A stretch of DNA of 64,000 nucleotides from Marixanthomonas ophiurae (lineage in GTDB: Bacteria; Bacteroidota; Bacteroidia; Flavobacteriales; Flavobacteriaceae): the NCBI RefSeq assembly GCF_003413745.1, contig NZ_QVID01000002.1:248001-312000 (forward strand), given 5' to 3'. Below, piece by piece: positions 1-64,000 of the stretch. The notes below the pieces were generated by a model. The model saw nothing but the letters and a program-made list of their open reading frames with translations. It was not told the DNA's origin and made no database searches. The translations under genes were made by a program, and so were the position numbers. Positions within the stretch are counted from its first letter, which is position 1, and every line of letters starts with the position of its first letter.

Positions 1-395
1 GTATTGGCCACTTTGGTAAATGTTTTTAATTCTTCTTCTGAAATATTTTCTTTTACTGCTTCGTCAAACCGAAGCACCACATTTTTTGAAAACTCCCGCA
101 TTTCTTTCCCAAAAGGGGTTAAGTGTATTAAAACTCCACGACCATCTTCGGGGTTTGGTTTTCGTTCAATTAAACCTTTTCCTTCCATATTTTTGAGAGT
201 ACGTGAGAGACTAGTGGCTTCCATTCCCATTTTAGGACCTAAGGCTGTAGAGGGGGTTCCTTCTTCAGGATCTATACTTATTAAGGCAAATCCTGTCGCC
301 ATTGTACTATCTTTTTTACTGGCTTCTTCGTTATACATTTTTTGTACGTTCATCCAAGTAGAGCGCAGTATGTAATCTATTGTTTTTTCTTTCAA
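1..395 (-). CDS. MarR family transcriptional regulator (3' end outside window)
   Basis: The minus-strand frame gives a winged-helix regulator: helical N-terminus (KEKTIDYILRSTW), recognition-helix region (PSTALGPKMGMEATSLSRTL) and wing (ERKPNPEDGRGVLIHLTPFG). This is the usual MarR layout of a homodimeric DNA-binding repressor or activator. 131 codons are visible and the C-terminus is cut by the window edge. There is no in-frame ATG at the N-terminus. The TTG at 395-393, followed by KEKTIDY, is the best start and lies about 30 nt below a TATCTTTG -7 box. The ligand and targets cannot be read from sequence. In flavobacteria such regulators often sit near fatty-acid oxidation genes, but that neighbourhood is outside the window. 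The overlapping plus-strand open frame is a shadow. Confidence 0.85.
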   Translation of the reverse strand, partial: MKEKTIDYILRSTWMNVQKMYNEEASKKDSTMATGFALISIDPEEGTPSTALGPKMGMEATSLSRTLKNMEGKGLIERKPNPEDGRGVLIHLTPFGKEMREFSKNVVLRFDEAVKENISEEELKTFTKVAN

Positions 396-423
396 AAAGT
401 ATTGGTTTAGTTTTTCGGAATAC

Positions 424-431
424 CAAAGATA
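424..431 (-). promoter_or_regulatory. Putative -7 box for the MarR gene
   Basis: TATCTTTG on the minus strand matches the Bacteroidota -7 consensus TAnnTTTG, 29 nt upstream of the proposed TTG start. I see no convincing -33 TTTG. The rest of the 396-598 gap shows no gene or clear terminator. Confidence 0.35.
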
Positions 432-598
432 GAAAATTTTATTATGCGTGCATAGTAAATAAATGTAAAATTTTTCTGATGAATGTTAAATAAACGTTTA
501 GAATAGAAAAGGATTGCGGTATTTACTCTTATTTAAGAAAACGAAAGTATTTTAATCACTCTCGAGGTTTAAGTAATTAGTAATTATATAGAAAAAAA

Positions 599-831
599 TT
601 AATTTTTAATCAATTGCCGAACGGTTGTTTGATTGCCCGATTCAATTTGAACAAAATAAATCCCTTCGGAAAGGTCTTTCGCCGAATAAAAGCTATCCCC
701 CATATTATAATCTCTTACTATCCTACCTTGGCTGTCTAGTATCTTTATTGTTCCTACTTTTACGTTTGAAATAGTAAAAGAACCATTGGTTGGGTTGGGG
801 TATATTTTTACTCTTGAAAGTGGGTTTTCTT
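599..831. repeat. Near-identical 3' module of LRR gene, copy 1
   Basis: The segment coding the T9SS sorting domain matches 1953-2185 with a constant offset of 1354. I count four mismatches in the first ~64 nt and none from about 663 to 831. Similarity fades toward 865, and upstream the two genes are clearly divergent. Confidence 0.85.
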
Positions 832-1939
832 CAGTGCTGAGTTCGCATGCTGCTTCAACTTCTTGGCGTGTGTAGCAACCCGAAGAATTTAAAACAATAT
901 TACTGTCTTCAGGATTTATAGATAAATAATTGCATACGCTTTGTACAGCACAATTGGAAAGCATTGAATTTGTCTGGATATATAAATACGTAATTGTTGT
1001 TGGGTCAATATTGCGTATACCATCAATATTTGTTAATTGATTGTTTGACGATATACTTAGCTCTCCATTAATACTGTTTACTAAATCAAGTCCGGTAAGT
1101 GATGGAGCTTTTGTGTTTGTTACTCTAAGATCACCTTCCACTGAGGTTAAGCTAGCTAAGCTATTAATATTTGATAAGTTATAATTTCCTGTAATAATTA
1201 AATTTCCTTGTATTTCGGTTAGAGATTCAAGACCTGATAATGATGTTAAAGAATAGTTCTGAGCTAAAATTAATTCGCCAACACTATTTAGGTTATTTAT
1301 CCCAGTAAGGTTTTCGAGTGTTTCATTATCATAAATATATAATCTTTCTCCGATATTGTTCAGATTTTGAAGGCCATTTAAATTTGTAAGTAAAGGGCAG
1401 TTTTCTATATTAAAACCTCCTGAAACTGTAGTAAGGTTACTTAAACCATTAAGAGATGTTAATTGTCCGTTTTCATTTATAATAGCAATGCCGGGGATAG
1501 TAGTTATTTGACTTAAAGCGGAAATATTGCTAAGGTTGTTATTTCTCCCAATTAATAAAGAACCGCCTATCTGTGATAAGTTTTCTAAACCGTTTAAATT
1601 ATTTAGTCCGCCATTAGTTCCAACTGTTAAGTTGCCACCTATGTATTGTAAACTATCCAATCCGGAAAGGGAACTTAAATTTGTAGAATTTGCAATCGTT
1701 AAATACCCCTGAATAGTTTCAATATTAGAGAGGCCGTCTAGGTTGGTTAGACCAGGGGAACCTGATGATATATCTAAAAAACCATCAATATTGGTGCAAT
1801 TGGGATAGTTTGAAGCAAAATCATCTACATCTTGCTGAAAATTAATTATAACAGGACCAGGAGGGCATTGTGCATTCGCTTCAAGATTAGAAAAAAGAAA
1901 CGTTGTAGTAAATATCAATAAGAATATAATTTTTTTCAT
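599..1939 (-). CDS. Secreted leucine-rich (receptor L-domain-like) protein with T9SS sorting domain
   Basis: 446 residues. An N-terminal signal peptide (MKKIIFLLIFTTTFLFS...NAQ) is followed by a Cys-rich cap (CPPGPVIINFQQDVDDF, then NYPNC) and about ten leucine-rich units of roughly 23-24 residues with the core L.nLnGLxnLxxIgGxL. This resembles receptor L domains found in flavobacterial secreted proteins. A Cys pair region near residues 330-365 (NCAVQSVCNYL) closes the solenoid. Residues ~375-446 are a T9SS type A C-terminal domain (VKIYPNPTNGSF ... VRQLIKN), so the protein is expected to be exported through T9SS and anchored or released at the surface. It is last of the run kinase, regulator, LRR, LRR, 13 nt after its paralogue. 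Ligand unknown; adhesion or recognition is inference. Confidence 0.85.
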   Translation of the reverse strand: MKKIIFLLIFTTTFLFSNLEANAQCPPGPVIINFQQDVDDFASNYPNCTNIDGFLDISSGSPGLTNLDGLSNIETIQGYLTIANSTNLSSLSGLDSLQYIGGNLTVGTNGGLNNLNGLENLSQIGGSLLIGRNNNLSNISALSQITTIPGIAIINENGQLTSLNGLSNLTTVSGGFNIENCPLLTNLNGLQNLNNIGERLYIYDNETLENLTGINNLNSVGELILAQNYSLTSLSGLESLTEIQGNLIITGNYNLSNINSLASLTSVEGDLRVTNTKAPSLTGLDLVNSINGELSISSNNQLTNIDGIRNIDPTTITYLYIQTNSMLSNCAVQSVCNYLSINPEDSNIVLNSSGCYTRQEVEAACELSTEENPLSRVKIYPNPTNGSFTISNVKVGTIKILDSQGRIVRDYNMGDSFYSAKDLSEGIYFVQIESGNQTTVRQLIKN

Positions 1940-1952
1940 TTGGATTTAGCTA

Positions 1953-2185
1953 TTAATTTTTAATCAATTGTCGAACGGTTGTTTGATTCCCCGATTGAAT
2001 TTGAACAAAGTAAATCCCTTCGGAAAGGTCTTTCGCCGAATAAAAGCTATCCCCCATATTATAATCTCTTACTATCCTACCTTGGCTGTCTAGTATCTTT
2101 ATTGTTCCTACTTTTACGTTTGAAATAGTAAAAGAACCATTGGTTGGGTTGGGGTATATTTTTACTCTTGAAAGTGGGTTTTCTT
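1953..2185. repeat. Near-identical 3' module of LRR gene, copy 2
   Basis: Partner of 599-831. It codes the same sorting domain and stop context. The abrupt change from identity to divergence suggests a recent duplication of this module or gene conversion between the tandem genes. Confidence 0.85.
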
Positions 2186-3209
2186 GAATACTGAGTTCGC
2201 AGGATGCTTCAACTTCTTGCACTGAGTTACATCCAATAGCATTTGTATCAATAACGGCGTTAGCAGGATCTAAATTCAAAAATTCACACACACTTTGAAC
2301 TGCACATTCAGGTAAGTTTTCATTTTGAAAAATTTGAAGTTGTGTTATAGTAGTGGCATCAATATTTTTTATATCTTCTATATTTGATAACGAGTTATTA
2401 ACCGAAATATTTAAAGTTCCCCCAATACTTATTAAATTTTCCAAACCATCTAGGCTGGGAAGATTTGTTTGATTTTGAATCAGTAAATTACCGCCAATTG
2501 AGGTTAGATTTGCCAAATTACTCAATGTTATCATTTGTGGATTTCTGCTTAGGGTAAAATTTATTCCAATTTCAGATAAATTATCCAAACCTTGCAATGT
2601 AATTAAAGAGCTATTTTCAGAAATACCAAAAGACCCTCCGATTTGGCTTAAACTTTCCAAGCCATTGAGATTATGAAGTTGGGAGTTTAAATAAATAGTA
2701 CAGTTATTTCCAATATTAACTAAATTCTGTAGTCCCATTAGACTTTCCAATGCCTGATTCTGATGAATGTTAAGTTCTAAAGGAATATTTGTAATCCCTT
2801 CCAATCCGGATAATGATAGAAGACTTTCATTTACTATTAATAGAATTCTACTCACCGAGGTTATGTTTGCCAAGGCTTGAATATTTTGTAGATTGTTATT
2901 GTACTCTATTAATAAAGATTCAATGGTTTGAAGGTTTTCCAATCCGTCTAAATTTTCAAGAGTCGTGTTATTAATTTTCAAAAATCCCCCGATATTTCTA
3001 ATTTGAGACAATCCATCAAGGTTGCTTAAATTTCCTGCAATAAACACATCTCCTACTATTTCTGTGCAACCTGGATAATTTGATGGAAAGTCATCAATTT
3101 GTGTTTGGGAAGTAAATGTTATTCCATTGGGTAAACATTGTCCCGTAAGAATGAATAAATTTCCAAATAAAAGAATTAGAAAAAGGATTCTGAAATTAAT
3201 ATTTTTCAT
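1953..3209 (-). CDS. Secreted leucine-rich (receptor L-domain-like) protein with T9SS sorting domain, paralogue
   Basis: 418 residues with the same plan as its downstream neighbour: signal peptide (MKNINFRILFLILLFGNLF), Cys cap (QCLPNGITFTSQTQIDDF, NYPGC), about nine leucine-rich units with LxxLxGLxxLxxIGGxx, a Cys pair (ECAVQSVCEFL) and a T9SS type A domain. The solenoid differs clearly from the neighbour's, while the last ~80 residues are almost identical. The gene begins 35 nt after the stop of the response regulator and ends 13 nt before its paralogue, so the four genes are probably one transcript. The function is unknown beyond a predicted surface binding role. Confidence 0.85.
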   Translation of the reverse strand: MKNINFRILFLILLFGNLFILTGQCLPNGITFTSQTQIDDFPSNYPGCTEIVGDVFIAGNLSNLDGLSQIRNIGGFLKINNTTLENLDGLENLQTIESLLIEYNNNLQNIQALANITSVSRILLIVNESLLSLSGLEGITNIPLELNIHQNQALESLMGLQNLVNIGNNCTIYLNSQLHNLNGLESLSQIGGSFGISENSSLITLQGLDNLSEIGINFTLSRNPQMITLSNLANLTSIGGNLLIQNQTNLPSLDGLENLISIGGTLNISVNNSLSNIEDIKNIDATTITQLQIFQNENLPECAVQSVCEFLNLDPANAVIDTNAIGCNSVQEVEASCELSIQENPLSRVKIYPNPTNGSFTISNVKVGTIKILDSQGRIVRDYNMGDSFYSAKDLSEGIYFVQIQSGNQTTVRQLIKN

Positions 3210-3244
3210 TTTGAATAAATTATTTTTATATAGAAAATCTCACT

Positions 3245-3859
3245 TTAAGAAACTTCATATAAATTAGACCGCATCGCAAACCCTACAAGTTCGCCCACAG
3301 TATTTAAGTCTAACTTCTTTTTAATGTTTTTTTTGTGCTTTTCTACAGTGTGGGAAGATATATTGAGATATTCGCCGGTTTCTTTACTGGTTTTACCAGA
3401 AGCAATCACTACCAAAATTTCCTTTTCCCGTTTGGTGAGTTCTTCAAGCTGCTCAGTATAATCTGAGTTCTCAATAATGCTATCGTTTTCCTTTTGGTAA
3501 TTTAAGTAAGCGAGGTCTATTGTTACCTTTAACTGAACTTCATTGAAGGGTTTTAACAAATAGGCAAAGGGCATGGTTTGTTTAGCTCGTTTCAAAATAT
3601 CGTGCGAGTCGTATGCTGTTAGATAAACAACGGGCACAGTTTTAAGTTGTTTAAACTCGGTCATGATATCGATGCCATCTTTTTCTTCATTTAAATTAAT
3701 ATCACAAATTATAACGTCAATATTGTTTGCTTTAAAATGAATATATGCTTCTTCATAATTTCGAGCGGTTTTAACGTGTATGGAAGTGTCTTTTTCTAAC
3801 AACAACTTAATGTCTTTAGCGATAATAAATTCGTCTTCAATTAGTAAAATTTGTCTCAT
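3245..3859 (-). CDS. Two-component response regulator, REC + LuxR-type HTH
   Basis: 204 residues. N-terminal receiver domain: acidic pair in ILLIEDEFIIA, phospho-acceptor Asp in VIICDINLNE, Thr in VVYLTAYD and Lys in YLLKPFN. C-terminal LuxR/GerE helix-turn-helix: LTKREKEILVVIASGKTSKE followed by TVEKHKKNIKKKL. It should dimerise and bind DNA when phosphorylated. It sits 15 nt downstream of the sensor kinase gene, its obvious partner, and 35 nt upstream of two LRR T9SS genes that are candidate targets or co-expressed outputs. The pairing follows from position; the targets are inference. Confidence 0.92.
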   Translation of the reverse strand: MRQILLIEDEFIIAKDIKLLLEKDTSIHVKTARNYEEAYIHFKANNIDVIICDINLNEEKDGIDIMTEFKQLKTVPVVYLTAYDSHDILKRAKQTMPFAYLLKPFNEVQLKVTIDLAYLNYQKENDSIIENSDYTEQLEELTKREKEILVVIASGKTSKETGEYLNISSHTVEKHKKNIKKKLDLNTVGELVGFAMRSNLYEVS

Positions 3860-3874
3860 ACTATTGTGATGGTT

Positions 3875-6800
3875 TTATGAAATACAAGGAATTTTTATAG
3901 TGTTTATAGTACCATTAGAGCTTTCTGTATGGATAGTGCCATTTAATTGATACACCATTTCGGTTACCATGTCTAACCCTAATGAATCTTGTTTTATATC
4001 TGTTTTTTTATAACCTACACCGTTATCTTCAATTTTTAATGTAATGGTGTTCATTTCTTCTTTACAGGATATTTTTAATAGATTTTCATTGTTATAGGTT
4101 TTGAACGCATATTTAAAGGTGTTGGTGATTAATTCGTTTAATATCAATCCAACTAATGTTATATTCATTTTGCAGATTATGTTTTTATCTAAGTCAAATT
4201 GTATTTCAAATTTCGCAGAATTTTCATCGGTTAAGGTTTCCATTATTTTTACGGTAAAGTTATTTATAAACTCACCTATGTTAACTTCATCTGTCTTTGA
4301 ACTTAATTCCGCTTGAACGTAAGAAATAGCTAAAATCCTGTTTTTGGCAATGGTTAATATTTCTTTTGAATGGTTATCTTTAATAGAGTTGGTTTGAATA
4401 TTTAATAAACTGGATACTATCTGTAGGTTGTTTTTAACGCGATGACTCAATTCTTTCATTAAAAATTCGATATTATCTCGTTGTTTTAAAATTACCTCAT
4501 TATAGGCTTTAAGATCTTCGTTTTTATTAATTAAGTCTTCTGTGCGCTCATGAACGATACCTTCCAATTTCTGTTTATCACGTTTTAGCTTTCTGGTTTT
4601 ATATAGATAGAAAGCCACGCCCAAAAGTAGTATGAATAGGATAGCCGATATTCTAAAAAGTGATGTTTGGTACCAAGGTGGTATAATAATTAAGCTTACT
4701 GTTTTAATAGTATCACTCCACACTCCAGCATCGTTTGATGCTTTTATTTTTAGGGTATACTTTCCAGGGTTTAAGTTGGTATAGGTAACACTCCGTTTAC
4801 CACTTGGCGGACTCCAAGCCTTGTCAAAATTATCCAGCTTATATTGATAAGATACTTTCTGTGGGTTTAAATAATTTAAAGCTGCAAAATTGAATGTTAG
4901 AACATTTTCTTCGCTTTTAAATCGTAACGTGTCTTTATAAAGTTCATTTTGTTCAATGGGTTTGTTAAATAACTCAACTGACTCTATATAAACTTTCGGT
5001 AAGAAGGGGTTATCAACAATATCTTCTGGTTTAAACATATTAAAACCATTAATTCCACCAAAATAAAATGTTCCATCAGAGTCTTTAAAACCTGCTTTTC
5101 CGTTAAACTCATTGTCTTGAAGACCGTCTTCTTCTGTATAGTTTTTAAAAGTATTTGTAGTTGTATTTAAAACGGAAAGACCATGGTTAGTGCTCATCCA
5201 AACTTGGTCCTTTTTGTCAATTAAAATATTGTAAACAAAATCGTTTGTAAAGCCTTTTTGTTTGTAAAAAAGAGTTGTTTCATTGGTGCTTGGGTTTAAT
5301 TTAGTTAATCCAGAACTGGTACCAATCCAAATAATTCCTTTTTTATCTTCTTTAAGTGCAAAAATCCTATCGTTTGTGAGTTGATTGCTTTCAGAAGTAT
5401 TTTGGGTGTAGGTTTTAACCCATTTTCCTTCTGAAAGTTTATATAGCCCTTGATCAGTACCTAACCATAAATTATTTTTTGAATCTTTAAGGTAGACCCG
5501 AACCCTATTTAACTGTTTACCATTTACTAAGATTGAACTAAAAGTTTCAGTTTGTGTGTTAAACTCACTAATTCCGCCTGCCCAAGTGCACAACCATAGT
5601 TTGTTATTCGGCATTGGAATAATGGTAAGCACCTCGCTATCTGATAGGCTGTTTATAGTCGTATCGGAAAGCCACTGAGTAAAAGTGTCCGTATCTGGAT
5701 TATACTTCATTAGACCATCATAAATACCGCCTGCCCAAAGGGTGCCGTTATTATCTTCGGCAAAACAATAGGTTACTCCTTTTTTTCCGGTCTCGTATTG
5801 TTTAAATGTTTTGTTATTGAAATTATACTTGAGTGTCCCATTTGTGGTCCCAATCCATAAAATAGAATCATTTCTTTTAAAAAAAGGAAAAACGCTAATG
5901 CGTTGATCATCTTTTTTAGATTGTAATTTAACCTGAACCGATGTAAACTTTTTTTGATACTTATTAGTATAAAAGACTCCTTCACCGGCTGTGCCCATCC
6001 ATAGGTTGCCTTTGTCATCTTTTACAAACTGTTCTATTAATATATTTTCGTATACTTTAGACTGTTTATCTTTAAAAGTGATTTTTGTTGCTTTATCACT
6101 AATAGTATTGTAGAAAAAAGTACCTTGATTGGTCGCTATGTATATTTGATCAGTATCTTTTTTAAATAAATACTTAATTGAATTATTAAGAGCCGTTTTA
6201 GAAAAACTATTATTAGTTAAATTGTGTGTAAACAATCCTTTATTGGTACCAATGTATATGGTGTTTTTATTTTCAAAGAAGCTCGTTACCGAACTTTGAT
6301 CAAACTCTTGTAAGGAATTTATTTCTTTTGTTGAAATATTAAAGGTAAGGATGCCAGAGGCCGTTGTTGCAAGCCAATACGTGTTTTCTGAAACTTTTAT
6401 AACGTCACTTATAAAATTTTCTTTTTTGATTTTAGGGAGCGTAAAAGTTTGTGTATCCTTCTTTTTTCGATCATAGATTATAAAATGGTTTTTGGTAGAA
6501 AAAAGGAGAAATTTTTTATTGACCTTTAAAATTTTGTAGGCAATATTTAAATCTCTGTTTTCATTTTCTTCAAACAAATTAAAAAACCTGTTTTCTGAAA
6601 GCTTAAACCCAGAAATTCCTTTGGAGTTGGTGGCAATCCATAAGGTGTCATTAATAGCTAATAAACCACGAATATGATCATCTGTAATGGAGGAGCTATC
6701 TTTGGCGTGTGCTACATATGGTTTAAACTTATAACCGTTAAACCTATGTAAACCATCTTCGGTTCCAACCCATAAGTAGCCAAGATGATCTTGGGTTAAA

Positions 6801-6910
6801 GTCTGTGCGTTTAATTGAAGTAGTCCAGCTTCTTGCCCCAGTTGATTTATTTGAATTATCTGCGTTTCTTGAGAAAAAACTTTAAAAAAAGTCAACAAAA
6901 AGACAATCAA
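3875..6910 (-). CDS. Sensor histidine kinase with two-component propeller, Y_Y_Y and HisKA_2/HATPase domains
   Basis: 1011 residues. A short hydrophobic leader precedes a long periplasmic region of Reg_prop repeats forming beta-propellers (recurring LWxGTxxGL: LWVGTEDGL, LWLGTDQGL, IWIGTSSGL). Then come a Y_Y_Y domain (about 690-765), one transmembrane helix (ILFILLLGVAFYLYK), a coiled-coil linker, a HisKA_2 dimerisation domain with phospho-acceptor His (ELSHRVKNNLQIV, near residue 820) and an HATPase (NELITNTFKYAF; DNGVGYK; SLGLDMV). No receiver or AraC domain is fused, so it must act through the adjacent LuxR-type regulator. The start is uncertain: TTG at 6910 is the only near start and gives a leader without basic residues. 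In-frame upstream codons would add KSTLKNIPQIF, which looks more like a signal-peptide n-region but has no ATG, GTG or TTG. Confidence 0.9.
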   Translation of the reverse strand: MIVFLLTFFKVFSQETQIIQINQLGQEAGLLQLNAQTLTQDHLGYLWVGTEDGLHRFNGYKFKPYVAHAKDSSSITDDHIRGLLAINDTLWIATNSKGISGFKLSENRFFNLFEENENRDLNIAYKILKVNKKFLLFSTKNHFIIYDRKKKDTQTFTLPKIKKENFISDVIKVSENTYWLATTASGILTFNISTKEINSLQEFDQSSVTSFFENKNTIYIGTNKGLFTHNLTNNSFSKTALNNSIKYLFKKDTDQIYIATNQGTFFYNTISDKATKITFKDKQSKVYENILIEQFVKDDKGNLWMGTAGEGVFYTNKYQKKFTSVQVKLQSKKDDQRISVFPFFKRNDSILWIGTTNGTLKYNFNNKTFKQYETGKKGVTYCFAEDNNGTLWAGGIYDGLMKYNPDTDTFTQWLSDTTINSLSDSEVLTIIPMPNNKLWLCTWAGGISEFNTQTETFSSILVNGKQLNRVRVYLKDSKNNLWLGTDQGLYKLSEGKWVKTYTQNTSESNQLTNDRIFALKEDKKGIIWIGTSSGLTKLNPSTNETTLFYKQKGFTNDFVYNILIDKKDQVWMSTNHGLSVLNTTTNTFKNYTEEDGLQDNEFNGKAGFKDSDGTFYFGGINGFNMFKPEDIVDNPFLPKVYIESVELFNKPIEQNELYKDTLRFKSEENVLTFNFAALNYLNPQKVSYQYKLDNFDKAWSPPSGKRSVTYTNLNPGKYTLKIKASNDAGVWSDTIKTVSLIIIPPWYQTSLFRISAILFILLLGVAFYLYKTRKLKRDKQKLEGIVHERTEDLINKNEDLKAYNEVILKQRDNIEFLMKELSHRVKNNLQIVSSLLNIQTNSIKDNHSKEILTIAKNRILAISYVQAELSSKTDEVNIGEFINNFTVKIMETLTDENSAKFEIQFDLDKNIICKMNITLVGLILNELITNTFKYAFKTYNNENLLKISCKEEMNTITLKIEDNGVGYKKTDIKQDSLGLDMVTEMVYQLNGTIHTESSNGTINTIKIPCIS

Positions 6911-6987
6911 AAATATTTGGGGAATATTTTTTAGCGTACTTTTTGAGGAGAAGTAGGGTGTAATAATGTTTTATGTGAATTTAAGGG

Positions 6988-8769
6988 TTATTGATTTCGT
7001 TCATAAATCTTATCATATAAATCTTGATATTTATTTTGAATCACTTTACGTTTCATTTTCATGGTAGGGGTTAGGTGTCCTTCTTCTATACTCCATACAT
7101 CTGGAGTAAGTTCAAACCTTTTAACTCGCTCCCATTTTCCGTAGCGCTCGTTATAAAAATCAACTTCTTTTTGAATACGTTTAATAACCTTTTCGTTTTT
7201 AATAATTTCTTTAGGGTCTGAGGAAAGTTCACGACCTTTTTTGGCTCCCCAGTCTTTTAAAAACTCAAAGTCTGGTTGTATTAAAGCTGCTGGCATTTTT
7301 TCACCTTCACCCACTACTAATATTTGTTCTATGAAACGGGACTGTTTCATGTCATTTTCTATTAGTTGTGGTGCTACATACTTACCACCACTGGTTTTAA
7401 ACATAGACTTTTTACGATCTGTAATTTTTAAGAAACCTTCCTTATCAACTTCACCAATATCACCTGTATGGAAGTATCCATCTATTAATACTTCGTCTGT
7501 TTTTTCTTGATCTTTATAATATCCACACATTACCTGTGGGCCTTTTATTAAAATTTCTCCGTCATCGGCAATTTTAACTTCGGTTTCTCTTAATGGCTTT
7601 CCAACAGTGCCAATTTTAAAGCCTTTGTCTCGCATATCATTAACAGCGACAACGGGGGAGGTTTCAGTAAGTCCATACCCTTCCATTACAGGTATTTCAG
7701 CAGCATTAAAAATCCTTGCCAAGCGTGGTTGTAAGGCTGCACTACCACTGGCAATGGCCATTAACTTACCGCCTAAAGCCTCTTGCCATTTACTGAATAT
7801 TAATTTACGAGCTATACTTAACTTAGATTCGTACCACCAGCCATTTTCTCCATACGGTTCATACTCTAAACCTAGTTCTATGGCCCAGTAAAATAGCTTT
7901 TTCTTTATACCTGATAGCTCGGCTCCTTTGGCATAAATTTTATCGTATACTTTCTCTAATAACCTTGGTACGGCACTCATTACGTGAGGCTGTACTTCTT
8001 TTAAGTTATCACTTATAGTATCAAGTGATTCAGCAAAGTGAATTTCAACACCTGTATATTGGTACATGTAAAGAAGCATGCGTTCGTAAATATGACAAAC
8101 AGGTAAAAAGCTTAACGCCTTAGATTTACCTATAACAATGGGTAAGCGTTCTGAACTATAAATGGCATTACTGGCTATGTTTTTATGTGATAACATAACC
8201 CCTTTTGGTCGGCCGGTTGTTCCAGAAGTATATATTAAAGTTGCTAGGTCGTCTTCTTTAATTGCGTCTTTTCGTTTTTCAACTTCATCTTGATTGCTAT
8301 CATCTTTTCCTTTTTCAAGAACTTCTTCCCAATTAGTACAACCATCAATTTTATCAAAGCAGTACACCTCTTTTAATGAAGGTACATTATCCTTTATTTT
8401 ATTGATTTTTTCGAGTACTTCTTCACACGAAACAAAAACATACTTACATTCACTATGATTTAATACGTATTCGTATTCATCTTCAGAAATAGTAGGGTAG
8501 ATAGGTACATCTTGCGCACCCGTCTGCATAATACCAATATCACATATGTTCCATTCAGTGCGGTTGCTCATTGATATGATAGCAATTTTATCATTTGGTT
8601 CAACTCCCATTCTAAGTAAAGCTCGGCTTAATGCATTTGCCTTATCTATATATTCTTTTATAGAAGTAGCTTTCCATTCACCATCATATTTTGTTACCAA
8701 GGCTTTTTGTTGCGGATGGGTTTCAAGTTGATAGTATGGAAAGTCAAAAAGTCTTTTAGGGTCTGTCAT
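6988..8769 (-). CDS. Long-chain fatty acid--CoA ligase (AMP-forming)
   Basis: 593 residues, normal length for the FadD15-like branch of the acyl-adenylate superfamily. The P-loop-like motif is YTSGTTGRPKGVMLSHKN near residue 180. The motif GYGLTETSP, the hinge region YFHTGDIGEVDKEGFLKITD, and a C-terminal Lys-containing lid (TPTMKMKRKVI) are all present. It activates long-chain fatty acids to acyl-CoA for lipid synthesis or beta-oxidation in the cytosol or at the inner membrane. It lies 77 nt upstream of the kinase gene on the same strand. ATG start at 8769. Confidence 0.93.
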   Translation of the reverse strand: MTDPKRLFDFPYYQLETHPQQKALVTKYDGEWKATSIKEYIDKANALSRALLRMGVEPNDKIAIISMSNRTEWNICDIGIMQTGAQDVPIYPTISEDEYEYVLNHSECKYVFVSCEEVLEKINKIKDNVPSLKEVYCFDKIDGCTNWEEVLEKGKDDSNQDEVEKRKDAIKEDDLATLIYTSGTTGRPKGVMLSHKNIASNAIYSSERLPIVIGKSKALSFLPVCHIYERMLLYMYQYTGVEIHFAESLDTISDNLKEVQPHVMSAVPRLLEKVYDKIYAKGAELSGIKKKLFYWAIELGLEYEPYGENGWWYESKLSIARKLIFSKWQEALGGKLMAIASGSAALQPRLARIFNAAEIPVMEGYGLTETSPVVAVNDMRDKGFKIGTVGKPLRETEVKIADDGEILIKGPQVMCGYYKDQEKTDEVLIDGYFHTGDIGEVDKEGFLKITDRKKSMFKTSGGKYVAPQLIENDMKQSRFIEQILVVGEGEKMPAALIQPDFEFLKDWGAKKGRELSSDPKEIIKNEKVIKRIQKEVDFYNERYGKWERVKRFELTPDVWSIEEGHLTPTMKMKRKVIQNKYQDLYDKIYERNQ

Positions 8770-8830
8770 GATCAGTATTTAATGTATAGGTGCAAAATAG
8801 TAATTTTTTTCAGAATGCAACAGAAAAAAA

Positions 8831-8858
8831 ATGGAGCAACTAAATTTAGTTGCTCCAT
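8831..8858 (-). terminator. Perfect 28-nt palindrome, terminator of the M14 carboxypeptidase gene
   Basis: Each arm reads ATGGAGCAACTAAA and the arms are exact reverse complements. On the minus strand the hairpin is followed by a run of eight T, so it fits an intrinsic terminator 28 nt after the carboxypeptidase stop. Confidence 0.8.
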
Positions 8859-8885
8859 TAAAATTAAGGATAATTTTTTAGAATA

Positions 8886-11279
8886 CTATTGTTTCACAAT
8901 TTTAAAAGTTTGTGAAACTTCATTTGAAGTAAGTTTTAATAAATAAATTCCTGATGCATACTTACTATAATCTATAGTTTGCGGTCCAGTATTTATTTCT
9001 GAAACAAAAACCCGCTGCCCTTGAATGGTAAAAAGTTCAGCAGTATAACTACTAAGAGCAGTATCTATGTTTAAAAGGTCATCGACAGGATTTGGGTAGA
9101 TATTAAATTGATTTTCAGAAATATTTGAAACTGATAATCCAGAATCATCAACTATATTAATGGTTAAATCGTCAAAATAGAATCCATCACCTCTAACGCC
9201 ACCATCCGACTCAAACTGAAACCGAACCAAAATACTTTCACCTAAATAGTCGCTTAAATCAATTTCTTCAAGTATCCAATCGCTTTGCTCACCATCATAT
9301 AAGGGTTCACCTGTCGGTTGCCCGCTATTCGAGCTACCATTATTTGTGTATTTACCACATTGAGGCGTCCAAGTAACACCATTATCAGTAGAAACTTCAA
9401 ACTGCGTGTAATCCCAATTATTTTCAATTTCCCACTTTGCATTAAAGGTAACATTAGCGCCAATAGCATTGGTTAAGTCAATTGCATTTTTTAGAGTAAT
9501 TGTTTTATTTGCATTATCTTGATAATTGCCATTGGGCGAATCAGTTATAGAACTTGGTGCCGATACAAATGTTGATGTACTAATTCCCCATCCATTGTTG
9601 TTAAAATTCGTAGTAACGCTTTCACCCGGATCTTCAAAAACGGCTTCTAAGGCACCAAATTTTTTGGTGATTAGGGTAGTGGTATCATAGCTTCCATTGT
9701 TTACAACTAACTCGTAAGCTATTTCGTCTCCGGGTTCTACATCTGTGGAAAGAGAATATTGAATACTTCCGGTATCTTCATCTAATAGACTTAGTCCGTT
9801 AAAAGATAATGGACTCCCAACTGAGATAATGTTAGCTGAAACTGGATTCAGATTAACTGTAAAATCACCGTTGCCATTAATTCCTAATCGTTTAATGCTA
9901 AAAGTAGCATTGTTTGAAGTAGAGTTTCCTGTAAAAGCAGGGGCAGTGTTTGTTACTTCAGCAAAGTTATTTACCATTTTAGCCGAAGTTATATTGAGAT
10001 ACATCATTGTTTTAACCAAAGGTTCAATTTGATTAGAAGGAGGCCAAAACTCTGGACCAATCTCGGGCGTCATAGCATAGACTTTATCGTGTGTTCCTAC
10101 CGTACCGTACATAAAATCGTCACTATCACCCGCGGCAGGGTATAATTCTGAAGATAAAATGTTATTGAAACCATTTCGGGAAACTAATTCTTCCGAAATA
10201 CCTACAAATAGATCATTTTCGGGAGTAGGGGCATTGTCAGTATATCCATAAGGATACAAAAGTAGATCTCCTGATGTGTGGTTGTTAAAAGCCATGACAA
10301 AATTATGGTTTTCAACAAACCACTTTATAGCTTGTGTTTCTACTTCTGAAAAAGGAGCAGGACCGTGATAGGTTGGATCACTGGTATTTGCAGAAGCTCC
10401 TTCACCACCCCAAATACCATTGTTAGGGTCACCATTAATATAGTACTCGTAGTTACGGTTTAAATCTGTACCATAACTGTTTTTTCTGTTTTTACGCCAA
10501 AAGCCACCTCCGTTCGGGTCTGTTTTCTCGTTGTATAAATAGCCGTCAGGATTTATTACGGGTACGAAGTATAACTCAGTATTATTCACAATACTTTGTA
10601 CTTCTGGGTCTGAATCATAATTTTCCAATAAATACCACATATAGAAAACTAGTTGAGAAAGCGATAGCGGTTCTCTTGCGTGATGTATAGCGGTATATAA
10701 AATTTGTGGTTCATCTTCTGAAGTATTTTCAGGGTTGTCACTAATTTTTACCCATTTAATACCATTTCCACCAATAGATGGAGTGGTTGAGTTATCTGGT
10801 GTTCCTTCGGTTAAAAAGTTACTGATGTTCTCTTTTGAAGTAATTAAATCTGGATATTGAGCACGCATCGCATCCAACTCATCTAAAAGCTCTTGATACG
10901 TTAAATAGCCACCCATAGAGCCTAAATTGAAATTAGCCGGAGTTTCATAGTCTTCTGAAGCAGTATCACAACTTGGGTTTACAACAGGTTCTTGCAATCT
11001 ATTACGCTGAAGAAAATATTCTTTACTGTCTTCTATTAAAATATCGACATTGAAACCTGCATTACGTGCTGTTTCAATTTCAGAAACAGAATAATCTGAT
11101 ATAATAAAATGACCTTTTTTTCGGGTTCCATGCTCAACAGGAACACCTAGGGAAGCTAAACGAGAAAGGTCGTCGGAGGAATTATAATGTATTTTTGCAC
11201 GTTGGTATTTTTCCTGAACTTCTTGAGAAAAAAGAAATGATGAGGTCAATAATAAAATTAGAAGTATTGTTTTTTTCAT
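8886..11279 (-). CDS. Secreted zinc carboxypeptidase (M14) with T9SS sorting domain
   Basis: 797 residues. Signal peptide (MKKTILLILLLTSSFLFSQ), a short pro-region, then an M14 peptidase domain at about 115-440. Zinc ligands lie in HHAREPLS (HxxE) and in AFNNHTSGDLL, the substrate Arg/Asn in DLNRNYEYY, and the catalytic Glu in TPEIGPEFWPP. A linker of immunoglobulin-like or CARDB-like strands follows, then a MAM/jelly-roll-like module (WDYTQFEVSTDNGVTW, FYFDDLTI), then a T9SS type A domain (FNIYPNPVDDLLNI ... FKIVKQ). Predicted role: removal of C-terminal amino acids from external peptides. It is monocistronic, with a strong terminator behind it. Confidence 0.92.
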   Translation of the reverse strand: MKKTILLILLLTSSFLFSQEVQEKYQRAKIHYNSSDDLSRLASLGVPVEHGTRKKGHFIISDYSVSEIETARNAGFNVDILIEDSKEYFLQRNRLQEPVVNPSCDTASEDYETPANFNLGSMGGYLTYQELLDELDAMRAQYPDLITSKENISNFLTEGTPDNSTTPSIGGNGIKWVKISDNPENTSEDEPQILYTAIHHAREPLSLSQLVFYMWYLLENYDSDPEVQSIVNNTELYFVPVINPDGYLYNEKTDPNGGGFWRKNRKNSYGTDLNRNYEYYINGDPNNGIWGGEGASANTSDPTYHGPAPFSEVETQAIKWFVENHNFVMAFNNHTSGDLLLYPYGYTDNAPTPENDLFVGISEELVSRNGFNNILSSELYPAAGDSDDFMYGTVGTHDKVYAMTPEIGPEFWPPSNQIEPLVKTMMYLNITSAKMVNNFAEVTNTAPAFTGNSTSNNATFSIKRLGINGNGDFTVNLNPVSANIISVGSPLSFNGLSLLDEDTGSIQYSLSTDVEPGDEIAYELVVNNGSYDTTTLITKKFGALEAVFEDPGESVTTNFNNNGWGISTSTFVSAPSSITDSPNGNYQDNANKTITLKNAIDLTNAIGANVTFNAKWEIENNWDYTQFEVSTDNGVTWTPQCGKYTNNGSSNSGQPTGEPLYDGEQSDWILEEIDLSDYLGESILVRFQFESDGGVRGDGFYFDDLTINIVDDSGLSVSNISENQFNIYPNPVDDLLNIDTALSSYTAELFTIQGQRVFVSEINTGPQTIDYSKYASGIYLLKLTSNEVSQTFKIVKQ

Positions 11280-11472
11280 AATTGGGTTTTGGATTACTGT
11301 AGTATAAAAACGAGCTGAAAATTAACAAATTGCATTTACACTAATGAATATTTTAACTAAAAATCATCGATAAGATTGTTATATCTATAAATTAGATATT
11401 GATTTTGTTTGAAAAAAGGCAAGATTCATTAACATTAATTGATTTTTCAATAAGATCCTTAGATTCCATTTT

Positions 11473-14400
11473 CTACTTTTTCTCCAACCACTTTTTCGCA
11501 TTTACAAAAGCTTCTAGCCAAGGAGAAACTTCATCGGTGCGATCTTTTGGGTAGTGTGCCCAATTCCAAGGAAATGTAGAACGTTCTAAGTGCGGCATCA
11601 TCACCAAATGTCTTCCGGTTTCATCGGTCATCATGGCTGTATTAAAGTCACTTCCGTTCGGGTTTGCTGGGAACGTTTCATACCCATATTTTCCAACAAT
11701 TTTATAGTTGTCTTCGCTAAGCGGGAAACTAAACTTTCCTTCTCCATGAGCTGCCCAAATACCTAACGTACTCCCAGCCAGTGAAGATAACATCACCGAA
11801 TTGTTTTCTTGAATAGTAACCGAAGTAAAATTACATTCAAACTTGCCAGTTTCATTATGCAACATTTTCGGTTTTTCATCGTGGTTTGGGGTCATCAAGC
11901 CAAGTTCAATAAATAACTGGCAACCATTACAAACTCCTAATGAAAGGGTGTCGTCTTTTGCAAAGAAATCTTTTAAAGCTTTATTGGCTTTTTCGTTGTA
12001 TAAAAAGGCTCCGGCCCACCCTTTAGCGCTTCCTAACACATCGCTGTTTGAGAATCCTCCTACGGCTGCAATAAGCTTAATGTCTTCTAGTGTTTCCCGA
12101 CCTTCAATTAAATCGGTCATATGTACATCTTTCACATCAAACCCAGCTAAGTATAGTGCGTTTGCCATTTCACGTTCACTGTTACTTCCTTTTTCACGAA
12201 GAATGGCAGCTTTTATTCTTGGCTTTTCAGAAGAAATTTGTGGTAATTTCCCGTCAAATTGCTTCGGAAATGTAAACTGAAGCGGTTGTTTTTTATAATT
12301 ATGAAAACGCTCTTGGGCTTTAATTTTTCCGCTTTGCTTTTCGTCTAATAAGTGAGAAGTTTTATACCAAACATCACGCATTTCAGGAATGTTGAAGTTT
12401 AAAGCTTTCTCATTAAATTGAATTTCTAACGTTTCAGTAGTGGAAACAGTTCCAACTTTGATGTAATCAACGTTTGCTGAATCGAATGTTTTTTCAAGAA
12501 CTTTATCTTCTATAGCTTGAATAACCAAACCACAGTTTTCAGAAAACAGTACTTTTACTATATCATCTCCTAATTCTGAAAGATTAAGGTTAGCTCCCAA
12601 ATTAGTATCGGCAAAGCACATTTCCAACAAGGTAGTAATCAACCCTCCTGAAGCCACATCGTGTCCGGCAGCTATTTTATCTTCAGAAATTAAGCTTTGA
12701 AGTGTATTGAACACCGTTTTTACATATTCGGCACTTTTTACGGTAGGTACTTCGCTTCCTACTGTATTCAATATTTGTGCGAATGACGAACCACCTAGTT
12801 TAAAGTCGTCTTGAGAAATGTTAATATAATAAATGCTGCCAGCGTTTTTCTGAAGAACCGGTTCTACTGTTTTTTTAATATCGCTACAATGTCCCGCAGC
12901 TGAAATAATAACCGTTCCGGGAGAAATTACTTCCTCATTTTTATATTTCTGTTTCATAGAAAGGGAGTCCTTTCCGGTAGGAACGTTTATTCCTAAGTCG
13001 ATTGCAAATTCTGAAATGCCTTGAACCGCTTTATATAAACGAGCATCTTCGCCTTCGTTGTTACAGGGCCACATCCAGTTTGCAGATAGCGATACGCTTT
13101 TTAAGCCTTCTTCTAACGGCGCCCAAACAATGTTAGTGAGTGCTTCGGTAATAGAATTACGAGAACCGGCAACAGGATCAACCAGTCCAGAAATAGGAGA
13201 GTGCCCAATCGAAGTAGCAACTCCTTCTTTTCCGTTGTAATCTAGCGCCATCACACCGCAATTGTTAAGTGGTAACTGAAGCGGACCAGCACATTGTTGT
13301 TTGGCTACTTTTCCGCCCACGCAACGGTCTGCTTTATTGGTAAGCCAATCTTTACAACCTACCGCTTCCAATTGTAAAAGCTGTTCTAAGTATTTTTGGA
13401 TGTCAGCAGCATTGTATTTTGGGTTTTTGTAGTCCCTTTTTACTGTTTTGTCCTTTAATATTGTTTTTGGCGAACTGCCAAACATATCAGCCAGTTCAAA
13501 ATCCATTGGTTTTTCGCCAGTTGTCTTGCTTTCAAACGTAAAACGATAATCGCCTGTAACATCGCCAACTTCGTACATGGGTGACCGCTCACGGTCTGCT
13601 ACGCGTTTTAGCTTATCAACATCGTGATCGCCAATTACAAGCCCCATACGTTCTTGCGATTCGTTACCAATAATTTCTTTAGCAGAAAGAGTAGGGTCAC
13701 CAACAGGTAATTTGTCTAAATCAATGTTACCACCGGTTTCTTCAACCAATTCACTAAGACAGTTGAGATGACCACCAGCACCGTGATCGTGGATGGAAAC
13801 AATAGGGTTTGTCTCACTTTCCACCATTCCGCGAACAGCATTCGCCGCTCTTTTTTGCATTTCAGGATTGCTACGTTGAATCGCATTCAATTCAATTCCG
13901 CTTTCAAATGCTCCTGTATCTGCTGAAGAAACAGCAGCGCCACCCATACCAATCCGGTAGTTTTCACCACCTAATATTACTATTTTATCACCCTTTTTTG
14001 GAATGTCTTTTATCGCTTGATTAGCTTTTCCGTAACCAACACCACCGGCGAGCATAATTACTTTATCGTAACCTAACTTACGAGCTTCCTCTTCATGTTC
14101 AAAAGTCAAAACTGAACCGGCAATTAAAGGTTGTCCAAATTTGTTTCCAAAATCTGATGCACCATTACTTGCTTTTATAAGTATGTCTAAAGGTGTTTGG
14201 TATAGCCAATCACGTTCTTGCATGCTTTTTTCCCAAGAGCGAGAATCGTTTAATCGGGAATAAGAAGTCATATACACCGCAGTTCCCGCTAAAGGTAAAG
14301 ATCCTTTACCGCCGGCTAAGCGGTCTCTTATTTCGCCACCACTTCCTGTTGCAGCACCATTAAAAGGCTCGACCGTTGTAGGAAAGTTATGTGTTTCAGC

Positions 14401-15144
14401 TTTTATAGAAATAACACTATTAAATTCAGAATTCTGATAAAAATCGGGTTTATCAGGAGATTTTGGAGCAAACTGTATGGCTTTAGGGCCTTTTACAAAA
14501 GCAACATTATCTTTGTAAGCCGAAACAATTGTATTCGGATTTTTTTCAGATGTTTTTTTAATAAGCTTAAAAAGAGAAGAAGGCATTTCTTTTCCGTCAA
14601 TTTCAAAGGTTCCATTAAAGATTTTATGACGGCAATGTTCACTATTTACTTGACTGAATCCGAAAACCTCACTATCAGTCAATTTTCTATTTAACTTAGT
14701 AGATAAATTCTCTAAATAAACAACTTCTTCTTTGTTAAGTGCTAACCCTTCCGCTTCATTAAAAGCAGCAATATCATCAATTTCTTTTATTGCTTCCGGT
14801 TCAATATCAATTGTGAATATATCTTGATCTAGATCATTATATTTTTGAGATAACATTGGGTCGAAATCTGAAAAACCATCGGCAACCTTAGTAAACTCTT
14901 CAATACGGACAATCCCCTCAACTCCCATGTTTTGTGTAATCTCAACTGCATTTGTACTCCAAGGAGTAATCATAGCTGCTCTTGGTCCAATAAATGTTCC
15001 TGAGAGTTTTTGATTTGGTTTTGCTGCAGAAGAATTGGGTATTGCGAAAAGCCATTTTAACTTTTCAATAACTGTTTCCGAAAGGTTATTCGTGGTTTGT
15101 ACTGCGTAAACAGTTTGGCTTAGAGACGAAAAATAATGAATCAT
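11473..15144 (-). CDS. purL: Phosphoribosylformylglycinamidine synthase, single-chain
   Basis: 1223 residues, the large single-chain PurL type. An N-terminal PurS-like region is followed by two AIRS-type synthetase halves (SEHCRHKIFNG; ETHNFPTTVEPFNGAATGSG; HDHGAGGHLN; GHDVASGGL) and a C-terminal class I glutamine amidotransferase with nucleophile Cys in LGVCNGCQLF and catalytic His/Glu in WAAHGEGKF and HLERSTFPWNW. It converts FGAR plus glutamine and ATP to FGAM in purine synthesis. It stands alone here with no other pur genes. ATG at 15144; a TAAATTTG box lies 32-39 nt upstream. Confidence 0.97.
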   Translation of the reverse strand: MIHYFSSLSQTVYAVQTTNNLSETVIEKLKWLFAIPNSSAAKPNQKLSGTFIGPRAAMITPWSTNAVEITQNMGVEGIVRIEEFTKVADGFSDFDPMLSQKYNDLDQDIFTIDIEPEAIKEIDDIAAFNEAEGLALNKEEVVYLENLSTKLNRKLTDSEVFGFSQVNSEHCRHKIFNGTFEIDGKEMPSSLFKLIKKTSEKNPNTIVSAYKDNVAFVKGPKAIQFAPKSPDKPDFYQNSEFNSVISIKAETHNFPTTVEPFNGAATGSGGEIRDRLAGGKGSLPLAGTAVYMTSYSRLNDSRSWEKSMQERDWLYQTPLDILIKASNGASDFGNKFGQPLIAGSVLTFEHEEEARKLGYDKVIMLAGGVGYGKANQAIKDIPKKGDKIVILGGENYRIGMGGAAVSSADTGAFESGIELNAIQRSNPEMQKRAANAVRGMVESETNPIVSIHDHGAGGHLNCLSELVEETGGNIDLDKLPVGDPTLSAKEIIGNESQERMGLVIGDHDVDKLKRVADRERSPMYEVGDVTGDYRFTFESKTTGEKPMDFELADMFGSSPKTILKDKTVKRDYKNPKYNAADIQKYLEQLLQLEAVGCKDWLTNKADRCVGGKVAKQQCAGPLQLPLNNCGVMALDYNGKEGVATSIGHSPISGLVDPVAGSRNSITEALTNIVWAPLEEGLKSVSLSANWMWPCNNEGEDARLYKAVQGISEFAIDLGINVPTGKDSLSMKQKYKNEEVISPGTVIISAAGHCSDIKKTVEPVLQKNAGSIYYINISQDDFKLGGSSFAQILNTVGSEVPTVKSAEYVKTVFNTLQSLISEDKIAAGHDVASGGLITTLLEMCFADTNLGANLNLSELGDDIVKVLFSENCGLVIQAIEDKVLEKTFDSANVDYIKVGTVSTTETLEIQFNEKALNFNIPEMRDVWYKTSHLLDEKQSGKIKAQERFHNYKKQPLQFTFPKQFDGKLPQISSEKPRIKAAILREKGSNSEREMANALYLAGFDVKDVHMTDLIEGRETLEDIKLIAAVGGFSNSDVLGSAKGWAGAFLYNEKANKALKDFFAKDDTLSLGVCNGCQLFIELGLMTPNHDEKPKMLHNETGKFECNFTSVTIQENNSVMLSSLAGSTLGIWAAHGEGKFSFPLSEDNYKIVGKYGYETFPANPNGSDFNTAMMTDETGRHLVMMPHLERSTFPWNWAHYPKDRTDEVSPWLEAFVNAKKWLEKK

Positions 15145-15175
15145 GGTGGTTATGTTGTTCCGTTTTTTAAAAGCA

Positions 15176-15183
15176 CAAATTTA
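15176..15183 (-). promoter_or_regulatory. Putative -7 box of purL
   Basis: TAAATTTG on the minus strand, matching TAnnTTTG, 32 nt before the purL ATG. No clear -33 element is visible. The 15145-15342 gap is the divergent regulatory region of purL and the nuclease gene. Confidence 0.4.
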
Positions 15184-15293
15184 CGGTAATTCTTGCGAAA
15201 GGCTACTACAATTTTAATGTGTTATACACATGGTTTTCAACTAACTTTTTTAGAAATTCATTTATTATATTATTGTTATCTTGTGAATAGACC

Positions 15294-15324
15294 GTTTTTT
15301 GCAAGACAGTAAATAGTATTTTTG
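15294..15324 (+). promoter_or_regulatory. Putative promoter of the T9SS endonuclease gene
   Basis: A TTTTTTG (15295-15301) -33-like element and TATTTTTG (15317-15324) -7 box are separated by 15 nt, and the ATG follows at 15343. The short leader fits Bacteroidota genes, which generally lack a strong Shine-Dalgarno. Confidence 0.45.
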
Positions 15325-15342
15325 ACAAAATATTTAACTCAC

Positions 15343-17304
15343 ATGAAGAATTTTCACCCCTTTTTTATTTTTATATTCTTTATAGTTTCTTCAAATGCTC
15401 AAGTTGTTATAAACGAGTTTGACACCGATACCGAAGGACAAGATTTTGAAGAGTTTGTTGAACTGAAATCAGACACCCCTAATGCAAGTTTAGATGATTA
15501 TGTTTTGGTTTTTTTCAATGGTTCAGAAAGCGGGGCAGACAGTAGTTATTTGGCTTTTGATTTAGATGGATTTTCAACCGATGTTAATGGTATACTTGTT
15601 ATAGGAAGTAGCACTGTTTCGCCAGTTCCAGAGTTTTTAATTCCACCAGCTATTATTCAAAATGGTCCTGATGCTGTTGCTATTTATCAAGGAAGTGTAA
15701 CCGATTTTCCAGAAGGTACTTTGGCGACCACCACTAATCTAATAGATGCTTTAGCGTATGATACTAATGATACGGATGATACAGTTTTATTAGGATTATT
15801 GGGTTTAACTGAACAAATAAATGAAGGGGAAAATGGAAATCAAACTACTGAATCTATTCAAAGAAATAATAATGGCAGCTACACTGTAACTACGCCAACT
15901 CCAGGTGCATTAAATGATGGAAGTGGGATTGATTTAAACGGGATTTCTTTTACCACAGATTTACAAGAATATAGTGAAGGGAATACCATGACAATTACCT
16001 TTACTACGGAAGAAGCTGTATCGAGTGATTTAAATTTCAATTTTACATTAGAAAACGAAACGTTTACAACTATAGATTACACAGGAAATACATCTGTTTT
16101 TATTGCTACAGGAACAAGTGAGGTAAGTGTTCAAATTCAATTTGTAGAAGATGGAGTAAATGATGGAGATGAGTTTGCTGAAATAGATATACAAGCATTG
16201 CCACAGGAATATAATCGTCTTACCGATAATGTAAAAATACTGGTCATAGATTTAGATTTTACAATGGCTCAATGGGGACCGCCAATAAACCCAACGTATG
16301 GTTTTGTTGAAACAATAGAGCCAGAGGATTATTACAATTCTATTGGTGGATTGGCAGATAATGAATTGCGACAGGCTATTCAAGATATTATTGCCAACCC
16401 TCAAACTGTACGTACACAAACCTATGCCGATGCCATAGATATTTTAAAAAGCGCCGATCAAAGCCCTGAGAACAGCAACGAAGTTTGGTTGCTGTATACT
16501 GAACAATCCCGACCAAAAATTGACTTTCAAAGTTTAGGAGGAAGCAATGTTGGTAAATGGAATCGAGAACATACATATCCACGCTCTCGAGGTGGCTTTT
16601 ATGAATTAGAAGAAGATGAGGTTGCCGATGGAATGAATATTTTTATTGAAACGAATGCAGATTCACTTCGTCACGGAATTTCTGATGCTCATGCGTTGCG
16701 TGCAGCCGATGGTCCTGAAAATAGCTCAAGAGGAAATCAAGATTATGGTGAATATAATGGTCCCACCGGAAACTTAGGAAGCTTTAAAGGTGATGTAGCT
16801 CGCGCTGTGCTTTTTATGGCTGTTCGTTATAATGATTTGGAAGTGGTAAATGGTGATCCTGAAAATACGACAGTAGGGGAGTTAGGTGATTTACAGACTC
16901 TACTAGAATGGCACAGAAACGATCCTCCAGACGATTTTGAAATGAATCGTAATAATATTGTTTATACATGGCAAAAAAATCGAAACCCTTTTATTGATAG
17001 ACCTATTTTAGTTGAACATCTATGGGGAAGTATGCAGGGCGAAATATATTACCCTCCACTTTCAATTGAAGAAAACAATGTTTCTGAAATAGTACTGTAC
17101 CCAAATCCAGTTTCCAACGTGTTAAATATTCAAGGGATTTCAGGTAAAACGGAAATCAATATATTTTCCATAATTGGGAAAGAGATGTTGAATGAAACAA
17201 TTTCTCAAGATACATCCATACCGTTGATATTTCAATCTGGAACATACATTCTGGTTCTGGTAACAAATAAGCACACAAGGGTAAAACATATAATTGTTGA
17301 ATAG
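15343..17304 (+). CDS. Secreted endonuclease I family nuclease with lamin-tail-like domain and T9SS tail
   Basis: 653 residues from the ATG at 15343; an upstream in-frame TTG at 15322 lies in the promoter and is not the start. Signal peptide MKNFHPFFIFIFFIVSSNAQ; a lamin-tail-like domain (VVINEFDTDTEGQDFEEFVE); a Calx-beta-like stretch near 200-300 (SEGNTMTITFTTEEAVSSDL); an EndA/NucM endonuclease I domain at about 315-550 with catalytic motif NREHTYPRSRGGF, followed by SDAHALRAADGPENSSRGN and KGDVARAVLFMAVRY; and a T9SS type A domain (VLYPNPVSNVLNI). It probably degrades extracellular DNA or RNA for nutrients. The same nuclease family recurs at 23605-24645. Confidence 0.88.
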   Translation: MKNFHPFFIFIFFIVSSNAQVVINEFDTDTEGQDFEEFVELKSDTPNASLDDYVLVFFNGSESGADSSYLAFDLDGFSTDVNGILVIGSSTVSPVPEFLIPPAIIQNGPDAVAIYQGSVTDFPEGTLATTTNLIDALAYDTNDTDDTVLLGLLGLTEQINEGENGNQTTESIQRNNNGSYTVTTPTPGALNDGSGIDLNGISFTTDLQEYSEGNTMTITFTTEEAVSSDLNFNFTLENETFTTIDYTGNTSVFIATGTSEVSVQIQFVEDGVNDGDEFAEIDIQALPQEYNRLTDNVKILVIDLDFTMAQWGPPINPTYGFVETIEPEDYYNSIGGLADNELRQAIQDIIANPQTVRTQTYADAIDILKSADQSPENSNEVWLLYTEQSRPKIDFQSLGGSNVGKWNREHTYPRSRGGFYELEEDEVADGMNIFIETNADSLRHGISDAHALRAADGPENSSRGNQDYGEYNGPTGNLGSFKGDVARAVLFMAVRYNDLEVVNGDPENTTVGELGDLQTLLEWHRNDPPDDFEMNRNNIVYTWQKNRNPFIDRPILVEHLWGSMQGEIYYPPLSIEENNVSEIVLYPNPVSNVLNIQGISGKTEINIFSIIGKEMLNETISQDTSIPLIFQSGTYILVLVTNKHTRVKHIIVE

Positions 17305-17456
17305 AAAATAGATTTCTTTATACACCTTCATAAAATAAAAAACCCAGCGGAATTTGTTTTATTCTATTTTCTTGATTATATTATGATTAGCAATATAAAA
17401 TCCAAGTTAAATTAACTATTCCTACTAATTTAATGGGTTTTTAAATCATTTTTTTT

Positions 17457-17467
17457 ATAGTATATTG
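17457..17467 (+). promoter_or_regulatory. Shared promoter-like element, copy 1
   Basis: ATAGTATATTG preceded by a T run, 40 nt before the ATG of the gene at 17507. The same 11-mer occurs before the paralogue at 20602. It is a variant of the -7 box. Confidence 0.4.
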
Positions 17468-17506
17468 CGCAGACTATTAAGATTTAACGTTTTTAATTAA
17501 AAAAGT

Positions 17507-20425
17507 ATGAAAAAAAATTATCTACTATTAATGCTTAGCTTTTTATGCTTAGCAACCGTATTTGGGCAGGAAAAATTTCCCCCAGAAGAAGTAATAACAG
17601 GAACTTTTCTTGGTAAAACAATCCCATTAAGAGATTTCCCAACAATTCAGCCTGGTGATGTAAGAAGCGAAGCTATCGAGGTGATGGTGCCTAACGACTC
17701 TAGAACACCTATGGAACATGTTGAGACAACTACAGTAATAAACAATCTACAAACCGAAAAAGGAAAAATTCAAACAAGAGAAATTGAGCAAAACTTTATA
17801 GGTGTTTCACAATCTGAATCTGGGTTTTTACCTCCTGATCCTACTGGTGCAGTAGGGCCAGATCATTACGTTCACTCAGTAAACTCATTAGTGAAAATTT
17901 TTGACAAATCAGGAAACCTTGAAGTTGGACCTGTAAGTTTAAGTGCTTTTTTAGGTATTAATTCTAATGCTGGTGATCCTATAATTATGTACGATCAATT
18001 AGCAGATCGATGGGTAGTAAGTGAATTTGGTTCATTGAACAACTCATTAGCCATTGGTGTTTCTGAAACAAGTGACCCTACAGGTGCTTACAATGTATAC
18101 CAATACATATTTAGTGGTTTTCCAGATTATCCAAAATATGGAATGTGGCATGATGGATATTATGGTACAGTTAACTTAAATGGACAAACTACTCAAGGAT
18201 TTGTGATGGAGCGCGACGAAATGCTAGTAGGTGGACCAGATCCTCAGATTTTGATTTTTAATTTACCACAAATTGTAGTAAACCCTAATCAAGTAAAAAG
18301 TCCAGGAGCTGTAAGTTTGCTAGGTACAGATGTAGATCCTTCAACACCAGGCTATATAACCTATCTTCAAGATGATGGTTGGACTAGTCAGATAAGTTTC
18401 GATCACTTAAAGGTTTGGGAAATTGATGTAGACTGGAACAACATAGGGAATTCTACAATTTCACAACCATTGGAAATTCCAACCGATCCTTTTGATGCAG
18501 GCGAACTTTTTGGTAACGGAAACGGAGCTATTCGTCAACCAGGTACTAGTCAACGGTTAGCTGGACACGGTGGGATTATCTCATTCCCAACTCATTACCG
18601 ATCTTTTGGTAGTTATAATTCATGGTTAATCACATTTAATACCTTTATTGATGCTAACGAAACAGGAGGTATCCGTTGGATTGAATTAAGAAATGATGGT
18701 TCTAGCGATTGGTCAATTTTTCAAGAAGGAACATACTCTATCGCAGACGGTCATAGCCGTTTGATGAGTAGTGCTGCAATGGACGCCGCTGGTAACATTG
18801 GTATGGCATATACAACTGCTAGTGAAAACTTACCAGTTTCTCTACGTTACACCGGTAGGTTTAATGGAGATCCTTTAGGAGAAATGACGGTAGAAGAAAC
18901 GACTATCATTGATGGTCCTGGTGTTCGTAACAATACGAATAGGTATGGTGATTATTCGCACATGTCTTTAGACCCAAATGACTTTACATTTTGGTTTACC
19001 TCAGATTATTTTTCTTCTACAAACCAATGGAGAACACAAATAGCATCATTTGGTTTAAGTGGAGGTTTTGCTGCAGATTTAGGAGCAATCTCTATTGATG
19101 AACCTGAAGATGGGGTTTTAACTGCCAATGAGTCAGTAGAAGTTACCATTAGAAATTTTGGATCTAACCCTCAAAGTGGTTTTCCATTAGAACTTTACTT
19201 AGATGGAAACTTAGTTGCGACCGAAGTTTTTTCAGGAACAATAAACCCTAATGATACAGATACATATACTTTTAACGAGACATTGGATCTTTCAAACCAG
19301 TCGCAGACCTATACTATAGAAGTTGCTACTGATTTGTCTGGAGATGAATTTGAAGGTAATGATAGAATTTCTAAAGATGTAACCAGTTTATTTGCTGAAG
19401 ATGTTGGAGCATTAGCTATTACGTCTCCAGAAACTGGAAATGGTTTGGGAATGCAAACTGTTACTATAGAAATTCAAAATTTTGGTGCTAACCAACAATC
19501 TAATTTTGATGTTCAATACAGTGTGGATGGTGAAGCACCGGTAGTAGAAACTTTTACTGGAACAATTGATTCTGGAGAAACTGCTAGCTTTGATTTTACA
19601 GAACAGGTAAACTTTACAGAATTGAAGGAATATGAAATAACTGCTACTACCAATTTATCTGGAGATGAGCAGGCTTCAAACGACTCCGTTACTGTTATTA
19701 TTGAAAACTTGATTTGCCAGCCAGAATTATTCTGTATTCTTGGAGACGGGTTCCAATTAGTTTCAATTGCAGAAATAAACAACGTTTCAGGTTGCGAGGG
19801 CTATGGTGATTTTAGAAGCCAGATAGCAAATCTTGACCCAGGAAGTACCAATGATATTACTCTTACAACTGGTTATGGAAGCCAAAATGTAAAGGTTTGG
19901 ATAGATTTTAATGATGACTTTAACTTTGCAGGAAACGAAGTGGTAGTTCCTAATTTCGAAATTGCTCCTGGTGAAACTGCAGGTTCTTATACCGAAACAT
20001 TAGACTTGATTATTCCTTCTGATGCTCCCCTTGGAGAACATATTATGAGGGTTAGAAGTAGCAGAGACTCTGCTGTTCCAAATGGATGTATTGATGACGG
20101 TGTTGGTGAAGTAGAAGATTACACAGTGAATATTGGAAGCCTTGGCGTAAACGATTTTAAAATTTCAGATTCTGAATTGATTGTTACTACTTTAGGAAAC
20201 AATAAATATGATGTTACATTGTCTACCACTTTTGATGGTGGTGTGTATTTATCAATTTTCAATACACTTGGACAGGAAGTAGCGATGAATAAATCAGTGT
20301 CTAAAGAAGGAAACACATACAAAGCTTCTCTAGATATGTCCAAAGTTTCAAGTGGTGTTTATATCTTGAAGATGGGTGGAATTTCTACTACAAGTTATAA
20401 AACAGCAAGGATTATTGTTGAGTAA
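17507..20425 (+). CDS. Large secreted T9SS protein with CARDB repeats and GEVED domain
   Basis: 972 residues. Signal peptide (MKKNYLLLMLSFLCLATVFGQ). A ~430-residue region with the signature PPDPTGAVGPDHYVHSVN and a run of WIELRNDGSSDWSIFQEGTY looks like a beta-propeller adhesin region. Two CARDB-like immunoglobulin repeats of ~110 residues follow (VTIRNFGSNPQSGFPLEL; IEIQNFGANQQSNFDVQY), then a GEVED domain (VKVWIDFNDDFNF ... GVGEVEDYTV) and a T9SS type A domain ending ARIIVE. No catalytic motif is recognisable. It forms a tandem pair with the next gene, with which it shares architecture throughout. A surface adhesin or matrix role is inference. Confidence 0.82.
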   Translation: MKKNYLLLMLSFLCLATVFGQEKFPPEEVITGTFLGKTIPLRDFPTIQPGDVRSEAIEVMVPNDSRTPMEHVETTTVINNLQTEKGKIQTREIEQNFIGVSQSESGFLPPDPTGAVGPDHYVHSVNSLVKIFDKSGNLEVGPVSLSAFLGINSNAGDPIIMYDQLADRWVVSEFGSLNNSLAIGVSETSDPTGAYNVYQYIFSGFPDYPKYGMWHDGYYGTVNLNGQTTQGFVMERDEMLVGGPDPQILIFNLPQIVVNPNQVKSPGAVSLLGTDVDPSTPGYITYLQDDGWTSQISFDHLKVWEIDVDWNNIGNSTISQPLEIPTDPFDAGELFGNGNGAIRQPGTSQRLAGHGGIISFPTHYRSFGSYNSWLITFNTFIDANETGGIRWIELRNDGSSDWSIFQEGTYSIADGHSRLMSSAAMDAAGNIGMAYTTASENLPVSLRYTGRFNGDPLGEMTVEETTIIDGPGVRNNTNRYGDYSHMSLDPNDFTFWFTSDYFSSTNQWRTQIASFGLSGGFAADLGAISIDEPEDGVLTANESVEVTIRNFGSNPQSGFPLELYLDGNLVATEVFSGTINPNDTDTYTFNETLDLSNQSQTYTIEVATDLSGDEFEGNDRISKDVTSLFAEDVGALAITSPETGNGLGMQTVTIEIQNFGANQQSNFDVQYSVDGEAPVVETFTGTIDSGETASFDFTEQVNFTELKEYEITATTNLSGDEQASNDSVTVIIENLICQPELFCILGDGFQLVSIAEINNVSGCEGYGDFRSQIANLDPGSTNDITLTTGYGSQNVKVWIDFNDDFNFAGNEVVVPNFEIAPGETAGSYTETLDLIIPSDAPLGEHIMRVRSSRDSAVPNGCIDDGVGEVEDYTVNIGSLGVNDFKISDSELIVTTLGNNKYDVTLSTTFDGGVYLSIFNTLGQEVAMNKSVSKEGNTYKASLDMSKVSSGVYILKMGGISTTSYKTARIIVE

Positions 20426-20457
20426 GAATAGCTTTTTTAAAACTTAATATCTTTAAT

Positions 20458-20490
20458 AAAAAACCTGTGAATTTTTTCACAGGTTTTTTT
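20458..20490 (+). terminator. Intrinsic terminator after the first CARDB/GEVED gene
   Basis: The stem AAACCTGTGAA pairs with TTCACAGGTTT around a short T loop and is followed by a T run. It separates the two tandem paralogues, so each is likely transcribed from its own promoter. Confidence 0.8.
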
Positions 20491-20561
20491 GTTTAAAAAC
20501 ACAATTTTAAAACTATAACAACTTATACCAGCTTTTAAACCTTAACTTCTTTGATTTTTTA

Positions 20562-20572
20562 ATAGTATATTG
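20562..20572 (+). promoter_or_regulatory. Shared promoter-like element, copy 2
   Basis: ATAGTATATTG, identical to 17457-17467, 30 nt before the ATG at 20602 and just after the terminator of the previous gene. A TTTG at about 20550 could serve as part of the upstream element. Confidence 0.4.
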
Positions 20573-20601
20573 TGAAAAATTAAGAACATTAAAATAATCG
20601 T

Positions 20602-23526
20602 ATGAAAATTAAAAATTTACTACTCTTATTTACTTTTTTTTGCACTTATGCTACTTTTGCTCAGGACGTCCATGAGCCAGACGTAATTGCTACTGGTAAA
20701 TTTGTTAAAAAAACTATTCCTTTACGTGATATGCCCGTAAGGACAACTATTGAAAAAGAAGAAACCAGCAACCTTAAAATCATTCAAAATAGATTGCGTG
20801 CAAATAGAAAGACGAATGAAAATGCTCTTCCTTTGGACGGTGATGGCTTAGCACAAAAAAAGTTTGGTGGTGTTACCACTAAGGCAATCGAACAAAATTT
20901 TGATGGTGCCGATGCCTCAGAAGGTCAAGCAACACCCCCAGACCCTACAGGGGCAGTAGGACCAAATCACTATGTTCATGCTGTAAATTTAGTGGTAAAA
21001 ATATTTGATAAGTCCGGGAGCCTTTTGGCGGGGCCTACTTTTTTAGGAGACTTTTTAGGATCAGGTAATAACAGTGGAGATCCAATTGTATTGTACGATC
21101 AATTGGCAGATCGCTTTTTTGTAAGCCAGTTTGATACAGGTAATGATAGCCTTATTATAGGAGTTTCTGAAACCTCTGATCCAACAGGTTCATACAATGT
21201 ATATGAGTTTCCATTAGATGCTTTTCCAGATTATCCACATTACTCTGTTTGGCCGGATGCTTATTACCTAACTGCTAATAAGTTTTCAGGAAATACTACC
21301 TACGCTTTAGAACGTGATGCATTACTAGCTGGAGATCCGGAACCTAAAATTATAGGATTTAATCTCCCTGGTGTAACCAATAATCCAGATACAGTATTTA
21401 GTCCAGAACCTGCTAATTTAACCGGTACTTCCTTTCCTGCAGATGTGCCTGGATATATAGTGTACTTACAAGATGATGGTTGGTCTGGAGTAACTTTCGA
21501 TCACTTAAAAGTTTGGGAGATTGAATTGGATTGGAGTACTACTTCAAACTCAACCATATCATCACCGCTTGAAATACCAACAACCCCTTTTGAAGCTACT
21601 TTTGCACCCTTTGGAACAGGAGATGTAGGACAGCCTGGAACAAATCAAAAAATCGATATGATTGGAGGGGTAATCTCCTATGCCGCTAATTATCGTAGTT
21701 TTGGCAGCCATAATTCTTGGGTAATTACTTTTAATGTAGATGTAGATGGCAATGATACCTCGGGTATTCGTTGGATAGAGCTCCGTAATGATGCCTCTAA
21801 CGATTGGTCCATTTTTCAAGAAGGCACGTATGCACCAGCAGACGGCAATAGCCGTTTTATGGGAAGTGCTGCAATGGATGCAGCTGGGAACATAGGTATA
21901 GGCTTTAACATAGCTAGCCCTACTTTACCAGCGGGAATTCGATATACTGGTCGCTTTAATGGAGATCCATTGGGCGAAATGACTGTAGCCGAAACTACCA
22001 TAATAGATGGTGTTGGAGTACAATCAAATACAAATCGATTTGGAGATTATTCACACTTAACAATGGATCCAGATAACTTTACATTCTGGCATACTGCGGA
22101 ATATTTTGCATCTAATAACTTTTGGACTACGCGTGTAGCTTCTTTTAGCCTATCTGGAGGTTTTGCTAATGATGTAGGGGTGAATAATATTACAGCACCA
22201 GAAAGCGGGATATTGACTAATGCCGAAACTGTAGAAGTTGTTATTCGTAACTTTGGTGCAGATGCACAATCTAATATTCCTTTAGAATTACGTGTTAATG
22301 GAACCCTTGAAGCTTCCGAAACTTTTACAGGTACGATAAACCCAAATGAAACAGGAACGTATAGTTTTAGTCAAACCGTAGATCTTTCAAACGAAGGGGA
22401 TACATACACGATTGAGGCCAAAACCGTTTTAAGCGGCGATGAATTTACAGACAACGACGGTTTTACTAAAGATGCTACTCATTATTTAGGAGATGATGTA
22501 GGAATAACAGCCGTTCCTGCACCAGAATCCGGAGAAGGGTTGGGTATAGAAACCGTGACTGTAACCATTACAAATTTTGGCGATAATCCACAATCTAATT
22601 TCGATGTGCAATATTCCCTAGATGGCGATACGCCAGTTGTCGAAACCTTCACAGGTACTATAGACTCTCAAGAAGAAGTTGATTTTAGTTTTTCTGAAAC
22701 AGCAGACCTTTCCATATTAGGTACTTATGAAATTGACGCACAGACAAATCTAAGTTCAGATCAAAATACCGATAACGATGCTTTTCAGGTAACTGTTGAA
22801 AACCTGCAATGTCTTCCAACAGCAGATTGTAGTGATGGAGATGGTATTGAATATTTTGTAATTGGTACAATTGACAACACCACCTCGTGCTCCCCAAATG
22901 GATATGGAGACTACACAGATTTAAACACAGAACTTGATATTGATTCAACTGTAGAAGTTACAATTGCCTCAGGTTTTATTAGTCAAATCTTTTCTTTGTG
23001 GATTGATTATAATGATAACTCTGTTTTTGATAGTGACGAACTGCTTATTGAAGATGTAGCTATACCTAACGCAGGAGAAGAAGTAACAGTATCTATAGCT
23101 ATTCCCGATGATCAAGCTTTATTAGGAACACACTTATTACGTGTTCGAGCTGGATACTCAGAAACTGAGGACACTACGGCAGATCCTTGTATTGATTTTA
23201 CTTGGGGTGAAACCGAAGATTATACAGTGACCATTACTGATCCTAATTTGGCTGTGGGACAACAGGAATTTAACAATACCGATGTATTAATATATCGTGT
23301 ATCTAATAAAATCTATGAGGTTTCATTCAATACCACAACCGATTTTGGTACAATTAATTATGAGGTGTTCAATACCTTGGGTCAAAAAATAACTGCTGGT
23401 AATATGGATAATAGCAATGATGGCTACAAAACTACTGTAAATCTTGCAAGCGTAGCTTCTGGTATGTACTTGGTTAAACTGTACAATAATGAATTTAGTA
23501 CTGTTAAACGTTTGATTGTTCAGTAA
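20602..23526 (+). CDS. Large secreted T9SS protein with CARDB repeats and GEVED domain, paralogue
   Basis: 974 residues, colinear with the preceding protein. Signal peptide ending TYATFAQ; DPTGAVGPNHYVHAVN region; the WIELRNDASNDWSIFQEGTY segment; two CARDB-like repeats (VVIRNFGADAQSNIPLEL; VTITNFGDNPQSNFDVQY); a GEVED domain (LWIDYNDNSVFDSDEL ... WGETEDYTV); and a T9SS type A domain ending VKRLIVQ. The pair arose by full-length gene duplication and has diverged along its whole length, unlike the LRR pair. No enzyme motif is seen. Predicted surface-attached or secreted protein of unknown ligand. Confidence 0.82.
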   Translation: MKIKNLLLLFTFFCTYATFAQDVHEPDVIATGKFVKKTIPLRDMPVRTTIEKEETSNLKIIQNRLRANRKTNENALPLDGDGLAQKKFGGVTTKAIEQNFDGADASEGQATPPDPTGAVGPNHYVHAVNLVVKIFDKSGSLLAGPTFLGDFLGSGNNSGDPIVLYDQLADRFFVSQFDTGNDSLIIGVSETSDPTGSYNVYEFPLDAFPDYPHYSVWPDAYYLTANKFSGNTTYALERDALLAGDPEPKIIGFNLPGVTNNPDTVFSPEPANLTGTSFPADVPGYIVYLQDDGWSGVTFDHLKVWEIELDWSTTSNSTISSPLEIPTTPFEATFAPFGTGDVGQPGTNQKIDMIGGVISYAANYRSFGSHNSWVITFNVDVDGNDTSGIRWIELRNDASNDWSIFQEGTYAPADGNSRFMGSAAMDAAGNIGIGFNIASPTLPAGIRYTGRFNGDPLGEMTVAETTIIDGVGVQSNTNRFGDYSHLTMDPDNFTFWHTAEYFASNNFWTTRVASFSLSGGFANDVGVNNITAPESGILTNAETVEVVIRNFGADAQSNIPLELRVNGTLEASETFTGTINPNETGTYSFSQTVDLSNEGDTYTIEAKTVLSGDEFTDNDGFTKDATHYLGDDVGITAVPAPESGEGLGIETVTVTITNFGDNPQSNFDVQYSLDGDTPVVETFTGTIDSQEEVDFSFSETADLSILGTYEIDAQTNLSSDQNTDNDAFQVTVENLQCLPTADCSDGDGIEYFVIGTIDNTTSCSPNGYGDYTDLNTELDIDSTVEVTIASGFISQIFSLWIDYNDNSVFDSDELLIEDVAIPNAGEEVTVSIAIPDDQALLGTHLLRVRAGYSETEDTTADPCIDFTWGETEDYTVTITDPNLAVGQQEFNNTDVLIYRVSNKIYEVSFNTTTDFGTINYEVFNTLGQKITAGNMDNSNDGYKTTVNLASVASGMYLVKLYNNEFSTVKRLIVQ

Positions 23527-23547
23527 AATAATCCTTTTATAAACTAC

Positions 23548-23577
23548 AAAAGCGTCCCTAAATCCAGGGACGCTTTT
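23548..23577. terminator. Bidirectional terminator between convergent genes
   Basis: AAAAGCGTCCCT pairs with AGGGACGCTTTT around a 6-nt loop, with T runs on both sides. It serves the CARDB/GEVED gene (plus) and the endonuclease gene (minus). Confidence 0.85.
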
Positions 23578-23604
23578 TAATTTTCAATTAACTGTATGTA
23601 ACAG

Positions 23605-24645
23605 TTACTCTACAATAATTTTTTTAGTGATTCTTTTTTCTGAAGAAGTAACTTGCAATAAATACATACCGCTTTTAAAAGCTGAAACATTAATGAAATT
23701 TTCTTGCGTAGCTGTTTGCTCAAGCACTTTTCTACCCGTTAAATCAAAAAGCACATAGCTTTTTGCTTGAAAAGCTGTTGTTGATTGAACCCAAATTTTT
23801 TCTGAAGCAGGGTTAGGATATAGGTTTAGAGCATTAGCTGAAAAATCTTGAAAAGACAATAGTCCCCATCGGTCTTCTGCTTGTGGGCCACCCCAGATAA
23901 TTGTTGCCAATACAGGATTGTCTATAAAAGGGTTTCTATTGCCATATTCATCTTCTAAATATGGGTTTCGTTGATCTTCCAACTCACTTACAGGGTCATC
24001 AACGTTCCACTGTAAAAATAGTTCAAGCATATCAGTTGATCCTTGAGTGGCTCCATTTCCAACTAAAGAGGGTAAACAACGGTCGCCATATCGTGTGTAC
24101 ATATACATCATAATACGGGCTACATCTCCTTTCCATTCATCGCCAGGGTACCAAGAACTGCTTACCGAACCAGCATTTCCACTTCCGGTGATAAATTTCT
24201 TATTGCCACGATTTCCATTGGCTTGCACATCAGATGGGCGCAGGTTTTGCGGATCAGCGCCGATACCGACAGTATTATTGCCATTATTGGGCATAGGTGG
24301 ATTGGCCAAAGACCGCGGAAAAGTGTGCTCTCTATTATATTCACAATTTCCTCCTCCAAAATCGTCTTTATCTCGGCTCCTGTCCGTAGTGCAATTGCCA
24401 TCACTGTCATCATATCCGTAAATAAGCAACACATTGGAGTTGGTTAAAGGATCTTCGTCCGTAATTTTTACTACGTCCCTTATATCACCATAAGTAAAGG
24501 TGGTGTTATTAATGTCAATTTTGTTTTGAAGCTCAAAATACAAATCCTGACCCGTTAGGGTGAGATCCACATCGTTATAATACGATTGTTGAGCAAACGT
24601 AATTTGAACAATAAATAGAATTGGGATAAGTAAAAATTTGTTCAT
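23605..24645 (-). CDS. Secreted endonuclease I with T9SS sorting domain
   Basis: 346 residues. Signal peptide MNKFLLIPILFIVQITFAQ; endonuclease I (EndA/NucM) domain at about 20-250 with DGNCTTDRS, catalytic YNREHTFPRSLA, ADPQNLRPSDVQANGNRGN and GDEWKGDVARIMMYMYTRYG; and a T9SS type A domain (LNLYPNPASEKIWV ... ITKKIIVE). It is predicted to cut DNA or RNA outside the cell. It begins 8 nt after the stop of the RNA methyltransferase gene on the same strand, so the two may be co-transcribed although their roles are unrelated. It is a smaller relative of the nuclease at 15343-17304. Confidence 0.92.
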   Translation of the reverse strand: MNKFLLIPILFIVQITFAQQSYYNDVDLTLTGQDLYFELQNKIDINNTTFTYGDIRDVVKITDEDPLTNSNVLLIYGYDDSDGNCTTDRSRDKDDFGGGNCEYNREHTFPRSLANPPMPNNGNNTVGIGADPQNLRPSDVQANGNRGNKKFITGSGNAGSVSSSWYPGDEWKGDVARIMMYMYTRYGDRCLPSLVGNGATQGSTDMLELFLQWNVDDPVSELEDQRNPYLEDEYGNRNPFIDNPVLATIIWGGPQAEDRWGLLSFQDFSANALNLYPNPASEKIWVQSTTAFQAKSYVLFDLTGRKVLEQTATQENFINVSAFKSGMYLLQVTSSEKRITKKIIVE

Positions 24646-24653
24646 CCTGTAAT

Positions 24654-25862
24654 TTATTTATGTTGAAGTAAAGCAATGTAAAATCCATCAAACCCAGATT
24701 TGCTGGCATATATTTTTTCTTCTTGTACTAATGAAAAGTTAGTTCCAGCTTCACTACTTAAAAAAGTGGAAACTTGTTCGCTGTTTTCAGAAGGTAAAAT
24801 AGAACACGTAGCATAAACTAATTGTCCTCCTTGTTTTACCATCGTTGAATACGATGTTAACAATTCTTGTTGTGTATTTTTTATTTTTTCTAGAAACTCA
24901 GGTTGTAATTTCCATTTAGCATCTGGATTACGTTTTAAAACACCTAAACCAGAACAAGGAGCATCTATTAAAACCTTATCAGCAGACCCTTTTAATTTTT
25001 TAATCACCTTTGTAGTGTCGATTACCCGCGTTTCAATGTTATGGGCTCCATTTCTGCGTGCGCGACGCTTCAGTTCTTTCAGTTTATTGCCATAAATATC
25101 AAGCGCAATCACCTGTCCTTTGTTATCCATCAACGAAGCAATATGAAGACTTTTTCCACCAGCGCCGGCACAAGCATCGATTACACGCATTCCAGGTTCT
25201 GGTTTTAAAACTTCTGCAACTTTTTGAGACGAGGCGTCTTGGACTTCAAACCAGCCATTTTTAAATGCATCGGTAATAAACACGTTAGCACGTTCTTTCA
25301 ATTTTAATGCATACGGATAGCCATTAATGGTTTCGGTTTCTATTTCAGCATCGAATAGCTCGTTTTGGACCTGTTTTACAGTAGCTTTCAATGGGTTTAC
25401 CCGTAACACTACATCGGCCAATTGATTTAAAGCACTAATTTCAGCAGTCCATTTCTTACCTAATTCAGCTTCACCTAATTTGTCCATCCAATCTGGAATG
25501 GATTCTCGGTATTTTCTAATTTTTGATAATTCATCAAACTTACCTTTAATGCGGCGGGTAGGTGTATTTTCAAACTGTGGCCATTCCGGTATTTTAATTC
25601 CGTTAAGCGTTGCCCAAACAGTAAAAAGACGGAATAGGTTTGCACGGTCAAAAGGTTCTTTAACTTCTGCTATTTCAGCATATAAACGTTTCCAACGTAC
25701 AATATCGTAGGTGGTTTCTGCAATAAAACTTCGATCGCGAGACCCCCAACGTTTATCACGTTTTAGAGTCTCTCTTAAAACTTTGTCAGCTTGCTTATTT
25801 TCATTGAAAATTAAGTGCAAGGAATCGATTGTTGCAAATACTAAATTTCGGTGTAACCTCAT
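24654..25862 (-). CDS. RsmB/NOP-family RNA (cytosine-C5) methyltransferase
   Basis: 402 residues. An N-terminal helical RNA-binding region (about 1-130) is followed by a Rossmann SAM-dependent methyltransferase. The SAM-binding motif is VIDACAGAGGKSLHIA. The two catalytic cysteines are in DAPCSGLGVLKRNPDAKW (motif IV) and YATCSILPSENSEQV (motif VI, nucleophile). It methylates cytosine in rRNA, but whether at the RsmB or another site cannot be decided here. ATG at 25862. Confidence 0.93.
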   Translation of the reverse strand: MRLHRNLVFATIDSLHLIFNENKQADKVLRETLKRDKRWGSRDRSFIAETTYDIVRWKRLYAEIAEVKEPFDRANLFRLFTVWATLNGIKIPEWPQFENTPTRRIKGKFDELSKIRKYRESIPDWMDKLGEAELGKKWTAEISALNQLADVVLRVNPLKATVKQVQNELFDAEIETETINGYPYALKLKERANVFITDAFKNGWFEVQDASSQKVAEVLKPEPGMRVIDACAGAGGKSLHIASLMDNKGQVIALDIYGNKLKELKRRARRNGAHNIETRVIDTTKVIKKLKGSADKVLIDAPCSGLGVLKRNPDAKWKLQPEFLEKIKNTQQELLTSYSTMVKQGGQLVYATCSILPSENSEQVSTFLSSEAGTNFSLVQEEKIYASKSGFDGFYIALLQHK

Positions 25863-25932
25863 GGCTTTAATTTGGATTGCAAAGGTATTATAATCCCGTT
25901 GTTTTCTTTATTTTTGGCGAAAAATTTTATAT

Positions 25933-26973
25933 ATGCGCTTTTCCCCTTTTCTATTTATATTTATAGGCTTAGCCTCCTGTACATCAAATCATTCAAAAAA
26001 TTTTACATCTGTTGCCATAGAACCTGTGTTTGTGGACAGTTTGAGTATTAGAGCTATTGAACCTTTGGATGAAAATAGGATATGGTTTGCTGCAGATAAA
26101 GGGATTGTCGGGCTCATTGATAATAAGCAACCTAAGCTAGCAACCATTAAATATGAAGATTCTCTATTGCATTTCCGTTCCATTGCGGCTACCGATTCTG
26201 CTGCTTTTGTATTGAGTATAGCAAATCCGGCCGTATTGTATAGAATTGGTTTTAATGGAACCGAAGCAACTAATATTCAAGAAGTATATACCGAAAATGC
26301 AGAAACCGTTTTTTATGACTCTATGAAATTCTGGAATAATAAAGAAGGAATTGCAATGGGTGACCCAATTGATGGCTGTCTGTCTATACTTATTACTCAA
26401 GATGGTGGAAACACGTGGCAAAAACTCCCTTGCGACAATCTTCCAAAGGTTGAAACAGGAGAAGCTGCTTTTGCGGCCAGTAACAGTAATATAGCGCTTT
26501 ATAAAAATAATGTTTGGATTGCAACAGGAGGGAAGCAAGCACGTATATTTCGTTCAAAAAATAAAGGAAAGGATTGGGAAGTTTTTGATACGCCTATTGT
26601 ACAAGGAAAAGCCATGACCGGAATTTATAGTGTTGATTTTTTTGATGCTAAAACAGGGGTGATATTTGGGGGCGACTGGGACAAGAAGGACTTCAATGAA
26701 GGCAATAAAGCAATTACAACTGATGGTGGAAAAACGTGGAGCTTATTAAGTAATGGTGAAGGACCCGGCTATCGATCGTCGGTTAAATTTGTGCCTGACA
26801 CAAATGGGAATGATTTTGTTGCTGTAGGTTCGCCTGGGTTATCATACAGCAATGACCAAGGAGAAACGTGGCAGGAGCTATCAAAAGAAGGGTTTTATGC
26901 GATTGAATTTGTAAACGATTCCATTGCTTTTGCTAGTGGTAAAAATAAAATATCCAAGCTCATTTTTAAATAA
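25933..26973 (+). CDS. Lipoprotein with YCF48/BNR-like beta-propeller
   Basis: 346 residues. Lipoprotein signal MRFSPFLFIFIGLASC with the Cys at residue 16. The mature part is a beta-propeller with Asp-box-like repeats (ITQDGGNTWQKL, RSKNKGKDWEVF, ITTDGGKTWSLL, YSNDQGETWQEL), as in the YCF48/BNR/sialidase fold. Databases often label such flavobacterial proteins oxidoreductase, but I see no redox motif. It is divergent from the methyltransferase gene, with a 70-nt gap. Role unknown. Confidence 0.8.
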   Translation: MRFSPFLFIFIGLASCTSNHSKNFTSVAIEPVFVDSLSIRAIEPLDENRIWFAADKGIVGLIDNKQPKLATIKYEDSLLHFRSIAATDSAAFVLSIANPAVLYRIGFNGTEATNIQEVYTENAETVFYDSMKFWNNKEGIAMGDPIDGCLSILITQDGGNTWQKLPCDNLPKVETGEAAFAASNSNIALYKNNVWIATGGKQARIFRSKNKGKDWEVFDTPIVQGKAMTGIYSVDFFDAKTGVIFGGDWDKKDFNEGNKAITTDGGKTWSLLSNGEGPGYRSSVKFVPDTNGNDFVAVGSPGLSYSNDQGETWQELSKEGFYAIEFVNDSIAFASGKNKISKLIFK

Positions 26974-26977
26974 ATAG

Positions 26978-27013
26978 TAAAAGGGAACATATTTTACAAT
27001 ACATTCCCTTTTA
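26978..27013. terminator. Bidirectional terminator
   Basis: TAAAAGGGAA pairs with TTCCCTTTTA across a 16-nt loop, between convergent genes ending at 26973 and 27037. Confidence 0.65.
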
Positions 27014-27036
27014 GCTAAACAAAAACCAACCAATTA

Positions 27037-27486
27037 TTATTTTTTTCTATTTTTTCGTTGTCTATAGCGTTTTAAGAGTTCTTTTTTAAAGTCATCTTCC
27101 GTTTTTTTCAGTATAATTATTTTACCGGGAGAAATTATTTTTTTAAGCTCAGCTATCAATTCTTTTCGGTATTGTAGCTCTTTTTGCTCTAATTGTAGTT
27201 CTTTATCAATTAATGTATTTGCTTCTGCGTCATTCATAGACTCTACACCGTTTTTTAATTTTGCATAGATTTCTCTTTTCTTTGTTTTATGCAAATCGTG
27301 CATTTTTTCTTCATATATATTATAAACGGGCCAAAATTTTTCTGCTTCATCAGAAGAAAATTGTAACGCTTCAGTTATATGAGCGGTTTTTAAGGCATTT
27401 ATCTTTTTATGCCACTCTTCTCTATCCTTTTTTTGAGCAAAGGTAACTGAGGTGATTAAAACAAACAGAATGAGTATATTTTTCAT
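27037..27486 (-). CDS. Small periplasmic protein, Spy/CpxP-like helical, third gene of ECF sigma operon
   Basis: 149 residues from ATG 27486; an alternative ATG at 27495 adds MNN and overlaps the upstream gene. Signal peptide MKNILILFVLITSVTFAQ, then an all-helical, highly charged body rich in Lys and Glu (EEWHKKINALKTAHITEAL, DEAEKFWPVYNIYEEKMHDL) ending in a basic tail KRYRQRKNRKK. The pattern resembles Spy/CpxP-type envelope stress proteins, which flavobacterial genomes often annotate as a sensor of an ECF sigma factor. It is coupled to the preceding anti-sigma-like gene. The role in sensing or buffering stress is inferred from position and fold type. Confidence 0.75.
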   Translation of the reverse strand: MKNILILFVLITSVTFAQKKDREEWHKKINALKTAHITEALQFSSDEAEKFWPVYNIYEEKMHDLHKTKKREIYAKLKNGVESMNDAEANTLIDKELQLEQKELQYRKELIAELKKIISPGKIIILKKTEDDFKKELLKRYRQRKNRKK

Positions 27487-27487
27487 A

Positions 27488-27988
27488 TTATTCATCTAAT
27501 AAAATGGATTCATCAATAGTTTCTAAAAGGTAACTTTCCATATCTTCTTCGGAAATAGTTTCAGTTTCATAGTATAATGAACTGTTATCGTTTTCTGAAA
27601 GCATGCTAGAAACATCATACACATCAAAATCGAGCTCCCCTTCGTTTATATAATTTTCAATAGCTAAGTAATCGACCGAGTTTATATCTAAAGCGACTGT
27701 TTTGTTCTGATTAAACAATACTACCACTAACACAATAGAGGCGGCAATTGCAACTGCGTATTTTAAATTCTTGTTTGCGAACAGCGAACGTACTTTTGTC
27801 TTTTTTCCAGAAATGTCAGGGTGCTGCATTATGGTTTCCTCTAACGAATCAAAATAACCTTTTGGAGCAGCAAAACCCGTTTCCTTAGGTACTTTATCTG
27901 AAGCTATTGTTTTGAAGAGGTTTTCTTCAAAAGCTTCAAAATATCCCTTCGGAACTTTAAAACCGGATGTATGTTTTTGCTTGTCCAT
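27488..27988 (-). CDS. Putative anti-sigma factor, single-pass membrane protein
   Basis: 166 residues. The cytoplasmic N-terminus carries a doubled motif, GFKVPKGYFEAFEENLF then GFAAPKGYFDSLEETIM. It is followed by a basic patch, one transmembrane helix at about 74-93 (LKYAVAIAASIVLVVVLF) and an acidic periplasmic tail. No catalytic motif is seen. It lies 54 nt after the ECF sigma gene and overlaps or abuts the Spy-like gene, the usual place for an anti-sigma factor. There is no zinc HCC motif, so it is not a ZAS-type anti-sigma. Confidence 0.65.
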   Translation of the reverse strand: MDKQKHTSGFKVPKGYFEAFEENLFKTIASDKVPKETGFAAPKGYFDSLEETIMQHPDISGKKTKVRSLFANKNLKYAVAIAASIVLVVVLFNQNKTVALDINSVDYLAIENYINEGELDFDVYDVSSMLSENDNSSLYYETETISEEDMESYLLETIDESILLDE

Positions 27989-28042
27989 TTATCTTTTGAC
28001 TATAGAAACACGAAAAGGTTTCATTTTGTAATAGTTTTTGTT

Positions 28043-28606
28043 TTAAATAGTTGTAAAACCACTCTCATGTGTTTTTAAATATTCAGTTATTTTTTTTACC
28101 GCAATGTGATAACTACTTTTTAACCCGCCTACTGAAGTTTCTAAAATTTCTGAAAGCTCATCGTAGGTGTGTTCATCAAAATATTTCATATTGAACACCA
28201 ATTGCTGTTTGGGCGGTAACGTGGCTATTGCCTTTTGTAGTTGTATTTGAATGGTCTTTCCTTCAAAATAAACATCACTTGTTAAGTTTTCAATAGCACG
28301 CTCTTTTACTTCTTCTGAAGTAATTTGCTTCCGTTTAGCCCTTTTATTTATAAATGTAATGGACTCGTTGGTAGCAATACGATACATCCATGTGTATATT
28401 TTGCTATCACCCTTAAATGAATGAATATTTTTATAAATTTTGATGAATGTGTTTTGCAATACATCATCGGTATCATCATGATTCAATACTATTTTACGAA
28501 TATGCCAATACAGCTGTTCTTTATATTGAGACACGAGTTCCCTAAAAGCAGCTTCTTTTTGCTTATCGTTTTGTAAAGCAGTGACTAAATCGTTTTCTGT
28601 TACCAA
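28043..28606 (-). CDS. ECF RNA polymerase sigma factor
   Basis: 187 residues. Sigma region 2 (LYWHIRKIVLNHDDTDDVLQ, TFIKIYKNIHSFKGDSKIYT, WMYRIATNESITFIN) and region 4 (ATLPPKQQLVFNMKYFDEHT, YDELSEILETSVGGLKSSYH). The start is a TTG at 28606 (MVTENDL...); upstream of it in frame only ATA, ACT, ATT and TTT precede tandem TAA stops, and no ATG lies before region 2. It heads the operon with the anti-sigma-like and Spy-like genes. A small inverted repeat (ACACTT-TT-AAGTGT, 28631-28644) lies just upstream and could be regulatory. Confidence 0.92.
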   Translation of the reverse strand: MVTENDLVTALQNDKQKEAAFRELVSQYKEQLYWHIRKIVLNHDDTDDVLQNTFIKIYKNIHSFKGDSKIYTWMYRIATNESITFINKRAKRKQITSEEVKERAIENLTSDVYFEGKTIQIQLQKAIATLPPKQQLVFNMKYFDEHTYDELSEILETSVGGLKSSYHIAVKKITEYLKTHESGFTTI

Positions 28607-28630
28607 AAAAATAGTTATTTATTAATTTTG

Positions 28631-28644
28631 ACACTTTTAAGTGT
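28631..28644. promoter_or_regulatory. Inverted repeat upstream of ECF sigma gene
   Basis: ACACTT and AAGTGT separated by two bases, 25 nt upstream of the TTG start. It could be an operator or part of the leader. I found no perfect TAnnTTTG box for this gene. Confidence 0.25.
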
Positions 28645-28776
28645 AAAAGGTTTAATTGTAAGGCTACCTTTTTCAAATTACTATTATTAATTATAAAAAT
28701 CGATTAAAAACAAATATTAACGATAAAAAGCGTAAATAGTTTTTTTGTAGGAAAATAATTACTAATTTTGAGGAAC

Positions 28777-28867
28777 ACTACTTATGTGTGTGTTTTTGTT
28801 ATAAGCCTCAAGTATAGCAAAAATGAGTTAAAAACGGGTCTAAGCGGGGGCTGGCCCGTTTTTTTAT
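28777..28867 (+). ncRNA. Candidate small RNA 1 (own promoter and terminator)
   Basis: TAATTTTG (28763-28770) is an exact -7 box, with TTTTTTG ending at 28747 upstream, which predicts a start near 28777. The transcript would contain the 5' segment TACTTATGT (28779-28787) and a hairpin formed by 28793-28803 with 28813-28823 (11 pairs, one G-U) whose loop carries GCCTCAA. It would end in a terminator, 28832-28838 pairing with 28853-28859, followed by a T run. No credible reading frame covers it. It shares its design with the candidate at 29012-29095. Confidence 0.45.
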
Positions 28868-29011
28868 TTTTTTGAAACGTCGAAGTTCGTACTATTTTTA
28901 TTGTAGGAAAATAAATAATTATCAAAACGAAATAATCGATAAAGTGTAAATAATCAAGATTAAATACATATTTTCTTGGTGGAATTAAAAAAAGAATATA
29001 TATTTGAATCA

Positions 29012-29095
29012 AATAACTTACTTATGTAATCACCATGTGCCCCAAATATGGTGATTAAAACTAAAAAAGAGCGGTTCCCCAACCGCTCTTTTTTG
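29012..29095 (+). ncRNA. Candidate small RNA 2 (paralogue of small RNA 1)
   Basis: TATATTTG (28999-29006) with TTG at 28976-28978, spacing 20 nt, predicts a start near 29012. The transcript would contain TACTTATGT (29019-29027), a perfect 10-bp hairpin (29027-29036 with 29048-29057) whose loop carries GCCCCAA, and a strong terminator (29063-29076 with 29081-29094, stem ending AAGAGCGGTT). The short region between the two candidates repeats TGTAGGAAAATAA (28746-28758 and 28902-28914). The rest of the 28607-29119 gap shows no gene. Confidence 0.5.
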
Positions 29096-29119
29096 TGTTT
29101 CTATATGTGTTTAGCTTAA

Positions 29120-30946
29120 TTAGGCTAAAGATTGCATTTCAACTAAACTGTGGTAGACACCTTTTTTTGCTAATAGTTCAGTATGCTTTCCTTGTTCTAC
29201 AATCTTTCCTTTGGAGAGAACAACAATTTTATCGGCATTTTGAATGGTTGATAACCGATGCGCTATAACAACAGACGTACGGTTTTTCATCATTTTCTCT
29301 AATGCGTCCTGTACCAGACGTTCACTCTCGGTATCTAAAGCCGAAGTAGCTTCATCCAGAATCATTATAGGTGGGTTTTTAAGTACGGCTCTTGCGATGC
29401 TCAACCGTTGTTTTTGGCCACCACTTAATTTATTACCGCTATCACCAATATTGGTGTCAATTCCTTTAGGTAAATCTTTAACAAACTCCCAGGCGTTGGC
29501 TATTTTTAAGGCGTCTTCAATTTCTTCGGTAGTAGCGTGTTCCTTGGCGACCAATAAGTTTTCCTTAATAGTATCATTAAACAAGATAGAGTCTTGAGTT
29601 ACTAGTCCTAATAAGCTGCGCAACGATTTCTGTGAGATGGTTTTAATGTCATACCCATCTACGGTTATAGATCCTTCGTTTACATCGTAAAAACGCGTAA
29701 GTAAATTAGCGATGGTGCTTTTTCCACTTCCACTTTGTCCTACTAGCGCTACAGTATGGCCCTTAGGAACGGTTAACGAAAAATCATGGAGTACATAGTC
29801 ATCTTCATATTTAAATGAAATGTTATCTATTTCAATTTTATTGTTAAAACCTTCTTTCTCCATAGCATTGGGAATATCTTGAATGGTAGATTCCGTTTCT
29901 AAAATTTCCAGAACACGTTCGGCAGCGGCATTTCCCTTTTTAACCCCATAACTTGCTTTGCTAATTGCCTTTGCAGGAGTAAGAATGTTATATGCAAGAC
30001 CCATAAAAACAATAAATTGTTCGGGTTCTAGGGTTCCTTCTACTAACACCATAGAACCTCCGTACCACAATAAAATGGCAATGACCACAATCCCCAAAAA
30101 TTCGCTGGTAGGCGAAGCAAGATTCTGTCTATTGATTAAAGAGTTTGAAAACTTATAAAACCGTGAGGTAGAATCGTTAAACTTTCGGTTAAAAATACGT
30201 TCGGCGTTAAAACCTTTGATAATTTTAAGTCCGCCAAGGGTTTCTTCCAAAATACTCAAAAACATTCCTTGTTCCTTTTGCACGTTGTCCGATTTTCGTT
30301 TCAGGCTTTTACCAATACGTGAAATAATCAACCCGGAAACCGGTATAAAGATAAAAACAAACAACGTTAACTGTGGACTTATAACCAACATCGCGATAAT
30401 GGTAAAAAGGATCATTAAGGGTTCGCGTACAATTAACTCTAAAATAGATAGAAATGAATGCTGTATTTCCAATACATCACTCGTTATACGGGCAATGGTG
30501 TCTCCTTTTCGTTTTTCTGAATAAAAAGAAACTGGTAGGTCTATTGTTTTTTTGTATAATGCATTCCGAAGGTCTTTTAGCACACCGTTACGCAAATAAG
30601 TAATAAAATACATCGCCAAATAACCGAATAGGTTTTTTAATAAAAAAGTACCGATTACTAGCGAAATCATAATCATGAGAGCGTTTAACTCTCCTGTAGC
30701 TTCAATTTTTTGGTTGATGTAATAATTAGAGTAACTTTCTAAATAGCCTCCAATTTCAGTAATCCCTGTATATTCCGGTATTTTAGAAACTTTTTCTGAA
30801 TTTCCGAACAATACTTTCAGCATCGGCATAAGCGAAACAAATGCCAAGGTGCCAAACAACGCATAAAAAACGTTTGAAATTATATTCATCCATGCATACC
30901 CTTTATAAGGTCGTGCAAAACGGAGTATTTTTTTAAAGTATTTCAC
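29120..30946 (-). CDS. ABC exporter, fused membrane and ATPase domains (MsbA-like)
   Basis: 608 residues. Six transmembrane helices in the N-terminal half (ABC_membrane), then an ATPase with Walker A GQSGSGKST, signature LSGGQKQRLSIARA and Walker B IMILDEATSALD, followed by the H-loop (VIAHRLST). It acts as a homodimer exporting a lipid-like or hydrophobic substrate; MsbA-type lipid A flipping is the usual assignment but is not proven by sequence. GTG start at 30946, two bases after the TAG of the phosphohexomutase gene, so translation is likely coupled. Confidence 0.9.
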   Translation of the reverse strand: MKYFKKILRFARPYKGYAWMNIISNVFYALFGTLAFVSLMPMLKVLFGNSEKVSKIPEYTGITEIGGYLESYSNYYINQKIEATGELNALMIMISLVIGTFLLKNLFGYLAMYFITYLRNGVLKDLRNALYKKTIDLPVSFYSEKRKGDTIARITSDVLEIQHSFLSILELIVREPLMILFTIIAMLVISPQLTLFVFIFIPVSGLIISRIGKSLKRKSDNVQKEQGMFLSILEETLGGLKIIKGFNAERIFNRKFNDSTSRFYKFSNSLINRQNLASPTSEFLGIVVIAILLWYGGSMVLVEGTLEPEQFIVFMGLAYNILTPAKAISKASYGVKKGNAAAERVLEILETESTIQDIPNAMEKEGFNNKIEIDNISFKYEDDYVLHDFSLTVPKGHTVALVGQSGSGKSTIANLLTRFYDVNEGSITVDGYDIKTISQKSLRSLLGLVTQDSILFNDTIKENLLVAKEHATTEEIEDALKIANAWEFVKDLPKGIDTNIGDSGNKLSGGQKQRLSIARAVLKNPPIMILDEATSALDTESERLVQDALEKMMKNRTSVVIAHRLSTIQNADKIVVLSKGKIVEQGKHTELLAKKGVYHSLVEMQSLA

Positions 30947-30948
30947 TA

Positions 30949-32667
30949 CTAGCTTATGTTTAAGTGTGTACTAATGGTATCAATTTTATGTTGTAATTGT
31001 GTAACAGCATCATCTCCTGTGGACTTTGTGCTCACACTCATGTAGAACTTAATCTTGGGCTCTGTCCCACTGGGACGCATCGCAATTTTACTACCGTCTT
31101 CGGTGTAATAAATTAACACATTCGATTTCGGAATGTCTAATTTGGCTTTCCTTTTAGAAGGAAATGTTACAGCTTCTTGTTTCTGAAGATCTTCAAAGCG
31201 AATTACGTTGCTTCCGGCTATTTCAGTAAACGGTTTTTCACGAAGGGTTTTCATCATTTCTGAAATTTCTTCAGCTCCTTTTTTCCCTTTTTTAACCAAG
31301 GAAACCAAATGCTCGTGATAGGTGCCGTATTCTTTATAAATAGATTGAAGGTATTCAAACATACTACTGCTGGCTTCTTTTTTCTGGGCTGCAATTTCAC
31401 AGGCGAGTAGAGTAGCGGTCACCGCATCTTTATCGCGTACAAAATCACCAACCATAAAACCGAAGCTCTCTTCACCACCGCCAATAAATTCAAGTTCCGG
31501 GAAGTCTTTTACCATTTTTGCAATCCACTTAAAGCCGGTAAGGCCTTCTTTGTAGATTACTTGATAGTTCTCAGCTAATTTCTGCATCATTGGAGTAGAA
31601 ACCACCGTAGAGGCTATAAACTGTGTGCCATTTAATTTCCCTGCTTGTTTGTATTGTTCCAACAAAAAGTGAGTTTTTAGTACCATGGCTTGATTGCCGT
31701 TCAGTAAAGTCATTTTTCCTTTGTTGTTCCGCACGGCAATACCCAAACGGTCACAATCGGGGTCGGTTCCTATTACAATGTCTGCTCCTTGTTTTTCTGC
31801 TAATTCCAAAGCTATTTTTAATGCGGCTGGTTCTTCTGGATTAGGTGATTGTACGGTTGGGAAATCGCCATCAGGTTTGGCTTGTTCTTCTACAACAGTT
31901 ACATTTTTATATCCAGCTTCTTCCAAAACCCTTGGAATCATAGTAATGGAAGTTCCGTGAAGTGATGTGAAAACAATTTTTAAATTGTCTTTAGCTTTTT
32001 CTGAAGTATTAAAACTACCATTTTTAATGGACGCAGCAGCAAAAGTATCATCTACTTCAGCATCTATTAGTTTGATGTTTTCTGAAATGGCTTCAAAATT
32101 AATATCTGAATATTCCAACGAATTTATTTTAGCGATAATTTCGCCATCCTGTGGTGGCACCAATTGCCCACCATCTTCCCAATATACTTTATAGCCATTA
32201 TATTCTGGTGGGTTATGAGAAGCGGTTAATACAATCCCACATTGGCAATTGAGATGCTTTACTGCAAAAGAAAGCTCCGGCGTAGGCCGTAAATCTGAAA
32301 AAAGAAATACTTTAATGCCATTAGCCGAAAACACATTCGCAACCACTTGCGCCAACTCTTTACTATTATGACGACAATCGTACGCAATCGCAACTTTTAT
32401 CGTCTGGTCTGGGAACTGTTCTTTTAAATAATTGGAAAGTCCTTGGGTATTTTTCCCTAGGGTGTATTTATTAATTCGGTTATCACCCGCCCCCATAATG
32501 CCGCGCATGCCACCAGTACCAAAAGCCAAGTTTTTATAAAAACTATCTTCCAGCCCTTCTGGGTCGTGGGCAATCATTTCTTTAATGGATTTTTGTGTTT
32601 TAGCATCAAAAAAAGGAGTAAGCCATTTGTTGACGCGCTCTAATATAGTAGGGTCTACGTAAATCAT
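30949..32667 (-). CDS. Phosphoglucomutase/phosphomannomutase
   Basis: 572 residues from ATG 32667; an in-frame TTG nine bases upstream is not needed. Alpha-D-phosphohexomutase fold with active-site Ser in TASHNPPEYNGYK, metal-binding loop GTDPDCDRLG, sugar-binding loop GGGEESFGF and phosphate-binding RPSGTEPKIKFY. It interconverts hexose 1- and 6-phosphates for glycan or storage metabolism. It sits between the glycosyltransferase and ABC exporter genes in a tight operon, which suggests envelope glycan supply. Confidence 0.93.
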   Translation of the reverse strand: MIYVDPTILERVNKWLTPFFDAKTQKSIKEMIAHDPEGLEDSFYKNLAFGTGGMRGIMGAGDNRINKYTLGKNTQGLSNYLKEQFPDQTIKVAIAYDCRHNSKELAQVVANVFSANGIKVFLFSDLRPTPELSFAVKHLNCQCGIVLTASHNPPEYNGYKVYWEDGGQLVPPQDGEIIAKINSLEYSDINFEAISENIKLIDAEVDDTFAAASIKNGSFNTSEKAKDNLKIVFTSLHGTSITMIPRVLEEAGYKNVTVVEEQAKPDGDFPTVQSPNPEEPAALKIALELAEKQGADIVIGTDPDCDRLGIAVRNNKGKMTLLNGNQAMVLKTHFLLEQYKQAGKLNGTQFIASTVVSTPMMQKLAENYQVIYKEGLTGFKWIAKMVKDFPELEFIGGGEESFGFMVGDFVRDKDAVTATLLACEIAAQKKEASSSMFEYLQSIYKEYGTYHEHLVSLVKKGKKGAEEISEMMKTLREKPFTEIAGSNVIRFEDLQKQEAVTFPSKRKAKLDIPKSNVLIYYTEDGSKIAMRPSGTEPKIKFYMSVSTKSTGDDAVTQLQHKIDTISTHLNIS

Positions 32668-32707
32668 TCGGTACAATTAAAAGTGCAAAAATAAGGAAAC
32701 CAATTCG

Positions 32708-33661
32708 TTATTCTTTAACGTTTCGGTGTTCTTTAATAGTGTAGTTTTTTGAATTCTTCTTGCTGCGCAAAATTAATTCACCTAAAAATCCTGCTAGGAA
32801 AAGTTGGGTTCCCAAAACCATAGCGGTTAAAGCAATAAAAAACTCCGGACGTTGAGCCAAAAGGCGTGCTTGTTTATGAATAAATAATTTGTCTATTCCT
32901 AAGTATAAGGCAAAGCAAAAGCCTACAAACAACATAAAGGCTCCCCAAGCTCCAAAAAGGTGCATAGGTCGTTTACCAAAACGTGATAAAAAGGAAATGG
33001 TAATTAAATCAAGAAAACCACGAACAAAGCGTTCGGCTCCAAACTTGGTCGTGCCATATTTTCGAGCTTGGTGCTTCACTACTTTTTCACTTATCTTGTT
33101 AAAACCAGAGTTTTTGGCCAATACTGGGATATACCTATGCATTTCGCCAGTAACTTCAATGGTTTTAATTACGTCATTTTTGTAAGCTTTTAAACCGCAG
33201 TTAAAATCGTGTAATTTGACACCCGAAGTTTTTCGAGCTGCAAAATTAAACAGCTTAGAAGGCATGTTTTTAAAAACAACCGAGTCATATCGCTTCTTTT
33301 TCCAACCAGAAACCAAGTCTAAACCATCCTCAGTAATCATTTTATAAAGTTCTGGTATTTCTTCTGGGTTATCTTGTAAATCGGCATCCATTGTGATTAC
33401 TACATCGCCAATAGCAAGAGCAAAACCAGCATGCAAGGCTTGCGATTTTCCGAAGTTTTTTAAAAACCGAATGGCTTTTACTTCTTTGTGTTCGCGTGCC
33501 AATTCGTCAATTTTCTTCCAAGAACTGTCTGTACTACCATCGTCTATAAATATGAGTTCGTATAAAAAACCATTGGATTGCATAACCTTTGCAATCCAAT
33601 GATAGAGTTCTTTTATGGATTCCTCTTCGTTAAGAAGTGGAATGACGATAGATAAGTTCAT
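32708..33661 (-). CDS. Family 2 glycosyltransferase with C-terminal membrane helices
   Basis: 317 residues. GT-A domain (VIPLLNEEESIKELYHWIA; FIDDGSTDSSW; metal motif in TMDADLQDNPEE; HDFNCGLKAYKNDV), then two transmembrane helices (GAWGAFMLFVGFCFALYLGI and FIALTAMVLGTQLFLAGFLG). The layout matches the DPM1/ArnC-like transferases that load sugars onto polyprenyl phosphate. It ends 40 nt before the mutase and starts 9 nt after the DUF4199 gene. The sugar is not known. Confidence 0.9.
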   Translation of the reverse strand: MNLSIVIPLLNEEESIKELYHWIAKVMQSNGFLYELIFIDDGSTDSSWKKIDELAREHKEVKAIRFLKNFGKSQALHAGFALAIGDVVITMDADLQDNPEEIPELYKMITEDGLDLVSGWKKKRYDSVVFKNMPSKLFNFAARKTSGVKLHDFNCGLKAYKNDVIKTIEVTGEMHRYIPVLAKNSGFNKISEKVVKHQARKYGTTKFGAERFVRGFLDLITISFLSRFGKRPMHLFGAWGAFMLFVGFCFALYLGIDKLFIHKQARLLAQRPEFFIALTAMVLGTQLFLAGFLGELILRSKKNSKNYTIKEHRNVKE

Positions 33662-33670
33662 GTATTGTTT

Positions 33671-34201
33671 TTATTCGTAGGTTGGGCGGTTTTGTTTCAT
33701 TATTAAACCTGAAATTAATGAAATGATAAATCCGAAGAAAAGTGAAGCAATCATTCCCATTGCGAACATAATCCACGGACTCATAAACTTTTCTGTCATT
33801 CCCATGGCCATGTCCATTTGTTCTTGAGTCATATTAGGATTTTGCTCAATCATTTTTTCTTGGGTAGCATCGAGCATTTGAGGAATAAAATCAGGTTCGA
33901 TAACAGTTATAAATAAATAGGTGAAAATAGAGCCTATAACTCCTGCAATAAGTGAAATTAAAAGACCTGTTTTAAGAGCATCACCAAGAGACATAAATCC
34001 GCCACTTCCACTCTTAAAAGCTTTTAAACCATATACAATGCATACTGTCATAAATATAAAGTTCAATACAGATTGCCACCAAGGCTGTTCTAAATGCATC
34101 CCCAGTACATAAACAATAACAGAGACACCTATAGTTAATAGGGCAAGAATAAGACCATAATTAAGGCCAATTTTTTTAACTGATGCGGTTTGATTTTCCA
34201 T
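33671..34201 (-). CDS. DUF4199 family membrane protein
   Basis: 176 residues from ATG 34201 (MENQTASVKK); a TTG six bases upstream is dismissed. Four predicted transmembrane helices (LILALLTIGVSVIVYVLG; SVLNFIFMTVCIVYGL; GLLISLIAGVIGSIFTYLFI; MFAMGMIASLFFGFIISLI) with a basic N-terminus. The pattern is that of DUF4199 proteins, common in Bacteroidota and without assigned function. It is first of a four-gene run with the glycosyltransferase, mutase and ABC exporter. Confidence 0.85.
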   Translation of the reverse strand: MENQTASVKKIGLNYGLILALLTIGVSVIVYVLGMHLEQPWWQSVLNFIFMTVCIVYGLKAFKSGSGGFMSLGDALKTGLLISLIAGVIGSIFTYLFITVIEPDFIPQMLDATQEKMIEQNPNMTQEQMDMAMGMTEKFMSPWIMFAMGMIASLFFGFIISLISGLIMKQNRPTYE

Positions 34202-34424
34202 TTTCAAGAAGTTTGAGCCTCCAATTATTGGTAGGCAGGTTTGATTAGTTAGTTAACAAAAGTAGTAAATTGTTACGGTTTATTTTTCTGAAATATACAA
34301 TCTATGTAATTTTGGATGAAAGATTGATTTTCTTTTCAAAAAAAATCTAATTAGTATTGTCTGTTTATTAAAAATAATTAAATTTGCATTCTCAAAATTG
34401 AGACCCTATTAAAAAGATAACAAG

Positions 34425-34709
34425 ATGAAAAAAGGTATCCATCCTGAAAATTATAGAGTAGTTGCTTTTAAAGATATGTCAAACGACGATGTTTTTTTAA
34501 CTAAATCTACTGCAGAGACAAAAGAGACGATAGAGGTTGACGGTGCAGAATACCCATTGGTAAAACTGGAAATATCTAGAACTTCTCATCCTTACTACAC
34601 AGGTAAAGCTAAATTACTTGATACTGCTGGACGTATTGATAAGTTTAAAAACAAATACGCAAAATTCAAAAAATCACCTAAAAAAGAGGAAGCTAAAGAT
34701 AGCGAGTAA
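34425..34709 (+). CDS. rpmE2: 50S ribosomal protein L31, type B
   Basis: 94 residues. [36 protein letters not shown]-like core and SHPYYTGK...[13 protein letters not shown] are diagnostic of L31 type B. The zinc-binding CxxC of type A L31 is absent, as expected for the zinc-independent form. Monocistronic: an AT-rich -7-like sequence (TTTG near 34385) precedes it and a terminator follows. Confidence 0.96.
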
Positions 34710-34741
34710 TCTTTTTTTGATACGATATATAAGATATAAGG

Positions 34742-34770
34742 AGCCTTCGATTTTTCGAGGGCTTTTTTTT
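34742..34770 (+). terminator. Terminator of rpmE2
   Basis: AGCCTTCGA pairs with TCGAGGGCT (one G-U) around a TTTT loop, followed by eight T. Confidence 0.8.
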
Positions 34771-34925
34771 ATTTGTTTACTTTTAAATCGGTAGTTTCAA
34801 TACAATTTTTCAAGTTTGCTACTGCAAAATTGAAAAATCACTCAACCACCTTACTTTTGATTTGTATATTTACTTTGCAATAAAAACATTGTCAATAACC
34901 GACAACTCAAAATCCACAACCGAAC

Positions 34926-36101
34926 ATGAACTACATCCTTTTTGACGGCACGGTACGCAATCAATTACTTCCATTTACTTTTACCCGTCCGGTGGCAGAC
35001 ATACGCATCGGCATATTGACCATTCGTGAAAAATGGGAAAAACTCTTGGGCTTTACTACAACTACGGTAACGGAAGATTATCTATCAGAAAAGTATCCTA
35101 TGGTTGAAATGGAGCAGAATATTTTCATCAATGCTTCTTTCATTCCTTCAGAAAATTTAGTGAAAACGGTGAAAGGTCTTTCTGAAAATCAGGCAATTTT
35201 TTATAATGATGAACCAGTTGCATTTTTTACTTTAGAAGGACAAGAAGTAGACTTTGAATCGTATGATATTGTTCAGTATAGTGCCGATGATATATTTCGG
35301 ATAGAGCATACGTGGGATATCTTTTCGAAAAACCATGAAGCTATAAAACACGATTTCAAACTTATTACCAAAGACAGAGAGTCGCAGCCCATCCCGGAAA
35401 TGACAGTTACTTTTAATAAAGAGCAAATTTTTATTGAAGAAGGGGCCAAACTTCCTTTATGTTCTTTAAATGCTACCGAAGGTCCTATTTATATTGGTAA
35501 AGATGCTGAAATTATGGAAGGTTCTATGATTCGTGGACCTTTTGCACTTTGCGATCATGCTACAGTGAAAATGAATGCTAAAATTTACACAGGTTGTACC
35601 ATTGGTCCACATAGTAAAGTAGGCGGGGAGCTTAATAATTCCGTTATTATGGGGTATTCTAATAAAGGTCACGATGGCTTTTTAGGAAATGCCGTAATCG
35701 GAGAGTGGTGTAATCTAGGTGCTGATACAAACAACAGCAATTTAAAAAATAATTATGCTGAAGTCCGTTTATGGGATTACGAAACTGAAGGTTTTGCTAA
35801 AACGGGTCTACAGTTTTGTGGTTTAATGATGGGAGACCACAGCAAATGTGGTATTAATACTATGTTTAATACAGGAACAGTGGTTGGGGTGAGTGCTAAT
35901 ATCTTCGGAAGCGGATTTCCACGTAATTTTGTTCCAAGTTTTAGTTGGGGTGGAAGCGGCGGCATGACTACCTACAAAACCAATAAAGCGTTTGAAGTGG
36001 CCAAAGTGGTGATGGCAAGAAGAAAGGTTGAGTTTCTTGAAGCAGATGCCAAAATTTTAGAGCATGTTTTTGAAGAAACTGCTAAGTGGCGACGTAGCTA
36101 A
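34926..36101 (+). CDS. GlmU-like sugar nucleotidyltransferase family protein with left-handed beta-helix
   Basis: 391 residues. The N-terminal half (MNYILFDGTVRNQLLPFTFT, RPVADIRIGILTIREKWEKL) looks like a degenerate nucleotidyltransferase without the classical GxGTRM loop. The C-terminal half is a hexapeptide-repeat left-handed beta-helix (IYTGCTIGPHSKVGGELNNS; VIGEWCNLGADTNNSNLKNN). Databases call this family GlmU or putative sugar nucleotidyltransferase, but the actual reaction is not established. It converges with the 102-residue membrane gene, and their stop codons overlap (36098-36101). Confidence 0.82.
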   Translation: MNYILFDGTVRNQLLPFTFTRPVADIRIGILTIREKWEKLLGFTTTTVTEDYLSEKYPMVEMEQNIFINASFIPSENLVKTVKGLSENQAIFYNDEPVAFFTLEGQEVDFESYDIVQYSADDIFRIEHTWDIFSKNHEAIKHDFKLITKDRESQPIPEMTVTFNKEQIFIEEGAKLPLCSLNATEGPIYIGKDAEIMEGSMIRGPFALCDHATVKMNAKIYTGCTIGPHSKVGGELNNSVIMGYSNKGHDGFLGNAVIGEWCNLGADTNNSNLKNNYAEVRLWDYETEGFAKTGLQFCGLMMGDHSKCGINTMFNTGTVVGVSANIFGSGFPRNFVPSFSWGGSGGMTTYKTNKAFEVAKVVMARRKVEFLEADAKILEHVFEETAKWRRS

Positions 36102-36406
36102 AATTTAATAGGTTTTGCAGGAGCCATTTCATAGAAGAATAAAAAGTAAATTATTACTACAAGAATAAGTAGCATAACAGCGCTAAAAACCAATAATAAT
36201 CTGCGTCTGTTTTTTGCGTTATCTTCTTTTAGTTGTTTTTGAAAGGCAGCAAATTGTTCCGGACTCATTTTTTTATGGTCTACAAATTTTCCGTAAGTAC
36301 TATAAGAAGCTTTGTTTTTATCAAAATACCTTTTACGCTTTGCAAGTTGCTTTGCATTGTTTTTAAGCGTTTGCATCATTGTTAGAGCCGAACCCCCAAA
36401 ACCCAT
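36098..36406 (-). CDS. Small single-pass membrane protein, unknown function
   Basis: 102 residues. A strongly basic N-terminal region (LKNNAKQLAKRKRYFDKNK), a short helical segment (MSPEQFAAFQKQLKEDNAKN) and one transmembrane helix (LLLVFSAVMLLILVVIIYFLFF) near the C-terminus. I recognise no domain. It starts 8 nt after the stop of the peptide-binding lipoprotein gene, so it is probably translated from the same message, and it overlaps the stop of the convergent GlmU-like gene. Confidence 0.7.
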   Translation of the reverse strand: MGFGGSALTMMQTLKNNAKQLAKRKRYFDKNKASYSTYGKFVDHKKMSPEQFAAFQKQLKEDNAKNRRRLLLVFSAVMLLILVVIIYFLFFYEMAPAKPIKF

Positions 36407-36414
36407 AATAAAAA

Positions 36415-38034
36415 TTATTTTAATTTCTTAACTCGCTTCAAAACTAAAAAATTCTGTGGGTTGATGCCTAAACCGGATACCTTTTTACTTACAAACCGTA
36501 TGGCTACATCATAAAATAAAGGGACTACAGGTGCTTCTGTAACCACGATGGAGTCCATTTTTATGTAAAGTTGTTTTCTTTTTTCAATATCTGAGATGGT
36601 CAATGATTTTTCATACAAACTATCAAAAACAATGCTTTTAAAGTGTGTATAATTGGGGCCGTTGGGAGTGAAATTTTCACTATAAAATAATGAAAGATAG
36701 TTTTCAGCATCGGGGTAATCTGCAATCCAGCTAGCTCTAAAAACATCTAGCTCACCGCTACTTTTCATTTGGCGTAAGGTAGATGGCGGCATCACATCGA
36801 TCTCCACTGCTATTCCTATTTTTTCAAGTTCCCGTTGTATATACTCGCAAATATCTAAATATTGACTATTGGTGCCAATAGTTATTTCGGGCTGGGTGTC
36901 TCCAGTATTAATCTTGTATTGTTCTATAAGCTCTCGCGCTTTTTCAGGATTGTAATCATATCCTTTTATGGATGCAAAACCCGGTAATCCTTTAGGGATA
37001 AATCCATGTGTAGCAGGCGTGCCCATTCCGTTTCGTAGATACGTCACCATTTTTTGACGATCAAAACCATAATTTACTGCTTGGCGCAATATTTTTGAGT
37101 TAATTTCAGGAGTTTCAGTTTCCATAAAAAAACCTAAATATTCTGTGTTCAGGTAAGGAGTTGTAATTAGGTTTACATGTTCCTCATATTTTTTCTGAAG
37201 CTTCCCTTGGGTAGTAATTATTTCGTCTTTATACGAATTATCCAATCCTGAAATAAAGTCCAGCTTTCCCTGAGCAAACTCTAAAAATTCACTTTGTTTA
37301 TCGGGCAAGAAAGTAATGGCGACCGCTTCCAAATAGGGAAGTTGATCTCCTTTTGCATCGGTTTCAAAATAAAATGGATTTTTCCGAAGCACCAATTTTA
37401 CATTTTCTTCCCATATTTTAAATTGAAATGGTCCAGTACCCACGGGGTGACTTCTAAATTCACTTCCATATAAATTAACGGCTTCTTCTGGAACTACCGA
37501 GCAGTACCGCATCGATAGCAACCCTAAAAAAGCGGGAAAGGGTTGTTTTAATTGAATGACTAACGTGGTGTCATTTTTAGCTTTATAGCTTTCAACCGTG
37601 CTCATTACCCAACTTCCGGGAGAAGCAACATCTTCATCAGTTAAACGGTCAAAACTAAATACAAAATCGTCTGCGGTAACCGTTCTCGTCGAGTCGCTAC
37701 CAAAACATTTGTTTTTATGAAAATAAACATCGTCTCGTAAATGAAATGTATAGGTATTTGTACTGTCGTTTACTTCCCAATGTTTCGCAATGTCAGGTTT
37801 AATGTTTAGCGAATCGTCCAATTGAATCAAACCGTTGAATAGTTGATTTGTAGGCCAAATATTTTGGGGATTTCTAGCAAAAGCAGGGTCTAGTGAACTA
37901 ATGTTGCTGTGCTCGTTATATCTAAAAACTAAATGATCTTTTTCATTATTCGTGTCACTTGAACATGAAGAAAACAATACTATCATGCAAATTATTGATA
38001 GTCTGTGTATTACTGAATTTGATAGTTGTTGCAT
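36415..38034 (-). CDS. Extracellular solute-binding lipoprotein, family 5 (peptide/nickel type)
   Basis: 539 residues. Lipoprotein signal with lipobox (IVLFSSC, Cys near residue 24). The SBP_bac_5 fold shows ISSLDPAFARNPQNIWPTNQ, LNIKPDIAKHWEVNDS, TYTFHLRDDVYFHKN, a YNPEKARELIEQ segment and a C-terminal lobe with FRASWIADYPDAENYLSLFY. It should bind oligopeptides. No permease or ATPase genes are near, so it is an orphan binding protein here. Its start is 61 nt from the divergent mtaB ATG. Confidence 0.88.
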   Translation of the reverse strand: MQQLSNSVIHRLSIICMIVLFSSCSSDTNNEKDHLVFRYNEHSNISSLDPAFARNPQNIWPTNQLFNGLIQLDDSLNIKPDIAKHWEVNDSTNTYTFHLRDDVYFHKNKCFGSDSTRTVTADDFVFSFDRLTDEDVASPGSWVMSTVESYKAKNDTTLVIQLKQPFPAFLGLLSMRYCSVVPEEAVNLYGSEFRSHPVGTGPFQFKIWEENVKLVLRKNPFYFETDAKGDQLPYLEAVAITFLPDKQSEFLEFAQGKLDFISGLDNSYKDEIITTQGKLQKKYEEHVNLITTPYLNTEYLGFFMETETPEINSKILRQAVNYGFDRQKMVTYLRNGMGTPATHGFIPKGLPGFASIKGYDYNPEKARELIEQYKINTGDTQPEITIGTNSQYLDICEYIQRELEKIGIAVEIDVMPPSTLRQMKSSGELDVFRASWIADYPDAENYLSLFYSENFTPNGPNYTHFKSIVFDSLYEKSLTISDIEKRKQLYIKMDSIVVTEAPVVPLFYDVAIRFVSKKVSGLGINPQNFLVLKRVKKLK

Positions 38035-38061
38035 AGATTTTCACGAAACGATAATAGTTTG

Positions 38062-38069
38062 TATTTTTG
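38062..38069 (+). promoter_or_regulatory. Putative -7 box of mtaB
   Basis: TATTTTTG matches TAnnTTTG, 26 nt before the mtaB ATG at 38096, within the 61-nt divergent spacer. Confidence 0.5.
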
Positions 38070-38095
38070 CGCCCACGTTTGCCAAAAATACAAGA

Positions 38096-39433
38096 ATGAA
38101 CGCTACAAAAAAAGTCGCATTTTATACATTAGGTTGTAAGCTTAATTTTAGTGAAACCTCTACCATAGCTAGAAACTTTAAAGACGAAGGGTTTAGCCGG
38201 GTAGATTTTTCTGAAAAAGCTGATATCTATGTCATTAACACGTGTAGTGTGACCGAAAATGCAGATAAGCGTTTTAAAACCATTGTAAAAAAGGCACAAA
38301 AAGTAAACCCTGATGCTTTTGTGGCCGCCGTAGGTTGTTATGCGCAACTGAAACCTGAAGAATTAGCCGATGTTCACGGAGTTGATTTAGTGTTAGGAGC
38401 TACCGAAAAATTTAAAATTACCGATTATTTAAATGACCTTTCTAAAAATGACTTTGGAGAAGTGCATTCTTGTGAAATAGACGAAGCAGATTTCTATGTT
38501 GGTTCGTATTCTATTGGTGATCGTACCCGTGCTTTTTTAAAAGTACAAGATGGTTGCGATTATAAATGTACGTATTGTACCATTCCGTTAGCAAGAGGAA
38601 TTTCTAGAAGTGATACCTTGGGTAATGTACTTAAAAATGCTGCTGAAATTTCAGAAAAAGGAATTAAGGAAATCGTTTTAACCGGTGTAAACATTGGCGA
38701 CTACGGAAAAGGGGAGTTTGGTAATAAAAAGCACGAACATACTTTTTTTGAATTATGCGAAGCCTTGGATGAAGTCTCTGGAATTGAACGCTTGCGTATT
38801 TCTTCCATAGAACCTAATCTCTTGAAAAATGAAACGATAGATTTTGTTGCTGATTCAAACACTTTTGTACCCCATTTTCACATACCATTGCAAAGTGGAA
38901 GCAATGATTTATTGAAGCTAATGCGCCGCCGTTATATGAGTGAACTCTATGTAGATAGGGTAAAACGCATTAAAAAAGTGATGCCACATTCGTGTATAGG
39001 AGTAGATGTAATTGTAGGTTTTCCTGGTGAAACAGAAGAACGTTTTCTAGAAACTTATCAATTTTTAAATGAATTGGATATTTCCTATTTACACGTTTTT
39101 ACCTATTCAGAACGAGACAATACCCCAGCCGCTGAAATGGACGGTGTTGTGCCTACGAAAATACGTAAAAAGCGAAGTAAAATGCTACGTGGTCTTTCAG
39201 CTAAAAAAAGGAGAGCTTTTTATGAAAGTCAATTAGATAGCACACGAACGGTTCTATTTGAAGGCGAAAATAAAAAAGGCTACATACACGGGTTCACTGA
39301 AAATTATGTGAAAGTAAAAACTCCTTGGAATCCAGAGTTAGTTAATACGTTGCATACCATTCAACTTACCGAAATTGGCGAAGATGGGTTAGTGCGTTTT
39401 GAGTTTGTAAATGAAAAAGCGATTGCAAGCTAG
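38096..39433 (+). CDS. mtaB: tRNA t6A37 methylthiotransferase (MtaB type)
   Basis: 445 residues from ATG 38096 (MNATKKVAFYTLGCKLNFSE); the longer upstream open frame overlaps the divergent gene and its promoter. UPF0004 domain with cluster-binding cysteines (LGCKLN, NTCSVT, GCYAQ), radical SAM motif CxxxCxxC in DGCDYKCTYCTIPLARG, and a C-terminal TRAM-like region. It converts t6A to ms2t6A at position 37 of tRNA. The tail-to-tail neighbour shares its stop region (39430-39433). Confidence 0.92.
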   Translation: MNATKKVAFYTLGCKLNFSETSTIARNFKDEGFSRVDFSEKADIYVINTCSVTENADKRFKTIVKKAQKVNPDAFVAAVGCYAQLKPEELADVHGVDLVLGATEKFKITDYLNDLSKNDFGEVHSCEIDEADFYVGSYSIGDRTRAFLKVQDGCDYKCTYCTIPLARGISRSDTLGNVLKNAAEISEKGIKEIVLTGVNIGDYGKGEFGNKKHEHTFFELCEALDEVSGIERLRISSIEPNLLKNETIDFVADSNTFVPHFHIPLQSGSNDLLKLMRRRYMSELYVDRVKRIKKVMPHSCIGVDVIVGFPGETEERFLETYQFLNELDISYLHVFTYSERDNTPAAEMDGVVPTKIRKKRSKMLRGLSAKKRRAFYESQLDSTRTVLFEGENKKGYIHGFTENYVKVKTPWNPELVNTLHTIQLTEIGEDGLVRFEFVNEKAIAS

Positions 39434-39729
39434 ATACTAATACCTACAGGTAATAAATCTCTATACTTTCTTCTGTTTTTACGCATAAAACCCGCTATTT
39501 CAGGGCTAGTAGGAACCAAGCTGATACCGCGGTCCTTTACTTCATCAAAAACAGCTTTAATAAAAATATCACGAAAACCTTGGTCTTCTAAGTCTTCGGG
39601 CATATCATATTTAGTTAGGAAAATTTTACGGTCTTGAAGTGCATATTCTATTCGGGCCATATTATCTCCAATTTCCAATTCGAATTGTCTTAAAAATTCG
39701 TTGTCGGTAATCTCTACATCTTCAATCAT
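39430..39729 (-). CDS. Small GNAT-like protein (YjdJ type)
   Basis: 99 residues. FELEIGDNMARIEYALQDRK, the YDMPEDLEDQGFRD segment, FIKAVFDEVKDRGISLVPTS and FMRKNRRKYRDLL follow the short GNAT_YjdJ acetyltransferase pattern. The acetyl-CoA loop (usually RGxGxG/A) is weak here (DLEDQGF), so activity is uncertain. It sits 19 nt downstream of the pirin gene on the same strand. Confidence 0.75.
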   Translation of the reverse strand: MIEDVEITDNEFLRQFELEIGDNMARIEYALQDRKIFLTKYDMPEDLEDQGFRDIFIKAVFDEVKDRGISLVPTSPEIAGFMRKNRRKYRDLLPVGISI

Positions 39730-39748
39730 GGGAGTTATTTTTTTAAAT

Positions 39749-40465
39749 TTAGTTCATTGGTGTTTCAATAAGTAACACGCGACTGTTTCCATTCGCAGTT
39801 ATACTAATCGTGTCTGTATCCCATATTCCTATGGCATCACGTTTGTTAAGTGTTTCATTATCAACAAGAATGGTGCCGTCTATTACAAAAACGTACACAC
39901 AGTGGGATTTGTTATATAATGAGTAGGAAGTTTCAGTTTTTTCTGAAAATGTACCAATACTAAAAAAGGCTTGTTGGTGTATCCATAGCTCGTTTTCTTG
40001 AGCTTCAGACTTAGGTTTAACAATGGTGCTAAATGAATTATCCTTCAGTAAAGGAGCGATTTTTTTCTGATCATAACGTGGGGAAACGTCTTCTTTATCG
40101 GGTATAACCCAAATTTGAAACAAGGTAACAGGTTCAGTAGTGCTGGCATTAACTTCGCTATGCTCAACTCCAGTCCCTGCACTCATTACTTGAATATCGC
40201 CAGATTTGACAATACCGCTATTTCCCATCGAATCTTGATGCTTTAAAGCACCCGATTGCGGAATGGTTACAATTTCCATATTCTTATGGGGATGTTTACC
40301 AAAACCCATAGCAGACTCAACTTGGTCATCGTTTAAAACACGAAGTTTACCAAATTGAAGACGGTCTGGATTAAAATAGTTACCAAAACTGAAAGAATAC
40401 TTGGCTTTTAACCAACCAAAATTTGCTGTTCCACGACTTGTAGCAGGATGTAAAATCTTTTTCAT
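39749..40465 (-). CDS. Pirin family protein (bicupin)
   Basis: 238 residues from ATG 40465 (MKKILHPATSRG); the in-frame TTG at 40474 is not needed. The N-terminal cupin carries the metal motif GFGKHPHKNMEIVT plus a later His and Glu (GVEHSEVN), and a C-terminal cupin-like half follows. Pirin homologues bind iron, and some have quercetinase activity; the physiological role here is unknown. It is divergent from the hydrolase at 40558. Confidence 0.88.
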   Translation of the reverse strand: MKKILHPATSRGTANFGWLKAKYSFSFGNYFNPDRLQFGKLRVLNDDQVESAMGFGKHPHKNMEIVTIPQSGALKHQDSMGNSGIVKSGDIQVMSAGTGVEHSEVNASTTEPVTLFQIWVIPDKEDVSPRYDQKKIAPLLKDNSFSTIVKPKSEAQENELWIHQQAFFSIGTFSEKTETSYSLYNKSHCVYVFVIDGTILVDNETLNKRDAIGIWDTDTISITANGNSRVLLIETPMN

Positions 40466-40491
40466 ACGCTCCAATAGCTATAAGATAATAG

Positions 40492-40512
40492 TATCTTTGC
40501 CTAACAAAGTTA
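40492..40512. promoter_or_regulatory. Overlapping divergent -7 boxes, pirin / hydrolase
   Basis: TATCTTTG on the plus strand (40492-40499) points at the hydrolase. TAACTTTG on the minus strand (40512-40505) points at the pirin gene, 40 nt from its ATG. Both match TAnnTTTG, so the two genes may compete for polymerase. Confidence 0.45.
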
Positions 40513-40557
40513 CAAAAAAATAGCTTGTTGAAAGGCATATAATTTCGATAATCCTTT

Positions 40558-41220
40558 ATGAATCCTGAAATTACACACGTTTATTTTGTTCCAGGAATGG
40601 CGGCTGGGAAAGAAATTTTTAAAAACATTCGTCTTCCAAAAAATCGTTTTAAAATCCATATTCTCGAGTGGCTAATACCTAAAAAAAATGAAGCTATAGA
40701 GTTGTATGCCAAACGTATGGCTGAACGAGTAGAAGAAGCTAATTCGGTTTTAGTAGGAGTGTCTTTTGGTGGGGTGGTTGTGCAAGAAATGGCGCAATAC
40801 CTTACCTTGAAAAATTTAATAATCATTTCGAGTGTAAAGTCTAAAAAAGAATTACCTACTCGTATGAAATTTGCTCGTAAAACGGGTGTTTACAAGCTTA
40901 TCCCTACTCGTTTAGTACTCAGCGCTGATGATCTCACTAAGTTTTCGTTAGGACCACGATCTAAGAAAAGACTTCAACTATACCAAGATTTTCTTCATGT
41001 TCGTGATAAACGTTATTTAGATTGGGCGATAAAAAACATGGTAAAATGGCAGCGGGAAGAACCAATGGAAGGTGTAGTACACATTCATGGCGACAGCGAT
41101 GTGGTTTTTCCTGTTAAAAATATTAATGACTGCATTAAATTGGAAGGTGGCACCCATATTATGCTATTGGATAAAGGAAAAAAAGTTTCAGAAAAATTAA
41201 TTGAAATAATTTCGACCTAA
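40558..41220 (+). CDS. Alpha/beta hydrolase
   Basis: 220 residues. Nucleophile elbow GVSFGG (Ser near residue 65), an oxyanion region near HVYFVPGMAAG, late Asp in HGDSDVVFP and His in GGTHIMLLDKG, giving a plausible Ser-Asp-His triad. No signal peptide is seen, so it is probably cytosolic. The substrate is unknown. Confidence 0.85.
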   Translation: MNPEITHVYFVPGMAAGKEIFKNIRLPKNRFKIHILEWLIPKKNEAIELYAKRMAERVEEANSVLVGVSFGGVVVQEMAQYLTLKNLIIISSVKSKKELPTRMKFARKTGVYKLIPTRLVLSADDLTKFSLGPRSKKRLQLYQDFLHVRDKRYLDWAIKNMVKWQREEPMEGVVHIHGDSDVVFPVKNINDCIKLEGGTHIMLLDKGKKVSEKLIEIIST

Positions 41221-41280
41221 AGCCACGTTAATTTCTATAAAAGAGGTATATTATTGAGTATATTTCAAAAAAAATAAGTT

Positions 41281-42243
41281 ATGAGTTTTTTATCTAAAAT
41301 AGGATTGGGTGCCATTTTGTTTGTGATTAGTGGTTTGTCAATCAATGCAGTACAGGACCATTCTGGTGATGAAACGGAACAAAATCCGCCTGTCAATGAA
41401 AAAATGGAAGAAAGTTTAGTGAATGATTATAATGTATATGCACTTCCAATTCCTGAAACGATGGATTTTGCCGGAGAGCCCGTTCCTTTAAATGAACCCG
41501 ATATTCGGGAACGTTTAGATAGAGAGTTGCTGGTAAATACCTATTGGCAATCTAATGGATTACTAATTATAAAGCGCGCCAATAAATATTTTCCAATTAT
41601 AGAGCCGATGCTCAAAAAGTATGGTTTGCCAGACGATTTTAAATACTTAGCAGTTGCCGAAAGTGGGCTGATGAATAACAGTTCCCCAGCGGGAGCTGCA
41701 GGTTTTTGGCATTTTTTAAGCAGCACAGGGCGTGAATATGGGCTGGAAATCAATGATTATGTAGATGAGCGCTATAACCTAGAGTTAGCTACTAAAGTGG
41801 CTGCAGAATACCTTAAAAAGTCTAAAGAACGCTTTGGAAGCTGGACTTTGGCAGCAGCTGCTTATAATGCAGGGAACTATGGTGTGAGTAAGCAGATAGA
41901 CCGTCAAAAATCGGAGAATGATTATTATGATGTGCTTTTAAATGATGAAACAAGTCGTTATGTTTTTAGAATTTTAGCCTTTAAAACAATACTTTCAAAT
42001 CCGAAGAAGTACGGATTTAACTACAGAGAACAAGATTTATATCAAACTATACCAACTACTAAAGTAAAAGTGGATACGGCTGTTACTAGTTTTCCAGATT
42101 TTGCCAAAAAGTATGGAATCAGTTATAAGGTATTGAAAATTCATAACCCATGGTTACGCGAAACCTACCTTAAAAATGCTTCAGGGAAAGAATACTTTAT
42201 AGAGATTCCTAAAGAAGGATATTATAATAAATCCACAAAATAA
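41281..42243 (+). CDS. Lytic murein transglycosylase (MltD-like, GH23)
   Basis: 320 residues. N-terminal signal sequence or anchor (IGLGAILFVISGLSINA). An SLT domain at about 105-230 carries catalytic Glu in LAVAESGLMN, the SPAGAAGFWHFLSSTGREYG segment and AAAAYNAGNYGVSKQ. A C-terminal LysM-like stretch follows (FPDFAKKYGISYKVLKIHNP). It cleaves peptidoglycan glycan strands in the periplasm. It stands alone, with a strong shared terminator after it. Confidence 0.9.
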   Translation: MSFLSKIGLGAILFVISGLSINAVQDHSGDETEQNPPVNEKMEESLVNDYNVYALPIPETMDFAGEPVPLNEPDIRERLDRELLVNTYWQSNGLLIIKRANKYFPIIEPMLKKYGLPDDFKYLAVAESGLMNNSSPAGAAGFWHFLSSTGREYGLEINDYVDERYNLELATKVAAEYLKKSKERFGSWTLAAAAYNAGNYGVSKQIDRQKSENDYYDVLLNDETSRYVFRILAFKTILSNPKKYGFNYREQDLYQTIPTTKVKVDTAVTSFPDFAKKYGISYKVLKIHNPWLRETYLKNASGKEYFIEIPKEGYYNKSTK

Positions 42244-42266
42244 GAATAACAATTTCATTAAAAGAC

Positions 42267-42297
42267 AAAGACCGGTACATGTAAAGTACCGGTCTTT
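42267..42297. terminator. Bidirectional terminator
   Basis: AAAGACCGGTAC pairs exactly with GTACCGGTCTTT around ATGTAAA, between convergent genes ending at 42243 and 42321. Confidence 0.85.
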
Positions 42298-42320
42298 CTA
42301 ACTTTGGTTAGTTATTCTTG

Positions 42321-43025
42321 TTACGGATTGTCTTTTGCTACAATATCGCTTTGATTGTTGACATCAAAACTTTTAATGAGTGAAATACCATTGTGGAATG
42401 AATCATAGTTCATTTCATATGAAACGTTATACGCTTCATTATATGGGTGTAAAACGCCTCGCCTTACATCAATTATGGTTTTGTTAGAGTCTATAAAAAA
42501 AGATGTAGGGAACCCTAAACTGTGTTTCATTGTTTGCACAATATGATCGTGGGTGTTTTCAGTTTCATCTACATACACAACTCTTATTTTATTACTGTAA
42601 TCACGTGCTTTCTTTTTTACTTTCTTTTTTGAATCCCAAAAAAGTACAACAAAATCTATCTCTTTATAATTTTCATCTACAATTTTATTTAACGCTGGAA
42701 TTTCACCTACTCCGGGAGTACACCAAGAAGCATAGGTTATTAAAAAAACTGGCTTTTCAAAATCGTAAAAATCTATCTTTTTTCCTGAAGTTTTTCGAAT
42801 ATCGAAGTTGTCAAGGCGGCTTCCGTTGACTACATTATTTATTAGTGAATCGAACAAGAAATCTGCCCGCTCATAATTTTGGTCCAAATAAGCCTGCTTC
42901 GATTGAATTTTATATTTTTTAATATTTTTTTCAATCGCTTGAGAGAATAGGTTTTCATACTCAACTTCTTGAGCGAGCCCTGTAAATGAAACCAATAAGA
43001 ATAGAAGAAGTAGTTTTCTACCCAT
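42321..43025 (-). CDS. Thioredoxin-fold (TlpA/ResA-like) exported protein lacking the resolving cysteine
   Basis: 234 residues. Signal peptide MGRKLLLLFLLVSFTGLAQ, then an N-terminal helical part and a thioredoxin fold (FLITYASWCTPGVGEIPALN; DFVVLFWDS; cis-Pro region LGFPTSFFID). The motif reads W-C-T-P-G where the family has WCxPC: Cys102 is present and position 105 is Gly (codon GGA). A dithiol oxidoreductase mechanism is therefore not possible with this motif. A monothiol, structural or substrate-binding role is open. No partner genes are adjacent. Confidence 0.85.
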   Translation of the reverse strand: MGRKLLLLFLLVSFTGLAQEVEYENLFSQAIEKNIKKYKIQSKQAYLDQNYERADFLFDSLINNVVNGSRLDNFDIRKTSGKKIDFYDFEKPVFLITYASWCTPGVGEIPALNKIVDENYKEIDFVVLFWDSKKKVKKKARDYSNKIRVVYVDETENTHDHIVQTMKHSLGFPTSFFIDSNKTIIDVRRGVLHPYNEAYNVSYEMNYDSFHNGISLIKSFDVNNQSDIVAKDNP

Positions 43026-43136
43026 AAGCGTTTATTAAAGTTAACGCATCAAAGGTATAAAGGTGTTAAGAGAAAACGGTAATTTTTCGATTAAAGCAAT
43101 TACATAATCGTTAAAAAGCAAATTCTTGTAAGAATC

Positions 43137-43152
43137 TACGTGTATACACGTA
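43137..43152. repeat. 16-nt perfect palindrome
   Basis: TACGTGTA followed by TACACGTA, in the 142-nt gap between two minus-strand genes. It has no T run, so it is not an obvious terminator. It may be an operator for the gene starting at 43025. Confidence 0.5.
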
Positions 43153-43167
43153 TACTATTGTAAGAGT

Positions 43168-43731
43168 TTAGCGTCTTCCACCGCGACGCCCACCACCAAA
43201 ATGTTGCTTAGGTTGCCCAGCTTTTTTCATTTGCTGTTTCATCATTTTTAGTTGGTCGTCAAGCATATTGTGTTTATCAAGTGCTTTTGCTTCTTTCATT
43301 AAGATTTGAGCTTCCCGTTTACGGTTTTTTGTCATGGCAATTCCGGCAAGGTTTAATTTTGCCATCGCCATATCAGCGCTCATATTCAACCCTAAATCAA
43401 CAGCTTTTTTAAAGTGCTTTTCAGCCTCATTCATATTAGTTTGTGAAACCATTAAGCCGTTTAAGTAATAATAATACCCTTGTTGCTTTTTAACTAAAGA
43501 AGCTTCAGGGTTCTTAATTCGGTCCAGCCATTTTTTAGCTCCGGGAAAATCTTGCTTTCTTAACCGTAGAAAAGCAAGTAATATAATTTCATTTTTAAAG
43601 TAGAGAAAGATGAATATTAAAGAAAGGAATATCAACATAATCCCGTTGCCGATATTATTTTCATAAAACTGCCAAACTCCTGCCGCAATAACAAGTACAG
43701 CTAATACTAATTTTATATTTTTGTTGAACAT
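43168..43731 (-). CDS. Membrane protein with short TPR-like domain, unknown function
   Basis: 187 residues. Two N-terminal transmembrane helices (IKLVLAVLVIAAGVWQFY; GIMLIFLSLIFIFLYF), then helical repeats resembling tetratricopeptide units (GYYYYLNGLMVSQTNMNEAE; GLNMSADMAMAKLNLAGIAM) facing the cytoplasm, and a Gly/Arg-rich tail (FGGGRRGGRR). Probably a scaffold; no enzyme motif is seen. Confidence 0.7.
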   Translation of the reverse strand: MFNKNIKLVLAVLVIAAGVWQFYENNIGNGIMLIFLSLIFIFLYFKNEIILLAFLRLRKQDFPGAKKWLDRIKNPEASLVKKQQGYYYYLNGLMVSQTNMNEAEKHFKKAVDLGLNMSADMAMAKLNLAGIAMTKNRKREAQILMKEAKALDKHNMLDDQLKMMKQQMKKAGQPKQHFGGGRRGGRR

Positions 43732-43797
43732 GTAAAGTCTATTTTTATAGGGTTGGCAAAGGTACTAAAAACAAATAAATATTTTTTTAATTTTCCA

Positions 43798-43828
43798 TTT
43801 GGAAACATAAAAAATGATTGTATATTTG
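43798..43828 (+). promoter_or_regulatory. Promoter of rpmH
   Basis: TTTG (43798-43801), a 19-nt spacer, then TATATTTG (43821-43828): a textbook Bacteroidota promoter. It predicts a leader of about 95 nt containing a small hairpin (AGACC 43866-43870 with GGTCT 43882-43886). Confidence 0.6.
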
Positions 43829-43927
43829 CACCCGCCTACGGAAAGTGAAACATGCTTTATTAGGTAGACCTATTTTAACAGGGTCTTATTAAAAATTTTT
43901 TCAGAAGAAGTTATAACATTAGATACA

Positions 43928-44086
43928 ATGAAAAGAACATTTCAGCCATCAAAGAGAAAAAGAAAAAATAAACACGGTTTTAGAGAGCGTATGGCTTCAG
44001 TAAACGGTAGAAAAGTGTTGGCTGCCCGCAGAGCGAAAGGCAGAAAGAAACTATCTGTGTCTTCTGAAACACGTCACAAAAAATAA
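43928..44086 (+). CDS. rpmH: 50S ribosomal protein L34
   Basis: 52 residues beginning [20 protein letters not shown], with [20 protein letters not shown] following; this is the invariant, very basic L34. It is monocistronic, with a strong promoter about 100 nt upstream and a terminator just behind. rnpA does not follow it, although it does in many bacteria. Confidence 0.97.
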
Positions 44087-44108
44087 TGTTTATATCTTAT
44101 AAATAATA

Positions 44109-44139
44109 AAGGTGTTGTTTTTATACAACGCCTTTTTTT
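44109..44139 (+). terminator. Terminator of rpmH
   Basis: GGTGTTGT pairs with ACAACGCC (one G-U), followed by seven T. Confidence 0.75.
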
Positions 44140-44190
44140 ATACCCTAATGCTTCGTAATTTTACATACCAGATAAAAAATTCCTTTAAAA

Positions 44191-47043
44191 ATGCCTAAAA
44201 ACAAAAACTTAAAATCCATCTTGATTATTGGTTCTGGTCCTATAGTTATAGGCCAGGCATGTGAATTTGATTATTCAGGTTCTCAATCACTACGTTCACT
44301 TCGTGAAGACGGAATTGAAACCATTCTTATAAACAGCAACCCGGCAACAATTATGACCGATCCTGCTATGGCAGATCACGTATATTTATTGCCACTTACC
44401 ACAAAATCCTTGGTTAAGATTTTAAAGGAACATCCACAAATTGATGCTGTTTTACCAACAATGGGAGGTCAAACTGCCTTAAACCTATGTATTGAAGCAG
44501 ATGAAAAAGGAATTTGGGAAGATTTTGGTGTAAAACTTATCGGTGTTGATATCGATGCAATTAATATTACTGAAGACCGCGAAGAATTTAAACAGTTAAT
44601 GGGACGTATAGGGGTTCCTGTGGCCCCGGCAAAAACAGCTAAATCAGTTCTTCAGGGTAAAGAAATTGCCCAAGAATTTGGCTTACCATTGCTTATTCGT
44701 GCTTCTTTTACCTTGGGTGGAGCGGGAGCAGCCTTTGTTGAAACAGAAGAGGAGTTTGAAGAAGCGCTATCTCACGGTTTAGAAGTTTCCCCTATTCATG
44801 AAGTGCTTATTGATAAGGCTTTACAAGGTTGGAAAGAATATGAATTAGAGCTATTACGTGACAAAAACAATAATGTTGTTATTATTTGTTCTGTAGAAAA
44901 TATGGATCCCATGGGAATCCATACGGGAGATTCCATCACCGTGGCTCCTGCTATGACTTTGAGTGATACCGCTTACCAACGTATGCGCGATCTTGCTATT
45001 AAAATGATGCGAAATATTGGTGATTTTGCGGGTGGTTGTAATGTTCAATTTGCGATAAGCCCTGATGAGAAAGAAGATATTATTGCTATTGAAATCAATC
45101 CACGTGTTTCACGTTCTTCAGCATTGGCATCAAAAGCAACTGGATATCCTATTGCAAAAATAGCTACCAAACTCGCATTGGGTTATACACTTGATGAGTT
45201 AGATAATCAAATTACTAAAACCACATCTGCTTTATTTGAACCATCTTTAGACTATGTAATCGTGAAAATTCCACGATGGAATTTCGATAAGTTTGAAGGA
45301 TCTAACCGTATTCTCGGTCCTCAAATGAAATCAGTAGGCGAGGTGATGGGGATTGGTCGTTCGTTCCAAGAAGCGCTTCATAAAGCCACACAGTCGCTCG
45401 AAATTAAGCGAAATGGTTTAGGTGCCGATGGAAAAAGTTATACCGACTACGATCAAATACTAGACAAACTTAAACATGCGAGCTGGGATCGAGTTTTTGT
45501 AATTTACGATGCAATACAATTAGGCATTCCATTAAGTCGTATTCACGAGATTACAAAAATAGATATGTGGTATTTAAAGCAATACGAAGAATTGTATTTG
45601 CTTGAAAAAGAAATTTCAGAATATACATTAGATTCACTTCCTAAAGAACTATTGCTCGAAGCCAAACAAAAAGGGTATGGGGATCGCCAGATTGCTCATA
45701 TGTTGAAATGTTTGGAAAGCGAAGTGTATAAAAAGCGGGAAGAACTCAAAGTACAACGGGTTTATAAATTGGTTGATACTTGTGCAGCCGAATTTGAAGC
45801 AAAAACTCCTTATTATTATTCAACGTTTGAAAACGAAGTTGAAACAGCAGACGGTAACCGCCATGTTGAAAATGATAGTAAAGTTTCAGATAAAAAGAAG
45901 ATTATAGTATTAGGTTCTGGCCCTAACCGTATTGGGCAGGGAATTGAGTTTGACTATTGTTGTGTACACGGGGTATTGGCTGCTTCTCAGTGTGGCTACG
46001 AAACTATTATGATTAACTGTAACCCTGAAACAGTTTCGACTGATTTTGATATAGCCGACAAGCTTTATTTTGAGCCTGTTTTTTGGGAACATATCTACGA
46101 TATTATTCGTCACGAAAAACCAGAAGGCGTTATAGTTCAGTTAGGTGGTCAAACGGCCTTAAAGCTTGCTGAAAAGTTAGAACGCTACGGAGTTAAAATT
46201 ATGGGAACCAGCTTCGAAGCTTTAGATTTAGCTGAAGATCGAGGAAGTTTCTCAAATATTCTGAAAGAAAACAATATTCCGTATCCAGAATTTGGAACTG
46301 CTGAAACTACCGAAGAAGCATTAGAATTAGCCGATCAATTAGACTTTCCATTGTTAATTCGTCCTTCATATGTACTAGGAGGTCAAGGAATGAAAATCGT
46401 CATTAATAAAGAAGAGTTAGAAGAACACGTTGTTGATTTACTTCGGAAAATACCAAACAACAAACTCTTGTTAGACCATTACTTAGATGGTGCCATTGAA
46501 GCCGAAGCTGATGCCATTTGCGATGGTGAAAATGTATATATTATAGGTATTATGGAACATATTGAACCTTGTGGTATACACAGTGGTGATTCCAATGCAT
46601 TACTACCTCCATTTAGTTTAGGCGACTTGGTTATTCAGCAAATAAAAGATCATACTGAGAAAATCGCCTTAGCACTTAATACAGTTGGACTTATTAACAT
46701 CCAGTTTGCCGTAAAAGATGATGAGGTTTTTATAATTGAAGCCAACCCTAGAGCTTCTAGAACGGTTCCTTTTATTGCGAAGGCGTATGGAGAACCCTAT
46801 GTAAATTATGCAACTAAAGTGATGTTGGGTGAGAAGAAACTTTCAGATTTCAACTTTAACCCAAAACTAGAAGGCTATGCCATCAAGCAACCGGTCTTTA
46901 GTTTCAATAAATTCCCGAATGTTAATAAGCAATTGGGACCAGAGATGAAAAGTACAGGAGAGAGTATTTTGTTTATCGATAGTTTAAAAGATGACGAGTT
47001 TTACGAATTATACTCTAGAAGAAAGATGTATTTAACGCGATAA
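44191..47043 (+). CDS. carB: Carbamoyl-phosphate synthase large subunit
   Basis: 950 residues, ending after the second synthetase half (...SRRKMYLTR). Two ATP-grasp halves: SGPIVIGQACEFDYSGSQS at the start, and GSGPNRIGQGIEFDYCCVHG near residue 570 opening the second half. INPRVSRSSALASKATGYP and ANPRASRTVPFIAKAYGEP are the conserved metal/ATP segments. The C-terminal MGS-like allosteric domain of the ~1070-residue enterobacterial enzyme is absent. It makes carbamoyl phosphate for pyrimidine and arginine synthesis with CarA, which is not in this window. Confidence 0.95.
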   Translation: MPKNKNLKSILIIGSGPIVIGQACEFDYSGSQSLRSLREDGIETILINSNPATIMTDPAMADHVYLLPLTTKSLVKILKEHPQIDAVLPTMGGQTALNLCIEADEKGIWEDFGVKLIGVDIDAINITEDREEFKQLMGRIGVPVAPAKTAKSVLQGKEIAQEFGLPLLIRASFTLGGAGAAFVETEEEFEEALSHGLEVSPIHEVLIDKALQGWKEYELELLRDKNNNVVIICSVENMDPMGIHTGDSITVAPAMTLSDTAYQRMRDLAIKMMRNIGDFAGGCNVQFAISPDEKEDIIAIEINPRVSRSSALASKATGYPIAKIATKLALGYTLDELDNQITKTTSALFEPSLDYVIVKIPRWNFDKFEGSNRILGPQMKSVGEVMGIGRSFQEALHKATQSLEIKRNGLGADGKSYTDYDQILDKLKHASWDRVFVIYDAIQLGIPLSRIHEITKIDMWYLKQYEELYLLEKEISEYTLDSLPKELLLEAKQKGYGDRQIAHMLKCLESEVYKKREELKVQRVYKLVDTCAAEFEAKTPYYYSTFENEVETADGNRHVENDSKVSDKKKIIVLGSGPNRIGQGIEFDYCCVHGVLAASQCGYETIMINCNPETVSTDFDIADKLYFEPVFWEHIYDIIRHEKPEGVIVQLGGQTALKLAEKLERYGVKIMGTSFEALDLAEDRGSFSNILKENNIPYPEFGTAETTEEALELADQLDFPLLIRPSYVLGGQGMKIVINKEELEEHVVDLLRKIPNNKLLLDHYLDGAIEAEADAICDGENVYIIGIMEHIEPCGIHSGDSNALLPPFSLGDLVIQQIKDHTEKIALALNTVGLINIQFAVKDDEVFIIEANPRASRTVPFIAKAYGEPYVNYATKVMLGEKKLSDFNFNPKLEGYAIKQPVFSFNKFPNVNKQLGPEMKSTGESILFIDSLKDDEFYELYSRRKMYLTR

Positions 47044-47070
47044 GGATAAAACACAATAAATCAATTTTTA

Positions 47071-47104
47071 AAAAAGCAGGATGTTTAACATCCTGCTTTT
47101 TTTG
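47071..47104 (+). terminator. Terminator of carB
   Basis: AAAAAGCAGGATGTT and AACATCCTGCTTTTT form a long stem followed by a T run. The stretch 47105-47391 behind it holds no credible gene; it is AT-rich leader for the next gene with only a 30-codon open frame. Confidence 0.85.
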
Positions 47105-47391
47105 TTTTTATAGGTTAGTATAATAGTCTGAACCGTTAAGGTCTTTTATGTTTTTTTTATTCCAAATCTTGAGCCCTAAGAATTATTATATCATCACTTT
47201 TTAAATACTATTCGCATTTCAAATAATCCTGTACTTTAAATTTTGGGTATGAAAATGAAAAAAATACTGCCGAAAGAACCCCCTTTATTGATAGTTCAAA
47301 AAACAACGATTTTTACAAATTATATAATCATAAGAGAATGAATTTAACATAATAGTGCCAAAGTTTTCTTAAAATTTTGTAAACTTGCCAA

Positions 47392-49308
47392 ATGGCTAGA
47401 ATATTTATTATCACTTTTTTTCTTGTTGGCATTACTGCTGGATTTTCACAAAAGGGGCTGGATCTTCTTGAAGACGACATTATAAAAGCCCAATATTTAA
47501 AGCAACAATATGAAGATGAGGATGTTGTGTTTCTTTATAAAAATGTGGACATAACATTTGATAAGAATAGAGACGGCTTAGTGGAAGTTACAAAAACTTC
47601 AAAAATTCATTTGATTAACATTTCGTCCACGGCACGACTACAATTTCCTGTTTTTTATGATTCAGAATCTGAGATTGAAGATTTTGATATTATGGAACGT
47701 ACAGGGCAAAGTAAATCCTCTAGGATTTTTGATGAATATATTAATAGTGAAGACTTATTTCATTCAGATTATCGGGTAAAATATTCAAACTTAACCTTGC
47801 CGGTACAAGCAGCTACTTTCACCATTCTTACTGAAAAGAAAATTAAAGATATAAAGTATTTTACTTCTGAATATTTTTCAAGCTCAAAACGTGTCATTTC
47901 AGGAACATTAAATATTGAAGTTCCAGAATGGCTTAATTTAGATATAAAGGAATTTAATTTTGAAGGTTTTGATATTTCCAAAAAATCAGAACCTACTAGA
48001 AAAGGAAACCTCATAACCTTTAACTTTAATAATATTCCGCCACGCTCGATTGAGCCTTATGCACCTGGCCCTTCTTTTTTATATCCTCACGTATTGTTTG
48101 TTGCTAAATCTATTAACGATAAAAAAGACTCTAAGATATTGTTTAATAGTACAAGTGATCTTTATAAATGGTATAACAGCTTGGTAGAAAGTGTGGAAGT
48201 AGATTCGTCTGTATTTACCAATAAAGTGAAAGAGCTTACTGAAAATGCAACTTCAGATGAAGAAAAAATTAAAAATATATATTATTGGGTACAAGATAAT
48301 ATTAGATATATAGCTTTTGAGGATGGTATTGCTGGCTTTAAACCGGATAGTCCGCAGCAAGTTTTTGAGAAGCGATATGGGGATTGTAAAGGAATGGCTT
48401 TTTTAACTAAAGCTATGTTAGAACAAGCAGGCTTTGACTCCCGTCTTGTATGGATTGGTACAGATCGTCTCGCTTATGATTACTCTACGCCTTCGTTGTC
48501 TGTTGATAATCATATGATTTGCTCTGTATTGGTAGATGGTCAACCCATTTTTTTAGATGCAACAGAAAAGTATAACCGTTTTGGCGAGTATGCTTCACGT
48601 ATTCAAAATAAACAGGCTATGATGCAAAGCCCTGATGAGGATGGATACAAATTAATAATGGTACCTCCTGTTTCAGAAGTATCAAATATGGACAAAACCA
48701 ACTATTCACTTTCATTAGAAGGTGAAACGCTAGTTGGAAAAGCAATACGGTCTTATGTGTCAGAATGTCGAGTACAGTTTCAAAATAATTACTTAAGTCT
48801 AGCAAAAGGAGATCAAGATAAAGCTTTATCAGGCTATCTAGCGAGTGGTAATTCTAATTATAAGGTGAACGATATACAGCCTTTTGATTTTGAAAGTCGT
48901 GAAAAAGACTTAAATGTAGCCTACACTTTAAATATTGACAACGCTGTAGTTGAGTTTGATGGTGTTATGTATATAGATATTGACCCCATTAAAACAGGCT
49001 CTGAATATATTTTAACTGATAGAAAAGTAGATTTTAAATTACCCGTTAAACAAAAAAAGGTTGTCGAAATTTCTTTGGATATACCAGAAAACTACAAGGT
49101 TAAAGCACTTCCGAAAAGCCTTTCCATTTCAAATGATTTTATTGATATAGACGTGAATTACTCCCAAAAAGAAAATAAAATATATTTTACAAGAAATATA
49201 AATTTTAAAAAGCAATTGATTAAAAAAGGTGATTTTGAACAATGGAATAACTCTTTTTATCAACTGAAAGAAAATCTTTCTCAACAAATAACACTTGCCA
49301 AACTTTAA
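47392..49308 (+). CDS. DUF3857 / transglutaminase-like secreted protein, intact triad
   Basis: 638 residues. Signal peptide MARIFIITFFLVGITAGFSQ; DUF3857 beta-rich domain at about 50-240; transglutaminase core at about 270-400 with catalytic Cys332 (RYGDCKGMAFL), His (DNHMICSVLV) and Asp (FLDATEKYN); and a C-terminal beta domain of DUF3858 type. Such proteins are periplasmic and may be peptidases or amidases rather than crosslinkers. It ends six bases before the ATG of a paralogue, so the two form an operon. Confidence 0.87.
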   Translation: MARIFIITFFLVGITAGFSQKGLDLLEDDIIKAQYLKQQYEDEDVVFLYKNVDITFDKNRDGLVEVTKTSKIHLINISSTARLQFPVFYDSESEIEDFDIMERTGQSKSSRIFDEYINSEDLFHSDYRVKYSNLTLPVQAATFTILTEKKIKDIKYFTSEYFSSSKRVISGTLNIEVPEWLNLDIKEFNFEGFDISKKSEPTRKGNLITFNFNNIPPRSIEPYAPGPSFLYPHVLFVAKSINDKKDSKILFNSTSDLYKWYNSLVESVEVDSSVFTNKVKELTENATSDEEKIKNIYYWVQDNIRYIAFEDGIAGFKPDSPQQVFEKRYGDCKGMAFLTKAMLEQAGFDSRLVWIGTDRLAYDYSTPSLSVDNHMICSVLVDGQPIFLDATEKYNRFGEYASRIQNKQAMMQSPDEDGYKLIMVPPVSEVSNMDKTNYSLSLEGETLVGKAIRSYVSECRVQFQNNYLSLAKGDQDKALSGYLASGNSNYKVNDIQPFDFESREKDLNVAYTLNIDNAVVEFDGVMYIDIDPIKTGSEYILTDRKVDFKLPVKQKKVVEISLDIPENYKVKALPKSLSISNDFIDIDVNYSQKENKIYFTRNINFKKQLIKKGDFEQWNNSFYQLKENLSQQITLAKL

Positions 49309-49314
49309 ATTTTG

Positions 49315-51486
49315 ATGAAACAAAATTATTTTTTGAGTTTACTGTTTATGGTAATCTCATTAGCAACTACTGCACAGACAAAAGAAGAAATAGAGCTTAA
49401 TAATAGGTTTTGGAGCAATGACTCAAAAAAAAACATAACCGAAATACCTGAAAAATGGCAAAATGAAAGTGCTGTGATACTTTTTTACGAAGAAGGGTAT
49501 ACTTATACCAATAACGGAAAGAAAATGTATAACCCTTCATTTTTTCATCAACGGCTAAAACTTCAAGATAGGGCAGCGGTTGATAATTTTTCAGAATTTA
49601 AATATAAGAAAGATGAGCAGGTAGGTGCTGGTTTTTATAATTTCTTACAAGAAAAATCAACCGTTGGTATAAAAATTATAAAACCTAACGGAGATGAAAA
49701 AATATTAGATATCTCTTCAGAAAAGATTACACAAGATGAAGAAAATAAAATTGCAATCCCAGGATTGGAAGTAGGCGATATTTTAGATATATATATTTAT
49801 GAAGATGATTTTTTACGTAGCAATACCGGAATTCATTACTATGAACCTGTTGAAAAGATACTAAGCACAGATTACCCTATTTTATACCGTAAACTTTCTT
49901 TGGAAGTAGAAAACGATTACTTTTTAAATATGGAATCGTTTAACGGAGCCCCAAAAATTGTAGAAGAAGAAACCGATAAACGTGCTACAAGAAAATACGT
50001 TTTAGAAGCAAGTGATATTGAAAAATCTGAATTTCCTAGATGGTTTTACCCTTTTGATGTGTTACCATCCTTAAAATTTCAAGTAACATTTGCTTTAAAG
50101 TCCATTAATGAAAATAATGCTGAAGTTTTTTTATCAGACGATGATGCTGAAAGAAAAGCCGATGTAACAAAAGAAGAAATACAAGAATATTACGGAGAAC
50201 GATTTTCTGCAGATTCTAGAAGGTACGTAAGGGATGTTGTAGATTACCTTGAAGACAAGGGGATCACAGATAAAAGAGAACAAATAATTCAAGGCCTATA
50301 TTACATTAGGCATATGAGTTTTAACCGGTTTATTGAGTTATACTTGGCGAGAGAAAATGAAATTAGATATTATGCAGAACCTTGTGATTCTGGATTTGTT
50401 GTACTCGATGAAGATCGTTTTGTAACATATATGGCAGGATTAGCAAAACAACTTGAAATAGATTATGATGTCATTGTCACTACACCAGACTTTAATGGAA
50501 GTCTAGAAAATTTACTAATAAGGAGTAATGTGGTCTGGGGAATTCGTTTCAATTTTACTGAACCATTATACCTTTTTTCTTTGACACCACATATTCAGCC
50601 TGAATATTTCCCTTCTTACCTTGAAGGTGTGAACGTTTATAAAATGAACGTAAAGAGAGACCGTAAGCTAGAGAATGTAAAAGTAGATAAGTTACCTCTT
50701 ACAACCGCTAAAGAGAATAAAAGCGTTGAAAATATAGATATATCTTTTTCAACTGATTTCAAGAATATAAAAGTTAAAAGGGAATTACAGTTTTCGGGAC
50801 ATTTTAAAACAGAAAATCTAAGTACACATTTATTTTTTGGAGATTTTTTAGATGAAGAATTTGACCGCTACGGAACCAAACACTTTTACCATTGTAAAAA
50901 AAGACAACGTAATAATGATGAAGAGGCTCAAACAAAAATGAATTCTTTAATGGACAGTTACCGGGAACGGAAAGAAACGTACTTGGAAGAGCTTTCTTCC
51001 AATGTTTTTGACGTTGAGGTAAAAGATTATAGCTCAGAAGTTATAGAAGCTTCTAGGTATTCTAATGATCCATTAATAGTTAAGGATCAGTTTTCAATAA
51101 ATGATGAATTTATAAAAAGGGCAGGACCCAACTACATAGTTGAAGTAGGCAAATTTATTGGTGGACAGGTTCAAATTAAAGATGATGAAATAGAAAGAAA
51201 TGTAGGGGTTTATTTAGATTTTGCAAAAACGTATGAATATGTTGTTAACATAGATATTCCTGAAGGGTATGAAGTAGTAGGCTTAGATAAACTTCAGAAA
51301 AATGTAACTAATAATACCGGTATCTTTAAAAGCTCTGCTGTTATAGAGAATGGAGCATTAGTTTATACTACAACAAAAACCTATTCTAAAAGAAAATATA
51401 CAGAAGAAGAATGGGATAGCATGTTACCTTGGTTAAAAACCGCTTATGACTTTAGCCAAGAGAAAGTTATGTTTAAAAAAGTATAA
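49315..51486 (+). CDS. DUF3857 / transglutaminase-fold paralogue without catalytic residues
   Basis: 723 residues from ATG 49315 (MKQNYFLSLLFMVISLATTAQ); the TTG at 49312 is ignored. Same order as the preceding protein: DUF3857 domain, transglutaminase-like core and C-terminal beta domain. At the core the aligned segment reads VVLDEDRFVTYMAGLAKQL, with Arg368 where the active paralogue has the nucleophile Cys. The His and Asp segments become SNVVWGIRF and YLFSLTPH. The triad is lost, so it is probably a non-enzymatic partner of the upstream protein. It converges within 2 nt on the thioesterase gene. Confidence 0.82.
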   Translation: MKQNYFLSLLFMVISLATTAQTKEEIELNNRFWSNDSKKNITEIPEKWQNESAVILFYEEGYTYTNNGKKMYNPSFFHQRLKLQDRAAVDNFSEFKYKKDEQVGAGFYNFLQEKSTVGIKIIKPNGDEKILDISSEKITQDEENKIAIPGLEVGDILDIYIYEDDFLRSNTGIHYYEPVEKILSTDYPILYRKLSLEVENDYFLNMESFNGAPKIVEEETDKRATRKYVLEASDIEKSEFPRWFYPFDVLPSLKFQVTFALKSINENNAEVFLSDDDAERKADVTKEEIQEYYGERFSADSRRYVRDVVDYLEDKGITDKREQIIQGLYYIRHMSFNRFIELYLARENEIRYYAEPCDSGFVVLDEDRFVTYMAGLAKQLEIDYDVIVTTPDFNGSLENLLIRSNVVWGIRFNFTEPLYLFSLTPHIQPEYFPSYLEGVNVYKMNVKRDRKLENVKVDKLPLTTAKENKSVENIDISFSTDFKNIKVKRELQFSGHFKTENLSTHLFFGDFLDEEFDRYGTKHFYHCKKRQRNNDEEAQTKMNSLMDSYRERKETYLEELSSNVFDVEVKDYSSEVIEASRYSNDPLIVKDQFSINDEFIKRAGPNYIVEVGKFIGGQVQIKDDEIERNVGVYLDFAKTYEYVVNIDIPEGYEVVGLDKLQKNVTNNTGIFKSSAVIENGALVYTTTKTYSKRKYTEEEWDSMLPWLKTAYDFSQEKVMFKKV

Positions 51487-51488
51487 GT

Positions 51489-52046
51489 TTATTCTTTAGA
51501 ATTAAAGGAAACAGTAACATTTTGATCCTTCAGTTCGTGTAAATGTTTTTCAACTTTAAATTCAGAAGCTTTAAAATCGTTTTGTCTATTCTTTTTAATT
51601 TTTAAACGGTGTGCGCTTTTTAAAAAACGCCTAATCTCTATTTTTGAGTCTAAAATTAAACCGGGAACTCCTACGTTATTGCCATCATCATCTTTGGCAA
51701 CCATCGTAAAATAAGAAGAGTTACAGTGTTTTTTAACGCCCGTATGGATGTTTTCAGCCTCTACACGAATGCCAATAATCATGGAGGTTCTTCCCACATA
51801 ATTCACCGATGCCTTCATTGTTACTAGTTCGCCAACTTCAATAGGGCTCAAAAAATTTACGGTATCTACCGAAGCGGTCACACAATAGTTTTTACTGTGT
51901 TTAGAGGCGCAAGCAAAGGCAATCTGGTCCATAAGTGATAAAATGTACCCACCGTGTATTTTTCCGCTGAAATTCGTGTGGGAGGGCAACATGAGTTGTG
52001 AAATGGTTACTTGCGATTCTTCTACGTGTTTATGGACTGTACTCAT
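51489..52046 (-). CDS. Acyl-CoA thioesterase (hotdog fold)
   Basis: 185 residues. Hotdog domain with HTNFSGKIHGGYILSLMDQI, FACASKHSKNYCVTASVDTV and NFLSPIEVGELVTMKASVNY; the N/D-x-x-G-x-x-x-G-G pattern is typical of the YciA/BACH group. A C-terminal basic extension (AHRLKIKKNRQNDFK) is extra. It hydrolyses acyl-CoA to free acid in the cytosol. The start codon directly abuts the stop of the small membrane gene upstream. Confidence 0.9.
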   Translation of the reverse strand: MSTVHKHVEESQVTISQLMLPSHTNFSGKIHGGYILSLMDQIAFACASKHSKNYCVTASVDTVNFLSPIEVGELVTMKASVNYVGRTSMIIGIRVEAENIHTGVKKHCNSSYFTMVAKDDDGNNVGVPGLILDSKIEIRRFLKSAHRLKIKKNRQNDFKASEFKVEKHLHELKDQNVTVSFNSKE

Positions 52047-52415
52047 CTAATTTCTATTAAAGTGTGGTGAATTTTCTTGGGTAACATCGGTGACAAAATA
52101 CTTGGTGTCGCCCCAAAAGAAAAAGGTGTCGTAGCGTTCAACATAACTCAGCTTTACGTAACTCCCTTGATATTCTTTTAATTTTTTGATCACATCGGCC
52201 TCTTGGTCCAAAACTGAAAACGAAAATATCTGTGCCCCGCTAATGCCTTGGCTTATTTCGCCTTCCCACGTTTTTACAATAACGCCCCTGTGGCTGAATT
52301 TTATAAGCTCGCCAGCCCGAGTACCTTCACTAAAAGTTACAAAATACACAAAGGCAAAGTAAGCTAAATACAATGCTAATAGGCTTCCTAAGATGATAAA
52401 GAGTATTTTTTTCAT
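52047..52415 (-). CDS. Small conserved membrane protein, unknown function
   Basis: 122 residues. One N-terminal transmembrane helix (ILFIILGSLLALYLAYFAFV) and a compact beta-rich domain (GTRAGELIKFSHRGVIVKTW; GSYVKLSYVERYDTFFFWGD). Homologues are sometimes labelled 6-phosphogluconate dehydrogenase in databases, but no NADP or sugar motif exists here, so that label would be wrong. It is operonic with rmuC upstream and the thioesterase downstream. Confidence 0.7.
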   Translation of the reverse strand: MKKILFIILGSLLALYLAYFAFVYFVTFSEGTRAGELIKFSHRGVIVKTWEGEISQGISGAQIFSFSVLDQEADVIKKLKEYQGSYVKLSYVERYDTFFFWGDTKYFVTDVTQENSPHFNRN

Positions 52416-52460
52416 ATCTATTCCTGTTGGGCAGGGGTGTTATTTAATTGCTAATATACA

Positions 52461-53786
52461 TTATTCGTCATCATCGTTTTCCTCAGAACGCTTCAATAAC
52501 TTACTATCAATGGTTTTACTGGCTTTGGCACCTAGTTTTTTTAATTTTTCTACCCGACGGACTAAATTTCCTTTTCCGGTGAGTTTTTTCATGGCACTTT
52601 CATAGCTGTTTTGTACGGTGCCAATTTGTTTGCCAATCTTAATTAATTCGTCTGTTAAATTGGTAAATGAGTCATATAATGCTCCTGCTTGTTTGGCAAT
52701 ATCCAGAGCATTTTGTTTTTGACGATCGTTTTGCCATAAATTATCTACCAAGCGTAAAGCTGCCAACAAGGTTGCTGGAGTTACAATGATCACTTGCTTA
52801 TCGAAAGCTTGCTCGTATAAATTAGGTTCATGGGCTGAGGCAATAGCAAAGGCCGGTTCAATTGGGATAAACATAAATACTGTATCTGGACTTTCGTCAA
52901 CTAGGTATTGGTAGTTTTTAGCACTTAGTTGCTCCACATGGCGTTTTATGGAAGCAATGTGTTGCTTTAAATGAACTTGCTTTTGTTCTTCATCTTCTTC
53001 AGAAACCAAACGTTCAAAATGTACCAAGGAAACTTTACTATCAATAATCATTTTCTTTCCATCGGGTAAGTGGATCATTACATCGGTCTGCAATCGTTTT
53101 CCTTCGGTAGTGGTGTGGCTATCTTGGATAGTATATTCACGGTCTTTCTCAAGTCCGGATTTTTCAAGGATTCGCGTTAAAATTAATTCGCCCCAATTAC
53201 CTTGCATTTTGCTGTCACCTTTTAAGGCTTTGGTCAGGTTGTCGGCGTCCTTACTCATTTGTTGGTTGAGCTCAGAAAGGTGTTTTAATTGTTCTTTTAG
53301 TTCGCTATGGCGGCCTACACTTTCTTTGTTAGTGTCTTCCACCCGTTTTTCGAATACCTTTATTTTTTCCTGAAGCGGGTTCAGTAAAACCTCCAAACTC
53401 TCTTTGTTCTGTTTCGTAAATTTTGTCGATTTTTCTTCTAAGATTTTGTTGGCGAGGTTTTCAAATTCCTTAGTGAATTTTTCCTGAAGCTTTTCAACCT
53501 CGGCTTTTTGCTCCCTATTTTTTTCTTGTAAACTATCATATTCAGCACCCGTGCGGACTAATTGGTTTTTGAGGGCATCTTTTTCGCCTCGTATAGTTTC
53601 CCGTTCGGCTTCTACAGTGCCAATACGCTCTAGCAGTTTTTCTTCTTGGTTTAATAGTTGGTTGATGCGTTCTTCCAGTTTTCCGGTTTCGGTTTTCAGT
53701 TTTAGTCGTGCAAACAGATTGCCTAAAAAGGCACCTGCTAGAAGACAAACAGCGGCGAGCAGTAAAAATAATAGTGTTTCGTTCAT
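52461..53786 (-). CDS. rmuC: DNA recombination protein RmuC
   Basis: 441 residues. N-terminal membrane anchor (LLFLLLAAVCLLAGAFLG), a long coiled coil (about 30-190), then the RmuC nuclease-like domain: KMQGNWGELILTRILEKSGL, LQTDVMIHLPDGKKMIIDSK, FMFIPIEPAFAIA and VIIVTPATLLAALRLVDNLW. The fold is that of PD-(D/E)xK nucleases. It limits DNA inversions at short repeats in E. coli. ATG at 53786. Confidence 0.94.
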   Translation of the reverse strand: MNETLLFLLLAAVCLLAGAFLGNLFARLKLKTETGKLEERINQLLNQEEKLLERIGTVEAERETIRGEKDALKNQLVRTGAEYDSLQEKNREQKAEVEKLQEKFTKEFENLANKILEEKSTKFTKQNKESLEVLLNPLQEKIKVFEKRVEDTNKESVGRHSELKEQLKHLSELNQQMSKDADNLTKALKGDSKMQGNWGELILTRILEKSGLEKDREYTIQDSHTTTEGKRLQTDVMIHLPDGKKMIIDSKVSLVHFERLVSEEDEEQKQVHLKQHIASIKRHVEQLSAKNYQYLVDESPDTVFMFIPIEPAFAIASAHEPNLYEQAFDKQVIIVTPATLLAALRLVDNLWQNDRQKQNALDIAKQAGALYDSFTNLTDELIKIGKQIGTVQNSYESAMKKLTGKGNLVRRVEKLKKLGAKASKTIDSKLLKRSEENDDDE

Positions 53787-53907
53787 TGAAAATTAACCTA
53801 AAGAGGTATTTTTTTTAAATTAATAAATAGAGGTTATCACCAATATCGTAAAGATACTAAATTGAAAACTACAGCATGAAAATAATAAGGAGACTTATCA
53901 AGAATGG

Positions 53908-54702
53908 TTACTTTTTAATACTAAATCGTCCTGTTGTTTTATCGAAATGAATGGTGTCCTTTGGAAAAAGCGCATCAAAATGACCAGCTTCAATTAAGTT
54001 ACAAGGCGTATCAAAATAACTGGCTTTGTCTGTCATGACCATCATTTTATCACTCAGTTGAATGGCCAAATCTATTTCGTGAGTTGAAAATAAGACTGTT
54101 TTATTACTTTCTGAAACGAGTTTCTTCAATAATTTTAAAATATACGCACGATGGTATAAATCCAGATGCGTAGTAGGTTCATCGAGAATGATAATAGGTG
54201 TATCTTGTGCCAAAGCCCTTGCAATGGCTACTCGTTGCAACTGTCCGTCGCTCAATTCAAAACACTTTCTTTCGGCTAACGCTTGGGTTTCGGTGGCTTG
54301 AAGTGCTTTATTTACTGCCACTTTATCTTTGTCACTTAGTGTGCCCATCCAACTGGTGTAGGGTTGTCTTCCTAAAGAAATAAGTTCTAGAACAGTTAGA
54401 TTTTTAGAAGCTGGTGGTTCGGTTAATACCACACTTATTTGATTGGCTAGTTCTAAAGTTGAATAGGCCTGCAAAGGCTTCCTCTTAATCAAAATGTTTC
54501 CAGAAAGCTTCGGTTGCATGCCAGCTAACGTTCTTAGTAATGTAGATTTACCAATTCCGTTAGCACCCACTAAACCGATTAGCTCTCCTTCAGAAAAACT
54601 GAAGTTTATGTTTTGTGAGACAGGTATTCCTTCTTTCTTCTTGAAATATCCTACACTTAAATTTTGTGCTTGTAAGGTGATATGTTTTGTTTCCGCAGCC
54701 AT
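53908..54702 (-). CDS. btuD: ABC transporter ATPase, cobalamin uptake (BtuD-like)
   Basis: 264 residues. Walker A GLVGANGIGKST, signature LSDGQLQRVAIARA, Walker B PIIILDEPTTHLDL and H-loop FSTHEIDL; this is the FepC/BtuD class that couples to FecCD permeases. Its ATG overlaps the stop of the permease gene by one base (TAATG), so translation is coupled. Sequence alone cannot separate iron-siderophore from B12 transport; the B12 assignment comes from the adjacent cobalamin riboswitch and BtuB. Confidence 0.85.
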   Translation of the reverse strand: MAAETKHITLQAQNLSVGYFKKKEGIPVSQNINFSFSEGELIGLVGANGIGKSTLLRTLAGMQPKLSGNILIKRKPLQAYSTLELANQISVVLTEPPASKNLTVLELISLGRQPYTSWMGTLSDKDKVAVNKALQATETQALAERKCFELSDGQLQRVAIARALAQDTPIIILDEPTTHLDLYHRAYILKLLKKLVSESNKTVLFSTHEIDLAIQLSDKMMVMTDKASYFDTPCNLIEAGHFDALFPKDTIHFDKTTGRFSIKK

Positions 54703-55733
54703 TAAAACAGCAATTTACGTTTTCTAACCAATAACCAAATTACAACTGGGGCGCCAATTAGAGATGTGATAGCATTTATAGGTAATGTATATTCACTAAA
54801 AGGAAGTTGTGCAATGGTATCGCATATCAACATTAATAGGCTACCAAAAATTAGGACCGCTGGAATTAAAACCAGATGATTGGAAGTTTTAAAAAACTGC
54901 CGTGCAATGTGCGGAACGGCCAAGCCTACAAAGGCTATGGGACCTGCAAAGGCGGTGATACTACCAGCTAACACACTAGTGGCAATGATGATTAAAAAGG
55001 TGGTGCGTTTTATATGGAGCCCCATACTCTTGGCGTAATTTTCCCCCAAAAGCAACGCATTTAACGATTTACTACTTATAACAGCAATTAACAGCCCTAA
55101 AAACGTACAACAGCTTAAAATTAAAATACCTTGCCACGATTGATTGCCTAAACTCCCAAAACTCCAAAAAATGTATTGCTGTAATTTTTCAGCATTACTG
55201 AAATAGGAGAGCACGGCTACCACTGCGGCGGTAACACTACCAAACATCAATCCTATAATCAATATCGCCATGGTATCTTTTACCCGAAACGTAACCATTA
55301 ATACGGCTAAAAGAACTAAAAAGCTGCCTACAGCTGAGGCGATAACCAAGCTCCATTCGCTTACTAAAGCAGTTCCTAAAAAACCACCAAAAGCGCCAGC
55401 TCCTAAAATTAAAAGTGCCACGCCTAAACTGGCACCACTACTCAATCCTAGTACAAAAGGACCTGCCAAAGGGTTTCTGAAAAGGGTTTGCATAAGCAAC
55501 CCAGAAACTGCGAGTCCGCCACCTGCCAAAACAGCGGTTATGGCTTTGGGTAATCTATAATCGATGATAATATAATTCCAGGTTTCTTTGGAAGCATTAC
55601 CACCAAAAATCCCTTTTATTACTTCATCCAAAGGAATAGAAACCGATCCTAAACTTAAATTCACCAGAAAAGCTGCAAATAAAAAAAGGCATAAGATTAT
55701 AAAATAAGCCCGATATGTTTGGGTGGTTTGCAT
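54702..55733 (-). CDS. btuC: FecCD-family permease, cobalamin uptake (BtuC-like)
   Basis: 343 residues, about ten transmembrane helices. Conserved segments: YRLPKAITAVLAGGGLAVSG, QTLFRNPLAGPFVLGLSSGA, AGPIAFVGLAVPHIARQF and ELTL-like C-terminal ITSLIGAPVVIWLL. It forms a homodimeric inner-membrane channel with two BtuD copies. It starts two bases after the stop of the binding-protein gene. Confidence 0.87.
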   Translation of the reverse strand: MQTTQTYRAYFIILCLFLFAAFLVNLSLGSVSIPLDEVIKGIFGGNASKETWNYIIIDYRLPKAITAVLAGGGLAVSGLLMQTLFRNPLAGPFVLGLSSGASLGVALLILGAGAFGGFLGTALVSEWSLVIASAVGSFLVLLAVLMVTFRVKDTMAILIIGLMFGSVTAAVVAVLSYFSNAEKLQQYIFWSFGSLGNQSWQGILILSCCTFLGLLIAVISSKSLNALLLGENYAKSMGLHIKRTTFLIIIATSVLAGSITAFAGPIAFVGLAVPHIARQFFKTSNHLVLIPAVLIFGSLLMLICDTIAQLPFSEYTLPINAITSLIGAPVVIWLLVRKRKLLF

Positions 55734-55735
55734 AC

Positions 55736-56890
55736 TTATTTCAATTTACTAAAAAAGTACAATTCGTGCTCTGGAAGCACTTCTGGGTGTAGTATTTTAA
55801 TAATGTCTTTTAGCACAATGTCTGGACGGTTGGGTGCCAACTCGTAATAAACTACGCCGCCTGTTTCGCCCAACAAGGTTGTGTTTGAATAGATATTGTT
55901 GTTTTGATACGCTGAAAACTCACTATACACCGAGTGCGCATCTTTTAGTTGTTGTTTACTGGAAAATTGCCCGGGACCAATCCAAAAATCGGCGTCTTTT
56001 CCTTTTTCAAGCACAGATTCCAAATTTAGGGAAAGGCTCCCCGTACCTTCGGTATCGTTCCATAAATAAGTTCCGTTGGCATCTTTTATAAATTGCGCAC
56101 CCCAACTACCGCCTTTAGGCATATACCAAACGTCTTTAAACATGGCCCCGCTAATAACAGTAGGTGAGGTAGTTGCTTTTGCAGCTTTTTCTTTTGCTGA
56201 AATATAATTAGTTTCAATTTCTGTAAAAATACTATCTGCTTTTTGTTCTTTATTGAATAATGCTCCAAAAAATTTAATCCACTCTGCTTTCCCTAACGGG
56301 GATTGCTCGGTCCAATCTGAATTATAAAAAACAGGAATTCCAGTTTTTTCAATAGTGGAGACGGTTTTGTTATTTCCTTCCACCGCAAAGGTTACTACCA
56401 AGTCAGGATTTAAATCAATCAGCACTTCAGTATTAATAGATTCGTTTTTACCTAACTCTGTAATATCGCCTGCATCAATTCGTTTTCTTGTTTCTTCAGA
56501 AGAAATATAAGCCAGGTTTGGAAACCCGATTAACGATTTCGTTTCGCCTAACATCTCTAACGAAGGAATATGCGTTGTTGAGGTTACTACAATGTTTTTT
56601 ACCGGAACAGTAACAATTGCATCGAAGTCAGAACCTTCTGGAAGTGAATTTTTTTCGTCAACCAAAGCGTATGTAAACTCTGTATCGGTGTCAGGCCACG
56701 GTTCTTTTAAGGTAATTACCTTGTACCCGTCGTATTTGTCAATTGTAAATCCGTTTGCATAGTTGATGGCAACCTGCTTTTCTTTTTTGTTTTGAGAAGT
56801 GGTTTCAGATTCAGTTTGGGTTGATTTTTTGTTCTCCTTACACGAAAAAAGAAGAAACAAAACGGAGGTAAGTAAGACGAATTTTTGCAT
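55736..56890 (-). CDS. btuF: Cobalamin-binding lipoprotein (BtuF-like)
   Basis: 384 residues from ATG 56890 (MQKFVLLTSVLFLLFSCKEN); a TTG six bases upstream is dismissed. Lipobox LLFSC with Cys near residue 17. Class III (TroA/BtuF) binding fold with NIVVTSTTHIPSLEMLG, INTEVLIDLNPDLVVTF and a connecting helix near 240. It is first gene of the btuFCD operon and captures B12 in the periplasm. Its -7 box TATTTTTG (56901-56894) ends only four bases before the ATG, so the message may be leaderless or nearly so. Confidence 0.82.
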   Translation of the reverse strand: MQKFVLLTSVLFLLFSCKENKKSTQTESETTSQNKKEKQVAINYANGFTIDKYDGYKVITLKEPWPDTDTEFTYALVDEKNSLPEGSDFDAIVTVPVKNIVVTSTTHIPSLEMLGETKSLIGFPNLAYISSEETRKRIDAGDITELGKNESINTEVLIDLNPDLVVTFAVEGNNKTVSTIEKTGIPVFYNSDWTEQSPLGKAEWIKFFGALFNKEQKADSIFTEIETNYISAKEKAAKATTSPTVISGAMFKDVWYMPKGGSWGAQFIKDANGTYLWNDTEGTGSLSLNLESVLEKGKDADFWIGPGQFSSKQQLKDAHSVYSEFSAYQNNNIYSNTTLLGETGGVVYYELAPNRPDIVLKDIIKILHPEVLPEHELYFFSKLK

Positions 56891-56893
56891 ATC

Positions 56894-56901
56894 CAAAAAT
56901 A
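56894..56901 (-). promoter_or_regulatory. -7 box of btuFCD
   Basis: TATTTTTG on the minus strand, ending 4 nt before the btuF ATG, with a TTG at 56925-56923 as possible -33 element (21-nt spacer). It leaves no room for a riboswitch on this side. Confidence 0.45.
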
Positions 56902-56939
56902 AAGATTTTTGTTTGGGTGGTGCAACGAAAATAAAATCT

Positions 56940-56947
56940 TATTTTTG
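56940..56947 (+). promoter_or_regulatory. -7 box of riboswitch-btuB transcript
   Basis: TATTTTTG matches TAnnTTTG just before the riboswitch. A TTTG at 56912-56915 may be the -33 element. Confidence 0.5.
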
Positions 56948-56950
56948 CAG

Positions 56951-57137
56951 CGAATTTTGGTGAGTATCTCTACCAACGAGTAAAGATTCTCTTAAAAAGG
57001 GAATTCGGTTATAATCCGAAGCTGTTCCCGCAACTGTACGCCGTCTCAATTTTTTGAGATTATGAAAACTTCACCACTGTGTTTTTATTAGCACGGGAAG
57101 GTTCATAGAAAAGGTAAGCCAGGAGACCTGCCAAGAT
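56951..57137 (+). promoter_or_regulatory. Cobalamin riboswitch
   Basis: The conserved core is present in order: a GGGAA / GCTGTTCCCGCAACTGT segment (57030 region), CCACTGTG (57073-57080), CGGGAAGG (57094-57101) and the B12 box AGCCAGGAGACCTGCC (57117-57132). It lies 50 nt upstream of btuB. Between box and ATG a hairpin (AACCTT 57156-57161 with AAGGTT 57169-57174, then T run) could be the expression platform. Binding of adenosyl- or aquocobalamin should repress btuB and the following gene. Confidence 0.95.
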
Positions 57138-57182
57138 TTGTTAACGAAACAAAACAACCTTCGGGAAAAAGGTTTTTGGTGT

Positions 57183-59015
57183 ATGAAACATTCTATATTC
57201 CTGTTTTTAGCAACTTTTGTGTTTGTCTCTACATTGTATGGACAAGATAAGCCTATTGATTTAGGGGAAGTGCTGATTGTAGCCGACACTAAGCTGGAAG
57301 ATTTTAGCAATACCCAAGAAACGACAATCCTTACCGATAGTATTATACGAAAAAGTAAACCCTCGCTCACTAATTTACTGAACACCAATACCACCATTTA
57401 TTTTAAAGAAAACGGGGCCGGAATGGTCTCTTCTCCCTCTTTTAGAGGGACTACTGCGCAACAAACGGCTGTCGTTTGGAATGGTATCAACATTAATTCG
57501 CAATTAAATGGGCAAACCGATTTTAACACCATCAATCCAACGGTATTTGATAAACTGACTGTAAGAAGTGGTGGTGGAAGCGTGCTCTACGGAAGTGGTG
57601 CCATTGGCGGAACTATTCATCTAACTAACACGCTAAGTTATAAAAAAGGATTCCGGAACTCGGTGTCGTTAGATTATGGAAGCTTTGACACCTATGCTGT
57701 TACGTATACTGGGGAAGTGGTAACAAATAAATTCAGCACTAAAATAGCTGTTAATCGGAGCGGTTCTGAAAATGATTTTGAATATGTAGAAAAAGAAGGT
57801 AAAAATTTAAACGGATCATTTTACAATACAAGTGTTAACACCACTATTGGCTATAAAATCGATGAAGTCAACTCACTGACCTTGTATAATTATGTTTATG
57901 ATGGTGAGCGTCACTTTTCATTGATTTTCCCCTCGGAATTACCTACTAAATATAAGGATTTCAACACTCGAAATTTATTGGAATGGAAAGGAAATTATGC
58001 TGATTTTACTTCAAAATTGAAGTTTGCTTACATAACCGAAGAATATAAATACTTCCCCAGTATAGCGAAGTCTAATTTTTCTACCGCCAACGTAGAAAGT
58101 TTTGTAGCGAAGTACGATGCCGGTTTTACTATTTCTGAAGACATACAAGTAAATGGCGTACTAGATTTTACCCAAAATAAAGGCGAAGGAACCAATATTC
58201 AGCAAGAAACCCGAAATATCACTGCTTTTAATTTGCTGCTGAAACATCAAGTATCGAATCGATTTTTATATGAAATTACCGCTCGCAAAGAGATTACCAA
58301 TACCTATGAGAGTCCGTTTTTGTATTCGGCCGGAGCGAGTTTTAAAGCAACCGATTTTTACACAATTAAGGTAAATACCTCTAAAAATTTCAGAATACCG
58401 ACGTTTAACGATTTATACTGGCAAGGAAGCGGGAACCCAGATTTAAAACCAGAAACCTCGTACCAAGCCGAATTAGGAAACCACTTCAACTTTCAAAATT
58501 TTGAAATAGGAGTCACCACCTATTATAATGCGTTGCAGGATATGATTAGGTGGCTGCCTAATGGTTCTGCTTGGATGCCGGTAAATACTGATAGGGTAAA
58601 GATTTACGGACTTGAAAGCCAGTTAGGTTGGAACCATACAATTGGCAAACATCATTTTTCGGCAAACGCAACCTATGCATACACGGTTTCAAAAAACGAT
58701 AAAACCGAAAAGCAATTAATTTACGTGCCCTATCACAAAGGGACGGCTACGCTTGGATATGCTTTAGATCGACTTTCAGCGTATTATCAATTATTGTACG
58801 TGGGCGAGGTGTTTTCCAATTCAGATAACGATCCTGAGTTTAATGTTGATGCTTACAATATATCAACAGTAGGATTGGATTATTCCTTCGGAAAAAATAA
58901 AAATTACACATTAGGTTTTACAGTACGTAACCTATTGAATACAGCATACGAGAGTGTTGCCAGTAGAGCAATGCCCGGAAGAAATTACAATTTACATATA
59001 AACCTTAATTTTTAA
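57183..59015 (+). CDS. btuB: TonB-dependent cobalamin receptor
   Basis: 610 residues from ATG 57183; the in-frame TTG at 57138 lies at the end of the riboswitch and is not the start. Signal peptide MKHSIFLFLATFVFVSTLYGQ, a TonB-box/plug start (IDLGEVLIVADTKLEDF), plug motifs (SFRGTTAQQTAVVWNGI; SGGGSVLYGSGAIGGTIHL) and a 22-strand barrel ending NLLNTAYESVASRAMPGRNY. There is no carboxypeptidase-like N-terminal domain and no SusD partner. The B12 specificity rests on the upstream riboswitch and the neighbouring BtuFCD and BtuG-like genes. Confidence 0.9.
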   Translation: MKHSIFLFLATFVFVSTLYGQDKPIDLGEVLIVADTKLEDFSNTQETTILTDSIIRKSKPSLTNLLNTNTTIYFKENGAGMVSSPSFRGTTAQQTAVVWNGININSQLNGQTDFNTINPTVFDKLTVRSGGGSVLYGSGAIGGTIHLTNTLSYKKGFRNSVSLDYGSFDTYAVTYTGEVVTNKFSTKIAVNRSGSENDFEYVEKEGKNLNGSFYNTSVNTTIGYKIDEVNSLTLYNYVYDGERHFSLIFPSELPTKYKDFNTRNLLEWKGNYADFTSKLKFAYITEEYKYFPSIAKSNFSTANVESFVAKYDAGFTISEDIQVNGVLDFTQNKGEGTNIQQETRNITAFNLLLKHQVSNRFLYEITARKEITNTYESPFLYSAGASFKATDFYTIKVNTSKNFRIPTFNDLYWQGSGNPDLKPETSYQAELGNHFNFQNFEIGVTTYYNALQDMIRWLPNGSAWMPVNTDRVKIYGLESQLGWNHTIGKHHFSANATYAYTVSKNDKTEKQLIYVPYHKGTATLGYALDRLSAYYQLLYVGEVFSNSDNDPEFNVDAYNISTVGLDYSFGKNKNYTLGFTVRNLLNTAYESVASRAMPGRNYNLHINLNF

Positions 59016-59020
59016 ATGCA

Positions 59021-60106
59021 ATGAAAAAAATAACAAGTCTATTAATTTTAGCTTTAGTAGTATCCATTAGTTTATCATCGTGTAGCAGTGATGATGATGC
59101 ACCTATTACCGAAGAAGAGGAAGAAGAAATTCCTTTAGGAGATTACGAAAATGGATCGTTTATACTTAACGAAGGAAATGGAAATCCTGCAACAGCATCC
59201 ATCGCCTTTTTAGGTGATGACGGAGTTTTGGTAAATGATATTTTTAGAAGTGTCAATCCTGATGCAGAAGAAATAGGTAGCTTTTTGCAAAACATTTTTT
59301 TCGACGACACCCGTGCGTTTATCATTTCAGGATCGGCCAATAGTGTAACCGTTTTAGACAGATATACATTTGAATACATTGAAACAGTAACAGGTGATTT
59401 TGAAGCTCCTCGGTATGGTGCCGTAGCTAATGGCTTTGCTTATGTGACCAACACCGGTGATTATGCAACTGGCGATGATGACTTTTTTACGGTAATCAAT
59501 CTTCAAGACTACAGTACAACTCGAATTGACCTTAGTAATTGGTCTGAAAAAGTGTTGGAAGAAAACGGAAAATTATACATAGCAAACGGTTATTACGGAG
59601 ATGGGAACTCTATTTCTGTTTTTAACGCACAAAACAATACCGTTGAAGCGACTATAGACCTTGGTCCTAACAACTCTCCAAATTCCATTAAGGTTGAAGA
59701 TGGGGTGTTATACGTGTTGACGTCCGGATTTGACGTACAATCTAAGGTGTTTGAAATAGACCTCGCTAGCAATGAAATAGCCGATACGGTTGCAGTTCCT
59801 TCAGAAATAGGAAGAGCCAGTAATTTGGTGGTTGAAGATGATTTAGTATACTTCACTTCTGGAGCTTCTGTGTATAGTGTTGGTGTTGATGAAAACGACA
59901 TCTCTACAGAGCCAGTATTAACGTATGAATCTAATTCAGAATACGGTGTTATGTACGGTTTTAACGTGGAAGAAGATGGTATTTATATAAGCGATGGCGG
60001 TGATTTTTCATCAAACAGCAAAGCTTTTAAATACAGCTTGGACGGAATGTTATTAGAAACATATACCGTAGGAGTTGGTCCAAACGGATTTTATGAGAAT
60101 GACTAA
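59021..60106 (+). CDS. Surface beta-propeller lipoprotein, BtuG-like (DUF5074/YncE type)
   Basis: 361 residues. Lipoprotein signal (ITSLLILALVVSISLSSC) with the mature start CSSDDDAP and an acidic run; this is the Bacteroidota export signal that places lipoproteins on the cell surface. The rest is a YncE-like beta-propeller of short blades (NSVTVLDRYTFEYIETVTG; ISVFNAQNNTVEATIDLG; GVLYVLTSGFDVQSKVFEID). It lies 5 nt after btuB under the same riboswitch. In Bacteroides thetaiotaomicron, BtuG is a surface propeller lipoprotein that captures B12 for BtuB; this gene fits that role by fold, signal and context. Confidence 0.8.
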   Translation: MKKITSLLILALVVSISLSSCSSDDDAPITEEEEEEIPLGDYENGSFILNEGNGNPATASIAFLGDDGVLVNDIFRSVNPDAEEIGSFLQNIFFDDTRAFIISGSANSVTVLDRYTFEYIETVTGDFEAPRYGAVANGFAYVTNTGDYATGDDDFFTVINLQDYSTTRIDLSNWSEKVLEENGKLYIANGYYGDGNSISVFNAQNNTVEATIDLGPNNSPNSIKVEDGVLYVLTSGFDVQSKVFEIDLASNEIADTVAVPSEIGRASNLVVEDDLVYFTSGASVYSVGVDENDISTEPVLTYESNSEYGVMYGFNVEEDGIYISDGGDFSSNSKAFKYSLDGMLLETYTVGVGPNGFYEND

Positions 60107-60133
60107 TTAATTAGTTTCATTTTTTGTTTAGCA

Positions 60134-60165
60134 AGCCGCCTGATGTAAAATTAGGCGGTTTTTTA
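60134..60165. terminator. Bidirectional terminator
   Basis: CCGCCT (60136-60141) pairs with AGGCGG (60153-60158), followed by six T, between the convergent btuG-like and S41 genes. Confidence 0.75.
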
Positions 60166-60195
60166 TTTTCCTGACAAGGTATTGAGTTGATTGGT

Positions 60196-61599
60196 TTAGT
60201 GTTCAGCTAACATAATTTGGTATAAAGGTGAGTTTGCTTTGCTGCTTGATATTTCCTTTAAATCATTAAAAACATTCCGTGAAGCAGGTTTAGGAAAACC
60301 AGGCACGATTTCGGAAAGGGCAGTGGCTAAAAAAGGTTCGTTTACATCGCCTAACATGCCTAAATTGGCGTAATCTTCATCCATAGCGATGTCTGGCGTT
60401 AATCCATCCACATAATCGGTGTTTCCTGCAGTGTTTGCAGTTTTAAAAACCAACGGTAACATAGCATACGTGTGATTTGGATTTGCATTACTACGTCTAA
60501 ACCCTGGTGCAGGAGCATCATATAATAAAAAGGAGGCTTGAAATTTCCCGGTCGTATTTTGTCCAATTTGTATTACATTTATATAAGGATTAAGACTGTT
60601 GATGACCAATTCACTTGCCGATGCCGTCCGTCCAGTCGTTAAAATGTAAACATTGGTTAATTGTAAACTATTTGTTGCAGTTCCATCACTGATAGATGAA
60701 TCAAAAAGACCATTTTCAGCATATTCATCTTGGCGGTCTGGATTCCATTGTTCGGTATAAAAAAGTTCCCCATTAAACTGACCGGTGATCATACTGGCCA
60801 GATCGACAGCTGTTTCTACAGCGCCACCCCCATTGTAACGAAGGTCTAATACCAAATCGGTTATGCCATCTGCTTGTAAAGAGCCAAAAGCAGCATTGAG
60901 GTCGTTATCAAAATCTCTAGTAAAGCTATTATACATTATATAACCGATTTTTTGACCTTGAACGTCTAATGTTTTTGCTATATAAACAGGATTTTCGGTG
61001 TATTGTTGTTTTGTTAGTGATACTGTTTCGCCGGTTGAGGTGACAGTTGTGCCATTAAAAGTAGCTAGACCAATGCTATAGGAGTTTTGGGATAACAGCT
61101 CAGAGAAATTGTTTTCAGTAAGTTGTTGACCATCTATCGTGCTAAAAATATCACCACGCTGTAATCCTGCGTTTTCTGCATCGGTGTTAGGCAACACATA
61201 GCGTACGTAACCAAATACATTTGTTGGGTTGTTTGGGTAGCGTACTAAACCATATTCCATTCCATTGCTTTCTGAAACTCCAGAAAGTGAATTTTCCAAC
61301 TCTATATAATCATCTACTAAAATACTGAATCGGTCTTCTGGTACTGTTAAAAAATCGAACAAGCTTTCAGGCGAATCATAACTACTTAAAAAGTTATTCA
61401 GTTCTTGTTCATTTGAAAAAGCATCATCGGCAAGTTCTGGTTTGTCCGCTTTATAGAGGTAGAAAAAATTGAGGCCGCGATAAATGAAATTCTGAATTTC
61501 TAATTCTGAAGCAGTACGTGGGTTGTCATCTGAATCTTCAAAACAAGAAGTAAATAAACCAGTGGTGATCAATAAAAGCAGTATAAGTTTCTTTTTCAA
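60196..61599 (-). CDS. S41 family peptidase lipoprotein (C-terminal processing protease type)
   Basis: 467 residues. Lipoprotein signal (LILLLLITTGLFTSC), acidic start of mature protein (CFEDSDDNP) consistent with surface export, a PDZ-like domain at about 130-190 (LPNTDAENAGLQRGDIFSTI) and a tail-specific protease domain with LDLRYNGGGAVETA, catalytic Ser in GRTASASELVINSL and Lys in QNTTGKFQASF. The start is TTG at 61599 (fMet-KKKLILLLL); no ATG precedes the signal peptide. It is divergent from the ECF sigma gene. Confidence 0.88.
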   Translation of the reverse strand: MKKKLILLLLITTGLFTSCFEDSDDNPRTASELEIQNFIYRGLNFFYLYKADKPELADDAFSNEQELNNFLSSYDSPESLFDFLTVPEDRFSILVDDYIELENSLSGVSESNGMEYGLVRYPNNPTNVFGYVRYVLPNTDAENAGLQRGDIFSTIDGQQLTENNFSELLSQNSYSIGLATFNGTTVTSTGETVSLTKQQYTENPVYIAKTLDVQGQKIGYIMYNSFTRDFDNDLNAAFGSLQADGITDLVLDLRYNGGGAVETAVDLASMITGQFNGELFYTEQWNPDRQDEYAENGLFDSSISDGTATNSLQLTNVYILTTGRTASASELVINSLNPYINVIQIGQNTTGKFQASFLLYDAPAPGFRRSNANPNHTYAMLPLVFKTANTAGNTDYVDGLTPDIAMDEDYANLGMLGDVNEPFLATALSEIVPGFPKPASRNVFNDLKEISSSKANSPLYQIMLAEH

Positions 61600-61820
61600 G
61601 GTGTTGGGGTTTTTGTTTTATTTAGTCTAATAACCCTAAAATACTTACAATATTGTAAATATGAAAATTACGGGTTTAGAATCATTTTCTGAATCAAATA
61701 TAATATATCTACTGTTTACTTGTAGTTTTATTGTTTCAGAAATAAAAATGTAACAAAAGTTATAGTTGTTCGTCGTAATTATAGAGAGCCATAACAAAGC
61801 TTTCTAACAACCACCAAAAA

Positions 61821-62327
61821 ATGAAACAAAAAGAATTTATAGCAACCGTGCTTCCTTTTAAGGATAAACTGTATCGTCTTGCAAAGCGAATTCTTGTTTC
61901 GGGCGATGAAGCTGAAGATGCAGTACAAGAAGTGTATTTGAAATTATGGAAAGGAAGAAATAAAATTTCAAACTATAAAAACCCAGAAGCGTTTGCCGTG
62001 ACCATGACAAAAAATTATTGTCTAGATCGGTTAAAATCGAAACAGGCTTCTAATTTAAAGATTGTACATAGCAATTATAAGACTTCAGAAAATATAGAAA
62101 AGAAGATTGAAGCAAATGATGGGGTACAATTGGTTTTTAGAATAATGGAAACCTTACCTGAACAACAACGTATTATATTGCAGCTGCGAGATGTAGAACA
62201 GTTTGAATTTTCAGAAATCGCAAAAATGTTGGATAGTACCGAAACAGCAGTGCGCGTAAATTTATCCCGAGCCAGAAAAGCGGTGCGAGAAGAATTGATT
62301 AAAAAACACAATTATGGAATTAGCTAG
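61821..62327 (+). CDS. ECF RNA polymerase sigma factor
   Basis: 168 residues. Region 2 (LYRLAKRILVSGDEAEDAVQ, YLKLWKGRNKISNYKNPEAF, MTKNYCLDRLKSKQ) and region 4 (METLPEQQRIILQLRDVEQF, EIAKMLDSTETAVRVNLSRA). It heads a four-gene operon. The next gene overlaps it by 14 nt, the expected place for its anti-sigma partner. No clear TAnnTTTG box is seen in the 61600-61820 spacer, which fits autoregulation from an ECF-type promoter. Confidence 0.93.
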   Translation: MKQKEFIATVLPFKDKLYRLAKRILVSGDEAEDAVQEVYLKLWKGRNKISNYKNPEAFAVTMTKNYCLDRLKSKQASNLKIVHSNYKTSENIEKKIEANDGVQLVFRIMETLPEQQRIILQLRDVEQFEFSEIAKMLDSTETAVRVNLSRARKAVREELIKKHNYGIS

Positions 62328-62748
62328 AATAGAAAAATTACTAGATGCCTATTTTGAAGGCAATACCAGCCTTGCTGAAGAAGCTATTTTGCGAGACTAT
62401 TTTGCTCAAAACGAAGTAGCTCCTCATTTAGCAGCTTACAAACCTATGTTTGATGGTTTTACTCTTGCCAAGAAAGAGGTTTCTAAACGAGATGTACAGG
62501 TAGCAGAAAAACAATTTACAGTAAGAAGATGGTGGTATGGTGTTGCAGCTTCAGTAGTAATTGCCATTGGTGTAGCTGGATTTGTGTTTTCTGAAACACA
62601 ACTAACGCAAGAAGAACAAGAAGCATTAATCGCGTTTGAAAAAACAAAAGAAGCGATGCAAATGATGTCTCAAAACTTTAACCAAGGAGCCGAAGAACTC
62701 AGTTATATATCAACATTTACACAAACAAAAAACAAAATTTTAAAATAA
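62314..62748 (+). CDS. Putative anti-sigma factor, single-pass membrane protein
   Basis: 144 residues. A cytoplasmic N-terminal helical domain of about 75 residues (IEKLLDAYFEGNTSLAEEAI; RDYFAQNEVAPHLAAYKPMF), one transmembrane helix (WWYGVAASVVIAIGVAGFVF) and a short periplasmic tail. The layout and the 14-nt overlap with the sigma gene point to an anti-sigma factor, without a zinc-binding HCC motif. Confidence 0.75.
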   Translation: MELARIEKLLDAYFEGNTSLAEEAILRDYFAQNEVAPHLAAYKPMFDGFTLAKKEVSKRDVQVAEKQFTVRRWWYGVAASVVIAIGVAGFVFSETQLTQEEQEALIAFEKTKEAMQMMSQNFNQGAEELSYISTFTQTKNKILK

Positions 62749-62765
62749 CCCTTAACTATATAAAA

Positions 62766-63299
62766 ATGAAAAAGTCACTTATTTTAATTGCTTTAATAGC
62801 AGTACCTTTTTTCGCTTCGGCGCAAAAAGCATTCGATATCTTCGAAGATGAAAAGGATGTAACCTCCTTTGTTGCTACCAAAAATATGTTCAAACTCCTT
62901 AGTAAAATGGATTTTGATTCCAATGATCCCGAGGTAAAAGAATACCTAGATTTGATAAACAACTTGGATAACATCAAGATATTTACTACTGAAAATGTTT
63001 CCGTTGCTTCAAAAATGAACGATGCAGTTTCAAAGTATACTTCAGGGAATTCTAGCCTTTCTGAGCTAATGCGGGTAAAAGATGATGGTAAAAACATCAA
63101 GTTTTATTCAAAAGAAGGCAAAAACTCGAATCACGTGAGCGAATTATTGATGCACCTTACCGGAAATCTTGATGGGAAAGAACGTACTGTAATTATGAGC
63201 ATTACCGGAGATATAGATCTTAAAAAGGTATCGAAACTCACTAAAGACCTAAACGTTCCTGGAAGCGATGCATTAAAAAACCTTGACGATAAAAAATAA
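62766..63299 (+). CDS. DUF4252 protein
   Basis: 177 residues. Signal peptide MKKSLILIALIAVPFFASAQ, then a helix-rich domain (DVTSFVATKNMFKLLSKMDF; LDLINNLDNIKIFTTENVSV; HLTGNLDGKERTVIMSITGD) matching DUF4252, a family usually found downstream of ECF sigma genes in Bacteroidota. Function unknown. It is in the same operon as the sigma/anti-sigma pair and a second DUF4252 gene. Confidence 0.82.
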   Translation: MKKSLILIALIAVPFFASAQKAFDIFEDEKDVTSFVATKNMFKLLSKMDFDSNDPEVKEYLDLINNLDNIKIFTTENVSVASKMNDAVSKYTSGNSSLSELMRVKDDGKNIKFYSKEGKNSNHVSELLMHLTGNLDGKERTVIMSITGDIDLKKVSKLTKDLNVPGSDALKNLDDKK

Positions 63300-63304
63300 T
63301 AATT

Positions 63305-63874
63305 ATGACACTAGCAAAATATATATTAGGTATTACCTTAGCGAGCCTTGCACTATTTTCTTGCGACAACTCAGAATCCTTACAACAATATTTAGTTGAT
63401 AAACAGGATGACGATAAATTCTTAAAAGTGGATTTAGCCACCAGTTTGTTGCAAAATGAAAATAACAACCTTACACAAGAAGAAAAGGATATTCTGGCAA
63501 CCGTAAAGAAGATAAACGTTGTTGCGTATCCTTTAAAAGGAGAGAACACCACTGATTACCAAACTGAAAAAGACAAGGTGAAGTCTATTCTTGCAGAAGA
63601 AAAGTACAAAACCCTCCTTAAAATGGGCTCTAACAATCGTGGCGCTACGTTAAAATACATTGGAGAAGAAGATGCTATTGACGAACTTATTGTCTTTGCT
63701 AGTGACGAAGAACGCGGTTTTGCCGTATTCAGATTGTTAGGCGACAAGATGCGTCCTGATAAAATGATGAAATTAATGAACTCTATTGACAACGGTGATA
63801 TTAACATAGACCAATTGAGTGGAATAGGAGATATCTTAAGTATGGGAACTGATAGTTCTGCTACTAAAAAGTAA
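63305..63874 (+). CDS. DUF4252 lipoprotein
   Basis: 189 residues. Lipoprotein signal (ILGITLASLALFSCDNSE, Cys near 20) and a DUF4252 domain (VKKINVVAYPLKGENTTDYQ; MMKLMNSIDNGDINIDQLSG). It is a diverged, lipid-anchored sister of the preceding protein, five bases after it. The pair is probably the main output of the sigma factor. Confidence 0.82.
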   Translation: MTLAKYILGITLASLALFSCDNSESLQQYLVDKQDDDKFLKVDLATSLLQNENNNLTQEEKDILATVKKINVVAYPLKGENTTDYQTEKDKVKSILAEEKYKTLLKMGSNNRGATLKYIGEEDAIDELIVFASDEERGFAVFRLLGDKMRPDKMMKLMNSIDNGDINIDQLSGIGDILSMGTDSSATKK

Positions 63875-63894
63875 AACGCACTACCTACATTCCA

Positions 63895-63930
63895 TAAAAA
63901 AAGCTTCAGATAATTTCTGAAGCTTTTTTT
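63895..63930. terminator. Bidirectional terminator
   Basis: AAGCTTCAGA (63901-63910) pairs with TCTGAAGCTT (63916-63925), flanked by A and T runs. It closes the sigma operon and the convergent gene at the window end. Confidence 0.85.
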
Positions 63931-63949
63931 ATGTTACATTGTTTGGTAA

Positions 63950-64000
63950 TTAAATTCCTGTATAATTTGAAGGCGTTATGACTCGCATTTCTTCTTTAAC
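63950..64000 (-). CDS. 3' end of a minus-strand gene (mostly outside window)
   Basis: The minus frame reads VKEEMRVITPSNYTGI then TAA at 63952-63950, just past a terminator. The ending resembles the C-terminus of flavobacterial adenylosuccinate lyase (PurB) as far as I recall, but 16 residues are too few to be sure. Confidence 0.45.
   Translation of the reverse strand, partial: VKEEMRVITPSNYTGI

Follow-up and report, generated by a model that had tools for sequence, protein, structure and literature searches.

Tandem structured small RNAs in the Flavobacteriaceae and a possible antagonism between the two copies

Between a gene labeled as an ECF-type sigma factor (a label read from the sequence, without a family search) and a convergent msbA-like gene of Marixanthomonas ophiurae lie two sRNA-like units, U1 and U2, in tandem on the plus strand. 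The question is whether these units are functional RNAs, and if so, what each of them does. The first-pass annotation of the window, which is the whole stretch of 64,000 nucleotides analyzed here, had assigned to each unit a TAnnTTTG box, a known promoter element of Bacteroidota, together with a shared 5' segment, a hairpin and a terminator. The sequence, the open reading frames and the folding confirmed every one of these features at that place (Table 1), and three more were added, namely a C-rich loop in the terminator of U2, a G-rich loop in the terminator of U1, and twin repeats upstream of both promoters. A small protein product was rejected by eye, since the ATG in ACTTATGT is followed immediately by TAA in the window U2, in L030 and in the second unit of L034, and soon by a stop in the window U1, and no reading frame is conserved.

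Table 1. Positions of the features of the U1/U2 locus in the window.
Feature	Position	Strand	Basis
ECF-type sigma factor gene, left flank	28043..28606	-	ORF, 187 aa, TTG start
U1 operator-like direct repeats CGATTAAAAA + CGATAAAAAG, 20-nt period	28701..28730	+	perfect motif match
TGTAGGAAAATAA element, U1 promoter region	28746..28758	+	orthologous U1 units preceded by TTTTGTAGGAAAAT or a near match
U1 -7 box TAATTTTG	28763..28770	+	sequence; fits Bacteroidota TAnnTTTG box
U1 (type-1) sRNA, ~90 nt	28777..28866	+	covariance model R2; predicted ends
U1 conserved 5' segment ACTTATGT	28780..28787	+	CTTATGT invariant in 27/27 type-1 units (required by the search pattern)
U1 hairpin 1, loop GCCTCAA at 28805-28811	28792..28824	+	fold and pair counts
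U1 terminator hairpin, G-rich loop UAAGCGGGGGCU	28830..28866 (about)	+	stem pairs 63-80, 64-79 and 65-78 covary, loop constant
U1 G-rich loop core GCGGGGGC, complementary to U2 GCCCC loops	28844..28851	+	duplex energy
Second TGTAGGAAAATAA copy, between the units	28902..28914	+	sequence
U2 operator-like direct repeats CGATAAAGTG + AGATTAAATA, 20-nt period	28937..28966	+	perfect motif match
U2 promoter: TTG at 28976-28978, 20 nt, then TATATTTG at 28999-29006	28976..29006	+	sequence
U2 (type-2) sRNA, ~83 nt	29013..29095	+	covariance model R1, syntenic orthologues in many genera; predicted ends
U2 conserved 5' segment ACTTATGT	29020..29027	+	alignments A2 and A4
U2 hairpin 1, loop GCCCCAA at 29039-29045	29027..29057 (about)	+	double changes in 11/12 stem pairs
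U2 terminator, loop UUCCCCAA at 29075-29082	29064..29095 (about)	+	fold and pair counts
MsbA-like ABC transporter gene, right flank, convergent	29120..30946	-	ORF, 608 aa

Relatives were first searched for in 201 genomes of Flavobacteriaceae with the pattern ACTTATGTN{0,30}GCCYCAA, which returned many chance matches within genes and a set with matching hairpin and terminator. The covariance model R1, built from the alignment of twelve type-2 units, reached E-values below 1e-6, taken as strong matches, in some 20 genera. These strong matches, and many of those with E from 1e-6 to 1e-3, lie between homologues of the sigma and msbA genes, and since the search made no use of synteny, this position confirms the weaker matches. 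Weak matches located elsewhere (L066, L073, L149, L150 and L167 among them) were excluded from the U2 count. The model search proposed in the first-pass annotation thus led to the same locus wherever the strong matches were checked. At almost all of the syntenic loci that were tested, a homologue of the sigma gene adjoins the RNA, and an msbA homologue adjoins it at the syntenic loci as well. Outside the Flavobacteriaceae, R1 gave nothing strong across 148 genomes of the order. In the g128 genomes listed in that search (perhaps Flavobacterium), it had no strong match either. The sigma gene is likewise not within 1.5 kb of msbA outside the family or in the G128 locus.

The conservation of structure was evaluated in 27 units of each type. 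For U2, the folding z-score in the window was -10.3 and the R1 score had an E-value of 9.9e-16, the window U2 being a member of R1's own alignment. Among the type-2 units, 89.5% of the cells pair, and compensatory (double) changes occur in 17 of the 22 stem pairs; the number of double-change cells was 100 compared to 33 in shuffles, and structures slid along the alignment reached at most 66% pairing. The hairpin 1 loop GCCCCAA is invariant in all 27, and the inner G-U pair next to this loop is kept in 25. The 5' segment was part of the pattern that retrieved the first relatives, while later ones were retrieved with the model. For U1, the z-score was -2.5, and R2, the type-1 model, scored the window U1 at E 4.7e-17, again with the window unit in its own alignment. 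In the type-1 alignment A3, 95.6% of the cells are paired and six pairs show double changes. The stem pairs beside the G-rich loop vary (GC to AU, CG to UA) and GCGGGGGC stays unchanged. This set was collected by a pattern demanding CTTATGT, GCCYCAA and GCGGGGGC, so the invariance of these letters in A3 is partly a product of selection. Unbiased evidence for the G-loop comes from the U1 copies adjoining U2 units that R1 alone retrieved: nearly all of them carry it, three are without the C-loop, and the U1 of L057 is without the G-loop. Covarying stems around conserved single strands, as expected at the outset, were thus borne out in U2 and in the terminator stem of U1.

Since the units are conserved in about 20 genera, with the checked ones at the same locus, and their stems carry double changes, chance can be excluded, and U1 and U2 almost certainly belong to a genuine functional family of structured RNAs. 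The family is absent from Rfam and is spread over many genera of Flavobacteriaceae. The first-pass annotation could not link the units to a named family, and none fits: no Rfam 15 family scored above gathering at either unit, and Flavo-1 (RF01705) was absent even among the matches with E up to 10. Among all other Rfam 15 families, only the cobalamin riboswitch passed within the window, and the remaining listed matches at E up to 10 were below gathering. Low-score matches to MicX, cow-rumen-4, STnc320 and FopS on either strand were rejected, being below gathering and mostly confined to the terminator hairpin. There was no tRNA or tmRNA in the window, the Rfam scan of six related loci returned tRNA only, and literature searches found no published description of this RNA. 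The cobalamin riboswitch (RF00174, 97.6 bits) lies at 56941-57149 of the plus strand.

Type 1 was found in 19 of the 201 family genomes, which corresponds to 18 of 200 genera, and further genera carry type 2 alone. Because of this wider reach of type 2, it is probably the older form, with type 1 as its tandem duplicate; the origin by duplication proposed earlier is supported by the comparison of relatives. Where both are present, their order and start-to-start distance (mostly 230-250 nt) are maintained across genera. In a scan of named genomes, the pair was present in Altibacter, Aureisphaera (U2 masked by N), Aureitalea, Halomarinibacterium, Marinirhabdus, Marixanthomonas, Pukyongia and other Flavobacteriaceae; matches in other taxa, such as Rhizobium and Anaerolineae, were attributed to chance. 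A lone unlinked unit was observed in G077 (L305, near 3400), between glycerol-kinase-like and ABC-permease-like genes, in a genome with no detectable U2. Twin repeats and GTAAGAA are present in this unit, as is GCGGGGGC in its terminator loop, but a C-loop is missing.

The promoter regions of the two units are alike. Twin CGATNAA repeats (roughly CGATNAARTGCA), 20 nt apart, precede both promoters. The exact motif has only three perfect sites genome-wide, two of which are those at U1 and U2. The repeats stand at all those intact orthologous U1 and U2 promoters that were inspected by eye, and at U2 they are conserved even in genomes without U1. The -33/-7 arrangement of the U2 promoter also recurs in orthologues. 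Repeats two helical turns apart resemble, as we assume, the sites of LytTR-type response regulators. Since both promoters bear the same repeats, U1 and U2 are probably induced together. Both the twin operators and the location between the ECF sigma factor gene and msbA suggest a regulon; the genome offered one further perfect and a few one-mismatch intergenic sites, with no clear theme. The third perfect copy (L119, C1:717796-717825 of the same genome) is followed by TGTAGGAAATA and lies downstream of CoA-transferase-like genes, and one of the one-mismatch copies (L127) is flanked by a tsaE-like and a porX-like gene. The TGTAGGAAAATAA repeat, which the first-pass annotation had connected with the duplication, does occur twice, but its reading needs a change. 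Many orthologous loci have a GTAGGAA-like element placed similarly to the copy between the units, TTTTGTAGGAAAAT adjoins the U1 -7 box across orthologues, and the copy between the units is more variable. Judged from these alignments, TGTAGGAAAATAA is conserved mainly as part of the U1 promoter region.

The two units had been described as being of the same design. This holds for the 5' segment and the hairpin, and U1 units preserve much of hairpin 1 besides its loop, but the pair is asymmetric in the terminators, where the loop of U1 is G-rich. In U2, the C-loop of hairpin 1 recurs in the terminator as TTCCCCAA, and most U2 units combine GCCCCAA in hairpin 1 with a CCCCAA-type terminator loop; the latter motif is absent from the U2 of L055, L057, L059 and L061. 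The loop GCGGGGGC of U1 could pair with the GCCCC of either U2 loop over 5-6 bp, mostly at -9.7 to -13.8 kcal/mol, energies computed in silico for the loop segments and excluding the cost of a kissing geometry. The window's own pair and similar ones fall at about -9.7 to -13 kcal/mol, with about -12 kcal/mol as a typical value. Only 8 of 5000 random 12-mers paired equally well. The base before the CCCC of U2 is G in 38 of the 39 distinct loci with a G-loop (the exception, C, still pairs) and T in 10 of the 18 scorable loci without one, although these loci are related rather than independent and those without a G-loop are mostly in other clades. This association is consistent with co-evolution of GCCCC and GGGGC and may merely reflect descent.

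The C-rich loops in one RNA match the G-rich loop in the other, which suggests that one controls the other. We propose that U1 and U2 are paralogous sRNAs that would be transcribed independently. U2, the presumed older type, has C-rich loops in hairpin 1 and terminator and an unpaired 5' segment ACUUAUGU, and it would most likely be a trans-acting RNA that base-pairs with mRNAs at their G-rich stretches. After the tandem duplication, U1 would have gained the G-rich terminator loop GCGGGGGC, through which it could pair with the C-loops of U2 in the cell and titrate U2 as a sponge. With a shared regulator, U1 would then set a threshold or limit on U2. A close parallel is known in Staphylococcus aureus, where RsaE (RoxS) has a duplicated UCCCC seed and RsaI has two G-rich tracts, and RsaI binds RsaE via GGGG/UCCCC motifs and acts as a sponge (PMC9217828). 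We give an even chance to the interpretation in which U2 acts as an sRNA by base-pairing and the derived paralogue U1 titrates it, much as RsaI does with RsaE. Held slightly more tentatively is the evolutionary account, by which a base-pairing sRNA may have spawned its own antagonist by tandem duplication and the self-limiting pair was then retained across many genera; part of that account is that the antagonist copy would have kept the promoter design and scaffold while its terminator loop turned into a G-rich decoy for the C-loops of its parent. If true, an sRNA and its antagonist can arise via a single duplication. Few sRNAs of Bacteroidota have been characterized outside Bacteroides, and this family, apparently undescribed, extends over much of the Flavobacteriaceae, with Altibacter, Marixanthomonas, Marinirhabdus, Aureitalea and Aureisphaera among the carriers.

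Some findings speak against a sponge. G077 has a G-loop unit without a detectable U2, the U1 of L057 lost the G-loop, and pairing with the G-loop accounts neither for the AA in GCCCCAA nor for the almost invariant G-U pair by the loop. The main rival makes use of the last point. An RNA-binding protein would recognize the GCCCCAA loops, and U2, having two of them, would titrate or scaffold this protein like CsrB-type RNAs. The same loop motif does stand on two different stems of U2, and the G-U pair and the invariant AA in hairpin 1 exceed the needs of loop pairing. The search for mRNA targets counts against mRNA pairing by U2 and agrees with this rival as well, with no target motif prominent among the sites of TTTGGGGC, the complement of the U2 loop. 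There were 88 such sites compared to 70 for the reversed control, not a clear enrichment, and the expectation that mRNA start regions would be complementary to the loop failed, since only 7 of 87 sites were near a start codon, none convincing as a target. CATAAGTAAG as antisense partner in relatives gave only scattered single sites besides U2 itself. Protein binding, however, leaves the conserved G-rich loop of U1 and the 5' segment unexplained, and the terminator loop motif is lost in L055, L057, L059 and L061; we consider it unlikely, though worth keeping in view.

A somewhat less probable alternative is that U1 and U2 are ordinary base-pairing sRNAs, each acting in parallel on mRNAs of its own. 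In that case, C-rich mRNAs would be the partners of the U1 G-loop, and that this loop is complementary to U2 would be incidental. The lone unit of G077 and the retention of much of hairpin 1 and its loop in U1 would fit such a division. Against it, complementary loops are adjacent across about 18 genera, and GCCCC is associated with U1. The G-loop could also fold onto U1's own C-loop in an intramolecular kissing that stabilizes U1, as most U1 copies have a GCCCC or GCCUC pairable with GGGGC. But the G-loop persists in L044, L051 and L058, which lost their own C-loop, and likewise in the unlinked copy L167. Because the first three and the G077 unit have a G-loop without a C-loop, pairing within U1 is not what maintains the G-loop, and this explanation is very improbable. 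Hardly credible at all is a reading without any sRNA function, by which the hairpins only terminate transcription or are left over from attenuators between the two neighboring genes: with an A-tract before and a T-tract after its stem, the nearly symmetric U2 terminator could indeed end the minus-strand msbA transcripts, but termination requires neither the conserved promoter boxes and operators nor the conserved 5' segment and hairpin 1.

The proposed titration of U2 by U1 was compared with known systems. U2 shares with RsaE the duplicated C-rich seed, and U1 has a conserved G-rich tract GCGGGGGC as RsaI does; the binding of the two RNAs to each other is predicted here from in silico duplex energies. 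The motifs of U1 and U2 sit in hairpin loops, their hosts are Flavobacteriaceae, and no sequence relation to RsaE/RsaI is claimed. The source on RsaE and RsaI does not present them as tandem paralogues (PMC9217828), while U1 and U2 share 5' segment and hairpin design. FopS and GibS of Bacteroides are paralogous sRNAs as well (RF04319; PMC11697453), and each has its own promoter and intrinsic terminator, as U1 and U2 appear to have. FopS consists of a single-stranded 5' stretch followed directly by the terminator hairpin (PMC11697453), whereas U1 and U2 carry a conserved extra hairpin; U1 scored 18.4 bits (E 2.6) against FopS (RF04319), compared to a gathering score of 56 bits. Rfp18 of Flavobacterium psychrophilum is a structured sRNA required for normal levels of protease mRNA, with target pairing predicted in its third stem-loop (PMC9723704). 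By this description, its at least three stem-loops set it apart from the two hairpins each of U1 and U2. C-rich loops are also found in the CcsR or cuckoo RNAs of alphaproteobacteria. These are tandem homologous sRNAs, four of them in Rhodobacter sphaeroides (PMC10253847). CcsR RNAs share their transcript with a protein gene and undergo processing by RNase E, whereas U1 and U2 each have their own predicted promoter and terminator.

Two further loci were of interest. In G162 (L306, C2:384500-388000), three near-identical sRNA-like units lie in tandem, at locus positions near 1205, 1425 and 1600. Each of them combines a box of the TTTG or TTTT type with CATAAGTAAGT and a terminator whose loop is GUGGGGAC. 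Their 5' segment and loop resemble the reverse complement of ACTTACTTATG and the CCCC loops of U2, possibly by chance. In G439 (L347 and L314, same genus), the hairpin loop of U2 has changed to UCCCCC, and pairing with GGGGG in the U1 loop, itself unaltered, is preserved.
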